Positions 1 to 64,000 of a stretch of 64,000 nucleotides of DNA are shown one piece after another; position 1 is the first letter of the stretch, and each line of letters opens with the position of its first letter. Both the position numbers and the translations under genes were made by a program. This DNA is from Quercus robur (lineage: Eukaryota; Streptophyta; Magnoliopsida; Fagales; Fagaceae): positions 17,397,656 through 17,461,655 of the forward strand of contig NC_065538.1 of the NCBI RefSeq assembly GCF_932294415.1. Direction: 5' to 3'. The notes beneath the pieces are model-generated. The model was not told the DNA's origin. It worked only from the letters and a program-made list of their open reading frames with translations, and made no database searches.

Positions 1-613
1 GACTGAACCAAATTCTCGCTGCGCCCTTCAGCGTGGTAGGAAAGGCCCTACACATGATGGCGTCCGCTACTCCTTGAAGGTGCATTAGGGTCTTGAAGGT
101 CTCCAGGTGGTCCAGTGGGTCCTTGACTCCGTCATAACTGTCTATCTGCGGCATGCGGAACTTGCTTGGCAAAGGGTAGGAGTTGACGGTGGAGGTGAAC
201 GGCGAATCAGTTCGATTGACAAGGTCGTCAAGGTCGCTTGATACTCGCCCCTTGAGAGCATTCATCATAATCTCCATTTGTTCCTTCATGGCTTGCATCT
301 CCGCGATAACCAGTGGCGGAGTGGTTTCCGCGAGGGAGGGGATGCTTGTGTTCTGTCATTCAGGTTTGCTCGGGGCGTTGCTGGCCTGGGGTCCTTCATG
401 GTTTCTCCTATCGGCGCTGGTTCCTTCTTGATCTGCTCCTGGGTTGTTGGGAGCTGCATTTTTCTGTCTCAGTTGCTCTTCTAGGTCGTGGTTTTGCTTT
501 GTGAGGCGCTCTACGGCAGTGGCGAGCGTCCTCACCTGTCTTTCAAGCGCAGTCGTAGGGGTTTCTTCTTCTTGAACGTCGTTGGTGGTCGCCATTGAGC
601 GAGTGAGTACCAT
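1..613 (-). pseudogene. Ty3/gypsy gag, N-terminal part with one premature stop
   Basis: Gag is the structural polyprotein that packages retrotransposon RNA. Translation starts at an ATG at 613-611 (MVLTRSM). It runs through a leucine-heptad, coiled-coil-like stretch (LERQVRTLATAVERLTKQN) and a Gln/Asn/Gly-rich linker, then meets TGA at 358-356. The same frame stays open after that codon to base 1 and includes PQIDSYDGVKDPLDHLETF and MCRAFPTTLKGAARIWF, which are typical of the plant gypsy gag capsid region. A CGA to TGA change, as expected from cytosine deamination, is the simplest explanation. The C-terminal part lies outside the window. The element is probably not autonomous in its present form. 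Confidence 0.82.
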
Positions 614-654
614 GTAACCCTTTTGTCTTGGAAACGAGAATGTGCTAAAACGGT

Positions 655-672
655 TCCCACAGACGGCGCCAA
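655..672 (-). other. Primer-binding site of the gypsy element
   Basis: The minus strand reads TTGGCGCCGTCTGTGGGA directly inside the LTR end. This TGGCGCC-type motif is common as the tRNA primer site of plant Ty3/gypsy elements. Two bases separate it from the LTR terminus. I did not match it to a particular tRNA. Confidence 0.7.
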
Positions 673-673
673 C

Positions 674-1281
674 TGATGATGCCGGAAATATGCCACCAGT
701 GAGTCACAAGTTACTCGCACGTCGCCAACGGTACCTGCACGACGAAAAGGAAGAACCTAGCGGGGAGTACCGGTGTGGTCCCGGCCAAATACCCTCCGAA
801 AGTTAAGTTAAAACTATTCTCACTGCTCTAGAGTGCTAGAGAGGGTAAATTATGCGTCCCTTGGATCACGAGGGTGTTAAGGTTTTTATAGTAGCAAGGG
901 TCATCCCCTTTTCCCTTTGAGTAGAAGTCTTTTCCTTATAGGAGTCCTTTTGGGCGTATTTTTCGGGATCCTTTCCTTATAGGGGTTTCTTGAATATTCT
1001 ATAGCGTGGGAAACAAGTCAATCCCTTACTTGTAGCGTGGGGAACAAGTCATATTACTTGGTCCGTCAGCATCAATTCATTTCCTTCAGCTTTTAGGGCG
1101 TCAACTATTAAGACCGTCGCACTTGGAAACCGTCTGCTATGGCTGTTTGTCGCGCGAGGCAGTGACGATGATGTCGCTGTTGTCGATGGGTGTTGCTATG
1201 GCTCTGTCTGCTTATGTATGGAAGGTCGCACAGAACCGTCGGTCTAAGGCTAGACTCCTTTTATCCTTATCATTCTACACA
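674..1281 (-). repeat. 5' LTR of the gypsy element
   Basis: The LTR is about 600 bp and has TG at 674 and CA near 1281 on the plus strand. A diverged relative of the inner half (AGAACC, GGCCAAA, ACCCTC, AAGTTAAGTT in the same order) occurs at 19545-20145, which supports it being a dispersed LTR family. The outer end is approximate. Confidence 0.6.
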
Positions 1282-1737
1282 CCAAAAAATAAAATAAAAT
1301 CTGTGATTCTGTATGTCTAAAATGCCTGGAATTTTTAAACACAAACCTCAATATTTAAATCAAAATATGAAATCTCTGTTTTAAATAAATTTAGGCAATT
1401 CCGCTGAATGTTGTATTAATCGGTTGATTTTCCCAACAATTCCAATCACATAATAATCATCAATAATATATAGACTTCTCAAGATAAAACATTAACAACA
1501 TTCAAAAAAAAAAATCTTTGGTAAAGTAAACTCCCAAAATAATATTGGAAAAAATATACAAAACCCACAATTTAGTTTTCCCTTAAACACTGAACACCCT
1601 TGAGTTTAGTTTTTTTTTTTTTTTTTTTTTAGATTTTGAATTTAACAATTTTCTTTGAGAGAGGGGGGAGGGGTTTGAGTGTAACACTTAATCCCCTTGT
1701 GGTAAGTGTAACTCAAAACCGCTTGTGCCTTGTTGGA

Positions 1738-1781
1738 TTGTTTTATGTGAAAATGCGGTTTTAAATTTTCACATAAAACAA
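1738..1781. repeat. Hairpin core of a MITE-like sequence
   Basis: Perfect inverted repeat with 17-nt arms (1738-1754 and 1765-1781) around a 10-nt loop. The surrounding 1640-1960 stretch has a homopolymer T run and a tandem-like AAGTGTAAC motif but no coding potential that I trust. Probably the centre of a small non-autonomous DNA transposon whose outer ends I could not fix. Confidence 0.4.
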
Positions 1782-2130
1782 AACCATAGGGGGTTTTTGT
1801 GTTACATTGAAAAAGCCCAGGGGTTCGTGTGTACAACTAATGTTTTAAAAACAAAACAATACAACAGGGAGGTTAACGTTACAGTCGAAATGTTAGGTTT
1901 TCCATATTTTATGGAGAAGCCGCATGGGGGGTTTTGTATACTTTTTCTAATAATATTTAAACTTCTAGAAAACAAAGAAAAATTCTCTAAAATATTAAGC
2001 CCTCAAAATCTCAACTAAGAGTCAACCTATAGGCCATAATATGCACGTCTTAAATGATCCTTAAGATTATAAACCTAGACGATTAATTTGAAAAATAATG
2101 ATAATAATGCATAATTGAGCTATATAGACC

Positions 2131-2340
2131 ATTAAGGCTCTGTTTGGTTTGCTTTGGCGTCTGCATCGGCTTTTTTTTTTTTTTTTTTTTTTGATCAGCT
2201 CCTGGTGCACTGTTCATGGAACATGAACAGTGCATCAAGGCAATGAACAGTGCACTGTTCATGTGAACAGTAATTGGAAATTTTTTTTATTGTTTTTAGC
2301 AAAATAAATGGTATCCAAATGCACACCAAGTAAAATTTGA
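2131..2340. mobile_element. MITE with CTGTTTGGTTTG end and GAACAGTGC core
   Basis: It begins with CTCTGTTTGGTTTGCTTTGG. It carries a T-run, a palindromic core built from ATGAACAGTGCA and its complement, and a TGGTATCCAAATGC end. Related sequences with the same core and ends occur at 32648-32915 and 33497-33785. No coding capacity. The exact ends and target duplication were not resolved. Confidence 0.5.
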
Positions 2341-2344
2341 CCTG

Positions 2345-2812
2345 TAAAAAGTGATTGGGAATCGATGGACCACCACCTCATTTAGTTTTCCTTTTGCCTC
2401 TGACTTGTGGTCATTTGTGTTTAGCTTGTTTGGTATCTCTTGGGTTATGCCTAAACAAGTAGTTGAGTTGCTTGCTTGCTGGCATGGAGGTGTTGGGAGA
2501 CATAGAGCAACACCTGTTTGGGATGTTATTCCGCAGTGTATTATGTGGAGTATATAGAGAGCGGAACAATAGAATCTTTGAAGGGGAGGAGTGTTTTATC
2601 ATTGAGTTGAAGCACACTTTCCTTTTATTTTTATTTGAATAGAAGACTGCTTTGAATGGCCTTGCCATACCCTCTATTTTGGATTTCCAAGATTTATGCA
2701 GTTTTGGGTAGATTTTTGCTTCCCTTGTTCACTCCCTGTGTTCCAGGGAATTTCTTTTTTGTTGTACTTTTATTCTGTTTTTCAATAAAATATTTTATTA
2801 CTGATAAAAAAA
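2345..2812 (+). mobile_element. LINE (L1-type) 3' end, truncated
   Basis: The plus-strand translation from about 2351 (TSFSFPFASDLWSFVFSLFG, then GISWVMPKQVVELLACWHGG) is the C-terminal end of a plant L1-type ORF2. This is the region after reverse transcriptase where the LFG..W.MP and WR/YRERN.R.FE motifs occur. The YRERNNRIFEGEE motif lies in another frame after about 2555, so there is a frameshift. It ends in an A-rich tail near 2808, preceded by AATAAA. This is a 5'-truncated dead insertion. Confidence 0.75.
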
Positions 2813-2997
2813 AAGTACAAAGTGACTCGCTTGTACAATGAGGTAGGTATAAAAGAGTTGGAAAATAAATGGATACAAAAGTTGTAGAGGTAACTCAAAG
2901 ACCAAGGTGCAAAGATTTAGTTACCGATTAAAGTAAAAAATTTAAAACTAAAGAAATAATGATATCTAATATTAAAATGAATAATGAAGAAGAAGAA

Positions 2998-3104
2998 GGA
3001 GCCCGGTAGCTCAACTAGCACTTTCGAGTGTCTCGAACGGAAACATCCAAAGTCCAGATCCCCCCATCCTCATTTTCATTGTCAAATTATCAAGGGAAAA
3101 AATA
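2998..3104 (+). mobile_element. tRNA-derived SINE with 11-bp target duplication
   Basis: The short element has a tRNA-like head: an A-box-like GTAGCTCAACTAGC and a B-box-like GTCCAGATCC about 40 bp later. It is flanked by AAGAAGAAGAA at 2987-2997 and 3105-3115. The flank is simple sequence, so the duplication could be partly fortuitous, but the pol III box spacing fits a plant SINE. Confidence 0.6.
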
Positions 3105-3115
3105 AAGAAGAAGAA

Positions 3116-4420
3116 CATATAAATTCATAACCACATAACCAAAACAGGAATCCAATGAAGGATATAATAATATAACCAAAATAAGATATAATAACTTCAT
3201 GTCTTGTTTATTGGGCCTCACAAGCAGAAGAATGTCCTATGTATTAGTTCCATGAAAGGGTCATGTATAACCTTCTCAACCACCACCAACATATCCTCCA
3301 TAACACCATATATAAGAACAACATAATCCCTATCACAGTCCATGCATTGCCTCTATGAACATGGTCCTTGAAATCATTGATGAGCTATAATCAAGAAAGA
3401 GTAGTTTATCCATTACTTAAAATAAAACATATTTAGGTTTGTTCGCAATGCAAAAGAATGTTTCAAAAGAAACATAAAAATCTAGGAATAATGATAAAAT
3501 GCAGAACGCACACACACCCATATATTTTATGACATGGAATCTCACTAAGGTAGGGTCTTTTGGATCCACCCTGGTAAGTAAACCGTAGATACACGACCCC
3601 AACCGCCAGAACTGTGTATCAAGGAATCTAAGAGAACTCCTATTGGGGATTGAACATAAGATGTTTAGGTCTATAGTTCATCCCGAACCTACAAATAATT
3701 CTTGAGGACAACAACGAATAGGTAGACATGAAATGATACGCATTGACTAACTCAAGGTTTTACAAAGAAGGAATAAATAAGAGCATGATGGGTAAAATTT
3801 TACTTACCTTAACCACATAAACCAAATAAGCAAAACAATCTCGCACAAGGAGTTAGAAAGATCTTTGGAGCCTAAACCAAAGAAACATAATACTGCCTAA
3901 TTATGATATATATAATCTTACACTTATGCTATCACTTTATGTAAAATATCTCTTAACTCCAAAATCCTCTAATACTATTTTTTTTTCACTAATAACCATT
4001 AAGCTTATTAAATTAATATGTAACTAACCTTAAGAATGTGTTAAAAGTCGATTTGGATCTTCAATTCCATATAACTACTGTCCATTTTGAATTCCTTAGC
4101 TTTGATGTACAAAAACACCAAATTAAGGTAAGATCCCCTGTTAATTGCAACTCTAAAATATAATTTTTCAAAAACGTTGATCACCCCACCAAATAAATGT
4201 TCAAACCTACAATTGGATTTCATATATCAACCTTCAATTTGAAATCAAAGTAGTCAGATCATCAAAATCCCTAAATAGTAACTTGCTTTTTGACTCTATT
4301 GTACCCTCCATGGTATGTAATCCAGCATATTCTTTCAAGATTTGGTTTTAATTTTACTTAATTCTCAATACTTTAGTGGAAATTTAATTAATTATAATAG
4401 AAATCTCCAAGTTATTTTAC
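3116..4420. other. AT-rich intergenic stretch, nothing recognised
   Basis: Only short, low-quality reading frames occur on both strands. The malectin-like exons expected upstream of copy A are not here: I searched for the conserved YPNDVYDRIW and GFISIDCG segments seen in copies B and C and found neither. Similarity to the copy B and C intron begins only at about 4420. Confidence 0.6.
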
Positions 4421-5293
4421 AAATATGATGAATTGAAATTGTATCATAAGTTGCGTTGTTACTTGCCACCATAGTATCTGCAACTGTACTTATCAACAAA
4501 AGAAAACCATAGTATTTGCAACCGCTGGTAATTTGCTTTGCTAATCATACAAGCTACATTCAGACAATTCATCATCTCTGCCAAGGCATGTGTTCAACTG
4601 CTGCAAATTTGGAACTAGCTTTTACTTTTCATATTTCTATATGATTTTGTATTTCAAACTTATGCTTCTCTTTCCCACTCTCTTTTCGAATAATCATCTA
4701 TAAATTCTTGTTTTCCATTAAAAATAATAGTTGAAGCCATAATGGAAATCAAGACACTGTACAAGTTGACTAGAAACTGGCAAGGCGATCCATGTGTCCC
4801 GAGGGAATATTCATGGGATGGTTTGCACTGCAGTTACAACTATTCTATTCCAAGTATTATATCAGTGTAAGTGCACTTCCAAAACATCATAATTTGTGTT
4901 CAGGCTTGCCGTGAAATTCCAATCAATATATCATCTGAAGGGAAAAGTATCCTCTTTAACTTGCAGGCATCACATAAAAATAAAATGGACCATTTTATAA
5001 ACTGATATGAACTATGATGCGTCATTTTAGGAAATGGGATATTGGAACAGATTCCTTTCACACGCAATAATAGAGTGGACCAAAAGTAATGTCATGTTTT
5101 ATGATATTTAACTGAATTTACTTGTTTGTGATGTCACGCTTTGTTTGTTTTGACGTAAAATATTTGCAAAGGTAAAATATTTTACATGTAAAATATTTTC
5201 ATTTTACCATGTTTGGTTTGTATTCTTGAAAATGTAAAAAAAAAAAAAAAAAAAAAAGTATATTTTAAAAGAATTTTAACAATCTCACAAAAC

Positions 5294-5552
5294 AATTTTG
5301 AGCAAGTCCAGGTCCACCGAACATATTCCTTGAGGGTGTCAATGGGTTTTTTTTAAGGAATATCAACAACTAATGGCTACACAAGTTTGAACAGGCTAAG
5401 TATTTCTAGGGTTGGGTTTTCCATTGTATTTCAGTGCTTTCTCTGGGAACACCACTCCATGTGGTTGTTAGTTACTAGTTTTACATGTAATTTCTTCAGT
5501 TAAATAAAGACTTTCTATTGTTTTAGCTCCCAAAAAAAAAAAAAAAAAAAAA
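5294..5552 (+). mobile_element. Poly(A) retrocopy with 13-bp target duplication
   Basis: A 259-bp insert ends in AATAAAG, then about 30 A. It is flanked by AATCTCACAAAAC at 5281-5293 and 5553-5565. This is the hallmark of LINE-machinery retroposition. The content (TCCAGGTCCACCGAAC, CTAGGGTTGGGTTTTCC) looks like an mRNA or LINE 3' end and shows no recognisable protein. It sits inside the larger inverted-repeat element. Confidence 0.8.
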
Positions 5553-5944
5553 AATCTCACAAAACCAAACCACCACCACCCAAATCACCACTAGATCGCC
5601 ACAAACACACCCACCACCACCACCCCGACACTCCATTGACCACACAAATCCACAAATTGGAGAATGAAAAACAAAAAAAGAGAGGCCAAAGCCGGCCACC
5701 CACCCACCATAACCCACAAACCCAGTCCTCACCATAGCCCACAAACCATTCCAGCAACCTAAAACCTTAGCCATCAACGGACCTACAAACATCTCAGCCA
5801 CCCACCACAACCCATAAAACCAGCCAAAAAGCCCAAATCAATAAACCCATGTAGTGGTCAAAAAAAAAAAAAAAAAACTAGATATGAGAACTAGTGGGTG
5901 AGTTGATGAAGGTGGAGGTAGAGCCAGTGTGATGGTGGTAAGAG

Positions 5945-6950
5945 CAGTGGCGACTCTAGGAATATTTTTCAGGGTGTTCCTGGGTGGGCTTGCTCTATTA
6001 CAATTTTTTTTTTTCTTTAGATTCTCTATTACAATTTTTTCTTTTTTAGATTTTAGTTCAATTTTTTTTTTTTAGCTTTCTCTTTTTGCTTGAAAGCAAT
6101 GTTATGAATACTGTTTTGGACACTGTTTCGATTTGTTTAGTGGAACGGAATATTTCGGTACTGATCTATTTCGACGTACCATTTCAGGGTATTTCGGGGT
6201 TTCTAAAAAAAATTAAAAATAATATATATCTATATTTATATTTTCTTATACAACATAAAATTATTGACCCAAATAAGTAAACCTCAAATAAAACAAATCG
6301 TTTAGTTTTTCTTTTTTGACACTCAGATCATTTAGTTATTACATAACAATTACTGTTTTATAATATTAAAACATAAATATGTAATTAAATAATAAAAAAC
6401 AACAACCAAAAATAGTACAATATGAAGAAGAAGAAAAGGAAGAAGAAGAAGTAGGGGTGACCTTTGCGATGGCTGGATTTGTTTTTTAGGCATTCGACGC
6501 AGGTAATGACATGTTGTGCTGACAAGTTTGTCCGTTTAGGGATTTTTTTTCTTCTAAAAACTGGTACCGGCCAAAATGTAACAAATAATCCACCAAAATT
6601 TAGTTTTGAGAAATGATATGTCCATGGCATTTTCACAACATTTTTACAACAAATCCTAAGTGGTAGGTTGTTACTGGTTATTATTGTTATCATAAAAAAG
6701 TAATCTTAGTGCTAGGTTCAAATTTGAACTAATAACAACTAACCACCTGTGATTTGTTATGAAAATATTGTAAAAATGTTGTGGACATAACATCTCTCTT
6801 TAATTTTATTGGCATAAAAAAATTTTGAGGGTGTTCCTATTTTTTTTTAAGGGTGGATAAATGAAAAATATTTAATTATTACATATAATTTTTTTTTTCA
6901 GGTCAGGGTGGTCCTGGGACCACCCTGACCTCTATGTGGCGCCGCCACTG
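5945..6950. mobile_element. Non-autonomous hAT element with 8-bp target duplication
   Basis: Ends are CAGTGGCG and its inverse CGCCACTG. The flanking duplication GGTAAGAG at 5937-5944 and 6951-6958 is perfect, and 8 bp is the hAT signature. The left end continues ACTCTAGGAATATTTTTCAG and the right end has a GTCAGGGTGG/CCACCCTGAC palindrome. A second member with the same ends is at 43231-44548. No transposase. Confidence 0.85.
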
Positions 6951-8218
6951 GGTAAGAGAATCGGTGGAGTAAGAGCTGGTGTATGGTCAGATCGAAAAAA
7001 AGAATCGGTGGGTTTGAGTGGTTGAACCAAACTCAGTCGGTGGAGGTGTGGAGGGGAGTCAGGCGACGATGGCAGAGGTGGAGCCAGTGATGAGAGCTAC
7101 CAGAGATGAGTGGTGCTGATGAAACTGAGAGTGGCTAGGTGGCTCTAGTTTGTGGGGAGGGAGAACTTGAGAGTGAGAAGGGAAAGAGCGTGAGAGGGAC
7201 TAAGGGGTGAGGTCTGAGGAAGTGTTTGGGTGAGAGCTTGAAAGAAAATGTAAAATGTTTTACCAAAATTTTTAAGTGTAAAATATTTTACATAAATTTG
7301 TCTAGTTGATTTGGTTGACTGAAAATATTTTACTTTTGACTAAATATTTTACTGTAAAACAAACATAGTAAAATAGGAAAATATTTTTCTGAAAATATTT
7401 TACATCAAAACAAACAAAGCGAATGTTCAACCACATAACACCTCCCTTCGTCCATGGGTGCTGACTAATTGCACGAGATTAATTTTATTTGGATTGCAAA
7501 TTATCTACCAAAAATTCAACTCCTCTTCCTTTTTTCATAATGACAAACAGGAACTTGAGCTCAAGCAATTTGACTGGGAAGATTGCAACTTCATTCTCGA
7601 ATCTTAAAGCAATACAGTCCTTGTGAGTCTTAATTTGAATTTTGGTTGATATGTTGCATTTGGTTACTATACAATTGTACTAGCTAGATACTAGCTGTTC
7701 CAGCAACACCACCTATACAATTGTGTTATATGCAAGTTCAGTATCAGGTTTCAAGAACAGAAAAATATTCTTTAACTTAACATTTCTGTATATGTTTTCT
7801 AAAGATCTTGCTAACTCTTCTTTCAGGGATTTGTCATACAATAACTTAACTGGGCCGCTGCCAGAATTTTTGGCACAACTGCCAAATTTGAACACTCTGT
7901 AAGTTTTTGAGATTTGATCATGGTATTGCAAACGTAAATTTTCGTGTAGGGAGATTGAGGTCATCTGCCTAACACTGTCTCTTCAGTGATTTGCGTGGGA
8001 ACAAGTTCACAGGTTCAATTCCTGAGGATCTTCTGCAGAAGTATAGGGATGGGAAGTTGGCATTGAGGTTATCTTATCTTCCTTCATAATTCCTTTTGCT
8101 TATTAATTCTAATTTCACTTGGTCATTTTCTATTGTTTTTTTTTTTTTTTTTTTTTCTCTCTCTCTCTCTTCCTTTTATATATAACTACTTTTGTGTGCC
8201 TAATACTAGAAAAAAAAC

Positions 8219-8242
8219 TATATATATATATATATATATATA
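8219..8242. repeat. (TA)n microsatellite
   Basis: About 12 TA units in intron 7 of copy A. A T-run with CT repeats lies just upstream at 8136-8170. The other copies lack both. Confidence 0.8.
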
Positions 8243-8994
8243 CTTCTTCACTTATATGTACGTAAAATCTTAGGAGTATCTCATTTATTTTTCCAATATC
8301 AATTTTTATTGTATAAAGACAGCAACATTAATGTTTAATAACTTACCTACCATGGCATACTACCTTGATTCACTCTATGCAAGGGTGAATGAAAATCCAG
8401 ATCCTTGTCAGTCAGTTGCATGCAAGAGAAGGAAGAAAAAGTAGTTTGTTATTCCAGTTGTTGCATTGTCCACAGCAGCAGTCCTGCTCCTTCTGTTCAT
8501 CTTTAGTGGTCTGGCTATCTATAAACAGAAAAGACATGGAGGTATTTCTTTCTTGTAATTGCTAGTGATGTCGTTTAGAAAAGATGCAGTACCCAATCCT
8601 AGCCAGTCTTATTTTCCTGTGATACACCAACGCCTTTAAGATGGTTATGAAAGTAAAACGAACATTGTTTAATTCTCACCAGAGGCAATTGTGACCAACC
8701 ACACGACACGGTCGTGATGGCAATATTATGCAATTGATCGACAATAATAAATACATCCACATACCACTTCAACATGTGAACAAGGGGTAAATGCACTCAT
8801 TTCTCTTCATGCAATGCTTTGGTATGAATTCATGATTCGGTGGTGCTCTAAGTAGCTTTATTGTGTCAGTGGGTAGTATTCTTCAACTGTTGTTGCCTTT
8901 TTTACTGGACTGATAAAAAAATATTAATAAAAATAATGACTACATCCATGGCAGGTTGGCAAGAATTCTAGAAGTTATATAAGATCCCAAGATT

Positions 8995-11440
8995 GAATGC
9001 ATAGGGTTATCATATTAATGGCGTGCACTACTGCATTGCATTCTTTCCCTGGATGGGGATAGCTTCCCATATAAGATATTGCCTACCTAAACATAAGTGA
9101 TCTTTCTGAAAAAGGCTGTGTTAGGAATTTAGACCTTGGCCGATTAATTTTAAGCCAAATTTACCAACTTGATTAATTAAGCCAATTATGCAGAGGCCTA
9201 ATTCAGTTTATGATGGACACAATCATACCACAAAACAAAAATAAAGTACTGGGTAGTTTAATCTACTAAGCGTTGTCATGACCAAATATTGCTTATATAA
9301 TTGGGATAGTAAGGCAGTTTATGTAGTATCCTAGCAAGCCACATTTGGAAAAAGTTTGACGCATCCTACAATATGTTAAGGATATTATCTAGTCTAGGGA
9401 TTCTTTATGAAGTTGGTTTTTCCACTGCTGATTGTACTGGAGATATTTCAACACATAATTCCACAACTGGATATATGTTCAATTCTAGTTGGGGACAATA
9501 TCTTGGTGTAGCTAGCGACAACCAACAATGTCTCTCTCAACAAATAAAGTAGAGAATAAAGTTGGCTGCACAGAATGTGTTTCGTTCTTGGACGAAGTAG
9601 TTGAGGTACATCATCATTTTATTTGAGAAAATATACTAAAAGGTTATATTCAAGAACATATAGCAGTTATATTCATGAAGGGATAATCTATCTTGAAGTG
9701 CTCCAAATTTTGATGGCAGCTCAACGCCATGAGAAAGTAGTTGGTGTTGATGGGGACTATGTAAGAGTTAGCATTGATTCTATCAATAGGTCAATGCTTT
9801 GTTCTTGAAGCATTTTGCATGTGTGCTATTTTGTGTTTGCATGTCTTTAGAGTAGCTACAAAATAAGATAGGGATAACATCTCACTTTAGTGGGCGGATG
9901 GTTGTCTTTGGCATTCAATGGCTTAGGAATACATAAGCAACTTGGGCATAACATGTTAGATGATGGGATGTAAATGAACCAAGTATTTTATGAACAAATC
10001 AAACTCAACTAGGGAAAAACTTGTTTATATTCATATATTTAGCATATGAGCCAAGCTCATGCCTCAGTTTAGACTTGGACTATTAAATGAGTTAAGCTCA
10101 AACATAATAATGCATTCATGTACAAACTCATAGGTCTAAAGCTTGATTTAAGTATACATTGATAAAATTGATTGCCCTAAAAGCTTGAACTGTTAGGAAA
10201 TAATTAATTTGGTCATTTAATCTAACACTCATGTGTGGTCCACCCGAGCTGCCCTTAAGTGGGGCCTAAAACTTTTTATTTATTTATTTATTTTTATTTA
10301 TTTATTTATTAAATGAGAGGTAATTTGGAGACAGAGGATTGAACCCAATTCCTCATACCATGATAAATTACAAATTATCTAAAAAATTTAAATTGTTAGG
10401 AAATGGTGAATTTAATAATTTCATCTAATATATAAAATGTTGGCATTTGGGCCCATAAGGATTCCTAGATAGGCGCTCATGTAGGAAACCTATTCCATTA
10501 GGGTTTTTTTGGTGAGCACATATATAATAGTTCATATTCATAAGAATGGTGGTAGATCCATTTCCATGGCATTGAGTTTTGCTTAGGGTTTGATACCAAA
10601 CCCAAGAGGTAAAGTACCAAAAACCTTTGATTTACAACACGAGAACATGTTTGTATGCTTTTCCTTTATATAATAATACATATTCATATGCATACATGTA
10701 TATATATTTTTATAAACTTGAAATTGGATATAGTAAGTTTGTAAATAAGTTTATAAGATCTTAAATTATTATTTATAATTTATTGAGAATATAAATAGTC
10801 CATTTTGTATTAAAAATTATATAAGAGTTTTAACAATATAGGTTTGGTGAATTTAATTATTAACATATATTTGTGAAGAGATAAAACATTTTAGTTTGGG
10901 TCTTTAATTATTATATATGGGAAAAGAACAAATTAATCAAGTAACTCGCGAACAAGTTAAAACTTGTTTGACAAGAAAATGGACTAAGCTAGGATATGTA
11001 ATCTAGTTTGCTGATGAGCTCAAGCTTGACATGTGTTCAGAATAAAATAAAACTAACAATTCTGAACTATAATACTCGACTCATTTACAACCCTATCTAA
11101 ATGCGAAATAGTTGCTTTGTTGACTTTGTATCTTTAAATATTCAACCTTTTGCAAGTAGTTTGGTAAGTTTAGGAAGCCTGTCTCTTTTGTATGGTATAT
11201 ATAAGGCTTCCTACTAATTGGAAAAATGTGTAAGTGAAATAAAAAGCAATAGTGCAAATGAAGAGTGATTAATATGTTTAACAAAGTGTGTCTGTGTGCA
11301 ATGTTCTAATTACTAATAAAACTTCTCTTCTGTAGAAAACTCATTTCTGCATTCTGTTTGAGTATAGTGTGACTAATTAAAAAATATTTGATTATAAGAT
11401 TTATTATTCTGAAAAAAATTAATACAAAATTTCAATGGGG
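8995..11440. mobile_element. Unclassified insertion in copy A intron 8
   Basis: Intron 8 is about 1.2 kb in copies B and C but 3.2 kb in A. Similarity breaks off near 8995 (after GTTGGCAAG) and resumes near 11440-11470 (CATGCAATTCAAGAC). The extra 2.4 kb has TGTTAGGAA starts at 9120, 10195 and 10395 that resemble Copia LTR starts, and a run of TTTATT units at 10278-10310. I could not pair LTRs or find a target duplication, so the class is left open. No convincing coding frame. Confidence 0.5.
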
Positions 11441-11756
11441 AACTCTTGCTAAAATGCAAAAGATGCAGACAAACATGCAATTCAAGACTTCCTCTAGCTA
11501 TACATGTTGAGAAACCTTAACCTAAATATGGTAAACTGTTACTGTGTATAGATTTGGGGCCACAAGCGTGAGCATTTACTGGCATCCCCAACCTAGGATA
11601 AGTGGAATCCATATTTAATCCTAGTAACAATAACATGTGAGATAAAATAGATTTGAGGACACAAACATAAGAGATTTAGAACATAGACTTTGCATTTTCT
11701 CACGCAACTCTAAAACATTGTTTTGATAGTTTTATTGAAAATCTTCCTTGCTGTAG

Positions 11757-12000
11757 GTATAGTTACCAAATCCAATATCAGATCAAAGGATCAACGGTAT
11801 AGCTACTCTGAGGTTATGAGCATTACTAATAACTTCGAAACCATCATTGGAGGAGGAGGATTTGGTAAAGTGTACCTTGGTAAATTGAAAGATGAAGCTC
11901 GAGTAGCTGTTAAATTGCTCTCTCCTTCATCAAAGCAAGGCTATAAGGAATTTCAAGTTGAGGTAATATAGAAAATTGCAGCCTGTTTCTGAATTGCTTG

Positions 12001-12039
<39 letters not shown>

Positions 12040-12599
12040 GAAACTGTGAATCTGTAATTACATGAGACATGCAACTAAAGATTTTCATCCAACTAACTGA
12101 AGAACTGGTTTGAAATATAGGTACAACTCTTGATGATTGTTCATCATAGAAACTTGGTTTCTCTTGTTGGATACTGCGACGAGGATGACCAGAAGGCCCT
12201 CTTATATGAGTATATGGAAAATGGCGATTTGCACCAGCATTTATCAGGTATTTACCATTTAACCTATGATGAGTCATAGGAATACAGGATGAAGAGCGCT
12301 CTTCATCCTGTATTCCTATGACTCATCATAGGTTACCTTTATCATATCAAAAGCATGATTTTTAAATATAGGGCAAGACCTGGATTGAGTTCCATAACTG
12401 CACTTGGTTGGCTTTTAGTAAGAGCAAACCACCAAACAAGATGCTACTCATATCAAATGCTTGCCAAATAATTTCCAATAGGTAGTCCCATTTGGCCTGC
12501 TCTTAGCGTGAAAATGATAACTTCTTATGAAAATGAAACTAGGCCTTACCCCACCCCATAGTGAAACACCTATGCAACAAATAAACATATTAAGATGTG

Positions 12600-12643
<44 letters not shown>

Positions 12644-15600
12644 AGGTTAAAATGCCTAAGAATTCATCAAAGGTCCAGCTAATCTTTTCACGATACAACA
12701 ATTTGAAATTTCTGATCATCCGACCAATTAAAACAGACAAAACGGGGGGATGGGTGAGGTACCAACTAGCTAGTATAAGCTTTATACAACTGAATTGCTA
12801 TTGCTATTTCATACTATTTGGATTAGGAATGCATATGTTTGACGAACATCTTACAATTATAATTTCTTATGCCTTGAATTTGCAAAACAATACCTTTTCC
12901 AATAGAACCCAACAGACAGTTATATTCATATATTTTTCCTGTAGTGAAAAACACAAATGTGATGACTTGGAATGAGAGGCTTAATATTGCAGTGGACGCA
13001 GCACATGGTTCGCAAACAAATTGATTACATTACTATTGATCTTTAATACATTTTGGATTTTTTTTTATATATAAATTATTACTTAGACTTAATGATGGAT
13101 TGTTGGTGGAGTTGTAGGGTTAGAGTATCTTCATAATGGTTGCAAGCCGCCTATAATTCATAGAGATTTGAAAACTTCCAACATTTTATTGACCGGACAT
13201 ATGCAAGCCAAGATAGCTGATTTTGGGTTGTCTAGAATCTTTGCAACTGAAAGTGACTCTCATGTGTCAACTTGCCCAGCTGGCACATTAGGATACCTTG
13301 ATCCAGAGTAAGTGTTTATACTTACTGGTTGATATACTTTTTTATTTTCTTTTTTTATGTTGGAGTTGGATTGTATTTAAGTATCTTTTACATATGTTCT
13401 AATGGGATTTGAGAACAGACAAAAATTGTTACAAGGTGATATTACTCAGTATTTTCACTGGTGGGAGTTGTCAAAGCATCAGGATGCCAAAAGCTATTAC
13501 TTATAATTAAAGTAATCAACTGATAGATTCTTTGAAGAGAGAAAGAAAGCGTAAAGATAGAAGAGAGACACAGAGAGAGAGAAAACACAAGGATTATGTA
13601 ATTTAGCCTTACAGTCAATGTCCACAAAGAAAGCCCTTGACGACTCTTCACTATAATCTCAATTTTATGTTATAGTGAAGCCTAAGCAGCCTATATAAAG
13701 GGATTAGGAGCTAGGGTTAGGCGTACATGGGCTGAGTAAGATAATTGGGCCTCTTAGGTTAATACTCATAAATATCTCTAACCCATCCCTCCCCCCCCCC
13801 CCCCACCCCCCCCTCAAACTCAAGGTGTCATCTTGGGTTTGGAATGTAACTTGTGAAGATAAAGATGCCTTGAAGATGACCATGAAGACAATCACATATG
13901 GATCAGACAATGAACATGCAAATTGAGAGCAAACAACAACGATTAATGAATGCCAAAAGACAATAAGGGCCTAAGAAGGCTGCATCAATGACCAAGGAGG
14001 AGCTGTTATAGCTTGAGGGCCATTGGCAACAAAATAGTGTTGTGATGAAGCATGTGAATGAGTTGATGAATATCATAGATGGTGAACTCAATGAGCAAAA
14101 GGTCAAATTTCATTATTATTATTTTGCTGATTTGAGGCTTGGGAGCCTCAAATGAGGAAACAGAGTGAGCCCAGTGGTTGAAGGCTTGGGATGAGTTATG
14201 AATCCAGACATCCTAGGTTTGATTTTTACTAGGAGTACCCCTGGATCACTTGATACACATTTCTGGCAGTTGGGATCATATATCTATGGTTTATTCCCTA
14301 GTGGTAGGTCCAAAAGGTCCTCCCTTGGTGAGGTTCCCCGTTATTAAAAAAATAAAAATTAGAATCTAAGCAAAAAACAAAGTGGGACACATTTGGTTGT
14401 AAAATGTCAACTGTGGTCACTAGTCAAACTCAAATTGAAAGTCAACTATCAAAGTTAGTCCATAGTCTTTTTTAAACCAAAACTCAACTATCCAATCTAG
14501 TTCAAAGATCCAAATTTGAATTGATCAAGTAGTCCACCCATCAAACTGATCCGAGTTCAGTTTGGGTAAGGTCAAATATTCAGTTCAACCCAACTTGACT
14601 AGATTCCTGACATAGCATGATGACCTGAGAAGATAGGCTGATGCGGAAGCTGAGGTGACACATGAATGCTAACGTGGCATAACTAATGTGGCATTGGTGT
14701 TAACATGGCAAATGTGGTTTGTTTTAGAGAAAACATATGTATTGGGTTATTAAAATTAACCCTAACATATAACATATTATTTATATATATAGGTCTACAT
14801 ATAGTTTACTCTTTTGCCCCTAGTTTTATACTCATAACATGGTTGATGACATGGCCATAGAGCTGATGTGGCACATTTTGGAGGTTGATAAATGGCATAG
14901 GCATAGAGGGCCGGTGTGTGGAGGTAGGTCACTAGCATATGAAGAGTCCAAAAGGCATGTGGTAATGCATGGGTGTGTGAGAGCAAAAGCAAAAACTTTG
15001 AACAAGGCATGATGCGTTCGATGACCGTGATTCTTTCATGGTTGAGTACATCAGCGAAGGAGCATCCCAAGGGCAGTGGCAGTGGGCAAAACAGAGGTGG
15101 TTCCAATATCAACAATGGTGTTATGGCAGTCTATCAGCATCTAATGACATCAAATGTGTTAGGTTCTAAATATTTAGGAATAAATGTTTAGGCTTTAATT
15201 TTATGTATGTTGGCAAATTGAGTACAAAAACATGTCTAGTTTAAGATATTTAAGTTTTAGAACAATGTTAGACATTGCTCAAGTTTATCCAAGTCAAGAT
15301 TCAAGAATAGTCAAGCTACAAAAAGAAGAATTCAAAAATTGCAAGGCTTGACCAATCGAGAGACAGATTCGACTGATCGAAACTCGTTTTCTACAAATTT
15401 TAAATCAGGCTCGAAAGCCCATGAAACGTTTAGGTTTTGAGTCCAACACTGCTAGATATAAAAAGGAAAACCTTAATTCAAGTTTCAAAAGTCTTATGAA
15501 GTTTTATGAGTTACTATTGTGAGATCTGTGAGGTTCTATTACCTTCTAACTCAACAAGCATCTACCGAAAGGAAGATCCAATCATAAGAACTAGTGGAGA

Positions 15601-16988
15601 TAAGTTGCTGCATACAAGATCAACTGCTGCTGATGATCTAAAGCTTTAAGTAAGATCTCAAAGTCACAAATGGAGGTGTTTGTGCACACCAAATTCAGAT
15701 AGAAAAGTCCTTGGATTCAAAGCTGCATCGAGTCAAGTAAGTATGACAAGAGGTAGCATTAGATTTAGGGAAAAATCTATTGTAAAACTTCCATTCTTTA
15801 TAGCGAATTTTTTGCCTTGAGGATTGTCTAGGTTAATTCCTCCCCAAATTTTTTACCTTGAAACTAGATGGTTTTATTGGTTTTCTCGAGTCATCATATC
15901 GCTTGTCTTTTTTACTTTTCTGTACTTAGTGATATGATTGTTTGTGTTTAACCTAGATTTAAATAATAAACCTAAATAACAATTTGGTTAATTAATTAGG
16001 TTAAACAATCTAAGTTTACAGGGGTCTAAACAAACAAACAAAATGTCTTTGGTAATGATTGATCTATTCCAAAGAGGATTAGAGCATTGTGGAGCTTGAC
16101 CAAAAAAGACAAAGGCAAGAGCACGAAGAAAGATAGAATTGCACTACAACGCCCAACAACACTTTAGAATCAGAGTTATGGCGCTCATACCACGATAGAT
16201 ATTATGAAAATCTAAAAAGAGAGAAAGAAATAGTATAAAGAGAAGAGAGAGAATGCAATGATTACGTGGTTTGGTCTAACGGCCTACATCCATAGAAGAA
16301 GCCCTTGATATGATAGTTAATCTTTAATATAATCCCAATTCTATGCTATAGGGAATTTTCAGTAGGGTATATATATGGTTTAGAATCTAGGGCCGAGTAA
16401 TATAATTGGGCTTCTTGGGCTAATACATATAAAACTAATATCTATAAATTCAACTATATAAAAACACCAACTGCAACTAGATATAATGGAAGTAATAACC
16501 TATTGAATTAAATCAAGCTATGGATTTCTTGTCTTGATCCGATTGCCTTGTGTTTTACATACAGATATCAAGCATCTGGAAACTTTGGTAAAAAAAGTGA
16601 TGTCTATAGCTTCGGTATTGTTTTGTTTGAACTAATCACTGGTCGACCTGTAATAATGAGAGGACCTGAGAAAAACACTCACATACTTGACTGGATTTAT
16701 CCAATAATTGAAAGTGGGGATATTCAAAGTGTTGTTGATCCAAGGTTACAAGGAAAATTCCACACCAATTCTGCCTGGAAAGCTGTGGAGATTGCCTTGT
16801 CATGCATACCACCAATTGCAAGCCAAAGGCCAGACATCAGTCAAGTATTAGCAGAACTAAAAGAATGTTTGGCTTTGGAGATGACTAATGCAAGCCTAGC
16901 AACTGAGCGTAATATGGCACCTTCAAGCATTCCACTTGAAACATCCTACTTAGAGCTTGAATCAGATATTGCTGCCCTTGCTAGGTAG
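11757..16988 (+). CDS. Intact kinase half of copy A (five exons)
   Basis: Exons 11757-11962, 12121-12247, 12945-13007, 13118-13307 and 16565-16988 join in frame into an RD-type Ser/Thr kinase of about 335 residues with no stop. Visible motifs are [14 protein letters not shown], a Glu in the KEFQVEVQLL helix, [16 protein letters not shown], an activation segment with [17 protein letters not shown] and QRPDISQV. This subset of copy A could still encode an active kinase if transcribed from an internal start, but I see no good start codon or promoter for that. Copies B and C both have Asn in place of the conserved Asp in SDVYSFG. Confidence 0.6.
12260..12335. repeat. 76-bp perfect palindrome
   Basis: The arms 12260-12297 and 12298-12335 are exact reverse complements with no spacer, centred on GAGC|GCTC. 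It lies just after the donor of exon 10 in copy A. Copies B and C have a single, diverged version of one arm (GGCTCTTCAYC, ATGACCC) and no second arm, so the palindrome arose in copy A only. Confidence 0.95.
12602..12640. repeat. (GA)n microsatellite
   Basis: About 19 GA units in intron 10 of copy A. Confidence 0.9.
14150..14352 (+). mobile_element. SINE-like unit
   Basis: GAGCCCAGTGGTTGAAGGC resembles a pol III A box, and TCCTAGGTTTGATTTTTAC about 45 bp later resembles a B box. The unit ends with an A-rich tail (ATTAAAAAAATAAAA). It is embedded in the LTR element. The target duplication is not clear. Confidence 0.5.
15157..16040 (+). mobile_element. Solo LTR (Copia-type), 884 bp
   Basis: Starts TGTTAGGTTC, ends CAAACA and is flanked by AAATG at 15152-15156 and 16041-16045. 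There is no second LTR or internal region, as expected after LTR-LTR recombination. It is nested inside the smaller Copia-like element. Confidence 0.75.
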
Positions 16989-18450
16989 TTGTTAAACAAA
17001 ATGTTTGTGGTCAAGTTTTCCTTCCATGCGATATGCTCATATGAGAAATTTCTAGAATTAGATTGGTAGTTCAAGAATTTCTTTTATTCTTGTTTAATGT
17101 TTTGTATCTCTTTCAATTAAGTACGAATGATGTAGTACGATGTATTTCTGTTGCTTTGATGGGCATATCGATACAATGATGTAAAATTTTTATTATGAAT
17201 GAGTTTATATTATTATTATTATTATTTTTATTGTATATATGCCGTCAACTCCTACTATCACGAGGTCTGTCTCTCTCGCACTTTCTCTTTTGGTGTTTGA
17301 CTCGGTTTCTTGTAATTTTTTTTTTTTTTTTCGTTTTAAATCTAATTCCTGAAATGAGTTATGGTTTATTTATGTATATTGTATTATATATTTAAGGTGC
17401 TCATTAATGGGAGAGCGATAAGTGATTCTGGAAGCGCTGGTCCATGACAATTGTGTTGGCCTACGTTTCGGCCGCTAATTTTCTGTGCTCCTCCAATCCT
17501 TCTGCAGCCAAGCAATTGAGTTGCTCTACTTTATGTTTGATAGAGATGATGACTATGCGAGTAAATTTAGCAATAGAAAAAATAAAAATAAAATTTGACA
17601 CAGACGAGATAAAATTATTTTAAAGGAATAAGGTTTTTTTTTTTTTTAATTTTTAAAGGAACAAGTTAAAAACACGTCTATACTAAAATTGTAAAAAAAC
17701 CTTAGATCCATAAATGACAAGATTGATTAATTCTATGCTCGGATTGTTTGTGTTGCTAGATCTCCTTTGTCACCATTATTATGTTGTTCTACGAATTTTT
17801 GCCTCAAAAAAGGGTAGTTACATGTTAGTGGTGGAAGATGACATTTCGGACAAACTTCAATTGAGTAGTAAATATAATTAATATGGACAACACTTAACCA
17901 AAAATTGTACATCTACAAGTTTGTGTTCAACTGTCTTATATTAATCAATTGAGACATTCATGGTTCAAATTGGCTCACCTCCAACTATTGAATTTAAAAA
18001 AAAAAAAAAAAATCACTCATCTCTTATAATTTTTGTTGAATTAAAAAAAAATCACTCAACTCTTATAATTTTTGTTCAATTTAACACTTCCGTCACACAT
18101 GGATCACAACAGTCAAATTATCTAACTTCATATTTGTTACAAGTACGCTATTACAAAAACCTAAAAAGGATAAGAGAAAATACTAAAGTTGAACATGGAA
18201 TATTATTTGTCCATAAAAAAACATAGAAAATTTTGTCCTCCCCCAGGGTGATCCTAAAAAGAATGTAAGAGTTACACATTTTTAAACCATTGATTTATAT
18301 TTGATCTAAAGGTTAAAGACCACTTGTGGCCATGTCAAGATTCTAGTAATTAGTGAATAAGGCATTAAGCCATTAAACTATCTATAGCTGGATTCTTCTC
18401 TCTCTCATAAATTACTTCCTTTATACTACCACCATGAGTAAAGAATAACA
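16989..18450. other. Downstream flank of copy A, no gene
   Basis: 3' UTR-like sequence after the copy A stop, then AT-rich intergenic DNA with ATT repeats (17205-17230) and poly(A)/(T) runs. The short reading frames here are low-complexity. Confidence 0.55.
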
Positions 18451-18454
18451 ATAA

Positions 18455-18673
18455 GCACTCACATTGATGGTGCTGAAATTGCTAAAAAGCTATTTTAGCA
18501 CCCCAAAACACTAAAAACATGCTACATTGGTGGTGGTAAAGCTAAAATGTTTAGCAACAATAAAATGGTATCAATACCAGTTCATTGTAGCTAAAAGGTT
18601 CACTATAGCTAAAAGGTAAAATTAAAAAAAAAAAATATTATTTTTAGTCATTCTCTTTCTCTCCCTATTTTCT

Positions 18674-18718
<45 letters not shown>

Positions 18719-19520
18719 CAGTGCCACCACCACCACCAAGACCCATGGCCAAAGCTCTCCGCCTCCTCTCTCTCACTTCGTATTTCTTCTCTAACTCTCC
18801 ATTTCTCTCTCATTGTCCTCTCCTCGCTTTCTCTCTCTCACTTCTCTCTATCTCCTCTCTCGTTCATCATGGATTCGTTCATCATGGATTTGTGGCTGGG
18901 TTAGACTTGTTATTTTTCAATTTTGGTTGGCTTTGGCTGAATTCAGTTGTTGCAGCAATGGGTGGGCTATGGATGTTTGTGGTAGCGATGGTAGGTTGTA
19001 AGGGTGTTGGGTTGCTCAATTTTGTGGCTGTTTATGATGGTTGTTGAGATGGGTTTGTGGTAATGGTGGTGGTTGTTGCGTTTTTTTTATTTTATTTTAT
19101 TTTAAATCAAAGTTATGGTGGGATGGTTGTGATTGTGGTGGTGGTTGGTTGTGGCTAGGTTGGTTCGATAGTTGTGATGTGGGGGTTGTGGTTTTTTTAT
19201 TTGGTTTTGGCCCGGGATTTTGATTTGTGGGTGGTAGTGGTGGTGGTGGCAGCTGTGAGTTTGCTAGGTTATGAAGAAAAATGTGTGGGTTTGTTCATGG
19301 TTGTTCTTTCTTTAGAGAAAGAAAGAGAGATGGAGAAAAGAGAGAAAGAGAGAGAGATGGAAGAATAGAGAAAGAACAAGAAAAAATATTTAAAAGAAAT
19401 GGTAAGAAAATAGATCATTTGATGTTGGGTGTGTTATAAAGTGGGGTGTTAAAATAGATAAAGTAGTTTTTTAGGTTATTAAAAGCTAAAGCTTTTAGCA
19501 TTGATGATGCACAAAAAATC
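18455..19520. mobile_element. 1.1-kb non-autonomous TIR element with low-complexity core
   Basis: The left end (TGATGGTGCT, then GCTAAAAAGCTATTTTAGCA) and the right end, read inverted (TGCATCATCAATGCTAAAAG), are related. The core holds a (TC)n tract at 18676-18716 and long GGTGGTTGTGG-rich and GA-rich stretches. These give open frames of biased composition that I do not consider genes. A half-length relative with the same GCTAAAAT start lies at 53036-53300. Confidence 0.55.
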
Positions 19521-19539
19521 ATCAATGATCCAATCATCC

Positions 19540-20145
19540 AAACATGCAGTGATAGGAGGGGTACTTAAAGAATGAAGGATGAAGAACCTACAGAGAGCAC
19601 CGATAGGGTGCTGGCCAAAGACCCTCTGAAAATTAAGTTAGTGACTCAACGATTTCCAATAACTCCAAAAGTATGAGAGATAAGAAATTTGGCGTGCCTT
19701 GGAGAAGAGGAGGCTTGTTGCTTATATAGTGGTGTAGAGTTGACCAAGCTCCCGTGAATGTACGCTTATCCCTTATAGGGAGTGTATGGAGTTAATGTCC
19801 AGAGATCTTCAAGTTTGACTTCCAATACTTGGAAGATATGAACATGTAAAAAGATGTGTGCATGTTATTTCCTTATGGTGATAGTGGAGTGGAGAACATG
19901 CTAGAGTTTGAGAGCCAAGTGTAAAGGACCATTTGTTAGATCTTGCTCGTTTGTTACCACAGCATGCTGGAAGTGTAGACACTAGGTAGGTTGCATTGCA
20001 AATCTTCAAGTATGGTACCGAACAATAGGGGGGTACATGTCGGCTCCCTGGTTATTTAGTGACTCTCACATATTAGGTGTCAGGAAGGGTACTTGATGTC
20101 CCGGGGGTACATGACAACTATCAAGATGGAATGTATTGCATGGTG
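19540..20145 (-). repeat. LTR remnant related to the gypsy LTR at 674-1281
   Basis: Shares ordered blocks with the first LTR: GAAGAACCTA, GGCCAAA, ACCCTC, AAATTAAGTTA, GTGCCTTGGA, TTATATAGT and TCCCTTATAGG. No gag or primer site follows, so it is a diverged solo LTR or fragment. Confidence 0.6.
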
Positions 20146-20151
20146 TCAGGT

Positions 20152-20400
20152 AGGGGTGTCAATTCAGGTTAGCGTGTCTTGTTTGTGTTATGTCAAAGTA
20201 AGGGTATTTGACTAAATGGCTCAATCTAAACCCAACTCATTTAATAATCATGTCATGACTATTCAACCCTAATTCAACCTGTTAATGGGACGGGTTGACA
20301 CAATCCAACCCACATGACATGATTAATAAATGGGTGGTGTTAGGTTGACATGAATGTGACACAACCCATTTCAACCTACTTACTATTAAATATAACATCC
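20152..20400. mobile_element. hAT-like MITE
   Basis: Begins TAGGGGTGTCAATTCAGGTT and contains repeated GACACAACCCA/CAACCC type motifs, the pattern of abundant plant hAT MITEs with TAGGGGTGTCAA ends. The right end is not sharp and the target duplication was not found. Confidence 0.5.
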
Positions 20401-20438
20401 ATATAGAACTGTATTGTCCTTAGCTTGCAACCAAAACA

Positions 20439-20793
20439 TTAGAAATTGATCCGAAAAGAAATCCTTCTTTCACCATATTGCGACTTAAAACATTGATATC
20501 CTTCTTTCATCCTTTTGAAGCCATATTCAAAATAAGTTTGGATCTTTTTGTATATATTCATAGCACTTTCAAGAAACACGTCGACGAATGAGTGCACAAG
20601 AATGGTCTTGATGATGATGAAGCCGGCCAACATATCTCCACACATTCGTTTTCATTTTATTCTTCCAAATTGCTTCCAAGCTTAATATTTGAAACTTGGA
20701 AAATATAACAGTCATGTGATGCGGTATAAGCGCTAAGAATGTTTGAGATGGTCCTATTGAGACACTATCGAACAAGAAAAAAAACAAACCCAA
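20439..20793 (-). pseudogene. Unrecognised protein-like remnant with a frameshift
   Basis: Two overlapping minus frames look protein-like in succession. The first (20793-20569) includes IFSKFQILSLEAIWKNKM and the second (20645-20439) includes DMLAGFIIIKTILVHSFVDV and IYKKIQTYFEYGFKRM. They overlap in 20569-20645, so a single 1-nt frameshift would join them. The composition is unbiased, with hydrophobic and amphipathic stretches. I do not recognise the family. It could be an old gene fragment or chance. Confidence 0.3.
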
Positions 20794-21793
20794 AAATTGC
20801 CTCTTGGCTCTTGCTCTTCACACTCATTTGTAATATCTGAAAAGTGAGCCACAGCCCACATGCCATGGTGGCATTTTTACCCAAAAACGTGTTCCCACAC
20901 ATCAATAAGGTTTGGCATGGGGAAGTTCTATTTATATATTTTCTTATTGATCCAACCATCCTTATATATGTATTTTATTGGTCTATTTTTCATAATTGAC
21001 AAATTTAAAGCTGAAGCAAATTGACAGGCGGATGTGGGATGTGGTTAGGGGATGTGACCCATGGTTTTCAAACAGGCCATTCAAAGAACCAGCAAAAGGA
21101 GAGGTTCAAGATTTTTAAAGTTAGACTGAAGTTGATTGAGGTCAAATCATGATGATGTCATAATTAATTTAGTAATTAATTAAAATAAAATAAAGGTAAT
21201 AATTTGTAAATATTAGCAAAATTGACTAAAATATCTAAAAAATTGAAACAAACTTTCAAATAAATTTTCATGATATTATAAGGTTAACATAAAATAGTAC
21301 ATTATAAGGTTAATAGAAAAAGGTATAGTATAAATAAGCATGAATAAATATATTATACAATCCTTTAAGTAGAAATTATTTTGATTAAATAAAAATCACT
21401 CTTAAAATAAAGTCATAAGTAGTAAATTCCTACGCAAAGGTATTATTCTTAAATCACAAGTTAATTTAGCAATGAAAACAAATTTAGTAATATTTAATAC
21501 ATTAAGATAAAGGTGATATGGAAGTTCAGAAACTATAAATCATGTAAATCTAATATAAATTTAATAATACTTATTATTAGCTCATAAGGAGCTTACCTGG
21601 TATGTTGGTCACGGTGTTAGCCATAGTGCTTAACAAGGGAGAGGTGTCAGGTTCAACCTAAGAATATTAAGAATGGACACTTGTGAAGGCTAAGGATGAA
21701 TTAATTAAAAGAGATAAAGAAAGTAGAAAAGAAAATAATATAATATTCTCTCAAATTAATTAGGTTAGATAATGCGGTTATCAATAAATTTTA

Positions 21794-22195
21794 AGAATGT
21801 CATAGAATGTTTTAGTGAGGATGATCTCCCAGATGATGATGATTATAGTGACCATAAATAGAGGGAAAACAACAGTCATTTTCAGTAAGAATGAGAGAGA
21901 AAGAAAGTAGAAAGTATATATATATATATTATCTCAAATTAATTAGGTATTGATTTTAAGAATGTCATAGAATGTTTTAGTGAGGATGATCTCCCAGATG
22001 ATGATGATTATAGTGACCATAAATAGAGGGAAAACAACAGTCATTTTCAGTAAGAATGAGAGAGAAAGAAAGTAGAAAGTATATATATATATATATATAT
22101 TATCTCAAATTAATTAGGTTAGATGATGTGGTTATCAATAAATTTTAAGAATGACATAGATTATAGTGATTTTCTAATGTTTTAGTGAGGATGAT
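21794..22195 (+). repeat. Tandem repeat, about 160-bp unit, interrupted third copy
   Basis: Unit 1 (about 21794-21950) and unit 2 (about 21958-22120) share GAATGTCATAGAATGTTTTA, then GATGATCTCCCAGATGATGA, GTGACCATAAATAGAGGG and a (TA)n tract. Unit 3 starts near 22130 and is split after GAGGATGAT at 22195. It resumes at 27273 with ATGATCTCCCAAATGATGAG. Confidence 0.85.
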
Positions 22196-24400
22196 TGATG
22201 TGCATGAAACATATATAATAAAATACTCTCATATTTGCATTTTTTTTGCCATACTTTTAAGCTATTTTGCGACTAATTATATATTATCTTTGTTTAATAG
22301 GTGATAAGGGTTTACATGCTAAGTGGGGCTCAGTCAGTTGCTAACCCAACCTGAAGGACCTGGAGGGCATGAAGTAAAGAAAATAAAAGCATGACGTGCT
22401 AAGCAAGTAGAAAGAAAATTAAAGAAAAGAGGTCCAGGCTTATTGATTCAAAGCCAACATGAAAAGAAGGACATGGAGATACGTGAAGGAGCAAAGAAAA
22501 GAACTAATAGATAGGGAGCTTATTCACGTGGAAGAGATACATGGGCTTGAGGTTTAAATGAACATTTGTTAATTGTTGGTGGGCCTCTCTATTTCTTATT
22601 GAAACACAAACACTCTTGGGCTAGTCTTCGGTTTCAGTTGGGCACAACTTAAAGCATAACGTGTGGCTTACCATCCTAGTTTCACTTGTATTAGGAATTT
22701 TCATAGAGTCAGGCGGCTTCTCTTTGAAGTGCGCGTCTTTGTGTGATATAAATATGAGCAAACAGAAAAGTGAGGCTAATGCTGGGGCCCGCATGTGGCT
22801 TTTCTCCATGACAGCATTGTGATTATTTTCTATTTTATTTTATTTGTTTAGTTTAATGTTTAGTATTTTATTCTTGTATTTTATTTCAATTATCACGATT
22901 AGCTAAATTTATAATTAGGGTTGAAGATGAAACCTTGTTAAGGATTATTAGTATTATTTATGTGATTTGATTTTTTCCACAATATTTGTTTTTTAATGAT
23001 TTAAATTGTTTTTGCTTCATATCAATTGACTAAGATGAGATTCTAGATATAAGTTTAATCATGTTTTCCTCATGATTTATGATTTGTCTTAATTAATTGA
23101 ATGCTTGGTTTATTATTTCTTGATTTTAAAATTGGATATCTCTTGTGATTTATTTAACTACAGATACAATTGATGATTTGATTTTATACCAAGGAACCAA
23201 AGAAGAGCATGCTTTAGATATTTAAATAGAAGTTTTAATGATAATATTCTCCATGGTAGCAAGATTGATTTCTAGATTATCATGTAATGGTTGGGAAAAA
23301 TTAATGATTTTGAATATATGATGATAAGAATTAACAAGGTGGATTCCAAAACCTTAACTCTTTTGGCCTGTTTGGAAGTTTAGAGAGGGAGGAGAGTAGA
23401 GGGGAGTAGAGGGGAGGAGAGTAGTAGGGAGGAGAGTAGAGGGGAATGATTCCTCTCTACCTTGTTTGGATGTTTTTAAAATTAGTAAGGGGGAAGGGAG
23501 TAATTAACCCTTCCCCTTGTTTGGATGTTTTAAAAATTAGGATGGAGAGGAGAGGAAATGATTAAAATAGACAAATTTACCCCTATTTAAAAATGGACTT
23601 GCAACACTGGTCTATGATTAATTTGTTAGAATTTTTTTTTTTTGATAATTTTTTTTATGTGAATTAAATAATCAACATTAGTCTATGATTAAATATTTTT
23701 TCTACTTTTTTATTATACTAAAAAAAACCATCTTTAATTGATAATAATTAAAATAAGAAAAAAATGTTTGGTTTGTTTGTTTACTGAAAAAATCAACAAA
23801 ATATTGAAATTTTGAGTGTTTCTTTCATTTATTATTATTATTTTTAATATATATTTTTTTTCTTAGTACGTGAATTTAATTGACAACGCACTTTCTTTTT
23901 AAGTCTGAACATCTCTCTGACTCTGTGTTGTAACTTGTAACTTTCTTCGAAGTTTGAACCCCATGGAGCTAGTGCAGGAGCTCATGGTCACAGCCTCTCT
24001 CACTCTCATCCTCTCTCTCATCATAGCTAAACTCAATTTCAACAAAGCCACATGGGAGGAGCATAGTATGACCTACAGGCTGCAGTAGCATTGGTAGTAC
24101 AACCAATTTTTGAATCAAAGGCCTCATATGACATTGCATCATGCCAGACAACTAAGAAGTGAAAAGCATAAAAATGAATGTAAGCAAACAAAGTTTTCAA
24201 GCCACATAAAAAAGGACAGTGTTACAATGAGCTATGACCGTATCTGTAATTGCCAATAGACTTGTTTTAGAAAGAAAAACTAAAAATAAACACAAGTTGG
24301 TGCCAAAGAAAAATTAATCCCAAGAGTTTACAGTTCAATGATCAATTGAAAAGGTTTTTAGAAGATGAAATTGTCTTGGAACATTACTTGCCTAACTGAC

Positions 24401-25936
24401 ATAATTGTCAAGTTTCCTCTTTGCCAGAACTTTGAGCTCGGATTCAGAAATCCAACTATTATGAATATGAGACTTTCCAACCCACTTAACTAAAAACTCA
24501 TAAGATACCTTCTCTCCATCAACACAAGCAGATTCAGCCAAGGTGGCTTCCTGAATTTTGTTTTCTGCAGAGCTTCTCATTCCCATTTCTAAATCCACTT
24601 CTTTATCGTCTTTGGTTTCATTAGAGACATCTGTTTCATAAATTTTTGGAACTTCATCAATATCTTGATTTCTCAAACTGACATCAGTATTCTCCTCCGT
24701 AACCATTCTTTCATTTGCCTTTTCAAAATTCTCTGTAGTTACAGCAGATTCATCTTGATCTTTACCATTCATAGCACAAGAATCTGAATCCTTGATATCT
24801 TTTCTTAAAAGATCCATGGCATTTCCTTTTTTACATTCTTTGGTTGCAGATCTTTTGTATGCATGTATTTTATCCACTTTCTTTTTTTTTTTTTTGGTTG
24901 AAAGGGAAATTCATTAACAAACTAAACAGCAAACACAGGGGCAAGACAGAGCCTACTTACAGACAGCCCAACGGCATCAGCCTCCAACAAGCTAGTTAAA
25001 TCCACAGGTGGACTAGAAAACACAACAAACTCACTGTCAAGCAGTAATCCTAATCTAGCCAAAAAATCAGCACATATTTTATCCACTCTCATTTCATTCT
25101 TCATGCTTTCTTCCCTGTCAAAACTCTTATCAATATTCTGACAACCCTCAATATGATTTTCAGCAGCTCCTACATCTAAATCAGTATCGCAAGCAGAATT
25201 TTCTTCTGAGAGTCTGTTTTGATTTTCTGAAATTAGTAAGTCCTTAGAACATAGGTCATCAGCTACATTCACAGATAAGTGACGTGAAAGGCCCGTGTAA
25301 TTGCCTTGAACTCGACACCCCAGAACCTGATCAACCTGCATGTAGACATATAAGAAATACAAAAATATGTCATGATATTCACAATTGACCCGCATAGCCT
25401 ATATTTAAGACGCTAATACAAGAAATCTAACAAACTTTGTGCTGAAGAGATTCATTTACCTGCAGAGTCTCAGTGGCAACACTTTCTCCACAGATTACTG
25501 TTTCATCAACATGACCTTTTTTGTTTAACTCATGTGATAGGTTTGTTGCTTCCTGAGGAAGCTTCTGCATCAAAATAAATATATTTACTAATCATATTCA
25601 AAGACAAAAACAACAGAAAAATTGCAGCAACTACCATTTTTATTCTCCATGCTTTCAAGTGTCCAGGGGTTTCTAATCTTTTCTGGAAAAGATAGATAAT
25701 AAAGCTGTGGAAACCTTATGGTTGATAGACTTACACTTCTGCCATGATTTACTAGTTACAGGGCTGGCAGTATTTGCTTTGGATTTACGTTTCTTAGAAG
25801 AACTAAGAATAGATTTTCCCTTATCAATCCTATGCTTCTTTTGACTGTCTTCATTATTCGATTTCGGTTTTTTTTTTTCTATGTTCCTCAGTGGCAGCAC
25901 TAATTGCAAGAACCAGAGTTCTTCTCGGGGAGACAT
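24401..25936 (-). pseudogene. CHR4: Captured fragment of a CHD3-type chromatin remodeller (CHR4-like)
   Basis: CHR4/PKR1 is a Mi-2/CHD3-class nuclear remodelling ATPase with PHD finger, two chromodomains, SNF2 helicase and C-terminal region. Here only the region around the chromodomains remains. A Lys/Ser-rich segment lies at about 25936-25673 (SSKKRKSKANTASPVTSKS). The exon 25564-25460 encodes LSHELNKKGHVDETVICGES. The exon 25335-24401 starts VDQVLGCRVQGN (first chromodomain motif), has an acidic linker, and ends YEFLVKWVGKSHIHNSWISE plus AKRKLDNY (second chromodomain). Acceptor and donor sites are preserved. The ATPase and the PHD finger are absent. The last exon is broken by a LINE tail at 24879-25074; without it the frame is continuous. 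Not functional as a remodeller. Confidence 0.8.
24879..25074 (-). mobile_element. 5'-truncated LINE tail with 13-bp target duplication
   Basis: Inserted in the CHR4-like exon. It is flanked by TATTTTATCCACT at 24866-24878 and 25075-25087. It has a poly(A) tail on the minus strand (24881-24895). It encodes CADFLARLG...SEFVVFSSPP, the RNase H-end motif of plant L1 ORF2. The duplication repeats the host codons for VDKI on both sides. Confidence 0.88.
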
Positions 25937-26163
25937 TTTTAAGGACCAGACATCATTATTTTCTCAGCAACCAAACAACAGGGAAAAATGAAAGCAAACA
26001 CGATTTCAAGCTAAAAGCTAACAGTTTTCTCAAAACCCAAATGCCAAAAACATAAATCAGATCCATTTTCCAGTTCAAACTTGAACATCAAAAAGCTGAG
26101 AGAGTACAATTTTGGTTGGGGCTTAGGAGGAGCCAAAACAGAAACCCATTCACAAAAAAAAAA

Positions 26164-26165
<2 letters not shown>

Positions 26166-26197
<32 letters not shown>
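26166..26197. repeat. Long poly(A) tract
   Basis: About 30 A, followed by ACAAAACAAAAAC repeats, inside an intron of the captured fragment. The open frames on both strands here are homopolymer artefacts. Confidence 0.85.
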
Positions 26198-26198
<1 letters not shown>

Positions 26199-26559
26199 AA
26201 AACAAAAACAAAAACAAAACAAGAAATTACCCAAATCAGAAACCCATGCACAAAAAACAAGAAATTACCCAATAAAAATAAACAAGAAACACAGATTCAT
26301 AGCCAAAATATACAAATTTATGCAAGTTCACAATCTAGACTCACTCAAGCACTTTATCAAACACGTTATGAGCAATACTTTGAAATTTTAAAATTTAAGA
26401 AAAAAAGCCTTCAGATCAGAAACTCACCCACAAATAACATGTTATTACCGCATAAAATCACAATTAATAAGAAATTACTCAATAAAATCACAATTTTAAG
26501 AACATACTTATTTGATTCAACTTAAGAAACCCATGAAACAGAAATTCAAACAGAGTTTA

Positions 26560-26760
26560 CCTTTGTGAGAGAATGCTAGGCGTGTGGGAGAAGAGTGAAA
26601 GATAGTCCAAGAGTGAAGAAGTCGTGAGAGAAAGAGAGAGCCAGCGTAAGTTGAGAGAGCTTGAGAGAAAATCGTGGGTTACAGAGCTGAGAGAACTGAG
26701 AGAGCTTGAGAGAAATTTTTGGCTGAGAGAGCTGAGAGAGATTGTGGTTACAGTGTTTTT
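26560..26760 (-). other. GAGAGAG-rich segment ending in a splice donor
   Basis: On the minus strand a CTCTCT-rich, 5' UTR-like stretch ends at CACAAAG|GTAAAC near 26561. It could be the captured first, noncoding exon of the CHR4-like gene, joined to the next exon by an intron of about 0.6 kb. This would mean that the transposon took the transcription start region too. Inference only. Confidence 0.35.
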
Positions 26761-27339
26761 TTTTTAAAGTTAAAATGCCTTGTAATTTTTTTAATATAAT
26801 AAGGGTAAATTAGGTAATTTACATATTTAATAATTTATGTGCTCTACTCTCCCTCCAAATCTCTCCAATTTGGAGGAATTAAAAATGAGGGGTTGGAGGT
26901 AGTTGAAACCCCTCCAAATCCCTCCCCCTCCTTCCTTAAAAAACTCCCAAGCAAGGTAATTGAACTACTCTCCTTCCCTCTACTCTACTCTCCCTCCTTT
27001 TTTTAACATCCAAACAGGCCATTTATCTAGATTGTTTACATCTCTTTTATGCTTTATATTATATCTTTGCTTAGTTTAATTATTTGTTTAGTTTATTTAA
27101 TTTTTTTAAAAAAAAAAAACCAATTTTTATTAAACTAGATTATAATTAATTTGGTTAGGATTTGATTAATTTTTCTACGTTCATTCAAGTTCCTGTGGGT
27201 TCGACCTTGTTCTTGTTAAACTATACTTCGGTACGGTTTATACCGTTGCGAGTACTTTAAAATTTCATAACAATGATCTCCCAAATGATGAGGATTATAG
27301 TGACCATAAATAGAGAAAAAACAGCAATCATTTTCAATA

Positions 27340-28368
27340 AGAATGACATTAAGGATTATAGTGACCATAAAATCACTATAATGAAATCTTTTGACTGGGT
27401 GAAAATTGATCATCCTCATCTTCACTCCATTTCGAACGTTGTTTTAGTGGTGGATACGCAACCTCGCAAGCAGGAATTATTTGCGATGGTGGCCTGGTCA
27501 ATGTGGTGTTGACGAAATAAAATCAGAAGTAATGAACTTTGTTTACCTCCCCGTAGAAGACATTGAGGATTATAGTGACCATAAAATCACTGTAATGAAG
27601 TGACCATAAAATCACTGTAATGAAATCTTTCTGCTAGGTGAAAATTGATAATCCTTATCTTCACTCCCCTTAGGGCCTTTGTTTCAGTGGTGGATACACA
27701 ACTTCCCAAGCTGGAATTATTCGCAAGGGTGGCCTGTTCAGTATGGTGTCGACGAAACAAAATCAGAAGTAATGAACCTTGTTTACCTTCCCATAAAATT
27801 CTAGAATATATGCTTAATCTTCTATCTGAGTATAAGAGAAAGACTTGGGTTCACGTTCATTGGCCGAGCCGAGCAAGGTCCAAGTGGAAGCCTCTAGATG
27901 CTCCTAAAGTGAAGGCAAATTTTGATAGGGTTATGTTTGTGGAATCAAGCGAGGCAGGGATTAATGTGGTAATTCGAAATGAAAACAAGGAAATTATGGT
28001 TGCCTTATTTAAGAAGATAGCTCAACCATTATTGGTGGAAACCTTGGAGACGTTGGCGGTGACTCAAAATGTATTATAAAAGCCCTTGCTGATGGAAATT
28101 CCTCCCTCTTGAGCATAGGTCATCTTGTAAAAGACTTTAGGTCTATTTCGGGTTTGCATCATTCCCACTCCTACTCTCATGTAAGGAGGTAGGCAATTCT
28201 ATAGTCCATGTTTTAGCATAAAGAGTTAGACTTTCTTTTCCTTTGACGGTTTGGATGGAGGATGTTCCACTATCTGTTCTTCATTTTTCTTTTAGATTTT
28301 CTAGTTTAATAATACATACCAATGAGTACGGTTTTCTCTCCCAAAAAAAAAAAAAAAAAAAAAAAAAA
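27340..28368 (+). mobile_element. LINE (L1-type) 3' end with internal tandem duplication
   Basis: The frame from 27645 to 28079 has HWPSRARSKWKPLDAPKVKA, then NFDRVMFVESSEAGINVVIR, the RNase H domain start of plant L1-type elements (W.PP..G..K.N.DGA...G.G.V.R). After a stop, the end of ORF2 continues (GNSIVHV-like, VWMEDVPLSVL) to a long A tail at 28343-28368. An upstream stretch (27350-27545) duplicates 27590-27790 (GACCATAAAATCACTRTAAT, GTGGATACRCAAC). 5'-truncated and inactive. Confidence 0.75.
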
Positions 28369-28446
28369 GAGACAAAAGGTTTTTTTTATTTTTTTTATAT
28401 CTTAAAAAAAAAAAAATGAAGAAGATTATGAATTATAATTGGATGA

Positions 28447-28802
28447 TTTGTAGGCAATGACTACAAACTCTCTACATATATTTTTAGTTGATATGAATTT
28501 TGACAAATCTACTATTAGATAACATTTTCTTATTATATTCTTCTTTCTTGCAAAATTTCAAGAAAATTGAAGATCATTAGTCATATATATCAATTATATG
28601 TTTAAATTTTAAGTTTTTATAGCATTAAGTTTTGCATAAAAAATAATTAAGTTTATGAATCGAATATTAAATAACATCCAATTTGAATGAAACTTGACAT
28701 TTATTTTCAAACATGCAATCTAATGGTTAGATTTTTAAAATATATAGCCATATTAATTTTTTTAATGGGAGTTTGAAGCCATTGCCTACAAACTAATTTG
28801 TA
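28447..28802. mobile_element. MITE with TTTGTAGGCAATG ends
   Basis: Terminal inverted repeat TTTGTAGGCAATG (28447-28459) and CATTGCCTACAAA (28790-28802). The interior is AT-rich and noncoding. A diverged second copy is next door. Confidence 0.7.
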
Positions 28803-28984
28803 GGCAAACTTTTTGCTAATTAGATAATAATTTTCTTTGGATAGAGTTAGTTTGGAGGAAAGATTTTCCAATTTATTACATGGTAATTTAAAAAGGAAAA
28901 AAATTTAATACCAAACTAGTTTGGAGGAAAATTTTTCCAATCCATTATGTACTAGGTGCCTATTGATAAATGACAAAGTTTAGC

Positions 28985-29365
28985 TATAAAATTAGTTATA
29001 ACCTATGGCTACAACTTGACTCAATATCTTTTATTGGATGTGAATTTTGACAAATCCACCATTAGATTACATCTTCTTCTTATATCCTCCACGCTTGTAA
29101 ATTTCTAAAAAAATTAAAGATCAATAGTTATGTTATCAATAAATTATTTAAATTATAAGTTTTTGTATTTCAAAATTATGCATAAAATATAAACTTATAA
29201 GTCATGTAGTAAATAATATTCGATTGATAAAGAATTTGACATGTATATTAAGAGCATAAAGAACATGCAATTCAACGGTTAGATTTTCAAAATATGTAAT
29301 AGTATTTCTTTTATTGAGTAAGGTTGTAGCCTTAGACTACAACTAATTTTGTAACTTAACTTTTC
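28985..29365. mobile_element. Second, diverged MITE of the same family
   Basis: Follows the previous MITE block by block: GAATTTTGACAAATCYACYA, AAAATTRAAGATCA, AACATGCAATYYAAYGGTTA. The ends have GGCTACAAC and GTTGTAGCC in inverted orientation. Confidence 0.6.
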
Positions 29366-29576
29366 CATTGATAAAATCATATATCAATGATGCACTAGTT
29401 GGATGTTCTCTAAAGTAAATATAAACAATTAAAGGTGGTTTTTTTTTTTTTTTTTAGTACAAAATTTAATTTTAAATCCTATAGTTTGAAAAGAAATCAA
29501 CAAATTAAAATTCAGTCCATTTAAATTGAATGATATTATGTTTGGAGTTTAATATAGATTAAGAACAATCATCATA

Positions 29577-30600
29577 GATGTAAGGGCAGATTTTGGTTCC
29601 TAAGCCCAAAAGATAGAAGGATCTAGGCCTAAAGAGCCTAATACAATGAATTTGTAGAGAGTGTATTAGAAAACTAGGCTCTAATGAATTGGATAACAAT
29701 TATAGTGTCCAGATGACAAGAAAGCAAAGATAAATTGTTTTTATCCAAAGAAAATCATCATCGGCACAATTCGAGTAGATTAGTTCTTGTATATATTTCT
29801 TTTAAATTTGATTACAAGTCCAGTTCTTATTGCTACAATGTTTTTCTATCAATTTTCCGATCCCCCTCCTTCAGGGGCTTCCTTCTCTTTTATACTATCC
29901 TATTTCTTTCATATCCACCATCCACGTGTAGGTTAAGTAGTTGGTTTTGATCCTTGTCCCATTAGCACTTTCATGAAATCTCTGGGAATAGCTGTAAGGC
30001 TAAAAATCACTGTTCAGGTATCACTTCCACATTAATGTGGTCAGAGAGTTAGTTGCAGAGCATTCAATATGGTGGTAGCAGGTTTCTCTTAGATATTTCT
30101 TAGCTTTCCTTTGTCCTATGCTTTCATGATGTTTATCCTTATCAATAAAATCCTCCGGAGTGTTGCTCTTAATAGCAGACCACAACTTCTAACCTCTACT
30201 TTGCTTAGCCGAGGGGGCACTCCTCCTTGAACTACCTTCCTGAACCTTCATGACTAGACCCCTTTCTTCATTCACTAAAGTGGACTTCTGCGATAACATT
30301 TACCTGTCCTCAAACTACTAGGTGTCCTCGGATATGGCCCACGGCCCAATATGTACTACTGGGCCTATCATTCCTACAATAGATATTCTGAGTTACCAAA
30401 TAATGAGTTGGAGAAACTTCCCTTCGAATTCATTTAGAGGAATTAGGAATACCCTATCCTTTAACAATAAAGATGGTAGAAAATCGATCTGCCTTGTATC
30501 ATTCATCCTCGTATAAGTAGCTCATTCATCCTCCTATAAGCACATACTAGCATGAGCATATATTTGCTGAGAAAGGCTAACATGGATCATGATGCAGCAA
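29577..30600 (+). repeat. Probable solo LTR (gypsy-type), ends uncertain
   Basis: A 1-kb block from TGTAAGGGCAGATTTTGG to GATCATGATGCAGCA has TG..CA ends. Its LTR-like features include CCTCGGATATGGCCCACGGC and a TATA-like stretch. There are no retroelement genes on either side. No exact target duplication was found, so the class is tentative. Confidence 0.45.
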
Positions 30601-30609
30601 ATCTGAATG

Positions 30610-31480
30610 TGTTGGTAGCGGCCCTCCAAATATATATATTTTTTATTTGTACTAATAAAACAAAAACAAATTTCTTATAAAAATAAATAAATAACCTTTG
30701 AAAGATAATGCAAATGAATTGTGAGTTATGATTATCTATTTGGAATAATATGTTGGTTGTTTGTTCTTGATACCCAAAGCCAAAGTTAGAAACTTGGGAC
30801 TTTTAGGATTTGGGTCTTGCTTTGCTGTTTAAATCCACCTAAAGAATCGTTTTTTTTTTTTTTTTTTTCATCAATAATATGACTTTATAATTAAACATCT
30901 TTATCAATTTGATATTTCATATGTTCCAATAAATTCTCAATTACAAGAATTAAATCATCAATTTAGTGAGCATGTAATGAAGTTGTTCTTAATTCAGCTT
31001 TGGATCTTCAAGAAACACTATAATCTTTTTATAATTGATTATATTTGTTTGTCAATAAACAAATTTTATATGTAAAATATTACAAATCATGAGAACTACC
31101 GTTAAAAATGAAATTTCAATATTTCATTATTATTAGCACAATGTAATTTAACATATAAACTTTTAAAAATTGTTAATATATTTTTGAATTATGCCTTACA
31201 GAACTAATGTGTTAACTTTCTAACACAGAATAAAATTATAATTGAAAATTTTATTTATCATGTTGATGTGATTCCAATCAATGGTATGCATATTGCCATC
31301 AATGGCAACATCATTCATTTAATTGGAAGCTTTGGGGGCTTAACCTATGGTCTTAAACGCTTAAGCCCCTTTTGCCAATGGATAAGAACAAAGGACTCAT
31401 CATACGTAGCAAAATTTGATCTAACTATAATAAATGATGCATGTATCGAGTGTGCGAAGTGTAGCAATCCCCCTTGGACT
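30610..31480 (+). repeat. Long dispersed repeat, copy 1 (upstream of copy B)
   Basis: About 870 bp that recur at 63205-64000. Shared landmarks are GCAAATGAATTGTGAGTTATG, TTGGGACTTT, GAGCATGTAATR, ATTACAAATCATGAGAA and TTGATGTGATNCCAATCAAT. The 3' part has an open frame (VDVIPINGMHIAINGNIIHL in copy 1) that is partly conserved in copy 2. I do not recognise it. Confidence 0.75.
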
Positions 31481-31649
31481 TGATTCAGCTATCTAAAATT
31501 TTCCTAAACTTTGTTCTCTTTTTAAATTTTTACACCAATGCATCTTTAGTTATAAGGGGGAAAGAATGATTTGAATCCTAAATATCTCATTTTGAAACAT
31601 CAAAAGGTTTCAATAAATTGACCTACAAAGCTTTTAGCAAGAATGAACT

Positions 31650-31832
31650 TTTTTTTTTGTAATTTTTTTTTTTTTTAAAGTTTCAATTTATGGCATTCGC
31701 TCCTAATAATAACTATTTATCATCAGAACAAGACACAAGACACCAATCAGTTTTTGGTATAGGCGAGTATTGAATTCCAGATATTTTATTCAATCATTAG
31801 AGACTTAATCAGTTGAACTAATTGAAACTCAC
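31650..31832 (-). mobile_element. tRNA-derived SINE (GTTTTAATCAGCTCAAC family)
   Basis: The plus strand shows a T-run, TATGGCATTCGCTCCTAATA and CACCAATCAGTTTTTGGT. It ends near AATCAGTTGAACTAATT, the complement of an A box. The same family is cleaner at 52016-52190. Minus orientation with poly(A) at the left. Confidence 0.7.
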
Positions 31833-32647
31833 TTATTTTTCAAAGTTAGTTAAAGAAAAAGTTATGGTATTTGGGGAAGAGTAATTTTTCTTTGAGTCAT
31901 TCTAATTGGTGCCCTTAGGGTAATGGTTAATAATTCATTTTAAGAAAATTTTGACATCACTTTTATGGAAGATGGAAAAAGTATTGGTATTTGGACTTTT
32001 AAAAAGAAAATTTTGGGAAGAGTAGTTTTTTCTTTTTTATATTAAAAAATGTTTTTTTTTTCTTTATTATTCTATTTTAATCTTCCTGTGCTATATCCGT
32101 AGTCACAAATTAATGTAATGTCTCTTTTTCCTTTCTCAAATGATAGCCTTTTTTTTTTTTTTTTCCTTTTCTTCAGATAATTCAATTGTTGGAGGAGGGA
32201 GTTTCGAATACTAGGTATCTTTTGCTTAGAATTACTAAGAGATTTCAGTTTAAAAAAAAAAAAAAAAAAAACCCCTTGGTGACCGTATTTCTGAATTGGT
32301 TTTTTCCTTTTGACTCTTTTCTCTTTGAGTCGTCCGAATATGATCGTAATTAAACAAGTTTGTAAGCTATAATTATAAGCCAAAATTGTAGCTATGGAAG
32401 ATATATATATCCACAACGGCAGCTATGGAAGCATTGATCTACAACAATTGTAGCTATATATGATTGGTCCATCTGTGACCATGATTGAAAATCCATCCCA
32501 GCAGAAAGAACAACAGACTGTAAATCGGTTGTTGATCAGCATTGACCCGTGGTGTTAAGTTTTTCCCAAGTGATATTTTTATTTTTTCTCAAACTAGTTG
32601 CCTTCTCTGTCAGAGAAGTTCAGAAAAGAAGAAAGACCGGCTGATTA

Positions 32648-32915
32648 TGGGCCGTTTGGATATAGTTTATTTTGTTGAAACTAAAAACTGAAAATACTGT
32701 AGCAAAATAATTTTTAAATGTGTGAATAGTATCGTGTGATTCATTTTTAATGAAAAAGTGACTGCAAAGTGAAATTTACAGGTCTGTAAACAGTGCATGA
32801 ATGCACTGTTTACTGTAGAAAAATCATCAAATGCGGGCTAAAAAAAAAAGAGAAAAACGCTAAAAATAAAAATACAGACACACAGACACTGAAACTAAAT
32901 GGGTACTAAGAGCCT
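32648..32915. mobile_element. MITE (GGGCCGTTTGGAT ... ACTGTAGCAAAATAATTTTT)
   Basis: Starts GGGCCGTTTGGATATAG, has GAAAATACTGTAGCAAAAT and AACAGTGCATGAATGCACTG, and ends AACTAAATGGGTACTAAGAGC. Noncoding. A near copy lies at 33497-33785. Confidence 0.65.
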
Positions 32916-33496
32916 TATAGCTCAATTCAGAGAAGGAGAAAGACTGGTTGATTAAAAGCATTATAGGTCATCATGCAGCTCTTGTCGTCTCTGACAAAAC
33001 ATTATAACTATTGATTTGATAAAATTAAATTAAAAATATATAATTAAAAAAAAAAAAAAAAAAACCTACTGGTTGTTTACAGCGTATGTGGCTCATAGCA
33101 GCCGAAGGTAACATAATTAATTGATTATTAGAAATTCGAGTTCGTTGCCTAATTGGACACGTTATTGGGTTCAGCTTGTGTCCAATTCACAGTTCACACA
33201 CAAAGCCCGATTCCATTACAGTGGGAGAAGTGCAAGCAAGAGGGCAATTAATCCATAGAACCAATTATTCGTATTTGGCATCTAACATTCTCAATTGGAG
33301 CCCCGCTCTTATGGACCAATTTTTTTGGGTTACAATATTTGATTTGAGTCTGGGCTTCACCGTCGTCAGTTAAATACTTTCAGCCCGTATTTGAATTTGG
33401 CCTGACTCGGCCACGTACAGAAGTGGTACTCCAGCCATAGAAATTGTACTTTTGCCCGTACATTAATCTATAGGTATTATTAATTTATAAGATATA

Positions 33497-33785
33497 GGGT
33501 CCATTCGGATTGAGTTTATTTTGCTAAAATTGAAAATTGAAATTGAAAATACTGTAGCAAAATAATTTTTAAATATGTGAATAGTACTGTGGGACTCATT
33601 TTTAATTTTTTCTGAATAAAGTGGTTGTGGGTCCATGAATAGTGCATGAACAGTACTGGAGCAGTGCGTGAACAATAACATTTGTCTCATGAACAGTAAA
33701 TTTTGTCTCCTTCCAAAAAAAAAAAAAAGGAGAAAAACGCAACGCAGGATTCAACGGAAACACTGAATCCAAACGGCATCATAGC
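33497..33785. mobile_element. MITE, second copy of the same family
   Basis: Starts GGGTCCATTCGGATTGAG and ends TGAATCCAAACGGCATCATA, an imperfect inverted pair. Same internal blocks as the previous MITE (TACTGTAGCAAAATAATTTT, TGAATAGTGCATGAACAGTA). Confidence 0.65.
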
Positions 33786-33789
33786 TCCC

Positions 33790-35579
33790 AAAAAGAAAAG
33801 AAAATTAAAAGACCAAGTTAAATTTTGCCAATTAAGTACAAGAAGTAAATGATGCAAGTCTGCAACTGAATTTTACCAATTAATACTTTGTAGCTTTGTG
33901 CCATATCTTATGATCTTATTTTGATTTGATGTACATAATCTTTAAACAATTACGTTCTATTTGTTTCGATAGAAAATCTTATGTAAATATAGTTTTTAGT
34001 TTTTTTAGTATTTGGTAACATAAAAAAAAAAAAAAAAAAAAAATGAGTCAATGGAAAGCTATCTTTGATCAATAGAAAAAGTATGGTTTGTTTTTATAAA
34101 TTGTTTTCCACTAATTGTTTTTGGAAAACAACTCTATCTCATAGCAAGCTAAATATGGGAAGTTTGAAGATTATTTTTCAACTCATTTAAGGTTGCCAAC
34201 AAACATAGGAAAATAATATTGTTTTCTAGAAAATACTTTTTGGAAAATGACTCATTTTTTAGAAAACATTATAACTGAAACAAACAAAACGTTAAATTAA
34301 TGTCAAGTTGTCCCTTATGTTATAAAGGATTTTGTTAACTCACTAAAAGCAATAGTTAAGATGCATTTAATGATTTATTAAATAATTTTTTATACACACT
34401 TTTCAAAAAATAAAATCAATATGTTGCATATATTAAAAAAAAACACTATTAACCACAATTAATTTATACGTGTAATCTAATGAATCATTAACACATATAT
34501 ACATTTTATTTTCGAGTAGTGCACATTATAATTAAACATTTATTAATATTTATCCGATGCCCTTAGAGCACTTAACCCTTTCATAAATAGGATCAAAATC
34601 AACTTATATGAGATAATTTTTTTTTAAGTGATTGTATATTTTCCACCTAAATTCATTAATATAATTGTATTGATAAATAGTTGAGAATTGAGTTGCAGTT
34701 AAAGGAAAATAATATTATTATTTGTGCTGCAAGACTCAATACAGCTATATATAGTTGATCTATGTATCTCCTTCTATGAAGAATATCAAAGAGAGGTTAT
34801 CAACGAAAGACAAGCAGTGGAATGATATAGTAGTTTCTCATTAAAATAAAAGGAGATTATAGTTAAAAAAATTTATAATAATAAATGGTAATGAGTTTTA
34901 ATCTCTATATTTTATTTAGTTAGTGAATGATGTAATAGTTTCTCATTAAAATAAAAGAAGATTCCAGTTAAAAACTGAAGGTAAGCCAAACCCTTTTTTA
35001 ACTGGTTTGTAATGAAATAAAACATCTTTTTAGTACTTTTTGCTAAGAGATTGATTTTTATTTTTATTTTATTTTTTTGAGAAGATTGCAATCTTTTTTT
35101 TAAAAATTTTACAAAAGAAAAAAAAAAAGTTACAACCTAGTGAGAAACTGCCCACGGGTCACATGTTTTGCATGTGACCGATTGTCGGCGTGTTGAATAT
35201 TGTTGTAATTCCCTCAAAATTAGAGAGGACATAAATAGGGTGAAAAATTAGGTTAGAAAAGTGTAATTTATTTAGCTTTTAATATTCATTTAATTTGTAG
35301 CATATTAGTACAAAACAAAGAGTATCTATCAATTGTGAATGGGGATGCTATATAAATTAAGCTAATAAAATACAATGGAAGAATCTCTATCAATTGCTCA
35401 TCGTTGGTGTCTCGGGCGCTTCTTGCTATGATGATGCAATCCTAAAATAGAAGGAAAGCAACAAATAAAAAGAGAGAGAGATAAGGCTGGGGTCTCTTCT
35501 TAAAAAGTGTGCTTAAACTCTGGAAAACCATATTGATTGCTTATGTCTAATTTGCTCTTTCTTTTTGCAAAATTTCAAG
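33790..35579. other. AT-rich upstream region of copy B
   Basis: No gene seen. The signal-peptide exon expected before the first malectin exon was not found. Diverged short repeats occur (TAGTTTCTCATTAAAATAAA at about 34829 and 34930). Confidence 0.5.
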
Positions 35580-38500
35580 GTTTCATTAGCATTGACTGTG
35601 GCAGCGATGAAGATTACATTGACGAGGAAACTGGAATTCCTTACAAGTCAGATAAAGACTTGATAGATACTGGAATAGATACTTGGTGGATCATTTCTGA
35701 ATGTATGGGGATATGATATTGGCAGTAACAGTTCTGAAAATGCATTCAGGTGAGTCAGTTACACCATTCTGAGCTCAAAATAATTACTTCTTACAGAAGG
35801 AACTGCTTTCTGACACTGTATATTCCATCCTCATTAGGATGGCTTGCATATGAAGAATATTATTGGTTGCCTTTTATTTTAAGATAACTCTTACACCACT
35901 TAGGATTATCATATTTACTGTTATATGCTCTCAAACTTGTATGTTAAGATAAGTGAGCTCACCACCTTGCTGCATTTCATTAATTTTTTCCACGACAACA
36001 GTATTTTAACTTTGCAGTTTATGTTCATCAACTATAAAAGCACTTGAATGCGTATGCATATAAATAATATATCACGTTGTTCCAGTATCATCTTATTCTG
36101 GCAGTCTGAATTATTTATTTATTTTATTTCAATTAGGTATCCAAATGATGTCTATGATCGCATCTGGGGCCCTTTACTATTTGACAATTGGATTCCAATT
36201 GCCACAAACTCAACCGTTTATTCTTCGAGCAATGATAACCCTTATAACTTACCAGATTTAGTTTTGAAGACTGCTGTCAAAACACATAACGCTAGCACTC
36301 CCCTAAGCTTATACTTGAGTCCACCAGATTCTCTTTCAAAATATTATGTTTATTTTCACTTTGCTGAGATTGAGAAGCTTAAAGCTGCCCAGCAGAGGGA
36401 ATTGACAATTAATTTGAATGATGAATGCAATCTGATTGAATCTGTCAAACTTGATTATCTGAACCCGAGAACCATAGTCCAAAATGATCCACCAATTAGT
36501 GGAAAGCAGATTAGCTTTTCAATACAGGCAGCTAAGGGAACTAAGCTTCCTCCAATCCTCAATGCTCTTGAGGTTTTTCAGTCAATAGAGCTCCCAGATA
36601 AAACAAGTTCCATAGATGATGGTATGCTTTCTTCTCTTTTTTATCTTTCTTAAGAGGACAGATTACGCTCAGTTTGTTGCTAACTAATATAAAGAAGAGA
36701 TACTACAATTGCTGATACAACAAAACTTTAGAACATTGGTGATGGGTGTTTCAGTGGTTAAGAAGTGGGCCTTTTCTAATGGAACATTCTAGTTCAAGTT
36801 GCCATTAGCATATGCGATGATACTTCCTAAGCATAGGAAGGCTCAATATAGAGCTTTGCTCCATCAAGAAGTGTTTGCCAGATGAGTCTTTGTTTTTTCC
36901 AAAATAGAAAATGAAAAGTTTTATCAGAGCCACCGCACTTTTAGGCCATGTCAATAGTTTTGCATCCATCAATGAAATATGTGTTACTCCCATGCCATTT
37001 TAACTGTCCAATCCAAATTAGAATAGGATCACGCAATTTCATTAATTAACTGCAAAAGAAATTTTCAAATTATTTCATAGATTTGATGAAATGGCATGGT
37101 ATTATGACTTGCATTGTTGCTGACCACCTTAGAATTTGCAACTGTTGGTAGTTCACTTTGAACATCATATATGCTACATTTTGGCAATTATTTATTATAG
37201 TAAAGGCATAGGCGCTCAACTTCTGCAAACGTTGGATCTAGCTGTCACTTTTCATCTTTCTGTATGATTTTGTATTTTAAATTCACCTACCTTTCTCTCC
37301 CACTCTCTTTTTGAATTTAAAAAAAAAATTATATTTGAAGCTATCATGGACATCAAGAAAATGTACAATGTTACTAGAAACTGGCAAGGCGATCCATGTG
37401 TCCCAAGTGAATACTTATGGGATGGTTTGAACTGCAATGACAACCATCATCCAAGGATCATCTCATTGTAAGTGCACTTCCAAACCATCAAAACTTGTGT
37501 TGAAACGCTGTGAAATTTCAATCAATATATTGTCTAATGTGAAAAAATCCTCAACTTGTACACACATCAAATGGACCCTCATATTTACTGATATGATGAT
37601 GCATCATTTTAGGAAATGTGACAATGGAACAGACTCCTTTCTTATGCTATAAAAAAATGTTATGTCATTCCTTCTGATATTTGATTTATTCATTTCGACG
37701 GAATGCTCAAACACGTCACTTTCACAAAATGAGAATAACTTTGTTTGAATTGCAAATTATCTTTTAAAGAATGGTAACAATTTTTCCTTCTTTCATAATG
37801 ACAAGCAGGAACTTGAGCTCAAGCAATATGACAGGGGAGATTGCAATTTCATTCTTCAATCTCAAAGCAATGCAGTCCTTGTGAGTCTTAATCTGAATTG
37901 TGATTGATATTTATCTTTCAGTTGCTATAGAATAGTGATAGCTAGACACCAGCAGCCGGCAGGTCCAGTAACACCATCTGCTAGCTTGAGATTATGGATC
38001 CCTTAATTGCAGAAGGTGTTAATGCTCGGAGAGTGTATGTGTGGGATTTGATCCCAGGAATTTTTAACTGGAAAATGCTCTATGCAAGTCCTGCGGTTGA
38101 ACATTAGGTTGTCAAAAAATAAATAAAAAAATTGTTTAGCTTAACATCTGTGGATCTTGCTAACTCTTTTCCAGGGATTTGTCATACAATGACTTAACCG
38201 GGCCTCTGCCAGAATTTTTGGCACTACTACCGAATTTGAACACCTTGTAAGTTTTTGAGCATTGATCTTGGTATAGCAAACATAAATTCAAGGTAAGAAA
38301 ATTGAGGTGATCTGCATAATAATATCTTTGCAGTAATGTAAATGGGAACAAGCTCACAGGTTCAGTTCTTGAGGCTCTTCTGCAAAAGTTTAGGGATGGG
38401 AAATTAATCTTAAGGTTTGCTTAACTTCCTCCCTCCAACATTTTTATTTACTTAGTAACTCTAATTTCATTTTTTTACCTTCTCATGTTTTCTCTCTCTT

Positions 38501-41500
38501 TTCCAAATGCAAGAAAAAGTATACGTTGTTCACTGATATGTAAAATCAGATGTCTTCTATATTTCTGACATCAATTTGTATTGCATGATGGAAGCACCAT
38601 CTATCTATGTTTAATAACTTACCGGCTTATTACCTTGATGCATTTTATGCAAGTGTTGGCGAAAATCCAGATCTTTGTATGTCAGTTCCATGCAAGAGAA
38701 AAAAGAAAAAGGAATATGTTATTCCAATCATTGCATCGTCTATTGCAGCAGTCCTGGTTCTTCTGTTCATCTTTAGTGCTCTAGCTATCTGTAGAAGGAA
38801 AAGACAAGGAGGTACGTCTTTCTTTATTTTTTGGTTCAGTAATTGTTATCACAATTCACTGAAGTGAGGTTGTTTACAGGAGATGTAGCACCCAGTCCCA
38901 ACTAGTCCTATTTTTCCTGTGATACACCAAAGCTATTTAGACAGTTATGAAAATCAATTATAGAAATTGAATAGAAATGCTGAGAATATTATTAGTTTTC
39001 ACCAGTGGCGATTGCGACAAACCACACAATCAAGACAGAATATAATGCATTCGATAAAAATCCATCCATGTACCATTCAATATCTGAGTGGTAAATGTGC
39101 TCATTCTCTTCATGCAATGCACGTATATGAATCATGCTCGAGTCATGTTTCAGTTGTGCTTTACCTAACTTTATGATGTCAATGGGATGTATTTTTCTCA
39201 GGATTGCCATCCTGGGACTGTGGTGATACCCTTTTTTGCTCAACCAAAATGACAATATTAATTGCAGTATTAATCACATCCATGGGACCATGGGCAAGTT
39301 GGCAAGATTTCTAATAGTCATATGAGATCTCAAGATACACAAAAAAAAAGTAGTTAAAAAACAAATAAACAATTGACTATTTCTTTCACGACACCACCAA
39401 GTTCCTATACATACCACCACACACCAAGTCCGTACCTATATTCACCTAACATTGCCAAATAAATGATAACAATCCAGTCACTGAGCCACAGAGATTATTA
39501 ACCATGTCAACCCAATCTCTTGTGGTTTTGTAAAGGTCTTGTTCCAGTCATCTAAAATTCTTGGAATTCAGATTGAGAAGGCAATCAAATTTGGGCAGAT
39601 CACTTCATACAATCTTGAGCCCATGCTGACCATATAAATTTGGACAACTCTACCTTAAGCACAACACATAGATGAGCATGCAATCCAGGACCTCCTCTAG
39701 CTTTACCACTAACAAAATATTATGGAGAAACTGTAAATAAAGTCAGCTAAATGTAGCTGCAGATGGATTTGGTGGCACAAGCCCAAGAGTTTATTTTCAT
39801 TCTGTCTAGAATAGTGGACCCTAGATTTAATCCTCAAAAATGTTGTGTGAGATGAAATCGATTCGAGTACACAAACATGAGAGATTTAGAGCATAAAATC
39901 TACATATTCCCACGCAAGCCTTGAAATTTATTTAATAGATTTTGCATTTTACAATTGTGAAAATCTTCCTTGCAGTAGATATGGTCACCAAATCCAACAT
40001 CAAATCAAAGAATCAACATTATAGCTACTCAGAGGTTGTGAGCATAACTAATAACGTCAAAACCATCATTGGAGAAGGAGGATTTGGAAAAGTGTACCTT
40101 GGCAAACTGAGAGATGAAACTCAAGTTGCTGTTAAGTTGCTCTCTACTTCATCAAACCAAGGCTATAAGGAATTTCGAGCAGAGGTTAGATTGAACATAG
40201 CAGCCAATCTTTTTGACTACTTAAAAATGTTAATTTAATTTGAAATTAAGATTGCATGAGGCATGCAGCTAAAATACTTTCATTTGATTAAATTGGAGCA
40301 TTGGTTTGAAATAGGCACAACTCTTAATGATAGTCCATCATAGAAACTTGGTTTCTCTTGTTGGATACTGTGATGAGGGTGAAAAGAAGGCACTTATATA
40401 TGAGTACATGGCTAATGGCAATCTGCACCGGCATTTATCAGGTATTTACCATTTACCATTTGTGTCTGAAGGCTCTTCATCATATGACCCACAATAAGTT
40501 AACTTTGTGGCTTGGTCAAATTAAAAGCATGATTTAGTTTAGGGCAAGGCTCCATAACTGCACCTATAGTGCTAGCTAAGCATATTAGAATCTGTACAGT
40601 CTTTTCCGCGATTAGTTACCTTTGTCAAATCAAAAGAATGTTGGCTTCTAGTGAGAGCAGGGCACCTAACATGTGCTGCTCATACCAGATGCGTATCAAG
40701 TTTTTTCGAGTGGGTAGTCTCATTTTGCTTGATTTTATCATGAAATACAATGCATACTGCCTATGAAACTGTAACTATGTCCTGCCCCTTAGTGAAGAAC
40801 CTATGGTACTATCTAAGCATATTAGAATGTGGGCATGACAACTATCCAAAGGCCCAGGAAATATTTTCACGATACACCAATAAAAAGCATAAGAACAATA
40901 AAAACAAACCAGAAAGAGGAAATGTGAGGTACCACCAAGCCAATCTAAGCTTAATATATAAAAAAGTACAATTTCTATTTCATATAATTAGGATTAGGGA
41001 TGTGTAGTTTGACTAAAAACTCACAAATATTACTAATTTTCTCACAATATTGTGAAATCAGAGATATCTTTTATAACATCCCAACTTAAAGAGATAAACT
41101 GATAATGTTTTGGCTGCAGTGACAAACAGAAATGTCTTAACTTGGAATGAGAGACTTCATATTGCAGTGGATGCAGCACATGGTTTGTAAACAAATCAAT
41201 TACATGATTATTCATCTTCAATATTGTTGTATTTCAGTTATAAATATATTAAGAATAAGTTACCAATGGTATATTGGTGGAGTTGCAAGGTTGGAGTATC
41301 TACATAATAGTTGCAAGCCACCTATAATCCATAGAGATTTGAAACCTTCCAACATTTTATTAAATGAACACATGCAAGCCAAGATAGCTGATTTTGGTTT
41401 GTCTAGAGCCTTCACAACGGAAAATGACTCTCATGTGTCAACTCGCCCAGCTGGCACGTTGGGATACGTTGATCCTGCATAAGTTTTGAGACCTATTGAT

Positions 41501-42445
41501 TTGAAATTCATATATATAATTGGAGTTAAGGGTGAATTTAAGTGTCATGTATATATGTTCTAGTGGAATCTGCAACACACTAAGCCTGTTATCATAAAAT
41601 TTTCCACTAATTAAAAATATTTTCTGCCTTTAAAGATCAAACATTGATTTCCAAGTACCCAATGCATCCAAACACTATAAAATTCACAAATTTCAATTAA
41701 TTGAACAAAATTTCAAAACTTTGCAGTTTTTACAAGTACATAGTTTTATAATTTTGATGCACAGCTCACTTTCTTCACCGATAGGAGTTATATAAAGCAT
41801 CAGGGTACTATAATAATTTTGATGCACAACTCCCTTTCTTCACCAATGGGAGTGTTATATAGAGCATTAGGATGCTTATTTAAGGTCCAAGCAATCAATC
41901 ATTTAATCACTAAGTGCAACTACGATAGGATATAATGAAAGTAATAGCTAGCAGAATTAAATCAACCTATGAGTTTCTTGTATTTATCTATCCACATATG
42001 TTTTACATGCAGATTTCAAGCATCTGGAAACTTTAATAAGAAAAGCAATGTCTATAGCTTTGGGATTATTTTGTTTGAGCTAATCACAGGCCGCACTGCA
42101 ATAGTAAGAGGCCCTATGAAAAACAATCACATACTTGACTAGGTTAATCCTTTGATTGAAAGGGGTGATGTTCAAAACATTGTTGATCCAAGATTAGAAA
42201 GAGAATTCAACACCAGTTTTGCCTAGAAAGAAATAGAGATAGCAATGTCATGCATACCATCATATGCTATCCAAAGGCTAGACATGATTCATGTGTTGGC
42301 AGAACTTAAGGAATGTTTGGCTCTAGAGATGGCTCAAGAAAGAACTCAAAGGATGGCAATTGAGGGTAATTTAACAACTTCAAACATTCCGTTCAAAATG
42401 ACCCATTTGGAGTATGAATCAAATATTGTGCCTCATAGTAGGTAG
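35580..42445 (+). pseudogene. Copy B: malectin-like/LRR receptor kinase pseudogene
   Basis: Exons: 35580-35749 (first malectin exon, 374 bp shorter than in copy C, frame lost), 36137-36621 (second malectin exon, intact: YPNDVYDRIW to ELPDKTSSIDDG), 37335-37467 (WQGDPCVP hinge), LRR exons 37809-37880, 38175-38246 and 38334-38414, 38654-38811 (membrane segment, no stop), kinase exons 39979-40184 ([11 protein letters not shown]), 40315-40441, 41120-41182, 41289-41478 ([11 protein letters not shown]) and 42013-42445. Lesions: acceptor before 37335 is AT instead of AG; acceptor before 41289 is AA instead of AG; donor after 41478 is AT instead of GT; TAG at 42140-42142 and 42224-42226, both replacing Trp. 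SDVYSFG is SNVYSFG. No signal-peptide exon found. The family senses cell-surface signals; this copy cannot make a full receptor. Confidence 0.9.
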
Positions 42446-42573
42446 ATTTTTTTTGGGGGGGGGGGGGGGGGTGGGGGGGGGGGGGATATTTGGTAGTTTG
42501 GGGAGGGGGCATTAGAACCTAGACATCTTCACTAGAAAGCGTCAATTGAGCTATAAGGCTTATGGCCCCATCT
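42446..42573 (-). mobile_element. SINE inserted at the copy B stop codon
   Basis: Flanked by TAGGTAG at 42439-42445 and 42574-42580; copy A has a single TAGGTAG there. The minus strand has an A-box-like TATAGCTCAATTGACGC and a B-box-like TCTAGGTTCTAATGC. The T/G-rich left part corresponds to its tail and has expanded to a G-run at 42455-42484 in this copy only. Confidence 0.85.
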
Positions 42574-42580
42574 TAGGTAG

Positions 42581-43190
42581 TTATCAAACAAAGATTAGAA
42601 GTCAAGTGTTCTTTGTATGCAATATGATAAGTTTGCGAATGTAGAGAGAAATATCATAGATTGAATGTACCTTTGCTTTTAGAAGTTTTTATCCTCGACA
42701 AGCTTATTTTTAAGTTCTTTATTAATATAAAACTAGCATTATTCAAATCAAGTTCTTGTTCAAGTTTCCTATTGTGGATCATTTCATTCTTAGTTCATAC
42801 AAATTAGTTGTAAGGCCAGAAACTTGATTTTGTGAGTTATCTTTGAGAATCCATCTTTTTGACGCCCATATTAACTATCAATTTATAGTTTTTTTATATA
42901 TAAAAAAGTAGAGACTTGAACATTGTCTCATTGATTGATCAAGCAAAAATATACTCTGAATAATAATTTGGGTGAATTCCATGGCTTCTTCCCTTCAAAT
43001 TCATTGCCCCTATGGGCCTATGCCTTAAGCTGCCTAACAATCTTCTTTGCTAAAGTCATTTCTTATAATAATTATTCAGTTTCTCAAGAGTAAAAAATAT
43101 GGTATTTACCTTCTCTCTACAAAGAATCTAAATTTATGAAGAAATCTAGTTTTCTATTAATATTTACAATTGAGAGAATGAATCTTTACA
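42581..43190. other. Downstream flank of copy B, no gene
   Basis: The 3' flank follows copy C for about 70 bp (ATCAAACAAAGATTAGAAG), then becomes unique AT-rich sequence. Nothing else recognised. Confidence 0.5.
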
Positions 43191-43193
43191 GTC

Positions 43194-44950
43194 TAGGGGT
43201 ATACATGGGTTAGGTCAAATCGGGTTTAGGCAGTGGTGGCTCTAGGAATTTTTCTCAAGGTGGTCATTAAAAAACTTAAATTAAACAAAATTTAATAAAA
43301 TAAAATTTGAATATATTGATATCACAAAAAAAGTGCAAATACATAGATCTTTAAAATTCTATTCTACGAGTTTCATATTTTGAAATTGATGTATGATAGT
43401 TTCGTTATCAATTCTATCAACTACATCATTTTCAATGTATACAACTAAACAATCATTAAACTACTGATATCCCATCCAATTACGAACATCTCGCCTAATA
43501 AGTAACAATATAAACAAAAGACATCATCTTTTTTTTTAATGATCTATTCCAACCAATTTTTGTATTCTTTAAACTAATTAGTATTAAATCAACACAATGC
43601 TCCATTAATTTCTTTTTTAGGGAAATCATGGCCAAGAAGTTGACAAAAACCTCTTTGTAAATATGCTCTTCTTATTTCAACCTAATCAATAGGATGAAAA
43701 GATGAGACATTTTCTCATAGCCTATGATATGAAAGAAAATTATTAAAGTCAATACAGTTTTGCTTAGAATATTAATCTTACAATACAAGTGATTTCTTTA
43801 TAAGAAATTTATTCATAGTGCAAAATAATAAAGGGTAAACTATAAGTTCATTCAATATATTCAATTTAGGCATTCAACTGTTATATTAATCATATTCAAT
43901 AAAGTATTCAGGCATTACTTAATTTAGTGCATATGCATATGTACAAAATATATCACATAAATCCAACAGATTCAACTAGACTAAAATAAACACTAATAGA
44001 CTAGCCATTTGAAAAGGTGTGTCTTTTGAGAATACAATTTAAATACCACAATCAAACATTTGATTTGGGTTTTTAGGCTAAATTGTATTTGTTTGGGAAA
44101 TTTTTGAAAAGTGTTATGTTTGCAACATTTTTATAATAAATCATAGATGAGCTATTTTTACTAGTTCTAATTGAACCTACCACAAAAATCATTTTTTTGT
44201 CCACCAATAACAGCCAGTAACAACTTACTACTTAAGATTTATTTGTGAAATTATTGTGAAAATATTGTAAAAATTGCATTTTTTGAAATTCTTTGGTTCA
44301 ACCTTCAACGGACCAAAATTTTGGAGTGATCAAACTTTATTTTTAATGAACTCAAATTTTTATTTAGGGTGTTCAAGAATTTTTTTAGGGTAGTCAAGAT
44401 TTTTTTCTCGGATGGTCAACACCCATATTAATTTAAAATTCAAAAATTTTAAGGTATTAACAAAAAATAAAAATAAAAAAATCAATTCAGGGTGGTCATA
44501 TGACCACCCTGAGATGACCACCCTGAGTAACGTGTAGAGCTGCTAGTGGGTTTGGGCTCAATCTAGACCCGACCAAATCCTGTTGGGTAATAGAATGGGG
44601 GCCTGTCATTGACCAAAGAGCATCATCGGATCAAATCAAATCAGATTCAATCTAGTCAAGTCAGTTTCGATTGAAATGGAGAGAGGCAGAAAATCTTCAT
44701 CGGAGATCTTGAGATCTCCACCAATAGACAACAATGATTTTTGTCATAGACAATGGAGATCTTAACAGAGTTGATAGGGGTGATTAGATCAATTTGACCA
44801 ATTTTTTGAGAGTGAGACCCACCACTCAACCCGATGGAATTATTGAAGTTGCACATCCATTGTTAACCACCACTCTTATTGAATTGAATGGGTTTTGGAT
44901 CAGGCCACCACTAGTTAGATAGTTTGACCGAGTCAAGCAGGTCTAGGATA
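43194..44950. mobile_element. Older MITE interrupted by a hAT element
   Basis: Starts TAGGGGTATACATGGGTTAG, a common hAT-MITE end. It resumes after 44556 with GGGCTCAATCTAGACCCGAC and GGTCAGG-type motifs. The right boundary near 44950 is approximate. The younger hAT element at 43231-44548 sits inside it. Confidence 0.45.
43231..44548. mobile_element. Non-autonomous hAT element, second member
   Basis: Starts CAGTGGTGGCTCTAGGAATT and ends TAGAGCTGCTAGTG (inverted). Flanked by GGTTTAGG at 43223-43230 and GGTTTGGG at 44549-44556, 7 of 8 identical. Has the GGTGGTCATATGACCACC hairpin near the right end, as in the element at 5945-6950. No transposase. Confidence 0.8.
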
Positions 44951-45662
44951 GATGAATTATACTAAAGATACAAACTATTTTACAAAAAATTTTACAAACT
45001 ACTGATGTGATGAGTGATTATTGATAAATGAAAAAAGTGATATTAATTGTGGACCTAGATAAAAACCAATAAAATGTTGGTCACATCAATATTTTGTAAA
45101 AATATTGTAAAATAATTTATAACTGTAGCATTACTCGGGATAGATATGATCTCGTAACCCATTTCCTTCATTATTTAATGCCACATGTGTGAGTCTTGAT
45201 AACACAGCACCGTTTGGATAAGTGGCTGCGACATTTTCTTTTTTATTTTTTTGATAGAAAGGCAATAGAAATATATTGATATAGAATGAATATAGTTGTT
45301 TTTTTTTTTTAATTTTTATTTTTTATTTTTTTTTAAATAAAGTTCTTCTGGAGAGCGTCAGCATCTATCTCTTTCTGTTGGGTGGACTCCAGATTTCCTT
45401 TAATATTGGGCTTTACAAGGGGACGCCTATTGGATCCAAGCATATGAACCAATGCCAACAGTGACTTATTATTATAATTTTGTCTCGATTTCAAGAATTC
45501 ACTTGAATTAGCTGTTTCACGGCTGACATTTTATTTTCTAGATTTGACTATGTGTAAAGTATCAGTCAAAATTAGCTATAAAAAAAGTAATAAAAAAAAA
45601 AGCCACTCAATTAAAATTTTTAATAATTTAATATTTAATACTCATTTAGATTTATAATATTT

Positions 45663-45865
45663 AGCCTCCATTTGGATACCAATAAAAAATGAAAATTATT
45701 TTACTATTCAGCTTATTTTTGTTACTATTCATGGACCTTATTGCACTTTTTGGTACTATTCATAGCCCTACTGTATTATTTCAGCTAACTTTTACCTTTA
45801 TCTATAGTATTTTCAGTAATAAGTTTTCAATTTTATCAAAATAAGCTGTATCCAAACAGGCCCTT
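45663..45865. mobile_element. MITE (CCTCCATTTGGATAC / GTATCCAAACAGGCCC)
   Basis: Inverted ends with TACTATTCA repeats and ATAGTATTTTCAGTAATAAG inside. Noncoding. Its right part is included in the tandem duplication that follows. Confidence 0.65.
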
Positions 45866-46121
45866 AATTTTTTTTTAAAAAAATTATAATATTTAATTAA
45901 AACCATATAATAGACAAATTTCAAATTAAGGGGATAAAGTCGGGAGAGGGAGTATAACTTTTATCTTTATCTACAGTACTTTTAGTAATAAGTTTTTAAT
46001 TTTATCAAAATAAGCGATATCCAAACAAATCTTAATTTTTTTTTTAAATTATAATATTTAATTAAAACCATATAATAGACAAATTTCAAATTAAGGGGAC
46101 AAAGTCGGGAGAGGGAGTATA
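45786..46121 (+). repeat. Tandem duplication, two units of about 168 bp
   Basis: Unit 1 (45786-45954) and unit 2 (45955-46121) share TAACTTTTAYCTTTATCTA, TTTATCAAAATAAGC, AAACCATATAATAGACAAAT and GTCGGGAGAGGGAGTATA with few differences. Confidence 0.9.
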
Positions 46122-46474
46122 TGTATAGTAAGCTTAGGGCATCCAGTGTAGCCTTTCACACAAGTCACAACGAGCTTAGCGGCATCTTTTGAATTTATTT
46201 ATTCTTTTATATGAAATTTGATTATTATATAGGAAATAGGTTTTTGTAAGGTGAAAATATAATGTTAGTTACTAAAGTTTACCTGCTGAGTGCTTTTGGT
46301 CCTTGAACTTTCAAGTGAGTATTGTTGGTCCCTAGAGTTTATAAAATAAGCATTGTTAGTCCCTCCTTCAACTTTTGTTAGTGGAGTTGTAAGGACGAAA
46401 TGGGTAATTAGCCATAATTTCCTAACCATTTAGTTAGTAGGTCTGGTTCGCTAAGTATATTACTAAGTAACATC

Positions 46475-46700
46475 TCAAGTCTTAAAGACTCGATTTTGGA
46501 CCTATAAATCGAGTCTTTAAGACTCGGTTTTTATGTTTTGATCAAACCTAACGTGGCAAGAGGTCTACATGGACGCCACGTGGAAATCGAGTCTCTAAAA
46601 CTCGATTTCCCACGTGGCAATCTGGCTGTGACGTGGTTGAACCACGTGGAAGACTGAGAAACCGAGTCTTAGAGACTCAGTTTCAAATAGGGGTTTTTTT
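46475..46700. repeat. Left subterminal array of CGAGTCT...AGACTCG units
   Basis: Several short palindromic units (TCGAGTCTTTAAGACTCGG, TCGAGTCTCTAAAACTCGA) are separated by CACGTGG-rich spacers. An inverted counterpart lies at 50668-50935. Subterminal repeats of this kind are usual for MULEs and may bind transposase. Confidence 0.75.
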
Positions 46701-46729
46701 AAAATTAATGCCTCACTCTTAAAGTATCC

Positions 46730-47020
46730 ACTCTCTCACTCACCGTCTCTGTCACACAAACTAGACTAGTCTCACCCTCTCCCTCTCACACTTCAGCGCA
46801 TCTCTAACTCACTCTCTTCTCCCACTCCGTCAAACATTCATCACTTCGCCGATCACCCTCTTCTCTCACTCAGTCCATTTGACATTCATCACCTAGCACG
46901 AAAGATTTGATAAAGCACAACGAGGTGTACAGAGGTTTGAAAAAGTCTCCACTCTTACTCACAGAGCTTTGAGTTCCTCAATCTACGCGGTTTCTCAAAA
47001 CTAAAATAAAAGGTGAGTTG
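46730..47020 (+). other. Pyrimidine-rich, UTR-like stretch with splice donor
   Basis: CTCTCACTC-rich sequence, then AAAATAAAAG|GTGAGT near 47011. It resembles a captured 5' UTR exon followed by an intron. No coding frame is joined to it that I can identify. Confidence 0.35.
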
Positions 47021-47879
47021 CTTCAAAGTGTGTTTCACTTTCACCGTTTGGTTGCTGGGAAACAGTAGGAAAAATCAAAGAAACTTTGGTTTCAATTTGT
47101 TTTTTTTTTTCTATTTTGGTTTCTATTTTGAATTTCTAATAGAACTGTTAAAAAAGATCGAAGCTTTGTTGTTTTTTGAGATCGAATTATGTCTCTGGGT
47201 TTCTAGGTTTGTTTCTATTTGCTGTGGAATCGGATTATGTTTCTTGGTTTGTTTATATTTGATGAGGATTTAATTTGCTATACTGGGTTCAGTTGGGTTT
47301 GGGGAGTGAGTTTCAGAGAGTAAAGGGAGTGTAGGTATTGAATTTAAAGTTTTATGTTTCTATTTACTTGAAAATAATTGAAACCCATTATTTCTAAACC
47401 AATTTGCTATAGTTCAGTTGGGTTTGGGGAGTGAGGCTCAAAGTAAAGAAATTTATTTGGTGTTGACAATTTGAGAAATTGACCTGTTTTTTTTTTTTTT
47501 GGATTTAGGCTGGGATTGTTGGTGGAGGAGTTGGATTGGTGTCAAAGCATTGAAACGTTCATGGTCTAGCAATTATTTGTGCTACTTATGCTACAAATCT
47601 GGCCATTGTTACCGGTTGCTATTGTGGTAATAAAAATCTCTGCTTCATAAAACTTTCTGTCATGTGATTGTGTTGAAGTTTCAGTCCCTCACTTTGTTTG
47701 TTTAGTTCTTTTTTAGTTTTTTTTGTTCATTCATTAAGGCTATTTTGAAATCCCATGAAATTTCAATTGCTACATACAATTGTCTTCCACTTAGAGTTTA
47801 GTGTCATTATATTACATGGGAATCATCATCGTATACATTACAAATTAAAATGAAGTCATTTCGTATGTGTTTAGCAAAT

Positions 47880-48420
47880 CCTACATCATTAATTGTGATG
47901 GAGTTTACCATCCATTGCAAATCTGCAGATTTCTAGAATTAGGGAAGGGCCCTTGAATTGAATTCTGGCTTTCACATTCTTTCGAATGACAGCAACGAGC
48001 TGCTCCTCTGAGCTGACTTTATTCCCAAGCAGGATTGCATTTCTTTGCCTGTATACATGAAAAATCACAGCACTAAGCCCCAGCCTAGAAGACATAGCAA
48101 GCAAGCTCTTGCCTTTCCAATACATAACCACCCCATTTTGCTAGTCTATCCTTGGTAATTAATCTGTCCTACATAGGTAACCAACAAATGTGAGCCTGAA
48201 GAGGGATTCTTTGAAGGAATCAGACCAATTTCTGCCAAATAACCATTGGTGCTTTGATGGACTAGCTAGGGATAGACTACCCAAACAGGGGCTTTGTAGT
48301 GATACCCCCATTTGATGGCTACTTGGTGTGAAAATAGTGAATAGAAAAAGACACAACGTAAGATAAATTGTAGGCAAACCAATCACGCTTAGGAAAAAGA
48401 ATGCAAACACACCCTTTAAG
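47880..48420 (-). mobile_element. LINE fragment (zinc-binding RT region and C-terminal domain)
   Basis: Minus-strand translation gives DRLITKDRLAKWG (zf-RVT-like motif of plant L1 elements) in one frame, then KGKSLLAMSSRLGLSAVIFH and YRQRNAILLGNKV. Stops and frameshifts separate the pieces, so it is dead. Nested in the MULE. Confidence 0.7.
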
Positions 48421-48820
48421 ATTAAAATGAAGGGTTGAAATGTATTGAATTCAATGTTTATATTTCTATCATTTATTGAATACTTAGGCTATTGCAATAA
48501 TATTCATCGAAGGACTAAACCTCCTAAATTACCATTTCCTAGAAAGACTAGGACTCATAATAATTATTAATAATGGTTTTTCTTGGAACTCTTTGTTGGC
48601 TGCGTCAAGTAATACTAATGTCAATTTGAAGGCGGAGTAGGATGCTGAAGGAGGGGGGAAGTTATGTAGTACCAGAAGTACTAAAGCACGATACAAATCA
48701 TGTTATTTTGCCAGTATATCTGTCCAAGTGAGCTTGTTGCTGAAACCATTCCTTTTTAAGCACTCTTTGTAGCCTGTGGGTTATCATTTCTCTTCACACG
48801 CACATAAAAAGACTACAAGC

Positions 48821-48982
48821 TGGGTTTTGTTTGTTTGTTTGTTTGTTTTTTTTTTTTTTTTTTTTGTTCCCCCAAGTTGATAAGTTACCCATGCACCCCA
48901 TGGGTTTTGAAACTACAACCTCACCCTTCACCCATTATTGCAAGAGGAGGAAATGCCATTTGAGCCAAAGCTCATTGGCCAC
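48821..48982 (-). mobile_element. tRNA-derived SINE with 12-bp target duplication
   Basis: Flanked by AAGACTACAAGC (48809-48820) and AAGACTATAAGC (48983-48994). The minus strand reads CAATGAGCTTTGGCTCAAAT (A-box region), then GTGAGGTTGTAGTTTCAAAA, and ends with a poly(A) tail. Nested in the MULE. Confidence 0.8.
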
Positions 48983-49678
48983 AAGACTATAAGCAGTTAT
49001 TTTGGTAATACAATGAAACTGATGATTGGAGTTCTGCGAAGTATTTTAATTGTTGAATTAATAAAATAACCTTAACAACACATACTCTAGAAATCGTAGA
49101 AATTGTTTTCGTTATAATGTGAAATAGGTGACTGTTGAACTAGTTAAAATGTTAAGTTACCCTAGGAAGAGATCTGGAGGAATGGATATATGAGAACGCT
49201 GATGAAGACATAACCTCTTCGTAGAAAGCCTAGGACTTCATCACCATGGGGGTTATGCTGCCTTGAATTTACGCAACCTTGTTTTTATCCTGAATCCTGA
49301 ATGCATGATATCGGCATTTTGTTGTAAGATATGCATCATTACAGAATAACTGGTTCTATATCATGGCTACTTAAACTTTGCCCCTTGTTTTTAATGCATG
49401 GAATTTTCCTTTTGAAGTATTGTAAAATAAGGCCCTTTTTGGAGCTAGTTAGGTTTAAGCCTGCACTGAACCCAACTGCCTTCTTGTATTGCTTTATTAA
49501 TTGAATTTTTGAGTTGTAGATACATTTCAAATATGCAAGCTCTGCGAAATCCCTGCAAATAGTTTGAGTTGCAGGGGCTGTTATGAAGATGCTACCAAAT
49601 AGTTCGGTTTCCTCAGAAACTGTCCTGTAATATGTTTGGTTAGAATTGTGATTTAAGACACTAACATAGAAGGTTGAC

Positions 49679-49917
49679 ATGATGAGTGGTTTGGAGGGAG
49701 TGCCTTAACAGAGTTAGTTTCTGGTTTGCTTTTGATAGCTGAGGATAAGGATGATAATTCTATTTATAATTTGTTGGGTGCTACAGATGGTAAGGTGACC
49801 AAATGGGGGGATATTAATATTAGTATTGTACAAGCTGATTAGGATATTGAATCTATTGATTCTTTCTATAATCTATTTTACTCAAGTTTTCTACTAGATG
49901 AAGGGGTTGAGAGATAG
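49679..49917 (+). pseudogene. Protein-like fragment of unknown family inside the MULE
   Basis: One frame reads about 80 codons (LVSGLLLIAEDKDDNSIYNL, then LGATDGKVTKWGDI and DIESIDSFYNLFYSSFLLDE) with a single TAG at 49840-49842 and a stop at 49915-49917. Amino-acid use looks natural. It may be a captured host exon or a transposon remnant. I do not recognise it. Confidence 0.3.
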
Positions 49918-50667
49918 TTAATCATAATGGTAAGTTTTTGATCCTGCTATAAGGTAAGTTTATGTGTAATACACACAATCCTTTTATTATATAATATTTA
50001 CAAATTGTGTGAATTTTTGAACAAAAGAAAAAAGAAAGTTAAAAACTTTATTTATTATACAATTGATGTAGTATTAACTACATTTTTAACCATATCGATT
50101 AATAGGCACTTTGTAATAAAACTAATAGAAATTTTAGCATTTTCGAAACATTAATATTTTACTAGCAGTACTAGTAGCTATGAGAAGTGGCAAAATCATC
50201 AGTAACACACGCACAAAAGGGACACTTCCTCTTACTTCATGAATTGGTTGTAAGCAGACATAGAGACATAGTTTAATCATCAATAACAACTGGGATTGAC
50301 TATGTGATTTTAACTGCTAGAGACATAGAGAAAGGGCACAAAACAAAAACTAAAGAGAAATATCAAAACCAAACAAAAAATACATACCCATGATACAAAT
50401 ATATCTTAACACTATATACACTAACACTAGCAAAATCCTACACTATATACACTAACTAATCAACAGACCCTTACCTGACATTTTGGATGTGCAAATGTGC
50501 TGAGATTGTATGAGTGAGAGGAGGAGTGAAAGAGGAGAAGACTACAAGGAGTGTTTGTCTGATTATTGCTAAATGTGTGTATGAGACTCGTGAGACCCAG
50601 ACAAAAAATTAGATCTGATATAGGGACCCAGACATGATTGCCAAGTGGAGTAGTTCTTAACCATAAT

Positions 50668-50935
50668 TTAAAAATCGAGTTTCTGAGACTCGGTTTCACT
50701 TTTAGCAAACCGAGTCTCTAAAACTCAATTTCAATGTGGCATCTATGTAGCATCTTGTAGCACAAATATCAGGCAGCTGAGAGTCATCTATAAAAATCGA
50801 GTCTATGAGACTCGATTTCCATGTGTACAATCAGCCACGTCACGAAGCCTAAGAGCATGAAAACCAAGCCTCTAAGGCTCGGTTTATAAGCTGAAAATCG
50901 AGCCTCTAAGGCTTGAGATGTTAGAAATTTATTTA
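50668..50935. repeat. Right subterminal array, inverted to the left one
   Basis: Contains AAAATCGAGTTTCTGAGACTC, AACCGAGTCTCTAAAACTC and ATCGAGCCTCTAAGGCTTGA units. The reverse complement follows the left array in the same order. Confidence 0.75.
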
Positions 50936-51003
50936 GTTTCAAACAATGGCCTACTAACTAGATGGTTAGAAAAACAAAATTAGTTACCTTGAATTCCCGA
51001 GTT

Positions 51004-51716
51004 GTAATGTGTCAATTTTTTTAATGATGTGGCAACAATTTTTATTATTAACAAATTACATGTCAGCAATCTCCCGTGCTCTCTGTCATCCTAAATTTTT
51101 CTTTATCGGCCTCAAGTCTGCATTTGTCTCAAACGCCACAGATGGCTCCGGTCAGTACTTCACTCCCTCTTCTTGGTTCTGCTCCCAACCCCTCCTCCTC
51201 ATCACCAACATCAGCAACGACCTCAAACAAACTCAATGGCCATGAAAAGCAATCAAATGAATACCCTAGATTCCAATTTAGTCCATATTTTAAATCGCCT
51301 CTTGTGTTTTTGAGGTTTTGTGAGCTTAAACCTGTTCTCTAACAGACCCAAATTTTTTTATTATGGATGAGCTTGTTTCCAAAGTGACCCACTTTAAGAT
51401 TTATAGCCAGATTTAATTTGCCGTAGCTGGGGTTATTGGTTTTCATAAGAGATGTTTTGTAATGGGTTGTGTAATTCAAGCTTAGATCTTGGGTTGATCT
51501 TCGTCTAATATGGATTTGTTGCTCTTTACGGAAGTTCAGTTTGTTTCATGGAGGTTGAATTTGTTGCACTGGTGAATGGTGGACACGAGGCACTGGCCAT
51601 TGGGATCGAAAGAGAGAACTTGGGATGGGTGGTGGGTTTGCCACATCATGTAATAAGTTAATAATAAAAATCGTTGCCACATCATAAAAAAATAAAAAAA
51701 AAATAACACATCACTA
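51004..51716. mobile_element. Nested 0.7-kb element with long inverted ends and exon-like core
   Basis: The left end ATGTGTCAATTTTTTTAATG plus GATGTGGCAACAATTTTTAT matches the inverted right end (ATGATGTGGCAACGATTTTT). It interrupts the right arm of the MULE relative to the left arm. The core is GC-richer than its surroundings and contains an ATG frame at 51142. A small gene-capturing element is likely. Confidence 0.6.
51142..51342 (+). pseudogene. Exon-like frame in the nested element
   Basis: ATG followed by 66 codons: MAPVSTSLPLLGSAPNPSSS, then a Ser/Thr/Pro/Asn-rich stretch and YPRFQFSPYFKSPLVFLRF, then TAA. It is preceded by a UTR-like pyrimidine-rich stretch. It resembles the low-complexity N-terminus of a plant protein with a captured first exon. 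The family is not identified. Confidence 0.35.
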
Positions 51717-52015
51717 TTTTAATAGACACATAAGCAATAAAATTTAATAGAAATTGATGGAATGACCAATTGAGGTCATTTTTTAAACTTCAGAGACTAA
51801 TAGCACTCATGTGAAACTTTAGGAATTAAAAACACTTACTAGGTAAACTTTAGGGACTAATAATGTATTTTCGCCTTTTTGTAATACTTTCTATACTTTT
51901 ATTTTAAATAGTTTGACGTGACAATATTTTATTAGATCATGTAAACATAAAATTTAATCTCTTTGATCACATGAGAGAAAAAGGTTTTTGGCACATCATT
52001 AATAATGGGAAATGA

Positions 52016-52190
52016 CTTTTTTTTTTTTTTTGGAGAGAGAGAGTTTCGACTTATGGCGTTCGCTCCTGATAATAGCTCTTTTATCACCAAACTAAGACAC
52101 CAATCAGTTTTTGGTGTAAGTAGGGATTGAACCCTAGATCTCTTATACAACCATCAAAACTTTACAAGTTGAGCTGATTAAAACCCACGT
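52016..52190 (-). mobile_element. tRNA-derived SINE, well preserved
   Basis: The minus strand starts GTGGGTTTTAATCAGCTCAA (A box), has CTAGGGTTCAATCCC (B box), CACCAAAAACTGATTGGTGT and GGAGCGAACGCCATAAGTCG, and ends in poly(A). Short duplication AAATGA at 52010-52015 and 52191-52196. Confidence 0.85.
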
Positions 52191-52329
52191 AAATGATTAT
52201 TATTATACGTTAAATTAGATTAAATCCTTAGACTTATAGAAAGTATTGATATTAGTTTTAATTGGTCCCAAATCTAATGTTCAGGATTGGTAAAGATACT
52301 ATGATAGCATGTTAAATAAATTGAGAAAA

Positions 52330-53030
52330 ATAGGCATTGTTGGAAAGTTTTAACATTTTGATCAAAGTTGAACATTTTGATCAAAGTCAATGTCAACGGT
52401 CAAAGGAGTGGGTCAACAATATGGAAATTTTGGTCAATGGTTTGGTTCAATTAAATTGATTCAACAAAACCACTAAGGCAAATATTAACCGGCACCGTAA
52501 GGTATCCGTTAAGGATGATTTATTGTGGAGTTTACTTAATAAAAAATTAGTATAAATTGATAAAATAACTGAAACTAATACTGAAATGACAAGTAAAACT
52601 CAAAAGTTAGCTTTCTTGGTTTTACATCTTATAAAATCAGTCAGAAATTTAACAAAAAGTTGACTTTATTGAAATAAAGTTGTTTCTTAACTAGCACCGC
52701 AAGGTGCCCGTTAACACTACCCAACAGCCAAAAATAAGACTTGACTCGCGGATTGGATTGGAGTGTCGAATTTGAGTCAAAGTTGGTTATGGTCAAGTCG
52801 AGTTAGCTCCGTAAATGAGTTTGTAGACGTTGTAGGGGAAGGTGCTAATGTAAGTGGCACTGGCATGTAGCTGACTTGGATATGGCTGATGTGGTGAATC
52901 AATTGGTGACATGTGGCATGATATGAGAGGCCTAGAAGGATAACATGACATTCTGATGTGGCAATGATAAGCACTAGTGGAGTCGGGATGCTAACACGGC
53001 ACACTAATGTTAGCTAGAGCAAACGTATCT
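52330..53030. repeat. TGATGTGGCA-rich repeat block
   Basis: GGTCAAAG/GTCAACGGTCAA motifs followed by imperfect units of TGATGTGGCA. A similar block lies at 14390-15120 inside the LTR element of copy A, so this is probably a retroelement fragment. No coding frame. Confidence 0.45.
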
Positions 53031-53035
53031 AGTTA

Positions 53036-53300
53036 GAGCACTCGCAATAAGGTTGCTAAAATGACTAAATAATCATTTTAGCAACTCAAACACTAAAAAT
53101 ACCTATACAGCAAGGTTGTTAAAATAACTTATTGATATAATATATTGACTTTTTGCTACAGTGGGCTGCTAGAGAGAGAGCAGCTCACTGTAGCTGAGAG
53201 TTATATGCAAAAAAAGACTATTTTAATTACACAAATCACACTCACGGTTTCAGCCTCTCCCATATGCTCAGTATTTCCTCACCTTTATGTAATAAAAAGA
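53036..53300. mobile_element. MITE-like sequence (GAGCACTCGCAATAAGGTTG)
   Basis: Tandem-like GCAATAAGGTTGCTAAAAT / GCAAGGTTGTTAAAAT, a GAGAGAGAGCAGCTCACTGTAGC hairpin region and no coding frame. Related to the ends of the element at 18455-19520. Confidence 0.45.
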
Positions 53301-53637
53301 ATATTTAAATGAAAAGCTAAAAATTTTGCATGCTTTGATGTTGGGTATATTTTAATAATCTGAAACTTTAAACAAACCAAAACCAACTTTTTGCTTTTCA
53401 CATACATATACAGTTTTGTCTTAGCATGGGAGTTTCCAAGGTCACAGAAAGGTAGGTGTTGCAACAACATTGACTCAACTATGTTTGGAGCTTAAGCTAT
53501 TTTGAAAATTTGTGTCTTAGGAATTTTGGTGCCAGTTTTATCACTGAAAAAGATGGGGTGTTCTGAAACTCATTGGTACCTTATTTGAGACCATATTGAT
53601 TGTTTATGTCAATTTATTTCTTTTTCAAAATTTCAAG

Positions 53638-56600
53638 GATTCATTAGCATTGATTGTGGTAGCAATGAAGATTACATTGACGAGGAAACCGAAATCCCTT
53701 ACACACCAGATAAAGAATTGATAGATACTGGAATAGTTAAGACGGTATCGCCTGATTCACCTGAAGATCTTCCACGGTCACAAAAGAACTTCAGAAGTTT
53801 TCCCCAAGGAACAAGGAATTGTTACACCTTGAGACCAGAGCAAGGCAAAAACAATAATTATTTGATGAGGGCAAGATTCGTATATGGGAATTACGATGGT
53901 GAAAACCAGAAACCAATATTTGACCTACATCTTGGAGTCAATGAATGGACAACAGTGAATTTAACAAATTCTGGTGCATATGGTTATTATTATGACATTA
54001 TTCACGTTCCCTTGACGGATTACATAGACGTGTGTCTAGTAAACACTGGCAGCGGGGTACCCTTCATTTCAGCATTGGAACTGCGGCATTTGGACAATTC
54101 CATTTATCAAACTCAGGGCAGGGTACTAACAAAAATAAGGGGATATGACATTGGCAGGAGCAGTTCTGACTTTAGCGTCAGGTGAATCTTTTATACCTTC
54201 CTGAGCTAAAAATAAATTATATCAACAATTTCCTGCATCTCATATTTGCTTCATCTTCATTTTTCCTATATTTTTACAACGGAACTTTTGTCTTCCACAG
54301 AATATTCATCTTCAATGGCATGGCTAGAACTTATTCCATTGCATATGAAGATAATTATTGTGTCCCTAACATTTTATGATCTATTACACCACTCAGGATT
54401 ATCATATATCAGTTATATCTTCTCAAACTTATATGTTAAGAAAAGTGAACTCACCATTGTTACTATTGAATTATCTAAAAGAAAAGGAAAAAAATGTTTC
54501 TAGTTACCTTGTTCATGTTCACCACCCTGATGCATTTCATAAATTTTTTTTCCATGACAACAGTATTTTAAGTTTCTAGTTACCTTGTTCATGTTTATCA
54601 ACTACAAAAGCACTTGAATGCCTACTCATATAAATAATATATAAAGTTGTTCCAGTTTCATCCAGAAGATGAATATTATCTCTCTCTCTCTTCTTCTTCT
54701 TCTCTTTCTTTTTGTTTTTTTTCAGGTATCCAAATGATGCCTATGATCGCATTTGGAACCCTATCCTATTTAATTGAATCCCAGATACCACAGACGCAAC
54801 CATTTATACAGTCAGAGCAGTGAGAATCCTTATAAATTACCAGAATTAGTATTGAGGACTGCTGCCAAAACACAGAACTCAAGCATTCCCTTGAGCTTAT
54901 ACTGGAGTCCACCGGATTCTCTTTCAAAATGCTATGCTTACTTTCACTTTGTTGAGATTGAGTAGCTTGAAGCTGGAAAGCAGAGGGAATTGAAAATTAA
55001 TTTAAATGGCAACTGCTACCTGACAGAATCTGTTAAACTGGATTATCTAAAACCACAAACTGTAGTCCAAAATGATCCGCCAATTAGTGGAGAGCGGGTT
55101 CACTTTTCAATATCTGCAGCTGAGGGAACTAAGCTTCCTCCAATCCTCAATGCTGTTGAGATTTTTGTTTTAAAGAGCTCCCAAATAAACCAACTGCCAT
55201 AGATGATGGTATTTTTTCTTCTCTTTTCTATCTTCCTTGCAAGGATTATGCTCAGCTTGCTGCTAACTTATATGAATAAGAGATACTTTAACTGCTGATA
55301 CAATACAACTTAAGAATATTGGTGATGGTCCTTTCAATAACTAGGAAGAGGGAGCCTTTTCTAAATGGAACTTGCTAAGCATAGGAAGGCTTGATATATA
55401 GCTTTGCTCCATCAAGAAGAGTTTTCCATATGAACCTTTGTTTGTTGCCAAAATAGAAAATGAAAATTTAAGGTGTAGCAGTTTAAGTCGAGAAATCCTT
55501 GTTATACAACTTTTATCAGAGCCACCACACTTTTAGGCCATATCAATATTTTTTCATCTATCAATGAAATCTGACATAGAATAGGGTCATACAAGTTCGT
55601 TAATTTACTGCAAAAGAAATCTTCTAATTATTTCACAGATTTGATGAAACAGCATGGTATCATGACTTGCATTTTTGTTGGCCACCATAGAATTTGCAAC
55701 TGTTGGTAGTTCACTTTGAACATCATATATGCTACAATCTGGCAATTCATCATCATAGCAAAGGCATATATGTTCAACTTTCTGCAAATGTTGGATCTAA
55801 CTGTCACTTTTCATCTTTCTACATGATTTTGTATAACAAATTCACCTGACTTTCATTCCCACTTTCTTTTTGAATAAAAAAATTATAGTTGAAGCTAACA
55901 CAGACATCAAGAAACTCTAAATTGTGACTAGAAAATGGCAAGGCGACCAATGTGTCCCAAGTGATTACTCATGGGACGGTTTGAACTGCAGTAATGACAA
56001 TCATCCAAGGATTATCTCACTGTAAGTGCACTTCCAAAACATCAAATTTTTTGTTGACTGGTGCTGTGATATTTCAATCAATATATCATCTTATGGGAAA
56101 CTCCACCTAAACTTGGAGGATCACATAAAATGGACCCTGATATTAACTGAATTGAAAATATGATGCATTATTTTAGTATATTTGACAATGAAACAAACTC
56201 CTTTCATGTGCGATAAAAAAAATGTTCTGTCATGCCTTCTGATATTTGATTGAATTTATGTCATTTTGTTCGAAATGTTCAAACACAGCACCTCTCTAAA
56301 ATGAGAAAAATCTTGTTTGAAATGTAAATTATCTTTCAAACAATGGCAACAACTCTTCCTTCTTTCTTAATGACAAGCAGGAACTTGAGCTGAAGCAATT
56401 TGACCGGGGAGATTGCAGCGTCGTTCTCCAATCTCAAGGCAATGCAGTCCTTGTGAGTCTTAATTGGAATTATGATTGATGTTTAACATTCAGTTACTAT
56501 AAATTAGTCCTATTTAGACACCAGCAGGTGAAGCAACTCCATCTGCTAGGTTGAGATTACCAATCAGCAGATGGATGATGGATCCCTTAATTACCGAAGG

Positions 56601-59600
56601 TGTCAATGCTTGGAGAGTATTTTGTGGGATTTAATGCCATGAATTTTTAATTGAAAAATGCGATATGCAAGTCTTGCAGATTTGCAGTTTCATATCAAGT
56701 TTTCAAAAAGAAAAAAAAAATTAGCTTAACATATGTGGATATGTTATTCCCAAAAATCTTGCTAACTCCTGTTTCAGGGATTTATCATACAATGACTTAA
56801 CCAGGCCACTGCCAGAATTTTTGTCAGAACTGCCGAATTTGAACGCCCTGTAAGTTGTCGAGCTTTGATCTTGGTATCGCAAACATAAATTTTGGGGAAG
56901 GAAATTGAGGTGATCTACATAACAATATCTTTGCAGAAATGTAAGTGGGAACAACCTCACGGGTTCAGTACCTGAGGCTCTTCCGCAGAAGTTTAGGGAT
57001 GGGAAATTGGTCTTGAGGTTAGCTTATCTTCCTTTCTCCAATATTTTAATGTACTTGATAGTTCTAATTTCATTTTGTCACATTCCTGTGTATACTCTCT
57101 TTTCCTTTTATAACTGCTTTCACTTATATGTACAATTAGATGTCATTTATATTTCAAACATCAATTTGTATTGCATGATGACTGCACCATCTATCCAAGT
57201 AGATTATGTTTAAGGATTTACTTACCATGGCTTATTACCCTGATGCATTTTATGCAAGTGTTGGCAAAAATCCAGATCTTTGTCTGTCAGTTCCATGCAA
57301 GAGAAAGAAGAAAAAGGAGTTTGTTGTTCCAATTGTTGCATCATCTATGGCAGCAGTCCTGGTCCTTCTGTTCATATTTAGTGCACTGGTTATCTATAGA
57401 AGGAAAAGAGAAGGAGGTACTTCTTTCTTTATTTTCTTCCTGTGTAGTCATTATCACTTTTCACTGAAGTGAGGTCATTTACAAGAGATGTATCACCCAA
57501 TCTGAGCTAGTCCTATTTATCCTGTGATACACCAAAGCCTTTAAGAAAATTATGAAAGATAATTATAGAAATTGAAGAAAATAAAGCAACTGCCTAATTA
57601 GATTTCACTCGTGGCCATTGTGGCCAACCACATAATCAAGAGTTAAGACAGCAAATTATGCAATTGATCAACAATTTTGAATACATCCATGGACCATTCA
57701 ACATGCGAGCAAGTGGTAAGTGCACTCATTCTCTTCATGAAATTCTTGAGTATGAATCCTGCTTGAGTAATGTTTCAGTTGTCCTGTACCTAACTTTATA
57801 GTTTAAGTGGGATGTATTTTTCTCAGTATTGGCATCCTGGGACTGTAGTGGTATCCATTTTATTCGACTAAAGAAAATATATTAATAACAGTAATAATTA
57901 CATCCATGGGAAAGTTGGCAAGCTTTCAGTACTCACGTAAGATCTCCAGATACACAAAAATGCAGCCACAAGCCCACCAAGTTCCCATATATGCTTCGGC
58001 ACACCAGGTCCATACCTATAGTCACCTAGCATTGCCAAAAAATTAAATAGGTAAATAACAATCCAACTACTGTGCCACAGAGTTAGAGATTATCAACCGT
58101 AGTCTCAATGGAGTTCACTGTTCAATAGAATTGAAAATGTTATTACCCTCTATACACCAAAACCATGCCATCCCAATCCCCTGCTGTTTTGTAAAAGAAC
58201 CTGTTCCAGTCATCTTCAATTCATGATATTCAGAATGATAAAGCCAGAGAACTTAAGGAGATCACTTCATACAATCTTGAGCCCATGCTGACCTTCTAAA
58301 ATTGGACAACTCATCCTGAAGTGAAAAATATAGATGAGCATGCAATCCAGGACTTCCTTTAGCTTTATCCGGAGAAGGCTATAATGTTGCTGCAGATGGA
58401 TTCGGTGGCCCAAGCCCATGAGTTTATTTGCATTTACTGTCTGGGATAGTAGGCTCTGGATTTAACCTTCAAAATACTGTGTGAGATGAAATCCATTTGA
58501 GGACACAACATTGAGGGATTTAGAACATAAACTATACATATTCTCCCACATCCCTGAAAACATTTTTTAATAGATTGAGATTGTTACAATTGTGAAAATC
58601 TTCCTTCTTGTAGATATGATTACCAAATCCAACATCAATTCAAAGAATCAACAGTATAGCTACACAGAAGTTGTGAGCATAAGCGCATAACTAATAACTT
58701 TAGAACCATCATTGGAAGAGGAGGATTTGGTAAAGTGTACATTGGCAAACTGAAAGATGAAACTCAAGTTGCTGTTAAGTTGCTTTCTGCTTCTTCAAAC
58801 CAAGGCTATAAGGAATTTCGAGCAGAGGTTAGATTGGACATTACAGCCAATCTTTTCAACTACTTGAGTATTTAATTTTAAATAGAAACTGTGATTATAT
58901 CATGCAGCTAAAAGTTTTTCATCCAATTGAATTGTTGAATTGGTTTGAAATACAGGCACAACTTTTAATGATAGTTTATCATAAAAACTTGGTTTCTCTT
59001 GTTGGATACTGCGATGAGGGTGTAAAAAAGGCACTCATATATGAGTATATGGCTAATGGCAATCTGCTTTAGCATTTATCAGGTATTTAGTTATTTACTG
59101 GTTACCATTTGTGTCCAAAGGCTCTTCACCGTATGACCCTTTATAAGTTATTTCTGTCAAATCAAGAGCAAGATTTAGTATAGGGCAAGGCTTGGATAGA
59201 GCACCATAACTGCATTTAGTTGGCTTTGAGTAAGACCAAGGCACCTTACAGGTGCAGCTCATGCCTGATAAGTGTCAAGTATTTTCCAGTGGGCAGTCTC
59301 ATTTTGCCTGCTATTTTCATGCAACACAACAACCATGGCCTATGAAACTGTAACCAAGTCTTGCCCCTTAGAGTTCTAGCTAATCTGTTCATGATACACT
59401 GATTCAAAACAAAAGACTAACCAAAAAGGGGAGGGTGAGGTGCTAAGCCAATCTAATCTTCATATAACTGTAGTGCTATTACTAGTTCATACATTTAGGA
59501 TTAGCTGATTAAGGATGTTTAGTTTGACTAGCAGCTTACAAATTTTATTAATTTTCTTTACATGATAGGGAAATCAGGGCTAATTTTTATAACAGCCCAA

Positions 59601-59729
59601 CTAAAAGATAAATTGATATGTTTTGGCTGAAATGTCGAACACAAATGTATTAACTTGGAACGAGAGAATTCATATTGTAGTGGATGCAGCACATGGTTTG
59701 CAAACAAATCAATTACATGATTATTCATC

Positions 59730-59775
<46 letters not shown>

Positions 59776-60831
59776 AATTTGATTGAAATGGTTTGCAATG
59801 GTTTTCTAATGGAGTTGCAGGGTTGGAGTATCTACATAATGGTTGCAAGCCACCTATAATCCATAGAGATTTGAAACCTTCCAACATTTTATTAAATGAA
59901 TACATGCAAGCCAAGATAGCTGATTTTGGGCTGTCTAGAGCCTTTGCAACTGCAAATGACTCTCATGTGTCAACTCGCCCAGCTGGTACATTAGGATACG
60001 TTGATCCTGAGTAAGTGTTTGTTGATTTGATATGCATGTTTTTTAAAAAATAAAAAATTGAAGCAATAGCATATTTAATTTTTCAAGTATCATGTACATA
60101 CGTTTAAATGAAATTTGTACATAATAAGGATCACATCATTCAATTTTAAGTTCCCAATGCATTTAAAACCTATCAAATTTATGAATTCCTTTTAATAGCA
60201 CAAAATTTGTGAAATTTTGCGGTTTTTAACTATATACTATAATAATTTTGATGCTCGGCTCACATTCTACACCAGTGGAAGTTGTCAAAAGCGTAAGAGT
60301 GTCAACAACTATTATTTAAGGTTCAAGCAATTAACTATTTAATCACCAAGTACAACTAGGATATAATGGAAGTAATTACTAGAAAAATTACACCAACTTA
60401 TAAGTTTCTAGCATTGATCTATCCACTAGTGTTTTACGTGCAGATTTCAATCATCTATAAACTTTAATAAGAAAAGCAATGTCTATAACTTTGGGATTAT
60501 TTTGTTTGAGCTAATCATTGGCCGCACTGCAATAGTACAAGGCCCTATGAGAAACAACCACATACTTGACTGGGTTAATCCTTTGATTGAAAGGGGTGAT
60601 GTTCAAAACATTATTGACCCAAGATTAGAAGGAGAATTCAATAGTACTTCTGTTTGGAAAGCTATAGAGTTAGCCATGCCATGCATACCATCATATGCTA
60701 TCCAAAGGCCAGACATGAGTTATGTGTTGGCTGAACTTAAAGAATGTTTAGCTCTGGAGATGGCTCATGAAAGAACTCAAAGGATGGCAATTGAGGGCAA
60801 TTTAACAACTTCAAGCATTCCATTCAAATGA
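53638..60831 (+). pseudogene. Copy C: malectin-like/LRR receptor kinase pseudogene
   Basis: Exons: 53638-54181 (full first malectin exon, open: GFISIDCGSNEDYIDEETE to GYDIGRSSSDFSVR), 54726-55208 (second malectin exon; TGA 54775-54777, +2 shift near 54810, TAG 54963-54965, -1 shift near 55170), 55889-56021 (TAA 55918-55920; GDPC is GDQC), LRRs 56381-56452 (TGA 56391-56393), 56778-56849 and 56937-57017, 57259-57416 (membrane segment, open), 58614-58827 (8-nt insertion 58682-58689 before the glycine loop), 58956-59082 (TAG 59070-59072), 59633-59695 (acceptor CAG changed to AAA), 59821-60010 ([11 protein letters not shown], open, good donor) and 60444-60831 (one A lost near 60828, early TGA). 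No signal-peptide exon found. Clearly non-functional as a receptor. Confidence 0.9.
59736..59775. repeat. (TA)n plus T-run
   Basis: About 13 TA units then about 16 T in intron 11 of copy C, close to the branch-point region before exon 12. Copy B has a short sequence here. Confidence 0.8.
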
Positions 60832-60874
60832 CCCATTGGAGAATGAATCAGATATTGTGCCCCATAGTAGGTAG

Positions 60875-60986
60875 AATTTTTATTTTTGGATATTTGATAG
60901 TTGGGGAGGGGGCATTAGAACTTGTACGACTTCATTAAAAACACTAGAAAGTGTCAATTGTGAGTTATAAAGCTCGTGACCCATAC
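60875..60986 (-). mobile_element. SINE at the copy C stop codon, orthologous to the one in copy B
   Basis: Flanked by TAGGTAG at 60868-60874 and 60987-60993, the same site and duplication as in copy B. The body shares GGGGAGGGGGCATTAGAAC and ACTAGAAAGYGTCAATTG. It must predate the B/C duplication. Confidence 0.85.
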
Positions 60987-60993
60987 TAGGTAG

Positions 60994-61608
60994 TCATCAA
61001 ATAAAAGATTAGTGGTCAGGTGTTCTTTGTATGCTATAGGACAAGTTTGCATTACATTAGTATTTGACGAACTTTCTTATGTCCTTGTTTTGTCTCTTGT
61101 TCAATGAAAGTATAAGCGTGCATTATAACTTGTTTCATATATTTTCTAATGGACGAGAAAATTATAATTATGCATAATTTATCTGCATGTGCTTAAGGGT
61201 TTAGTTTTTTTAAGAAACATTGTTATGTAATAACAAGTACATTATAATGCTCTAGAATGTCCACTACAATGGCTCTGTATTTTGAGCAGATCAAGTCCCT
61301 ATTAAAGCCAATTTCAGACTGTAAATTCTCTTGTTTTATATTTTATAATCACCACTCATTAAGCTCTCTTTATTTTATTTAAATATATCTTAAGTAGGGG
61401 AGAGGTTCGAACCTTGGACCCGTTAAAAACATACAAGAAGCGTCAATTGAAATATAGATTATTGGGCACTACTCATTAAGCTTTTTGTGTAAAAAGAAGA
61501 GCACTTAACAACAATGAAATGAAATCCTTACCAAAAAAAAAAAAACAACAATGAAATCAGGCATTAACCTAGCAATAAATTTCGGCCCATAAATTTTTAT
61601 CCTAGCCC

Positions 61609-61646
<38 letters not shown>

Positions 61647-61764
61647 CCTGTGAGGCCTGGGCCTGGACCATGCCCAGAGCACTTGATTACAGTAGTAAAG
61701 GCGCACCGATTGCAATAAAGGGGTCTTTGTCCCAAAGGTTAGAGATGGACACAGCCCTCCTCTT

Positions 61765-61799
<35 letters not shown>

Positions 61800-62680
61800 G
61801 CATCATCTTTATTCATAAATAATTTCTTAAAAAAAAAAAAAAAAGCACAACATAGTCCCTAATGGTTCTAAGACTAGTACACAACTTGAATACAATTTTT
61901 TTTATTATATTACAATATAATTTCAACCTAATATTCGTTACATGATTTTTTTTCTTTATCATGAAGACCAAGACACTAATTAGTTTTTGAAATAAGTAAG
62001 GTTCAAATTCTAAATCTCTTATTTGAGAGAAAATAAACTTTATTAATTAAGCTAACTTGAATAATAATGCTATGGACACCAGTTTTTTTCATAATAAAAT
62101 TTCACATCTACTAAGATAATCATCTGTGAGTTGTGGAAAAAGAGTAGTGAGTTCATGAGTGTCAGTTGAATCCACACCAATCACTTAAAAAATGGTGGAA
62201 CTCATTGTAAAAAAATGTCATGCCCGCAACATTATTGTAACTTGAATGGATTCAACTCGAGGTAGAGCCCTATTGGGCTGGTGAACCTGTGGGTGGCCCA
62301 TTTTATATTTGCCACTGTCACACAATTAGTAAATCGTAATCTCATTAAATAAGGCAACTTCTGGACTGAAGTAAAGACTTGAGTTCAAAAGTAGCAATGA
62401 AGGGCCTCAAAAGTGGAAAAGTGAAAAAGATTGTTGATAACCGTATAATTAAAATCTAAAATGTTTATAGTATATTTTCAAACTATTTTTTGGTAAAGTA
62501 AAAAAAAAAAAAAAAAAAAAATCAGTAGCTTTAGAATTGTTAAGGTGCACTGACTTTTTTCTAGGGTGAAAGCCTAGCCTGCCCACAACATAATAGATTC
62601 AACTGAAAATGTATGAGAAAGAATATTTTTCAATTTTCTTATGGTAATTGATTTTCCAGATTAATCATCCACACTTAGAG
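60994..62680. other. Downstream flank of copy C with homopolymers and a SINE remnant
   Basis: Includes T-runs at 61613-61646 and 61769-61794, A-runs at 61530-61543 and 62501-62521, and a diverged SINE (about 61937-62060, AAGACACTAATTAGTTTTTG, minus strand). No gene seen. Confidence 0.5.
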
Positions 62681-62687
62681 GCAGAAC

Positions 62688-63445
62688 TATAAAAAGATTA
62701 TATATGTTAGGTAGAAAAAATTTGAAAATGTTGGGTTCAGAATTTTTATTTTTGATCCTCGAAATTGAAAGTTGACTCAAAAAAATCCAAAAATTTAGAG
62801 TGACCACCTAACCCATATCTAGGGTTGGTACTTGTAGCCGCCTTCCAAAAAAAAATCATTTACTAGAACAAATTTCTGAAGGAAAAAAAAAAAAAAAAAA
62901 CTCTTAAGAGAATGCAAATGAATTGAAAGTTATGATATGTTGGTTGTTTGCTTTCTTAAAACTCAAAGTTAAAAGCTTGGGACTTTCATGATTGAGATCA
63001 TGTTATGTTGTTTAAACCACCTCAAGATTTTTTTTTTTTTTTTTTTTATCAACAAGATGATTTTACAAGAGAACTATAAAAGGATTATATATATATATAT
63101 ATATATATATGTTAGTAGAAAAAACTCAAAATCAAAATTGAAAGTTGACACAAAAAAATCCAAAAATTTAGAGTGACCACCTAACCTATATATAGGGTTG
63201 GTACTTGTAGCCGCCTTCCAAAAAAAATCATTTGTACTAACAAAACAAGAAAAAATTTCTTATAAAAAACTCCTCTTAAAGAGAATGCAAATGAATTGTG
63301 AGTTATGATATGTTGGTTGTTTGCTTTCTCAAGACCCAAAGTTAACAGCTTGGGACTTTCAAGATTTCGGTCCTGTTATGTTGTTTAAACCACCTAAAGA
63401 ATTGTGTTTTTTTTTTTTTTTCATTACCAAGATGATTTTACAATT
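62688..63445 (+). repeat. Tandem duplication of about 370-380 bp
   Basis: Unit 1 (about 62688-63068) and unit 2 (about 63069-63445) share GAACTATAAAARGATTATAT, AAAAATCCAAAAATTTAGAG, TGACCACCTAACC, GGGTTGGTACTTGTAGCCGC and GATATGTTGGTTGTTTGCTT. A (TA)n expansion marks unit 2 (63087-63112). Confidence 0.85.
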
Positions 63446-64000
63446 GAACATCATTATCGATTTGATATTTTATATGTCCAGTATATTCTCAATTATAAGA
63501 ATTAAATCATCGATTTATTGAGCATGTAATAGAGTGGTCCTTAATTCAACTTTGAATACTCAAGAAACACTCGAATCATTTTATAATTGATGATATTTAT
63601 TTGTTGATAAAAACTTTTACGTGTAAAATATTACAAATCATGAGAAACTACTATTAAAAATGGAATTTCAATATTTCATTATTATAAGCACAATGTAATT
63701 TAACATTTAGATATTAAAAAATTGTTAATATATTTTTGAATTATGCCTTACAAACTAATGTGTTGACTTTCCAACACAATAAAATTATAATTGAAAATTT
63801 TATTTATTATGTTGATGTGATGCCAATCAATGTTATGCATGTTGCTATGGATGGAAACATCATTCATTTAATTGAAAACTTTGAGGCTCAACCTATGGTC
63901 TTAAATGATTTAACCCCTGTTACCAATGGATAAGAACAAAGGACCCATACACAACAAAATTGGATCCAAGTATAATAAATGATGCATGTATTGAGTGTAC
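63205..64000 (+). repeat. Long dispersed repeat, copy 2 (right edge)
   Basis: Second copy of the 30610-31480 segment, running off the window. The shared open frame is altered here (VDVMPINVMHVAMDGNIIHL). See the first copy. Confidence 0.75.

Follow-up and report, generated by a model that had tools for sequence, protein, structure and literature searches.

Structure of the element

The window (the whole 64,000-nucleotide stretch of Quercus robur DNA that we analysed) contains a 3,658 bp element, at positions 23364-27021, between inverted ends. The outermost 13 bp are perfect, TGGCCTGTTTGGA occurring exactly at 23364-23376 on the plus strand and at 27009-27021 on the minus strand; an initial annotation had recognized the element itself but had set its limits at 23365..27020. 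Its features, with donors and covering relatives given by handle, are:

23361..23363, target-site duplication TTT, left copy (flanking bases read)
23364..23425, plus strand, left terminal inverted repeat (perfect over its outer 13 bp and, across 62 bp, 81% identical to the right end)
23364..23881, transposon-derived left part (covered by L010, L042, L043 and L044)
23882..24032, plus strand, captured piece 1, from an acyl-CoA-binding-domain gene (donor C41:6019782-6019939, 87%)
24033..24398, minus strand, transposon-derived segment (in L042 past the stop codon of the minus-strand transposon frame)
24399..24401, three bases ACA at the left CHD junction, matching neither source
24402..25941, minus strand, captured piece 2, a stretch of genomic DNA from a CHD3/4-type remodeller gene (1426 bp in the donor, C40:14351899-14353324)
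24402..25335, minus strand, part of a CHD exon encoding chromodomain 1, breaking off at ...KLDNY before the donor exon ends and interrupted by a LINE-like scrap
24866..25087, minus strand, LINE-like 3' scrap with A-tract, including its duplications (scrap about 24879-25074)
25336..25459, minus strand, whole CHD intron (GTAAA...TGCAG)
25460..25564, minus strand, whole CHD exon of 35 codons
25565..25941, minus strand, what is left of the CHD intron before that exon, and a 5'-truncated exon
25942..25956, minus strand, 15-bp transposon remnant with the closing codons (MMSGP and a stop) of the transposon frame on this strand
25957..27021, minus strand, transposon-derived right part (L010, L045, L046; L042 and L043 from about 26192-26197)
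26964..27021, minus strand, right terminal inverted repeat
27022..27024, target-site duplication TTT, right copy (flanking bases read)

Taken alone, the 13-mer pair is within chance: when pairs separated by 1-10 kb are counted and low-complexity words set aside, the window has 28 inverted 13-mer pairs and its 20 shuffled versions have 10-29. The ends extend as imperfect inverted repeats of 62 bp with 81% identity (E 1.4e-9). Their local score is 66; the best among 1000 shuffles was 40, and 0 of 1984 random window pairs scored as high. The TTT duplication of the window copy is unlike the TTA/TAA of most family members read. An LTR flanks the element in the window.

Subtraction of transposon sequence leaves exactly two foreign segments of at least 60 bp. 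The right part (25957..27021) corresponds to the region upstream of the genes that the transposon carries on its minus strand, and the transposon frame that ends in the 15-bp remnant has its downstream flank ending at 24398. We considered 25957-26780 (including 26561-26760 onward) as a captured 5' leader and intron and rejected this, since relatives show transposon sequence there.

A PIF/Harbinger family in the oak genome

Counted across the window's own 786-Mb genome, the end motif occurs at 592 places (292+300), whereas the reversed motif used as control occurs at 4 (2+2). Among the first 100 places listed, neighbours less than 15 kb apart comprise 20 inward-facing ('+-') pairs, one '--' pair and no '-+' or '++' pairs. 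These 20 exact-end pairs are flanked by TTA/TAA matching on both sides in 18 cases, L017 and L018 being the exceptions; four of six further stretches have both ends, and the duplications match in all four. The cargo of L017 has no Pfam match, and we take that of L017/L018 to resemble an ATG18-like protein. Another relative with the same ends, L019, carries a piece of a pyruvate kinase gene (donor C38, 97%) and has a second copy on C37, so cargo differs within the family, the kind of observation that the initial annotation had named as establishing a Pack family.

Each of the long members scanned (L010, L042 and L043) contains DDE_Tnp_4 (E 6.3e-15 to 7.9e-15) and Myb_DNA-bind_3 (E 2.6e-16 to 1.5e-19). 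L010 and L043 share the end of the window element, and L042 does so with one mismatch on one side. The interior coding of L010 and L042 is absent from the window element, and a Pfam scan of 11 of its 38 frames 45 aa or longer found no transposase. Because PIF/Harbinger transposase and Myb/SANT domains are encoded by three long members with its ends, the window element is, as judged by sequence, a non-autonomous PIF/Harbinger element. One Medicago study (PMC2213677) used an end of the form G(N)5GTT as a mining condition, which is not known to define the superfamily; the end found here, T-GGCCT-GTT, has GTT in register with it and a first base T versus G. The extended end motif has no relatives in viral contigs.

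The captured pieces and their donors

Captured piece 1 comes from the start of the acyl-CoA-binding-domain gene, taking in its 5' region and initial codons (MELVQELMVTASLTL...). The CHD segments of piece 2 had already been noted in the initial annotation; piece 1, the LINE-like scrap and the PIF/Harbinger superfamily had been missed.

As that annotation had proposed, the CHD cargo lies on the minus strand, where a Chromo domain is recognised (E 2.2e-6), and a search for its parent found the CHD donor on C40, to which it is 96.6% identical over 1,314 aligned sites (96-97%). The donor gene contains two Chromo stretches and an SNF2 domain (E 2.6e-79), and its ATPase is closest to CHD4 (522 bits versus 455 for Chd1), in agreement with the CHD3-class source claimed earlier; the exon with the captured chromodomain 1, taken alone, matches Chd1 (5e-8) better than CHD4 (0.012). 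With two chromodomains and an SNF2 ATPase closest to CHD3/4, the donor is a predicted member of the CHD3/Mi-2 class, by name presumably CHR4/PKR1. The chromodomain exon has no relatives in viral and prokaryote contigs, as expected of a plant-like gene. In the 18 kb read, the flanks of the parent are without the end motif at up to one mismatch, consistent with capture, and contain one match with two mismatches; the presence of such ends there was the check that the initial annotation had set against its own claim.

Both limits of the CHD piece fall inside exons, and the sequence between them includes a complete exon and two introns, one of them intact and the other damaged. The cargo is indeed intron-bearing, and these introns bear out the DNA-level mechanism of capture previously deduced from them. 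The claim that splice sites were kept holds for the whole intron, but a 94-96-bp deletion near 25691-25703 has cost the first captured exon its 3' end and its splice donor. Nor does the cargo end in the second chromodomain, as had been thought: it stops after chromodomain 1, inside the donor exon. We also rejected a candidate splice donor near 24411, since the exon of the donor gene continues at that point and the sequence beyond is transposon.

The LINE-like scrap, presumably a LINE, is bordered by 13-bp duplications (TATTTTATCCACT, at 24866-24878 and 25075-25087), has no Pfam match and is absent from the C40 donor.

Copies of the chimera

At least three copies with the CHD cargo were found (window, C2 and C39), the latter two each with its own TTA or TAA duplication. 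Both CHD junctions are common to the three copies, as are the deletion of ~95 bp and the LINE-like scrap, both absent from the donor; the copies also agree against the donor at 17 of 721 comparable sites. These observations bear on the reading that a decayed host copy of the CHD gene simply had transposon ends inserted on either side by chance, which the unexceptional frequency of 13-bp end pairs in the window would allow. The limits of the cargo inside exons count against it, and junctions shared at separate sites refute it, leaving it a negligible probability. With captured host DNA whose donors lie elsewhere (C40 and C41), no transposase in the frames scanned, repeated copies and differing cargo in the family, the element is best classed from its sequence as Pack-TYPE, as the initial annotation had held.

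How the cargo was captured

We consider it nearly certain that this is a non-autonomous Pack-type PIF/Harbinger element, in which two gaps would have been patched with host-gene DNA, the chimera then moving as a unit. The starting point would have been a full-length element with transposase and Myb/SANT genes, in which breaks occurred. One gap would have been patched by copying about 150 bp of the acyl-CoA-binding-domain gene and the other by 1.4 kb of the CHD3/4-type remodeller gene, just past a transposon stop codon. About 5 kb of the element's own interior would have been lost, before or after the CHD capture. The LINE-like scrap inserted in the cargo, where about 95 bp were deleted, and the chimera would then have been mobilised as one unit, presumably in trans by the predicted transposase of its relatives, to three or more sites.

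By eye, overlaps are present at three donor junctions (ATT, TC and TTTA) and at the internal deletion (ATT), and the fourth donor junction has a 3-base filler. The junctions, with their overlaps of 2-4 bp, appear compatible with DNA gap-filling. Breakpoint microhomology in animal Pack-TIRs is treated in the published account as a signature of gap-filling and is given there as 1-36 bp (median 2 bp), at either or both breakpoints, in 190 (67.6%) (PMC8277862).

A fusion of two elements, in which neighbours on either side of donor DNA moved as one, has been argued for Pack-CACTA and other Pack-TYPE elements and extended there to PIF elements (PMC8903248). Against this published model, a scan of the element that allowed up to 3 of 13 mismatches found nothing inside it that is clearly the remnant of an end; besides its own ends it has end-like matches at 23458 (same direction) and 24958 (reverse, in the LINE-like scrap), each with three mismatches. 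Moreover, the 15-bp transposon scrap right of the cargo is continuous with the left flank, as expected if the cargo inserted into one element, and the donors come from separate contigs (C40 and C41). Fusion, already weakened by these findings, is an unlikely account of the element, and gap-filling within one element is the one we favour.

Relation to known systems

Pack-PIF elements are a published kind, of which the window element is a well-documented further case. Those described in PMC8903248, in maize and with PIF elements annotated in rice and maize, share with it PIF/Harbinger ends, a 3-bp duplication, captured exon DNA and amplified copies; the window element differs in having two donors on two contigs and capture junctions that have been read. 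The Pifvine-3 transduplications of grapevine (PMC2528002) are likewise PIF elements with host exons and introns, some in several copies, but have an extra 5' region and belong to a family studied for ORF1 and transposase, whereas the window element is without the coding region. Animal Pack-TIRs are similar in their gene pieces between inverted ends and their breakpoint microhomology, but 160 of them (56.9%) are found no more than 15 kb from the parent (PMC8277862); the donors here are on other contigs.

A literature text search for the end motif returned unrelated papers only, a keyword search for PIF Harbinger with captured introns gave no match, and one for a captured CHD3 gene in Pack elements gave none by title. 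The oak element resolves one Pack-PIF lineage within one genome, with transposase-bearing relatives, two donors, a nested insertion and three copies, and such cases allow gap-filling and two-element fusion to be judged from junctions.

Possible effect on the parent gene

The initial annotation had raised the possibility that a transcript of the element affects the parent gene through small RNAs. The element may also be viewed as a functional chimera, in which transcription of the CHD fragment from the upstream region of the transposon would yield a regulatory transcript or small RNAs that tune the parent. The cargo is oriented like the transposon genes, comes after the transposon's own upstream region and retains its high identity to the parent; reading through it is interrupted by the LINE-like scrap, by one added base within a run (window copy) and by loss of a splice donor, and we regard such a function as doubtful. 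Less probable again is the specific proposal that the amplified CHD3 chimera, sense-transcribed from the transposon upstream region, would return small RNAs onto the parent gene. If true, the chromatin that silences transposons would have one of its regulators tuned by a transposon family. The chromatin-remodeller cargo makes a small-RNA test worthwhile.

An element delimited by extended inverted ends

The element lies within what looks like a solo LTR, an identity suggested by its termini and flanking duplication, and comparison with the donor gene locates one intact CHD exon and one intact CHD intron inside it:

22196-27272, probable solo LTR around the element (TGATG...AACA); 22191-27277 with its 5-bp ATGAT duplications included
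23364-27021, PIF/Harbinger-type element, its limits from the inverted ends and flanking duplication and its type from transposase-bearing relatives
25336-25459, CHD intron kept whole, from donor comparison
25460-25564, CHD exon kept whole, from donor comparison

Two repeats close by in the window, at ~21817 and ~21982, show the LTR target without an insertion. The element's ends form a perfect 13-bp inverted repeat within a 62-bp repeat of 81% identity, and TTT stands on either flank. Inverted pairs of 13 bp are no more frequent in the window than chance allows (28 versus 10-29 in 20 shuffles). The inverted ends claimed in the initial annotation are nonetheless supported by the extended repeat, which scored 66; the highest score reached was 40 over 1000 shuffles and 57 among 1984 random pairs.

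Captured gene pieces and their donors

Subtracting everything found in three long transposase-bearing relatives (L010, L042 and L043) and in L044, a stretch fetched around a cargo-search match, left two foreign segments of at least 60 bp. The first, 23882-24032, matches C41:6019782-6019939 at 87% identity, where a 268-aa frame begins that encodes an acyl-CoA-binding domain (E 1.1e-11). The second, 24399-25954, aligns as three pieces with C40:14351899-14353324 (96-97% identity), and this is the CHD-type parent gene that the initial annotation proposed to look for in the host genome. The C40 gene, read as two stretches one base apart, has two chromodomain stretches; a 628-aa open frame further downstream encodes an SNF2 ATPase (E 2.6e-79) whose closest solved structure is CHD4 (522 bits; Chd1, 455). 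The captured chromodomain exon alone matches Chd1 better than CHD4, and the CHD3/4 class is assigned because of the donor's ATPase and not that exon. We take the donor to be CHR4 or PKR1. The same ends beside the parent gene would have weakened the case for capture; at up to one mismatch the end motif is absent from 18 kb around the C40 donor, where one match occurs at two mismatches, and at up to two mismatches it is absent from 3.2 kb around the C41 donor.

The CHD piece begins within one donor exon and breaks off within another just past chromodomain 1, and not within the second chromodomain as the initial annotation had it; the donor exon continues into chromodomain 2, which the element does not contain. 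The annotation's proposal that splice sites were kept holds for the whole exon and whole intron but fails at one splice donor, lost in a deletion of 94-96 bp that took the first exon's 3' end and part of the other intron. The cargo also carries a LINE-like scrap (~200 bp, with an A-tract, between 13-bp duplications) that the donor does not have.

Copies of the element

Sought as the initial annotation had proposed, further copies with the same ends do exist. L009 (C2:42467500-42471090) is a full-length copy with 94.6% identity (blastn, gaps counted) and L041, on C39, is a copy with a ~645-bp internal deletion, giving at least three CHD-cargo copies, a lower bound since 40 of 259 search candidates were scored, with no other such copy among those listed. 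With all 33 candidates scored, the acyl-CoA-binding piece was found in these three copies and the donor only. Each of the three has the same junctions and the same ~95-bp deletion, and each carries the LINE-like scrap, which L041 retains in part. Counted without the scrap, cargo divergence of the window element is 2.4% from L009 (31/1315), 3.9% from L041 (28/721) and 3.4% from the donor (45/1314). Among the 721 sites present in all four sequences, 17 set the three copies apart from the donor; the window element has 13 private differences, L009 has 7 and L041 has 12; two sites group otherwise and one falls in no simple class. The simplest reading of these shared features is that a single capture would have preceded the spread of copies.

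Junctions and route of capture

At the left CHD junction transposon sequence ending CTAACTG is followed by ACA and then donor sequence; at the right, the donor end TTTTTA overlaps transposon TTTA, followed by 15 bp of transposon, beyond which ~5 kb of transposon sequence has been lost. The counterpart of this 15-bp scrap in L042 lies 9-13 bp past the left junction. Because the scrap comprises the last codons of a transposon frame (MMSGP, stop) and is continuous with the left flank in L042, insertion was into one element; from the junctions, the CHD piece evidently entered directly past the stop codon, and 9-13 bp were lost there. Read by eye, three of the four donor junctions show overlaps of 2-4 bases, as does the internal deletion, and the fourth junction has a 3-base filler. 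This pattern is compatible with repair by template switching, through which both the CHD and acyl-CoA-binding pieces would have been acquired and which has been reported for animal Pack-TIRs (PMC8277862). Fusion of two elements, as modelled in a study of maize elements (PMC8903248), fits less well, since no clear internal ends are left in the element.

Pack-PIF elements are published for maize in that study, and the account of grapevine PIF elements includes capture of host genes with their introns (PMC2528002), as in the window element. The latter is an unusually complete case of an already known kind, the gene-capturing PIF element.

The transposon family and its other cargo

Across the whole genome (785.7 Mb, 42 contigs), in which the window lies at C5:17397656-17461655, the exact end motif occurs at 592 places, versus four for the reversed motif. 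Within the first 100 places, adjacent motifs less than 15 kb apart formed 20 '+-' pairs and a single '--' pair, with no '-+' or '++' pair. Of the 20 '+-' pairs, each of which was retrieved, 18 have matching TTA or TAA on both flanks. Six further stretches came from the cargo searches: four (L041, L042, L043 and L045) have both ends at up to one mismatch, all with matching TAA or TTA, while at this threshold L044 has no end motif and L046 has one. L010, L042 and L043 (7.1-7.7 kb each) carry DDE_Tnp_4 (PIF/Harbinger transposase) and Myb/SANT domains.

Different cargo under the same ends, which the initial annotation named as a sign of a Pack family, is present in L019, where part of a pyruvate kinase is recognisable (PF00224, E 2.3e-7). 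Of its cargo, 364 bp match C38:10766262-10766625 at 97% within a 555-aa open frame, and the element has a second copy on C37. Two end-like matches in the 3.4 kb around this donor, with two mismatches each, face away from each other and therefore form no element pair. Besides L009 and L010, 12 of the retrieved pairs exceed 1 kb (L011 to L022), and every one of them has sequence not present in the transposase-bearing members used for comparison; the six pairs of 445-495 bp have none. Of the 12, L019 is the one with a completed donor search, and since some of the others have interior pieces in common, not every stretch need reflect a separate capture.

L017 (C2:61706011) and L018 (C2:61736208), the two '+-' pairs lacking identical flanking duplications, lie ~30 kb apart with cargo 90% alike, presumably from an ATG18-like protein by resemblance. 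Ten bases beside one element match, in reverse complement, 10 bases beside the other, which suggests an inverted duplication or rearrangement; this would explain the mismatched duplications.

L045 (C5:4571116-4574735) is a 3.6-kb family member with both ends in common with the window element. Unlike in the window element, its right junction is native transposon sequence, and ~1.4 kb of its interior is absent from the transposase-bearing relatives used.

Other features of the window

Other short repeats, at 32648-32700 and 45786-46121, start GGGCCGTTTGGATATAG or GGGCCTGTTTGGATACAG and perhaps belong to a different MITE family. Between 4600 and 61000 the window holds a tandem gene array, which we assume to be of receptor-like kinase genes, with repeated blocks ~18.5 and 25-33 kb apart.
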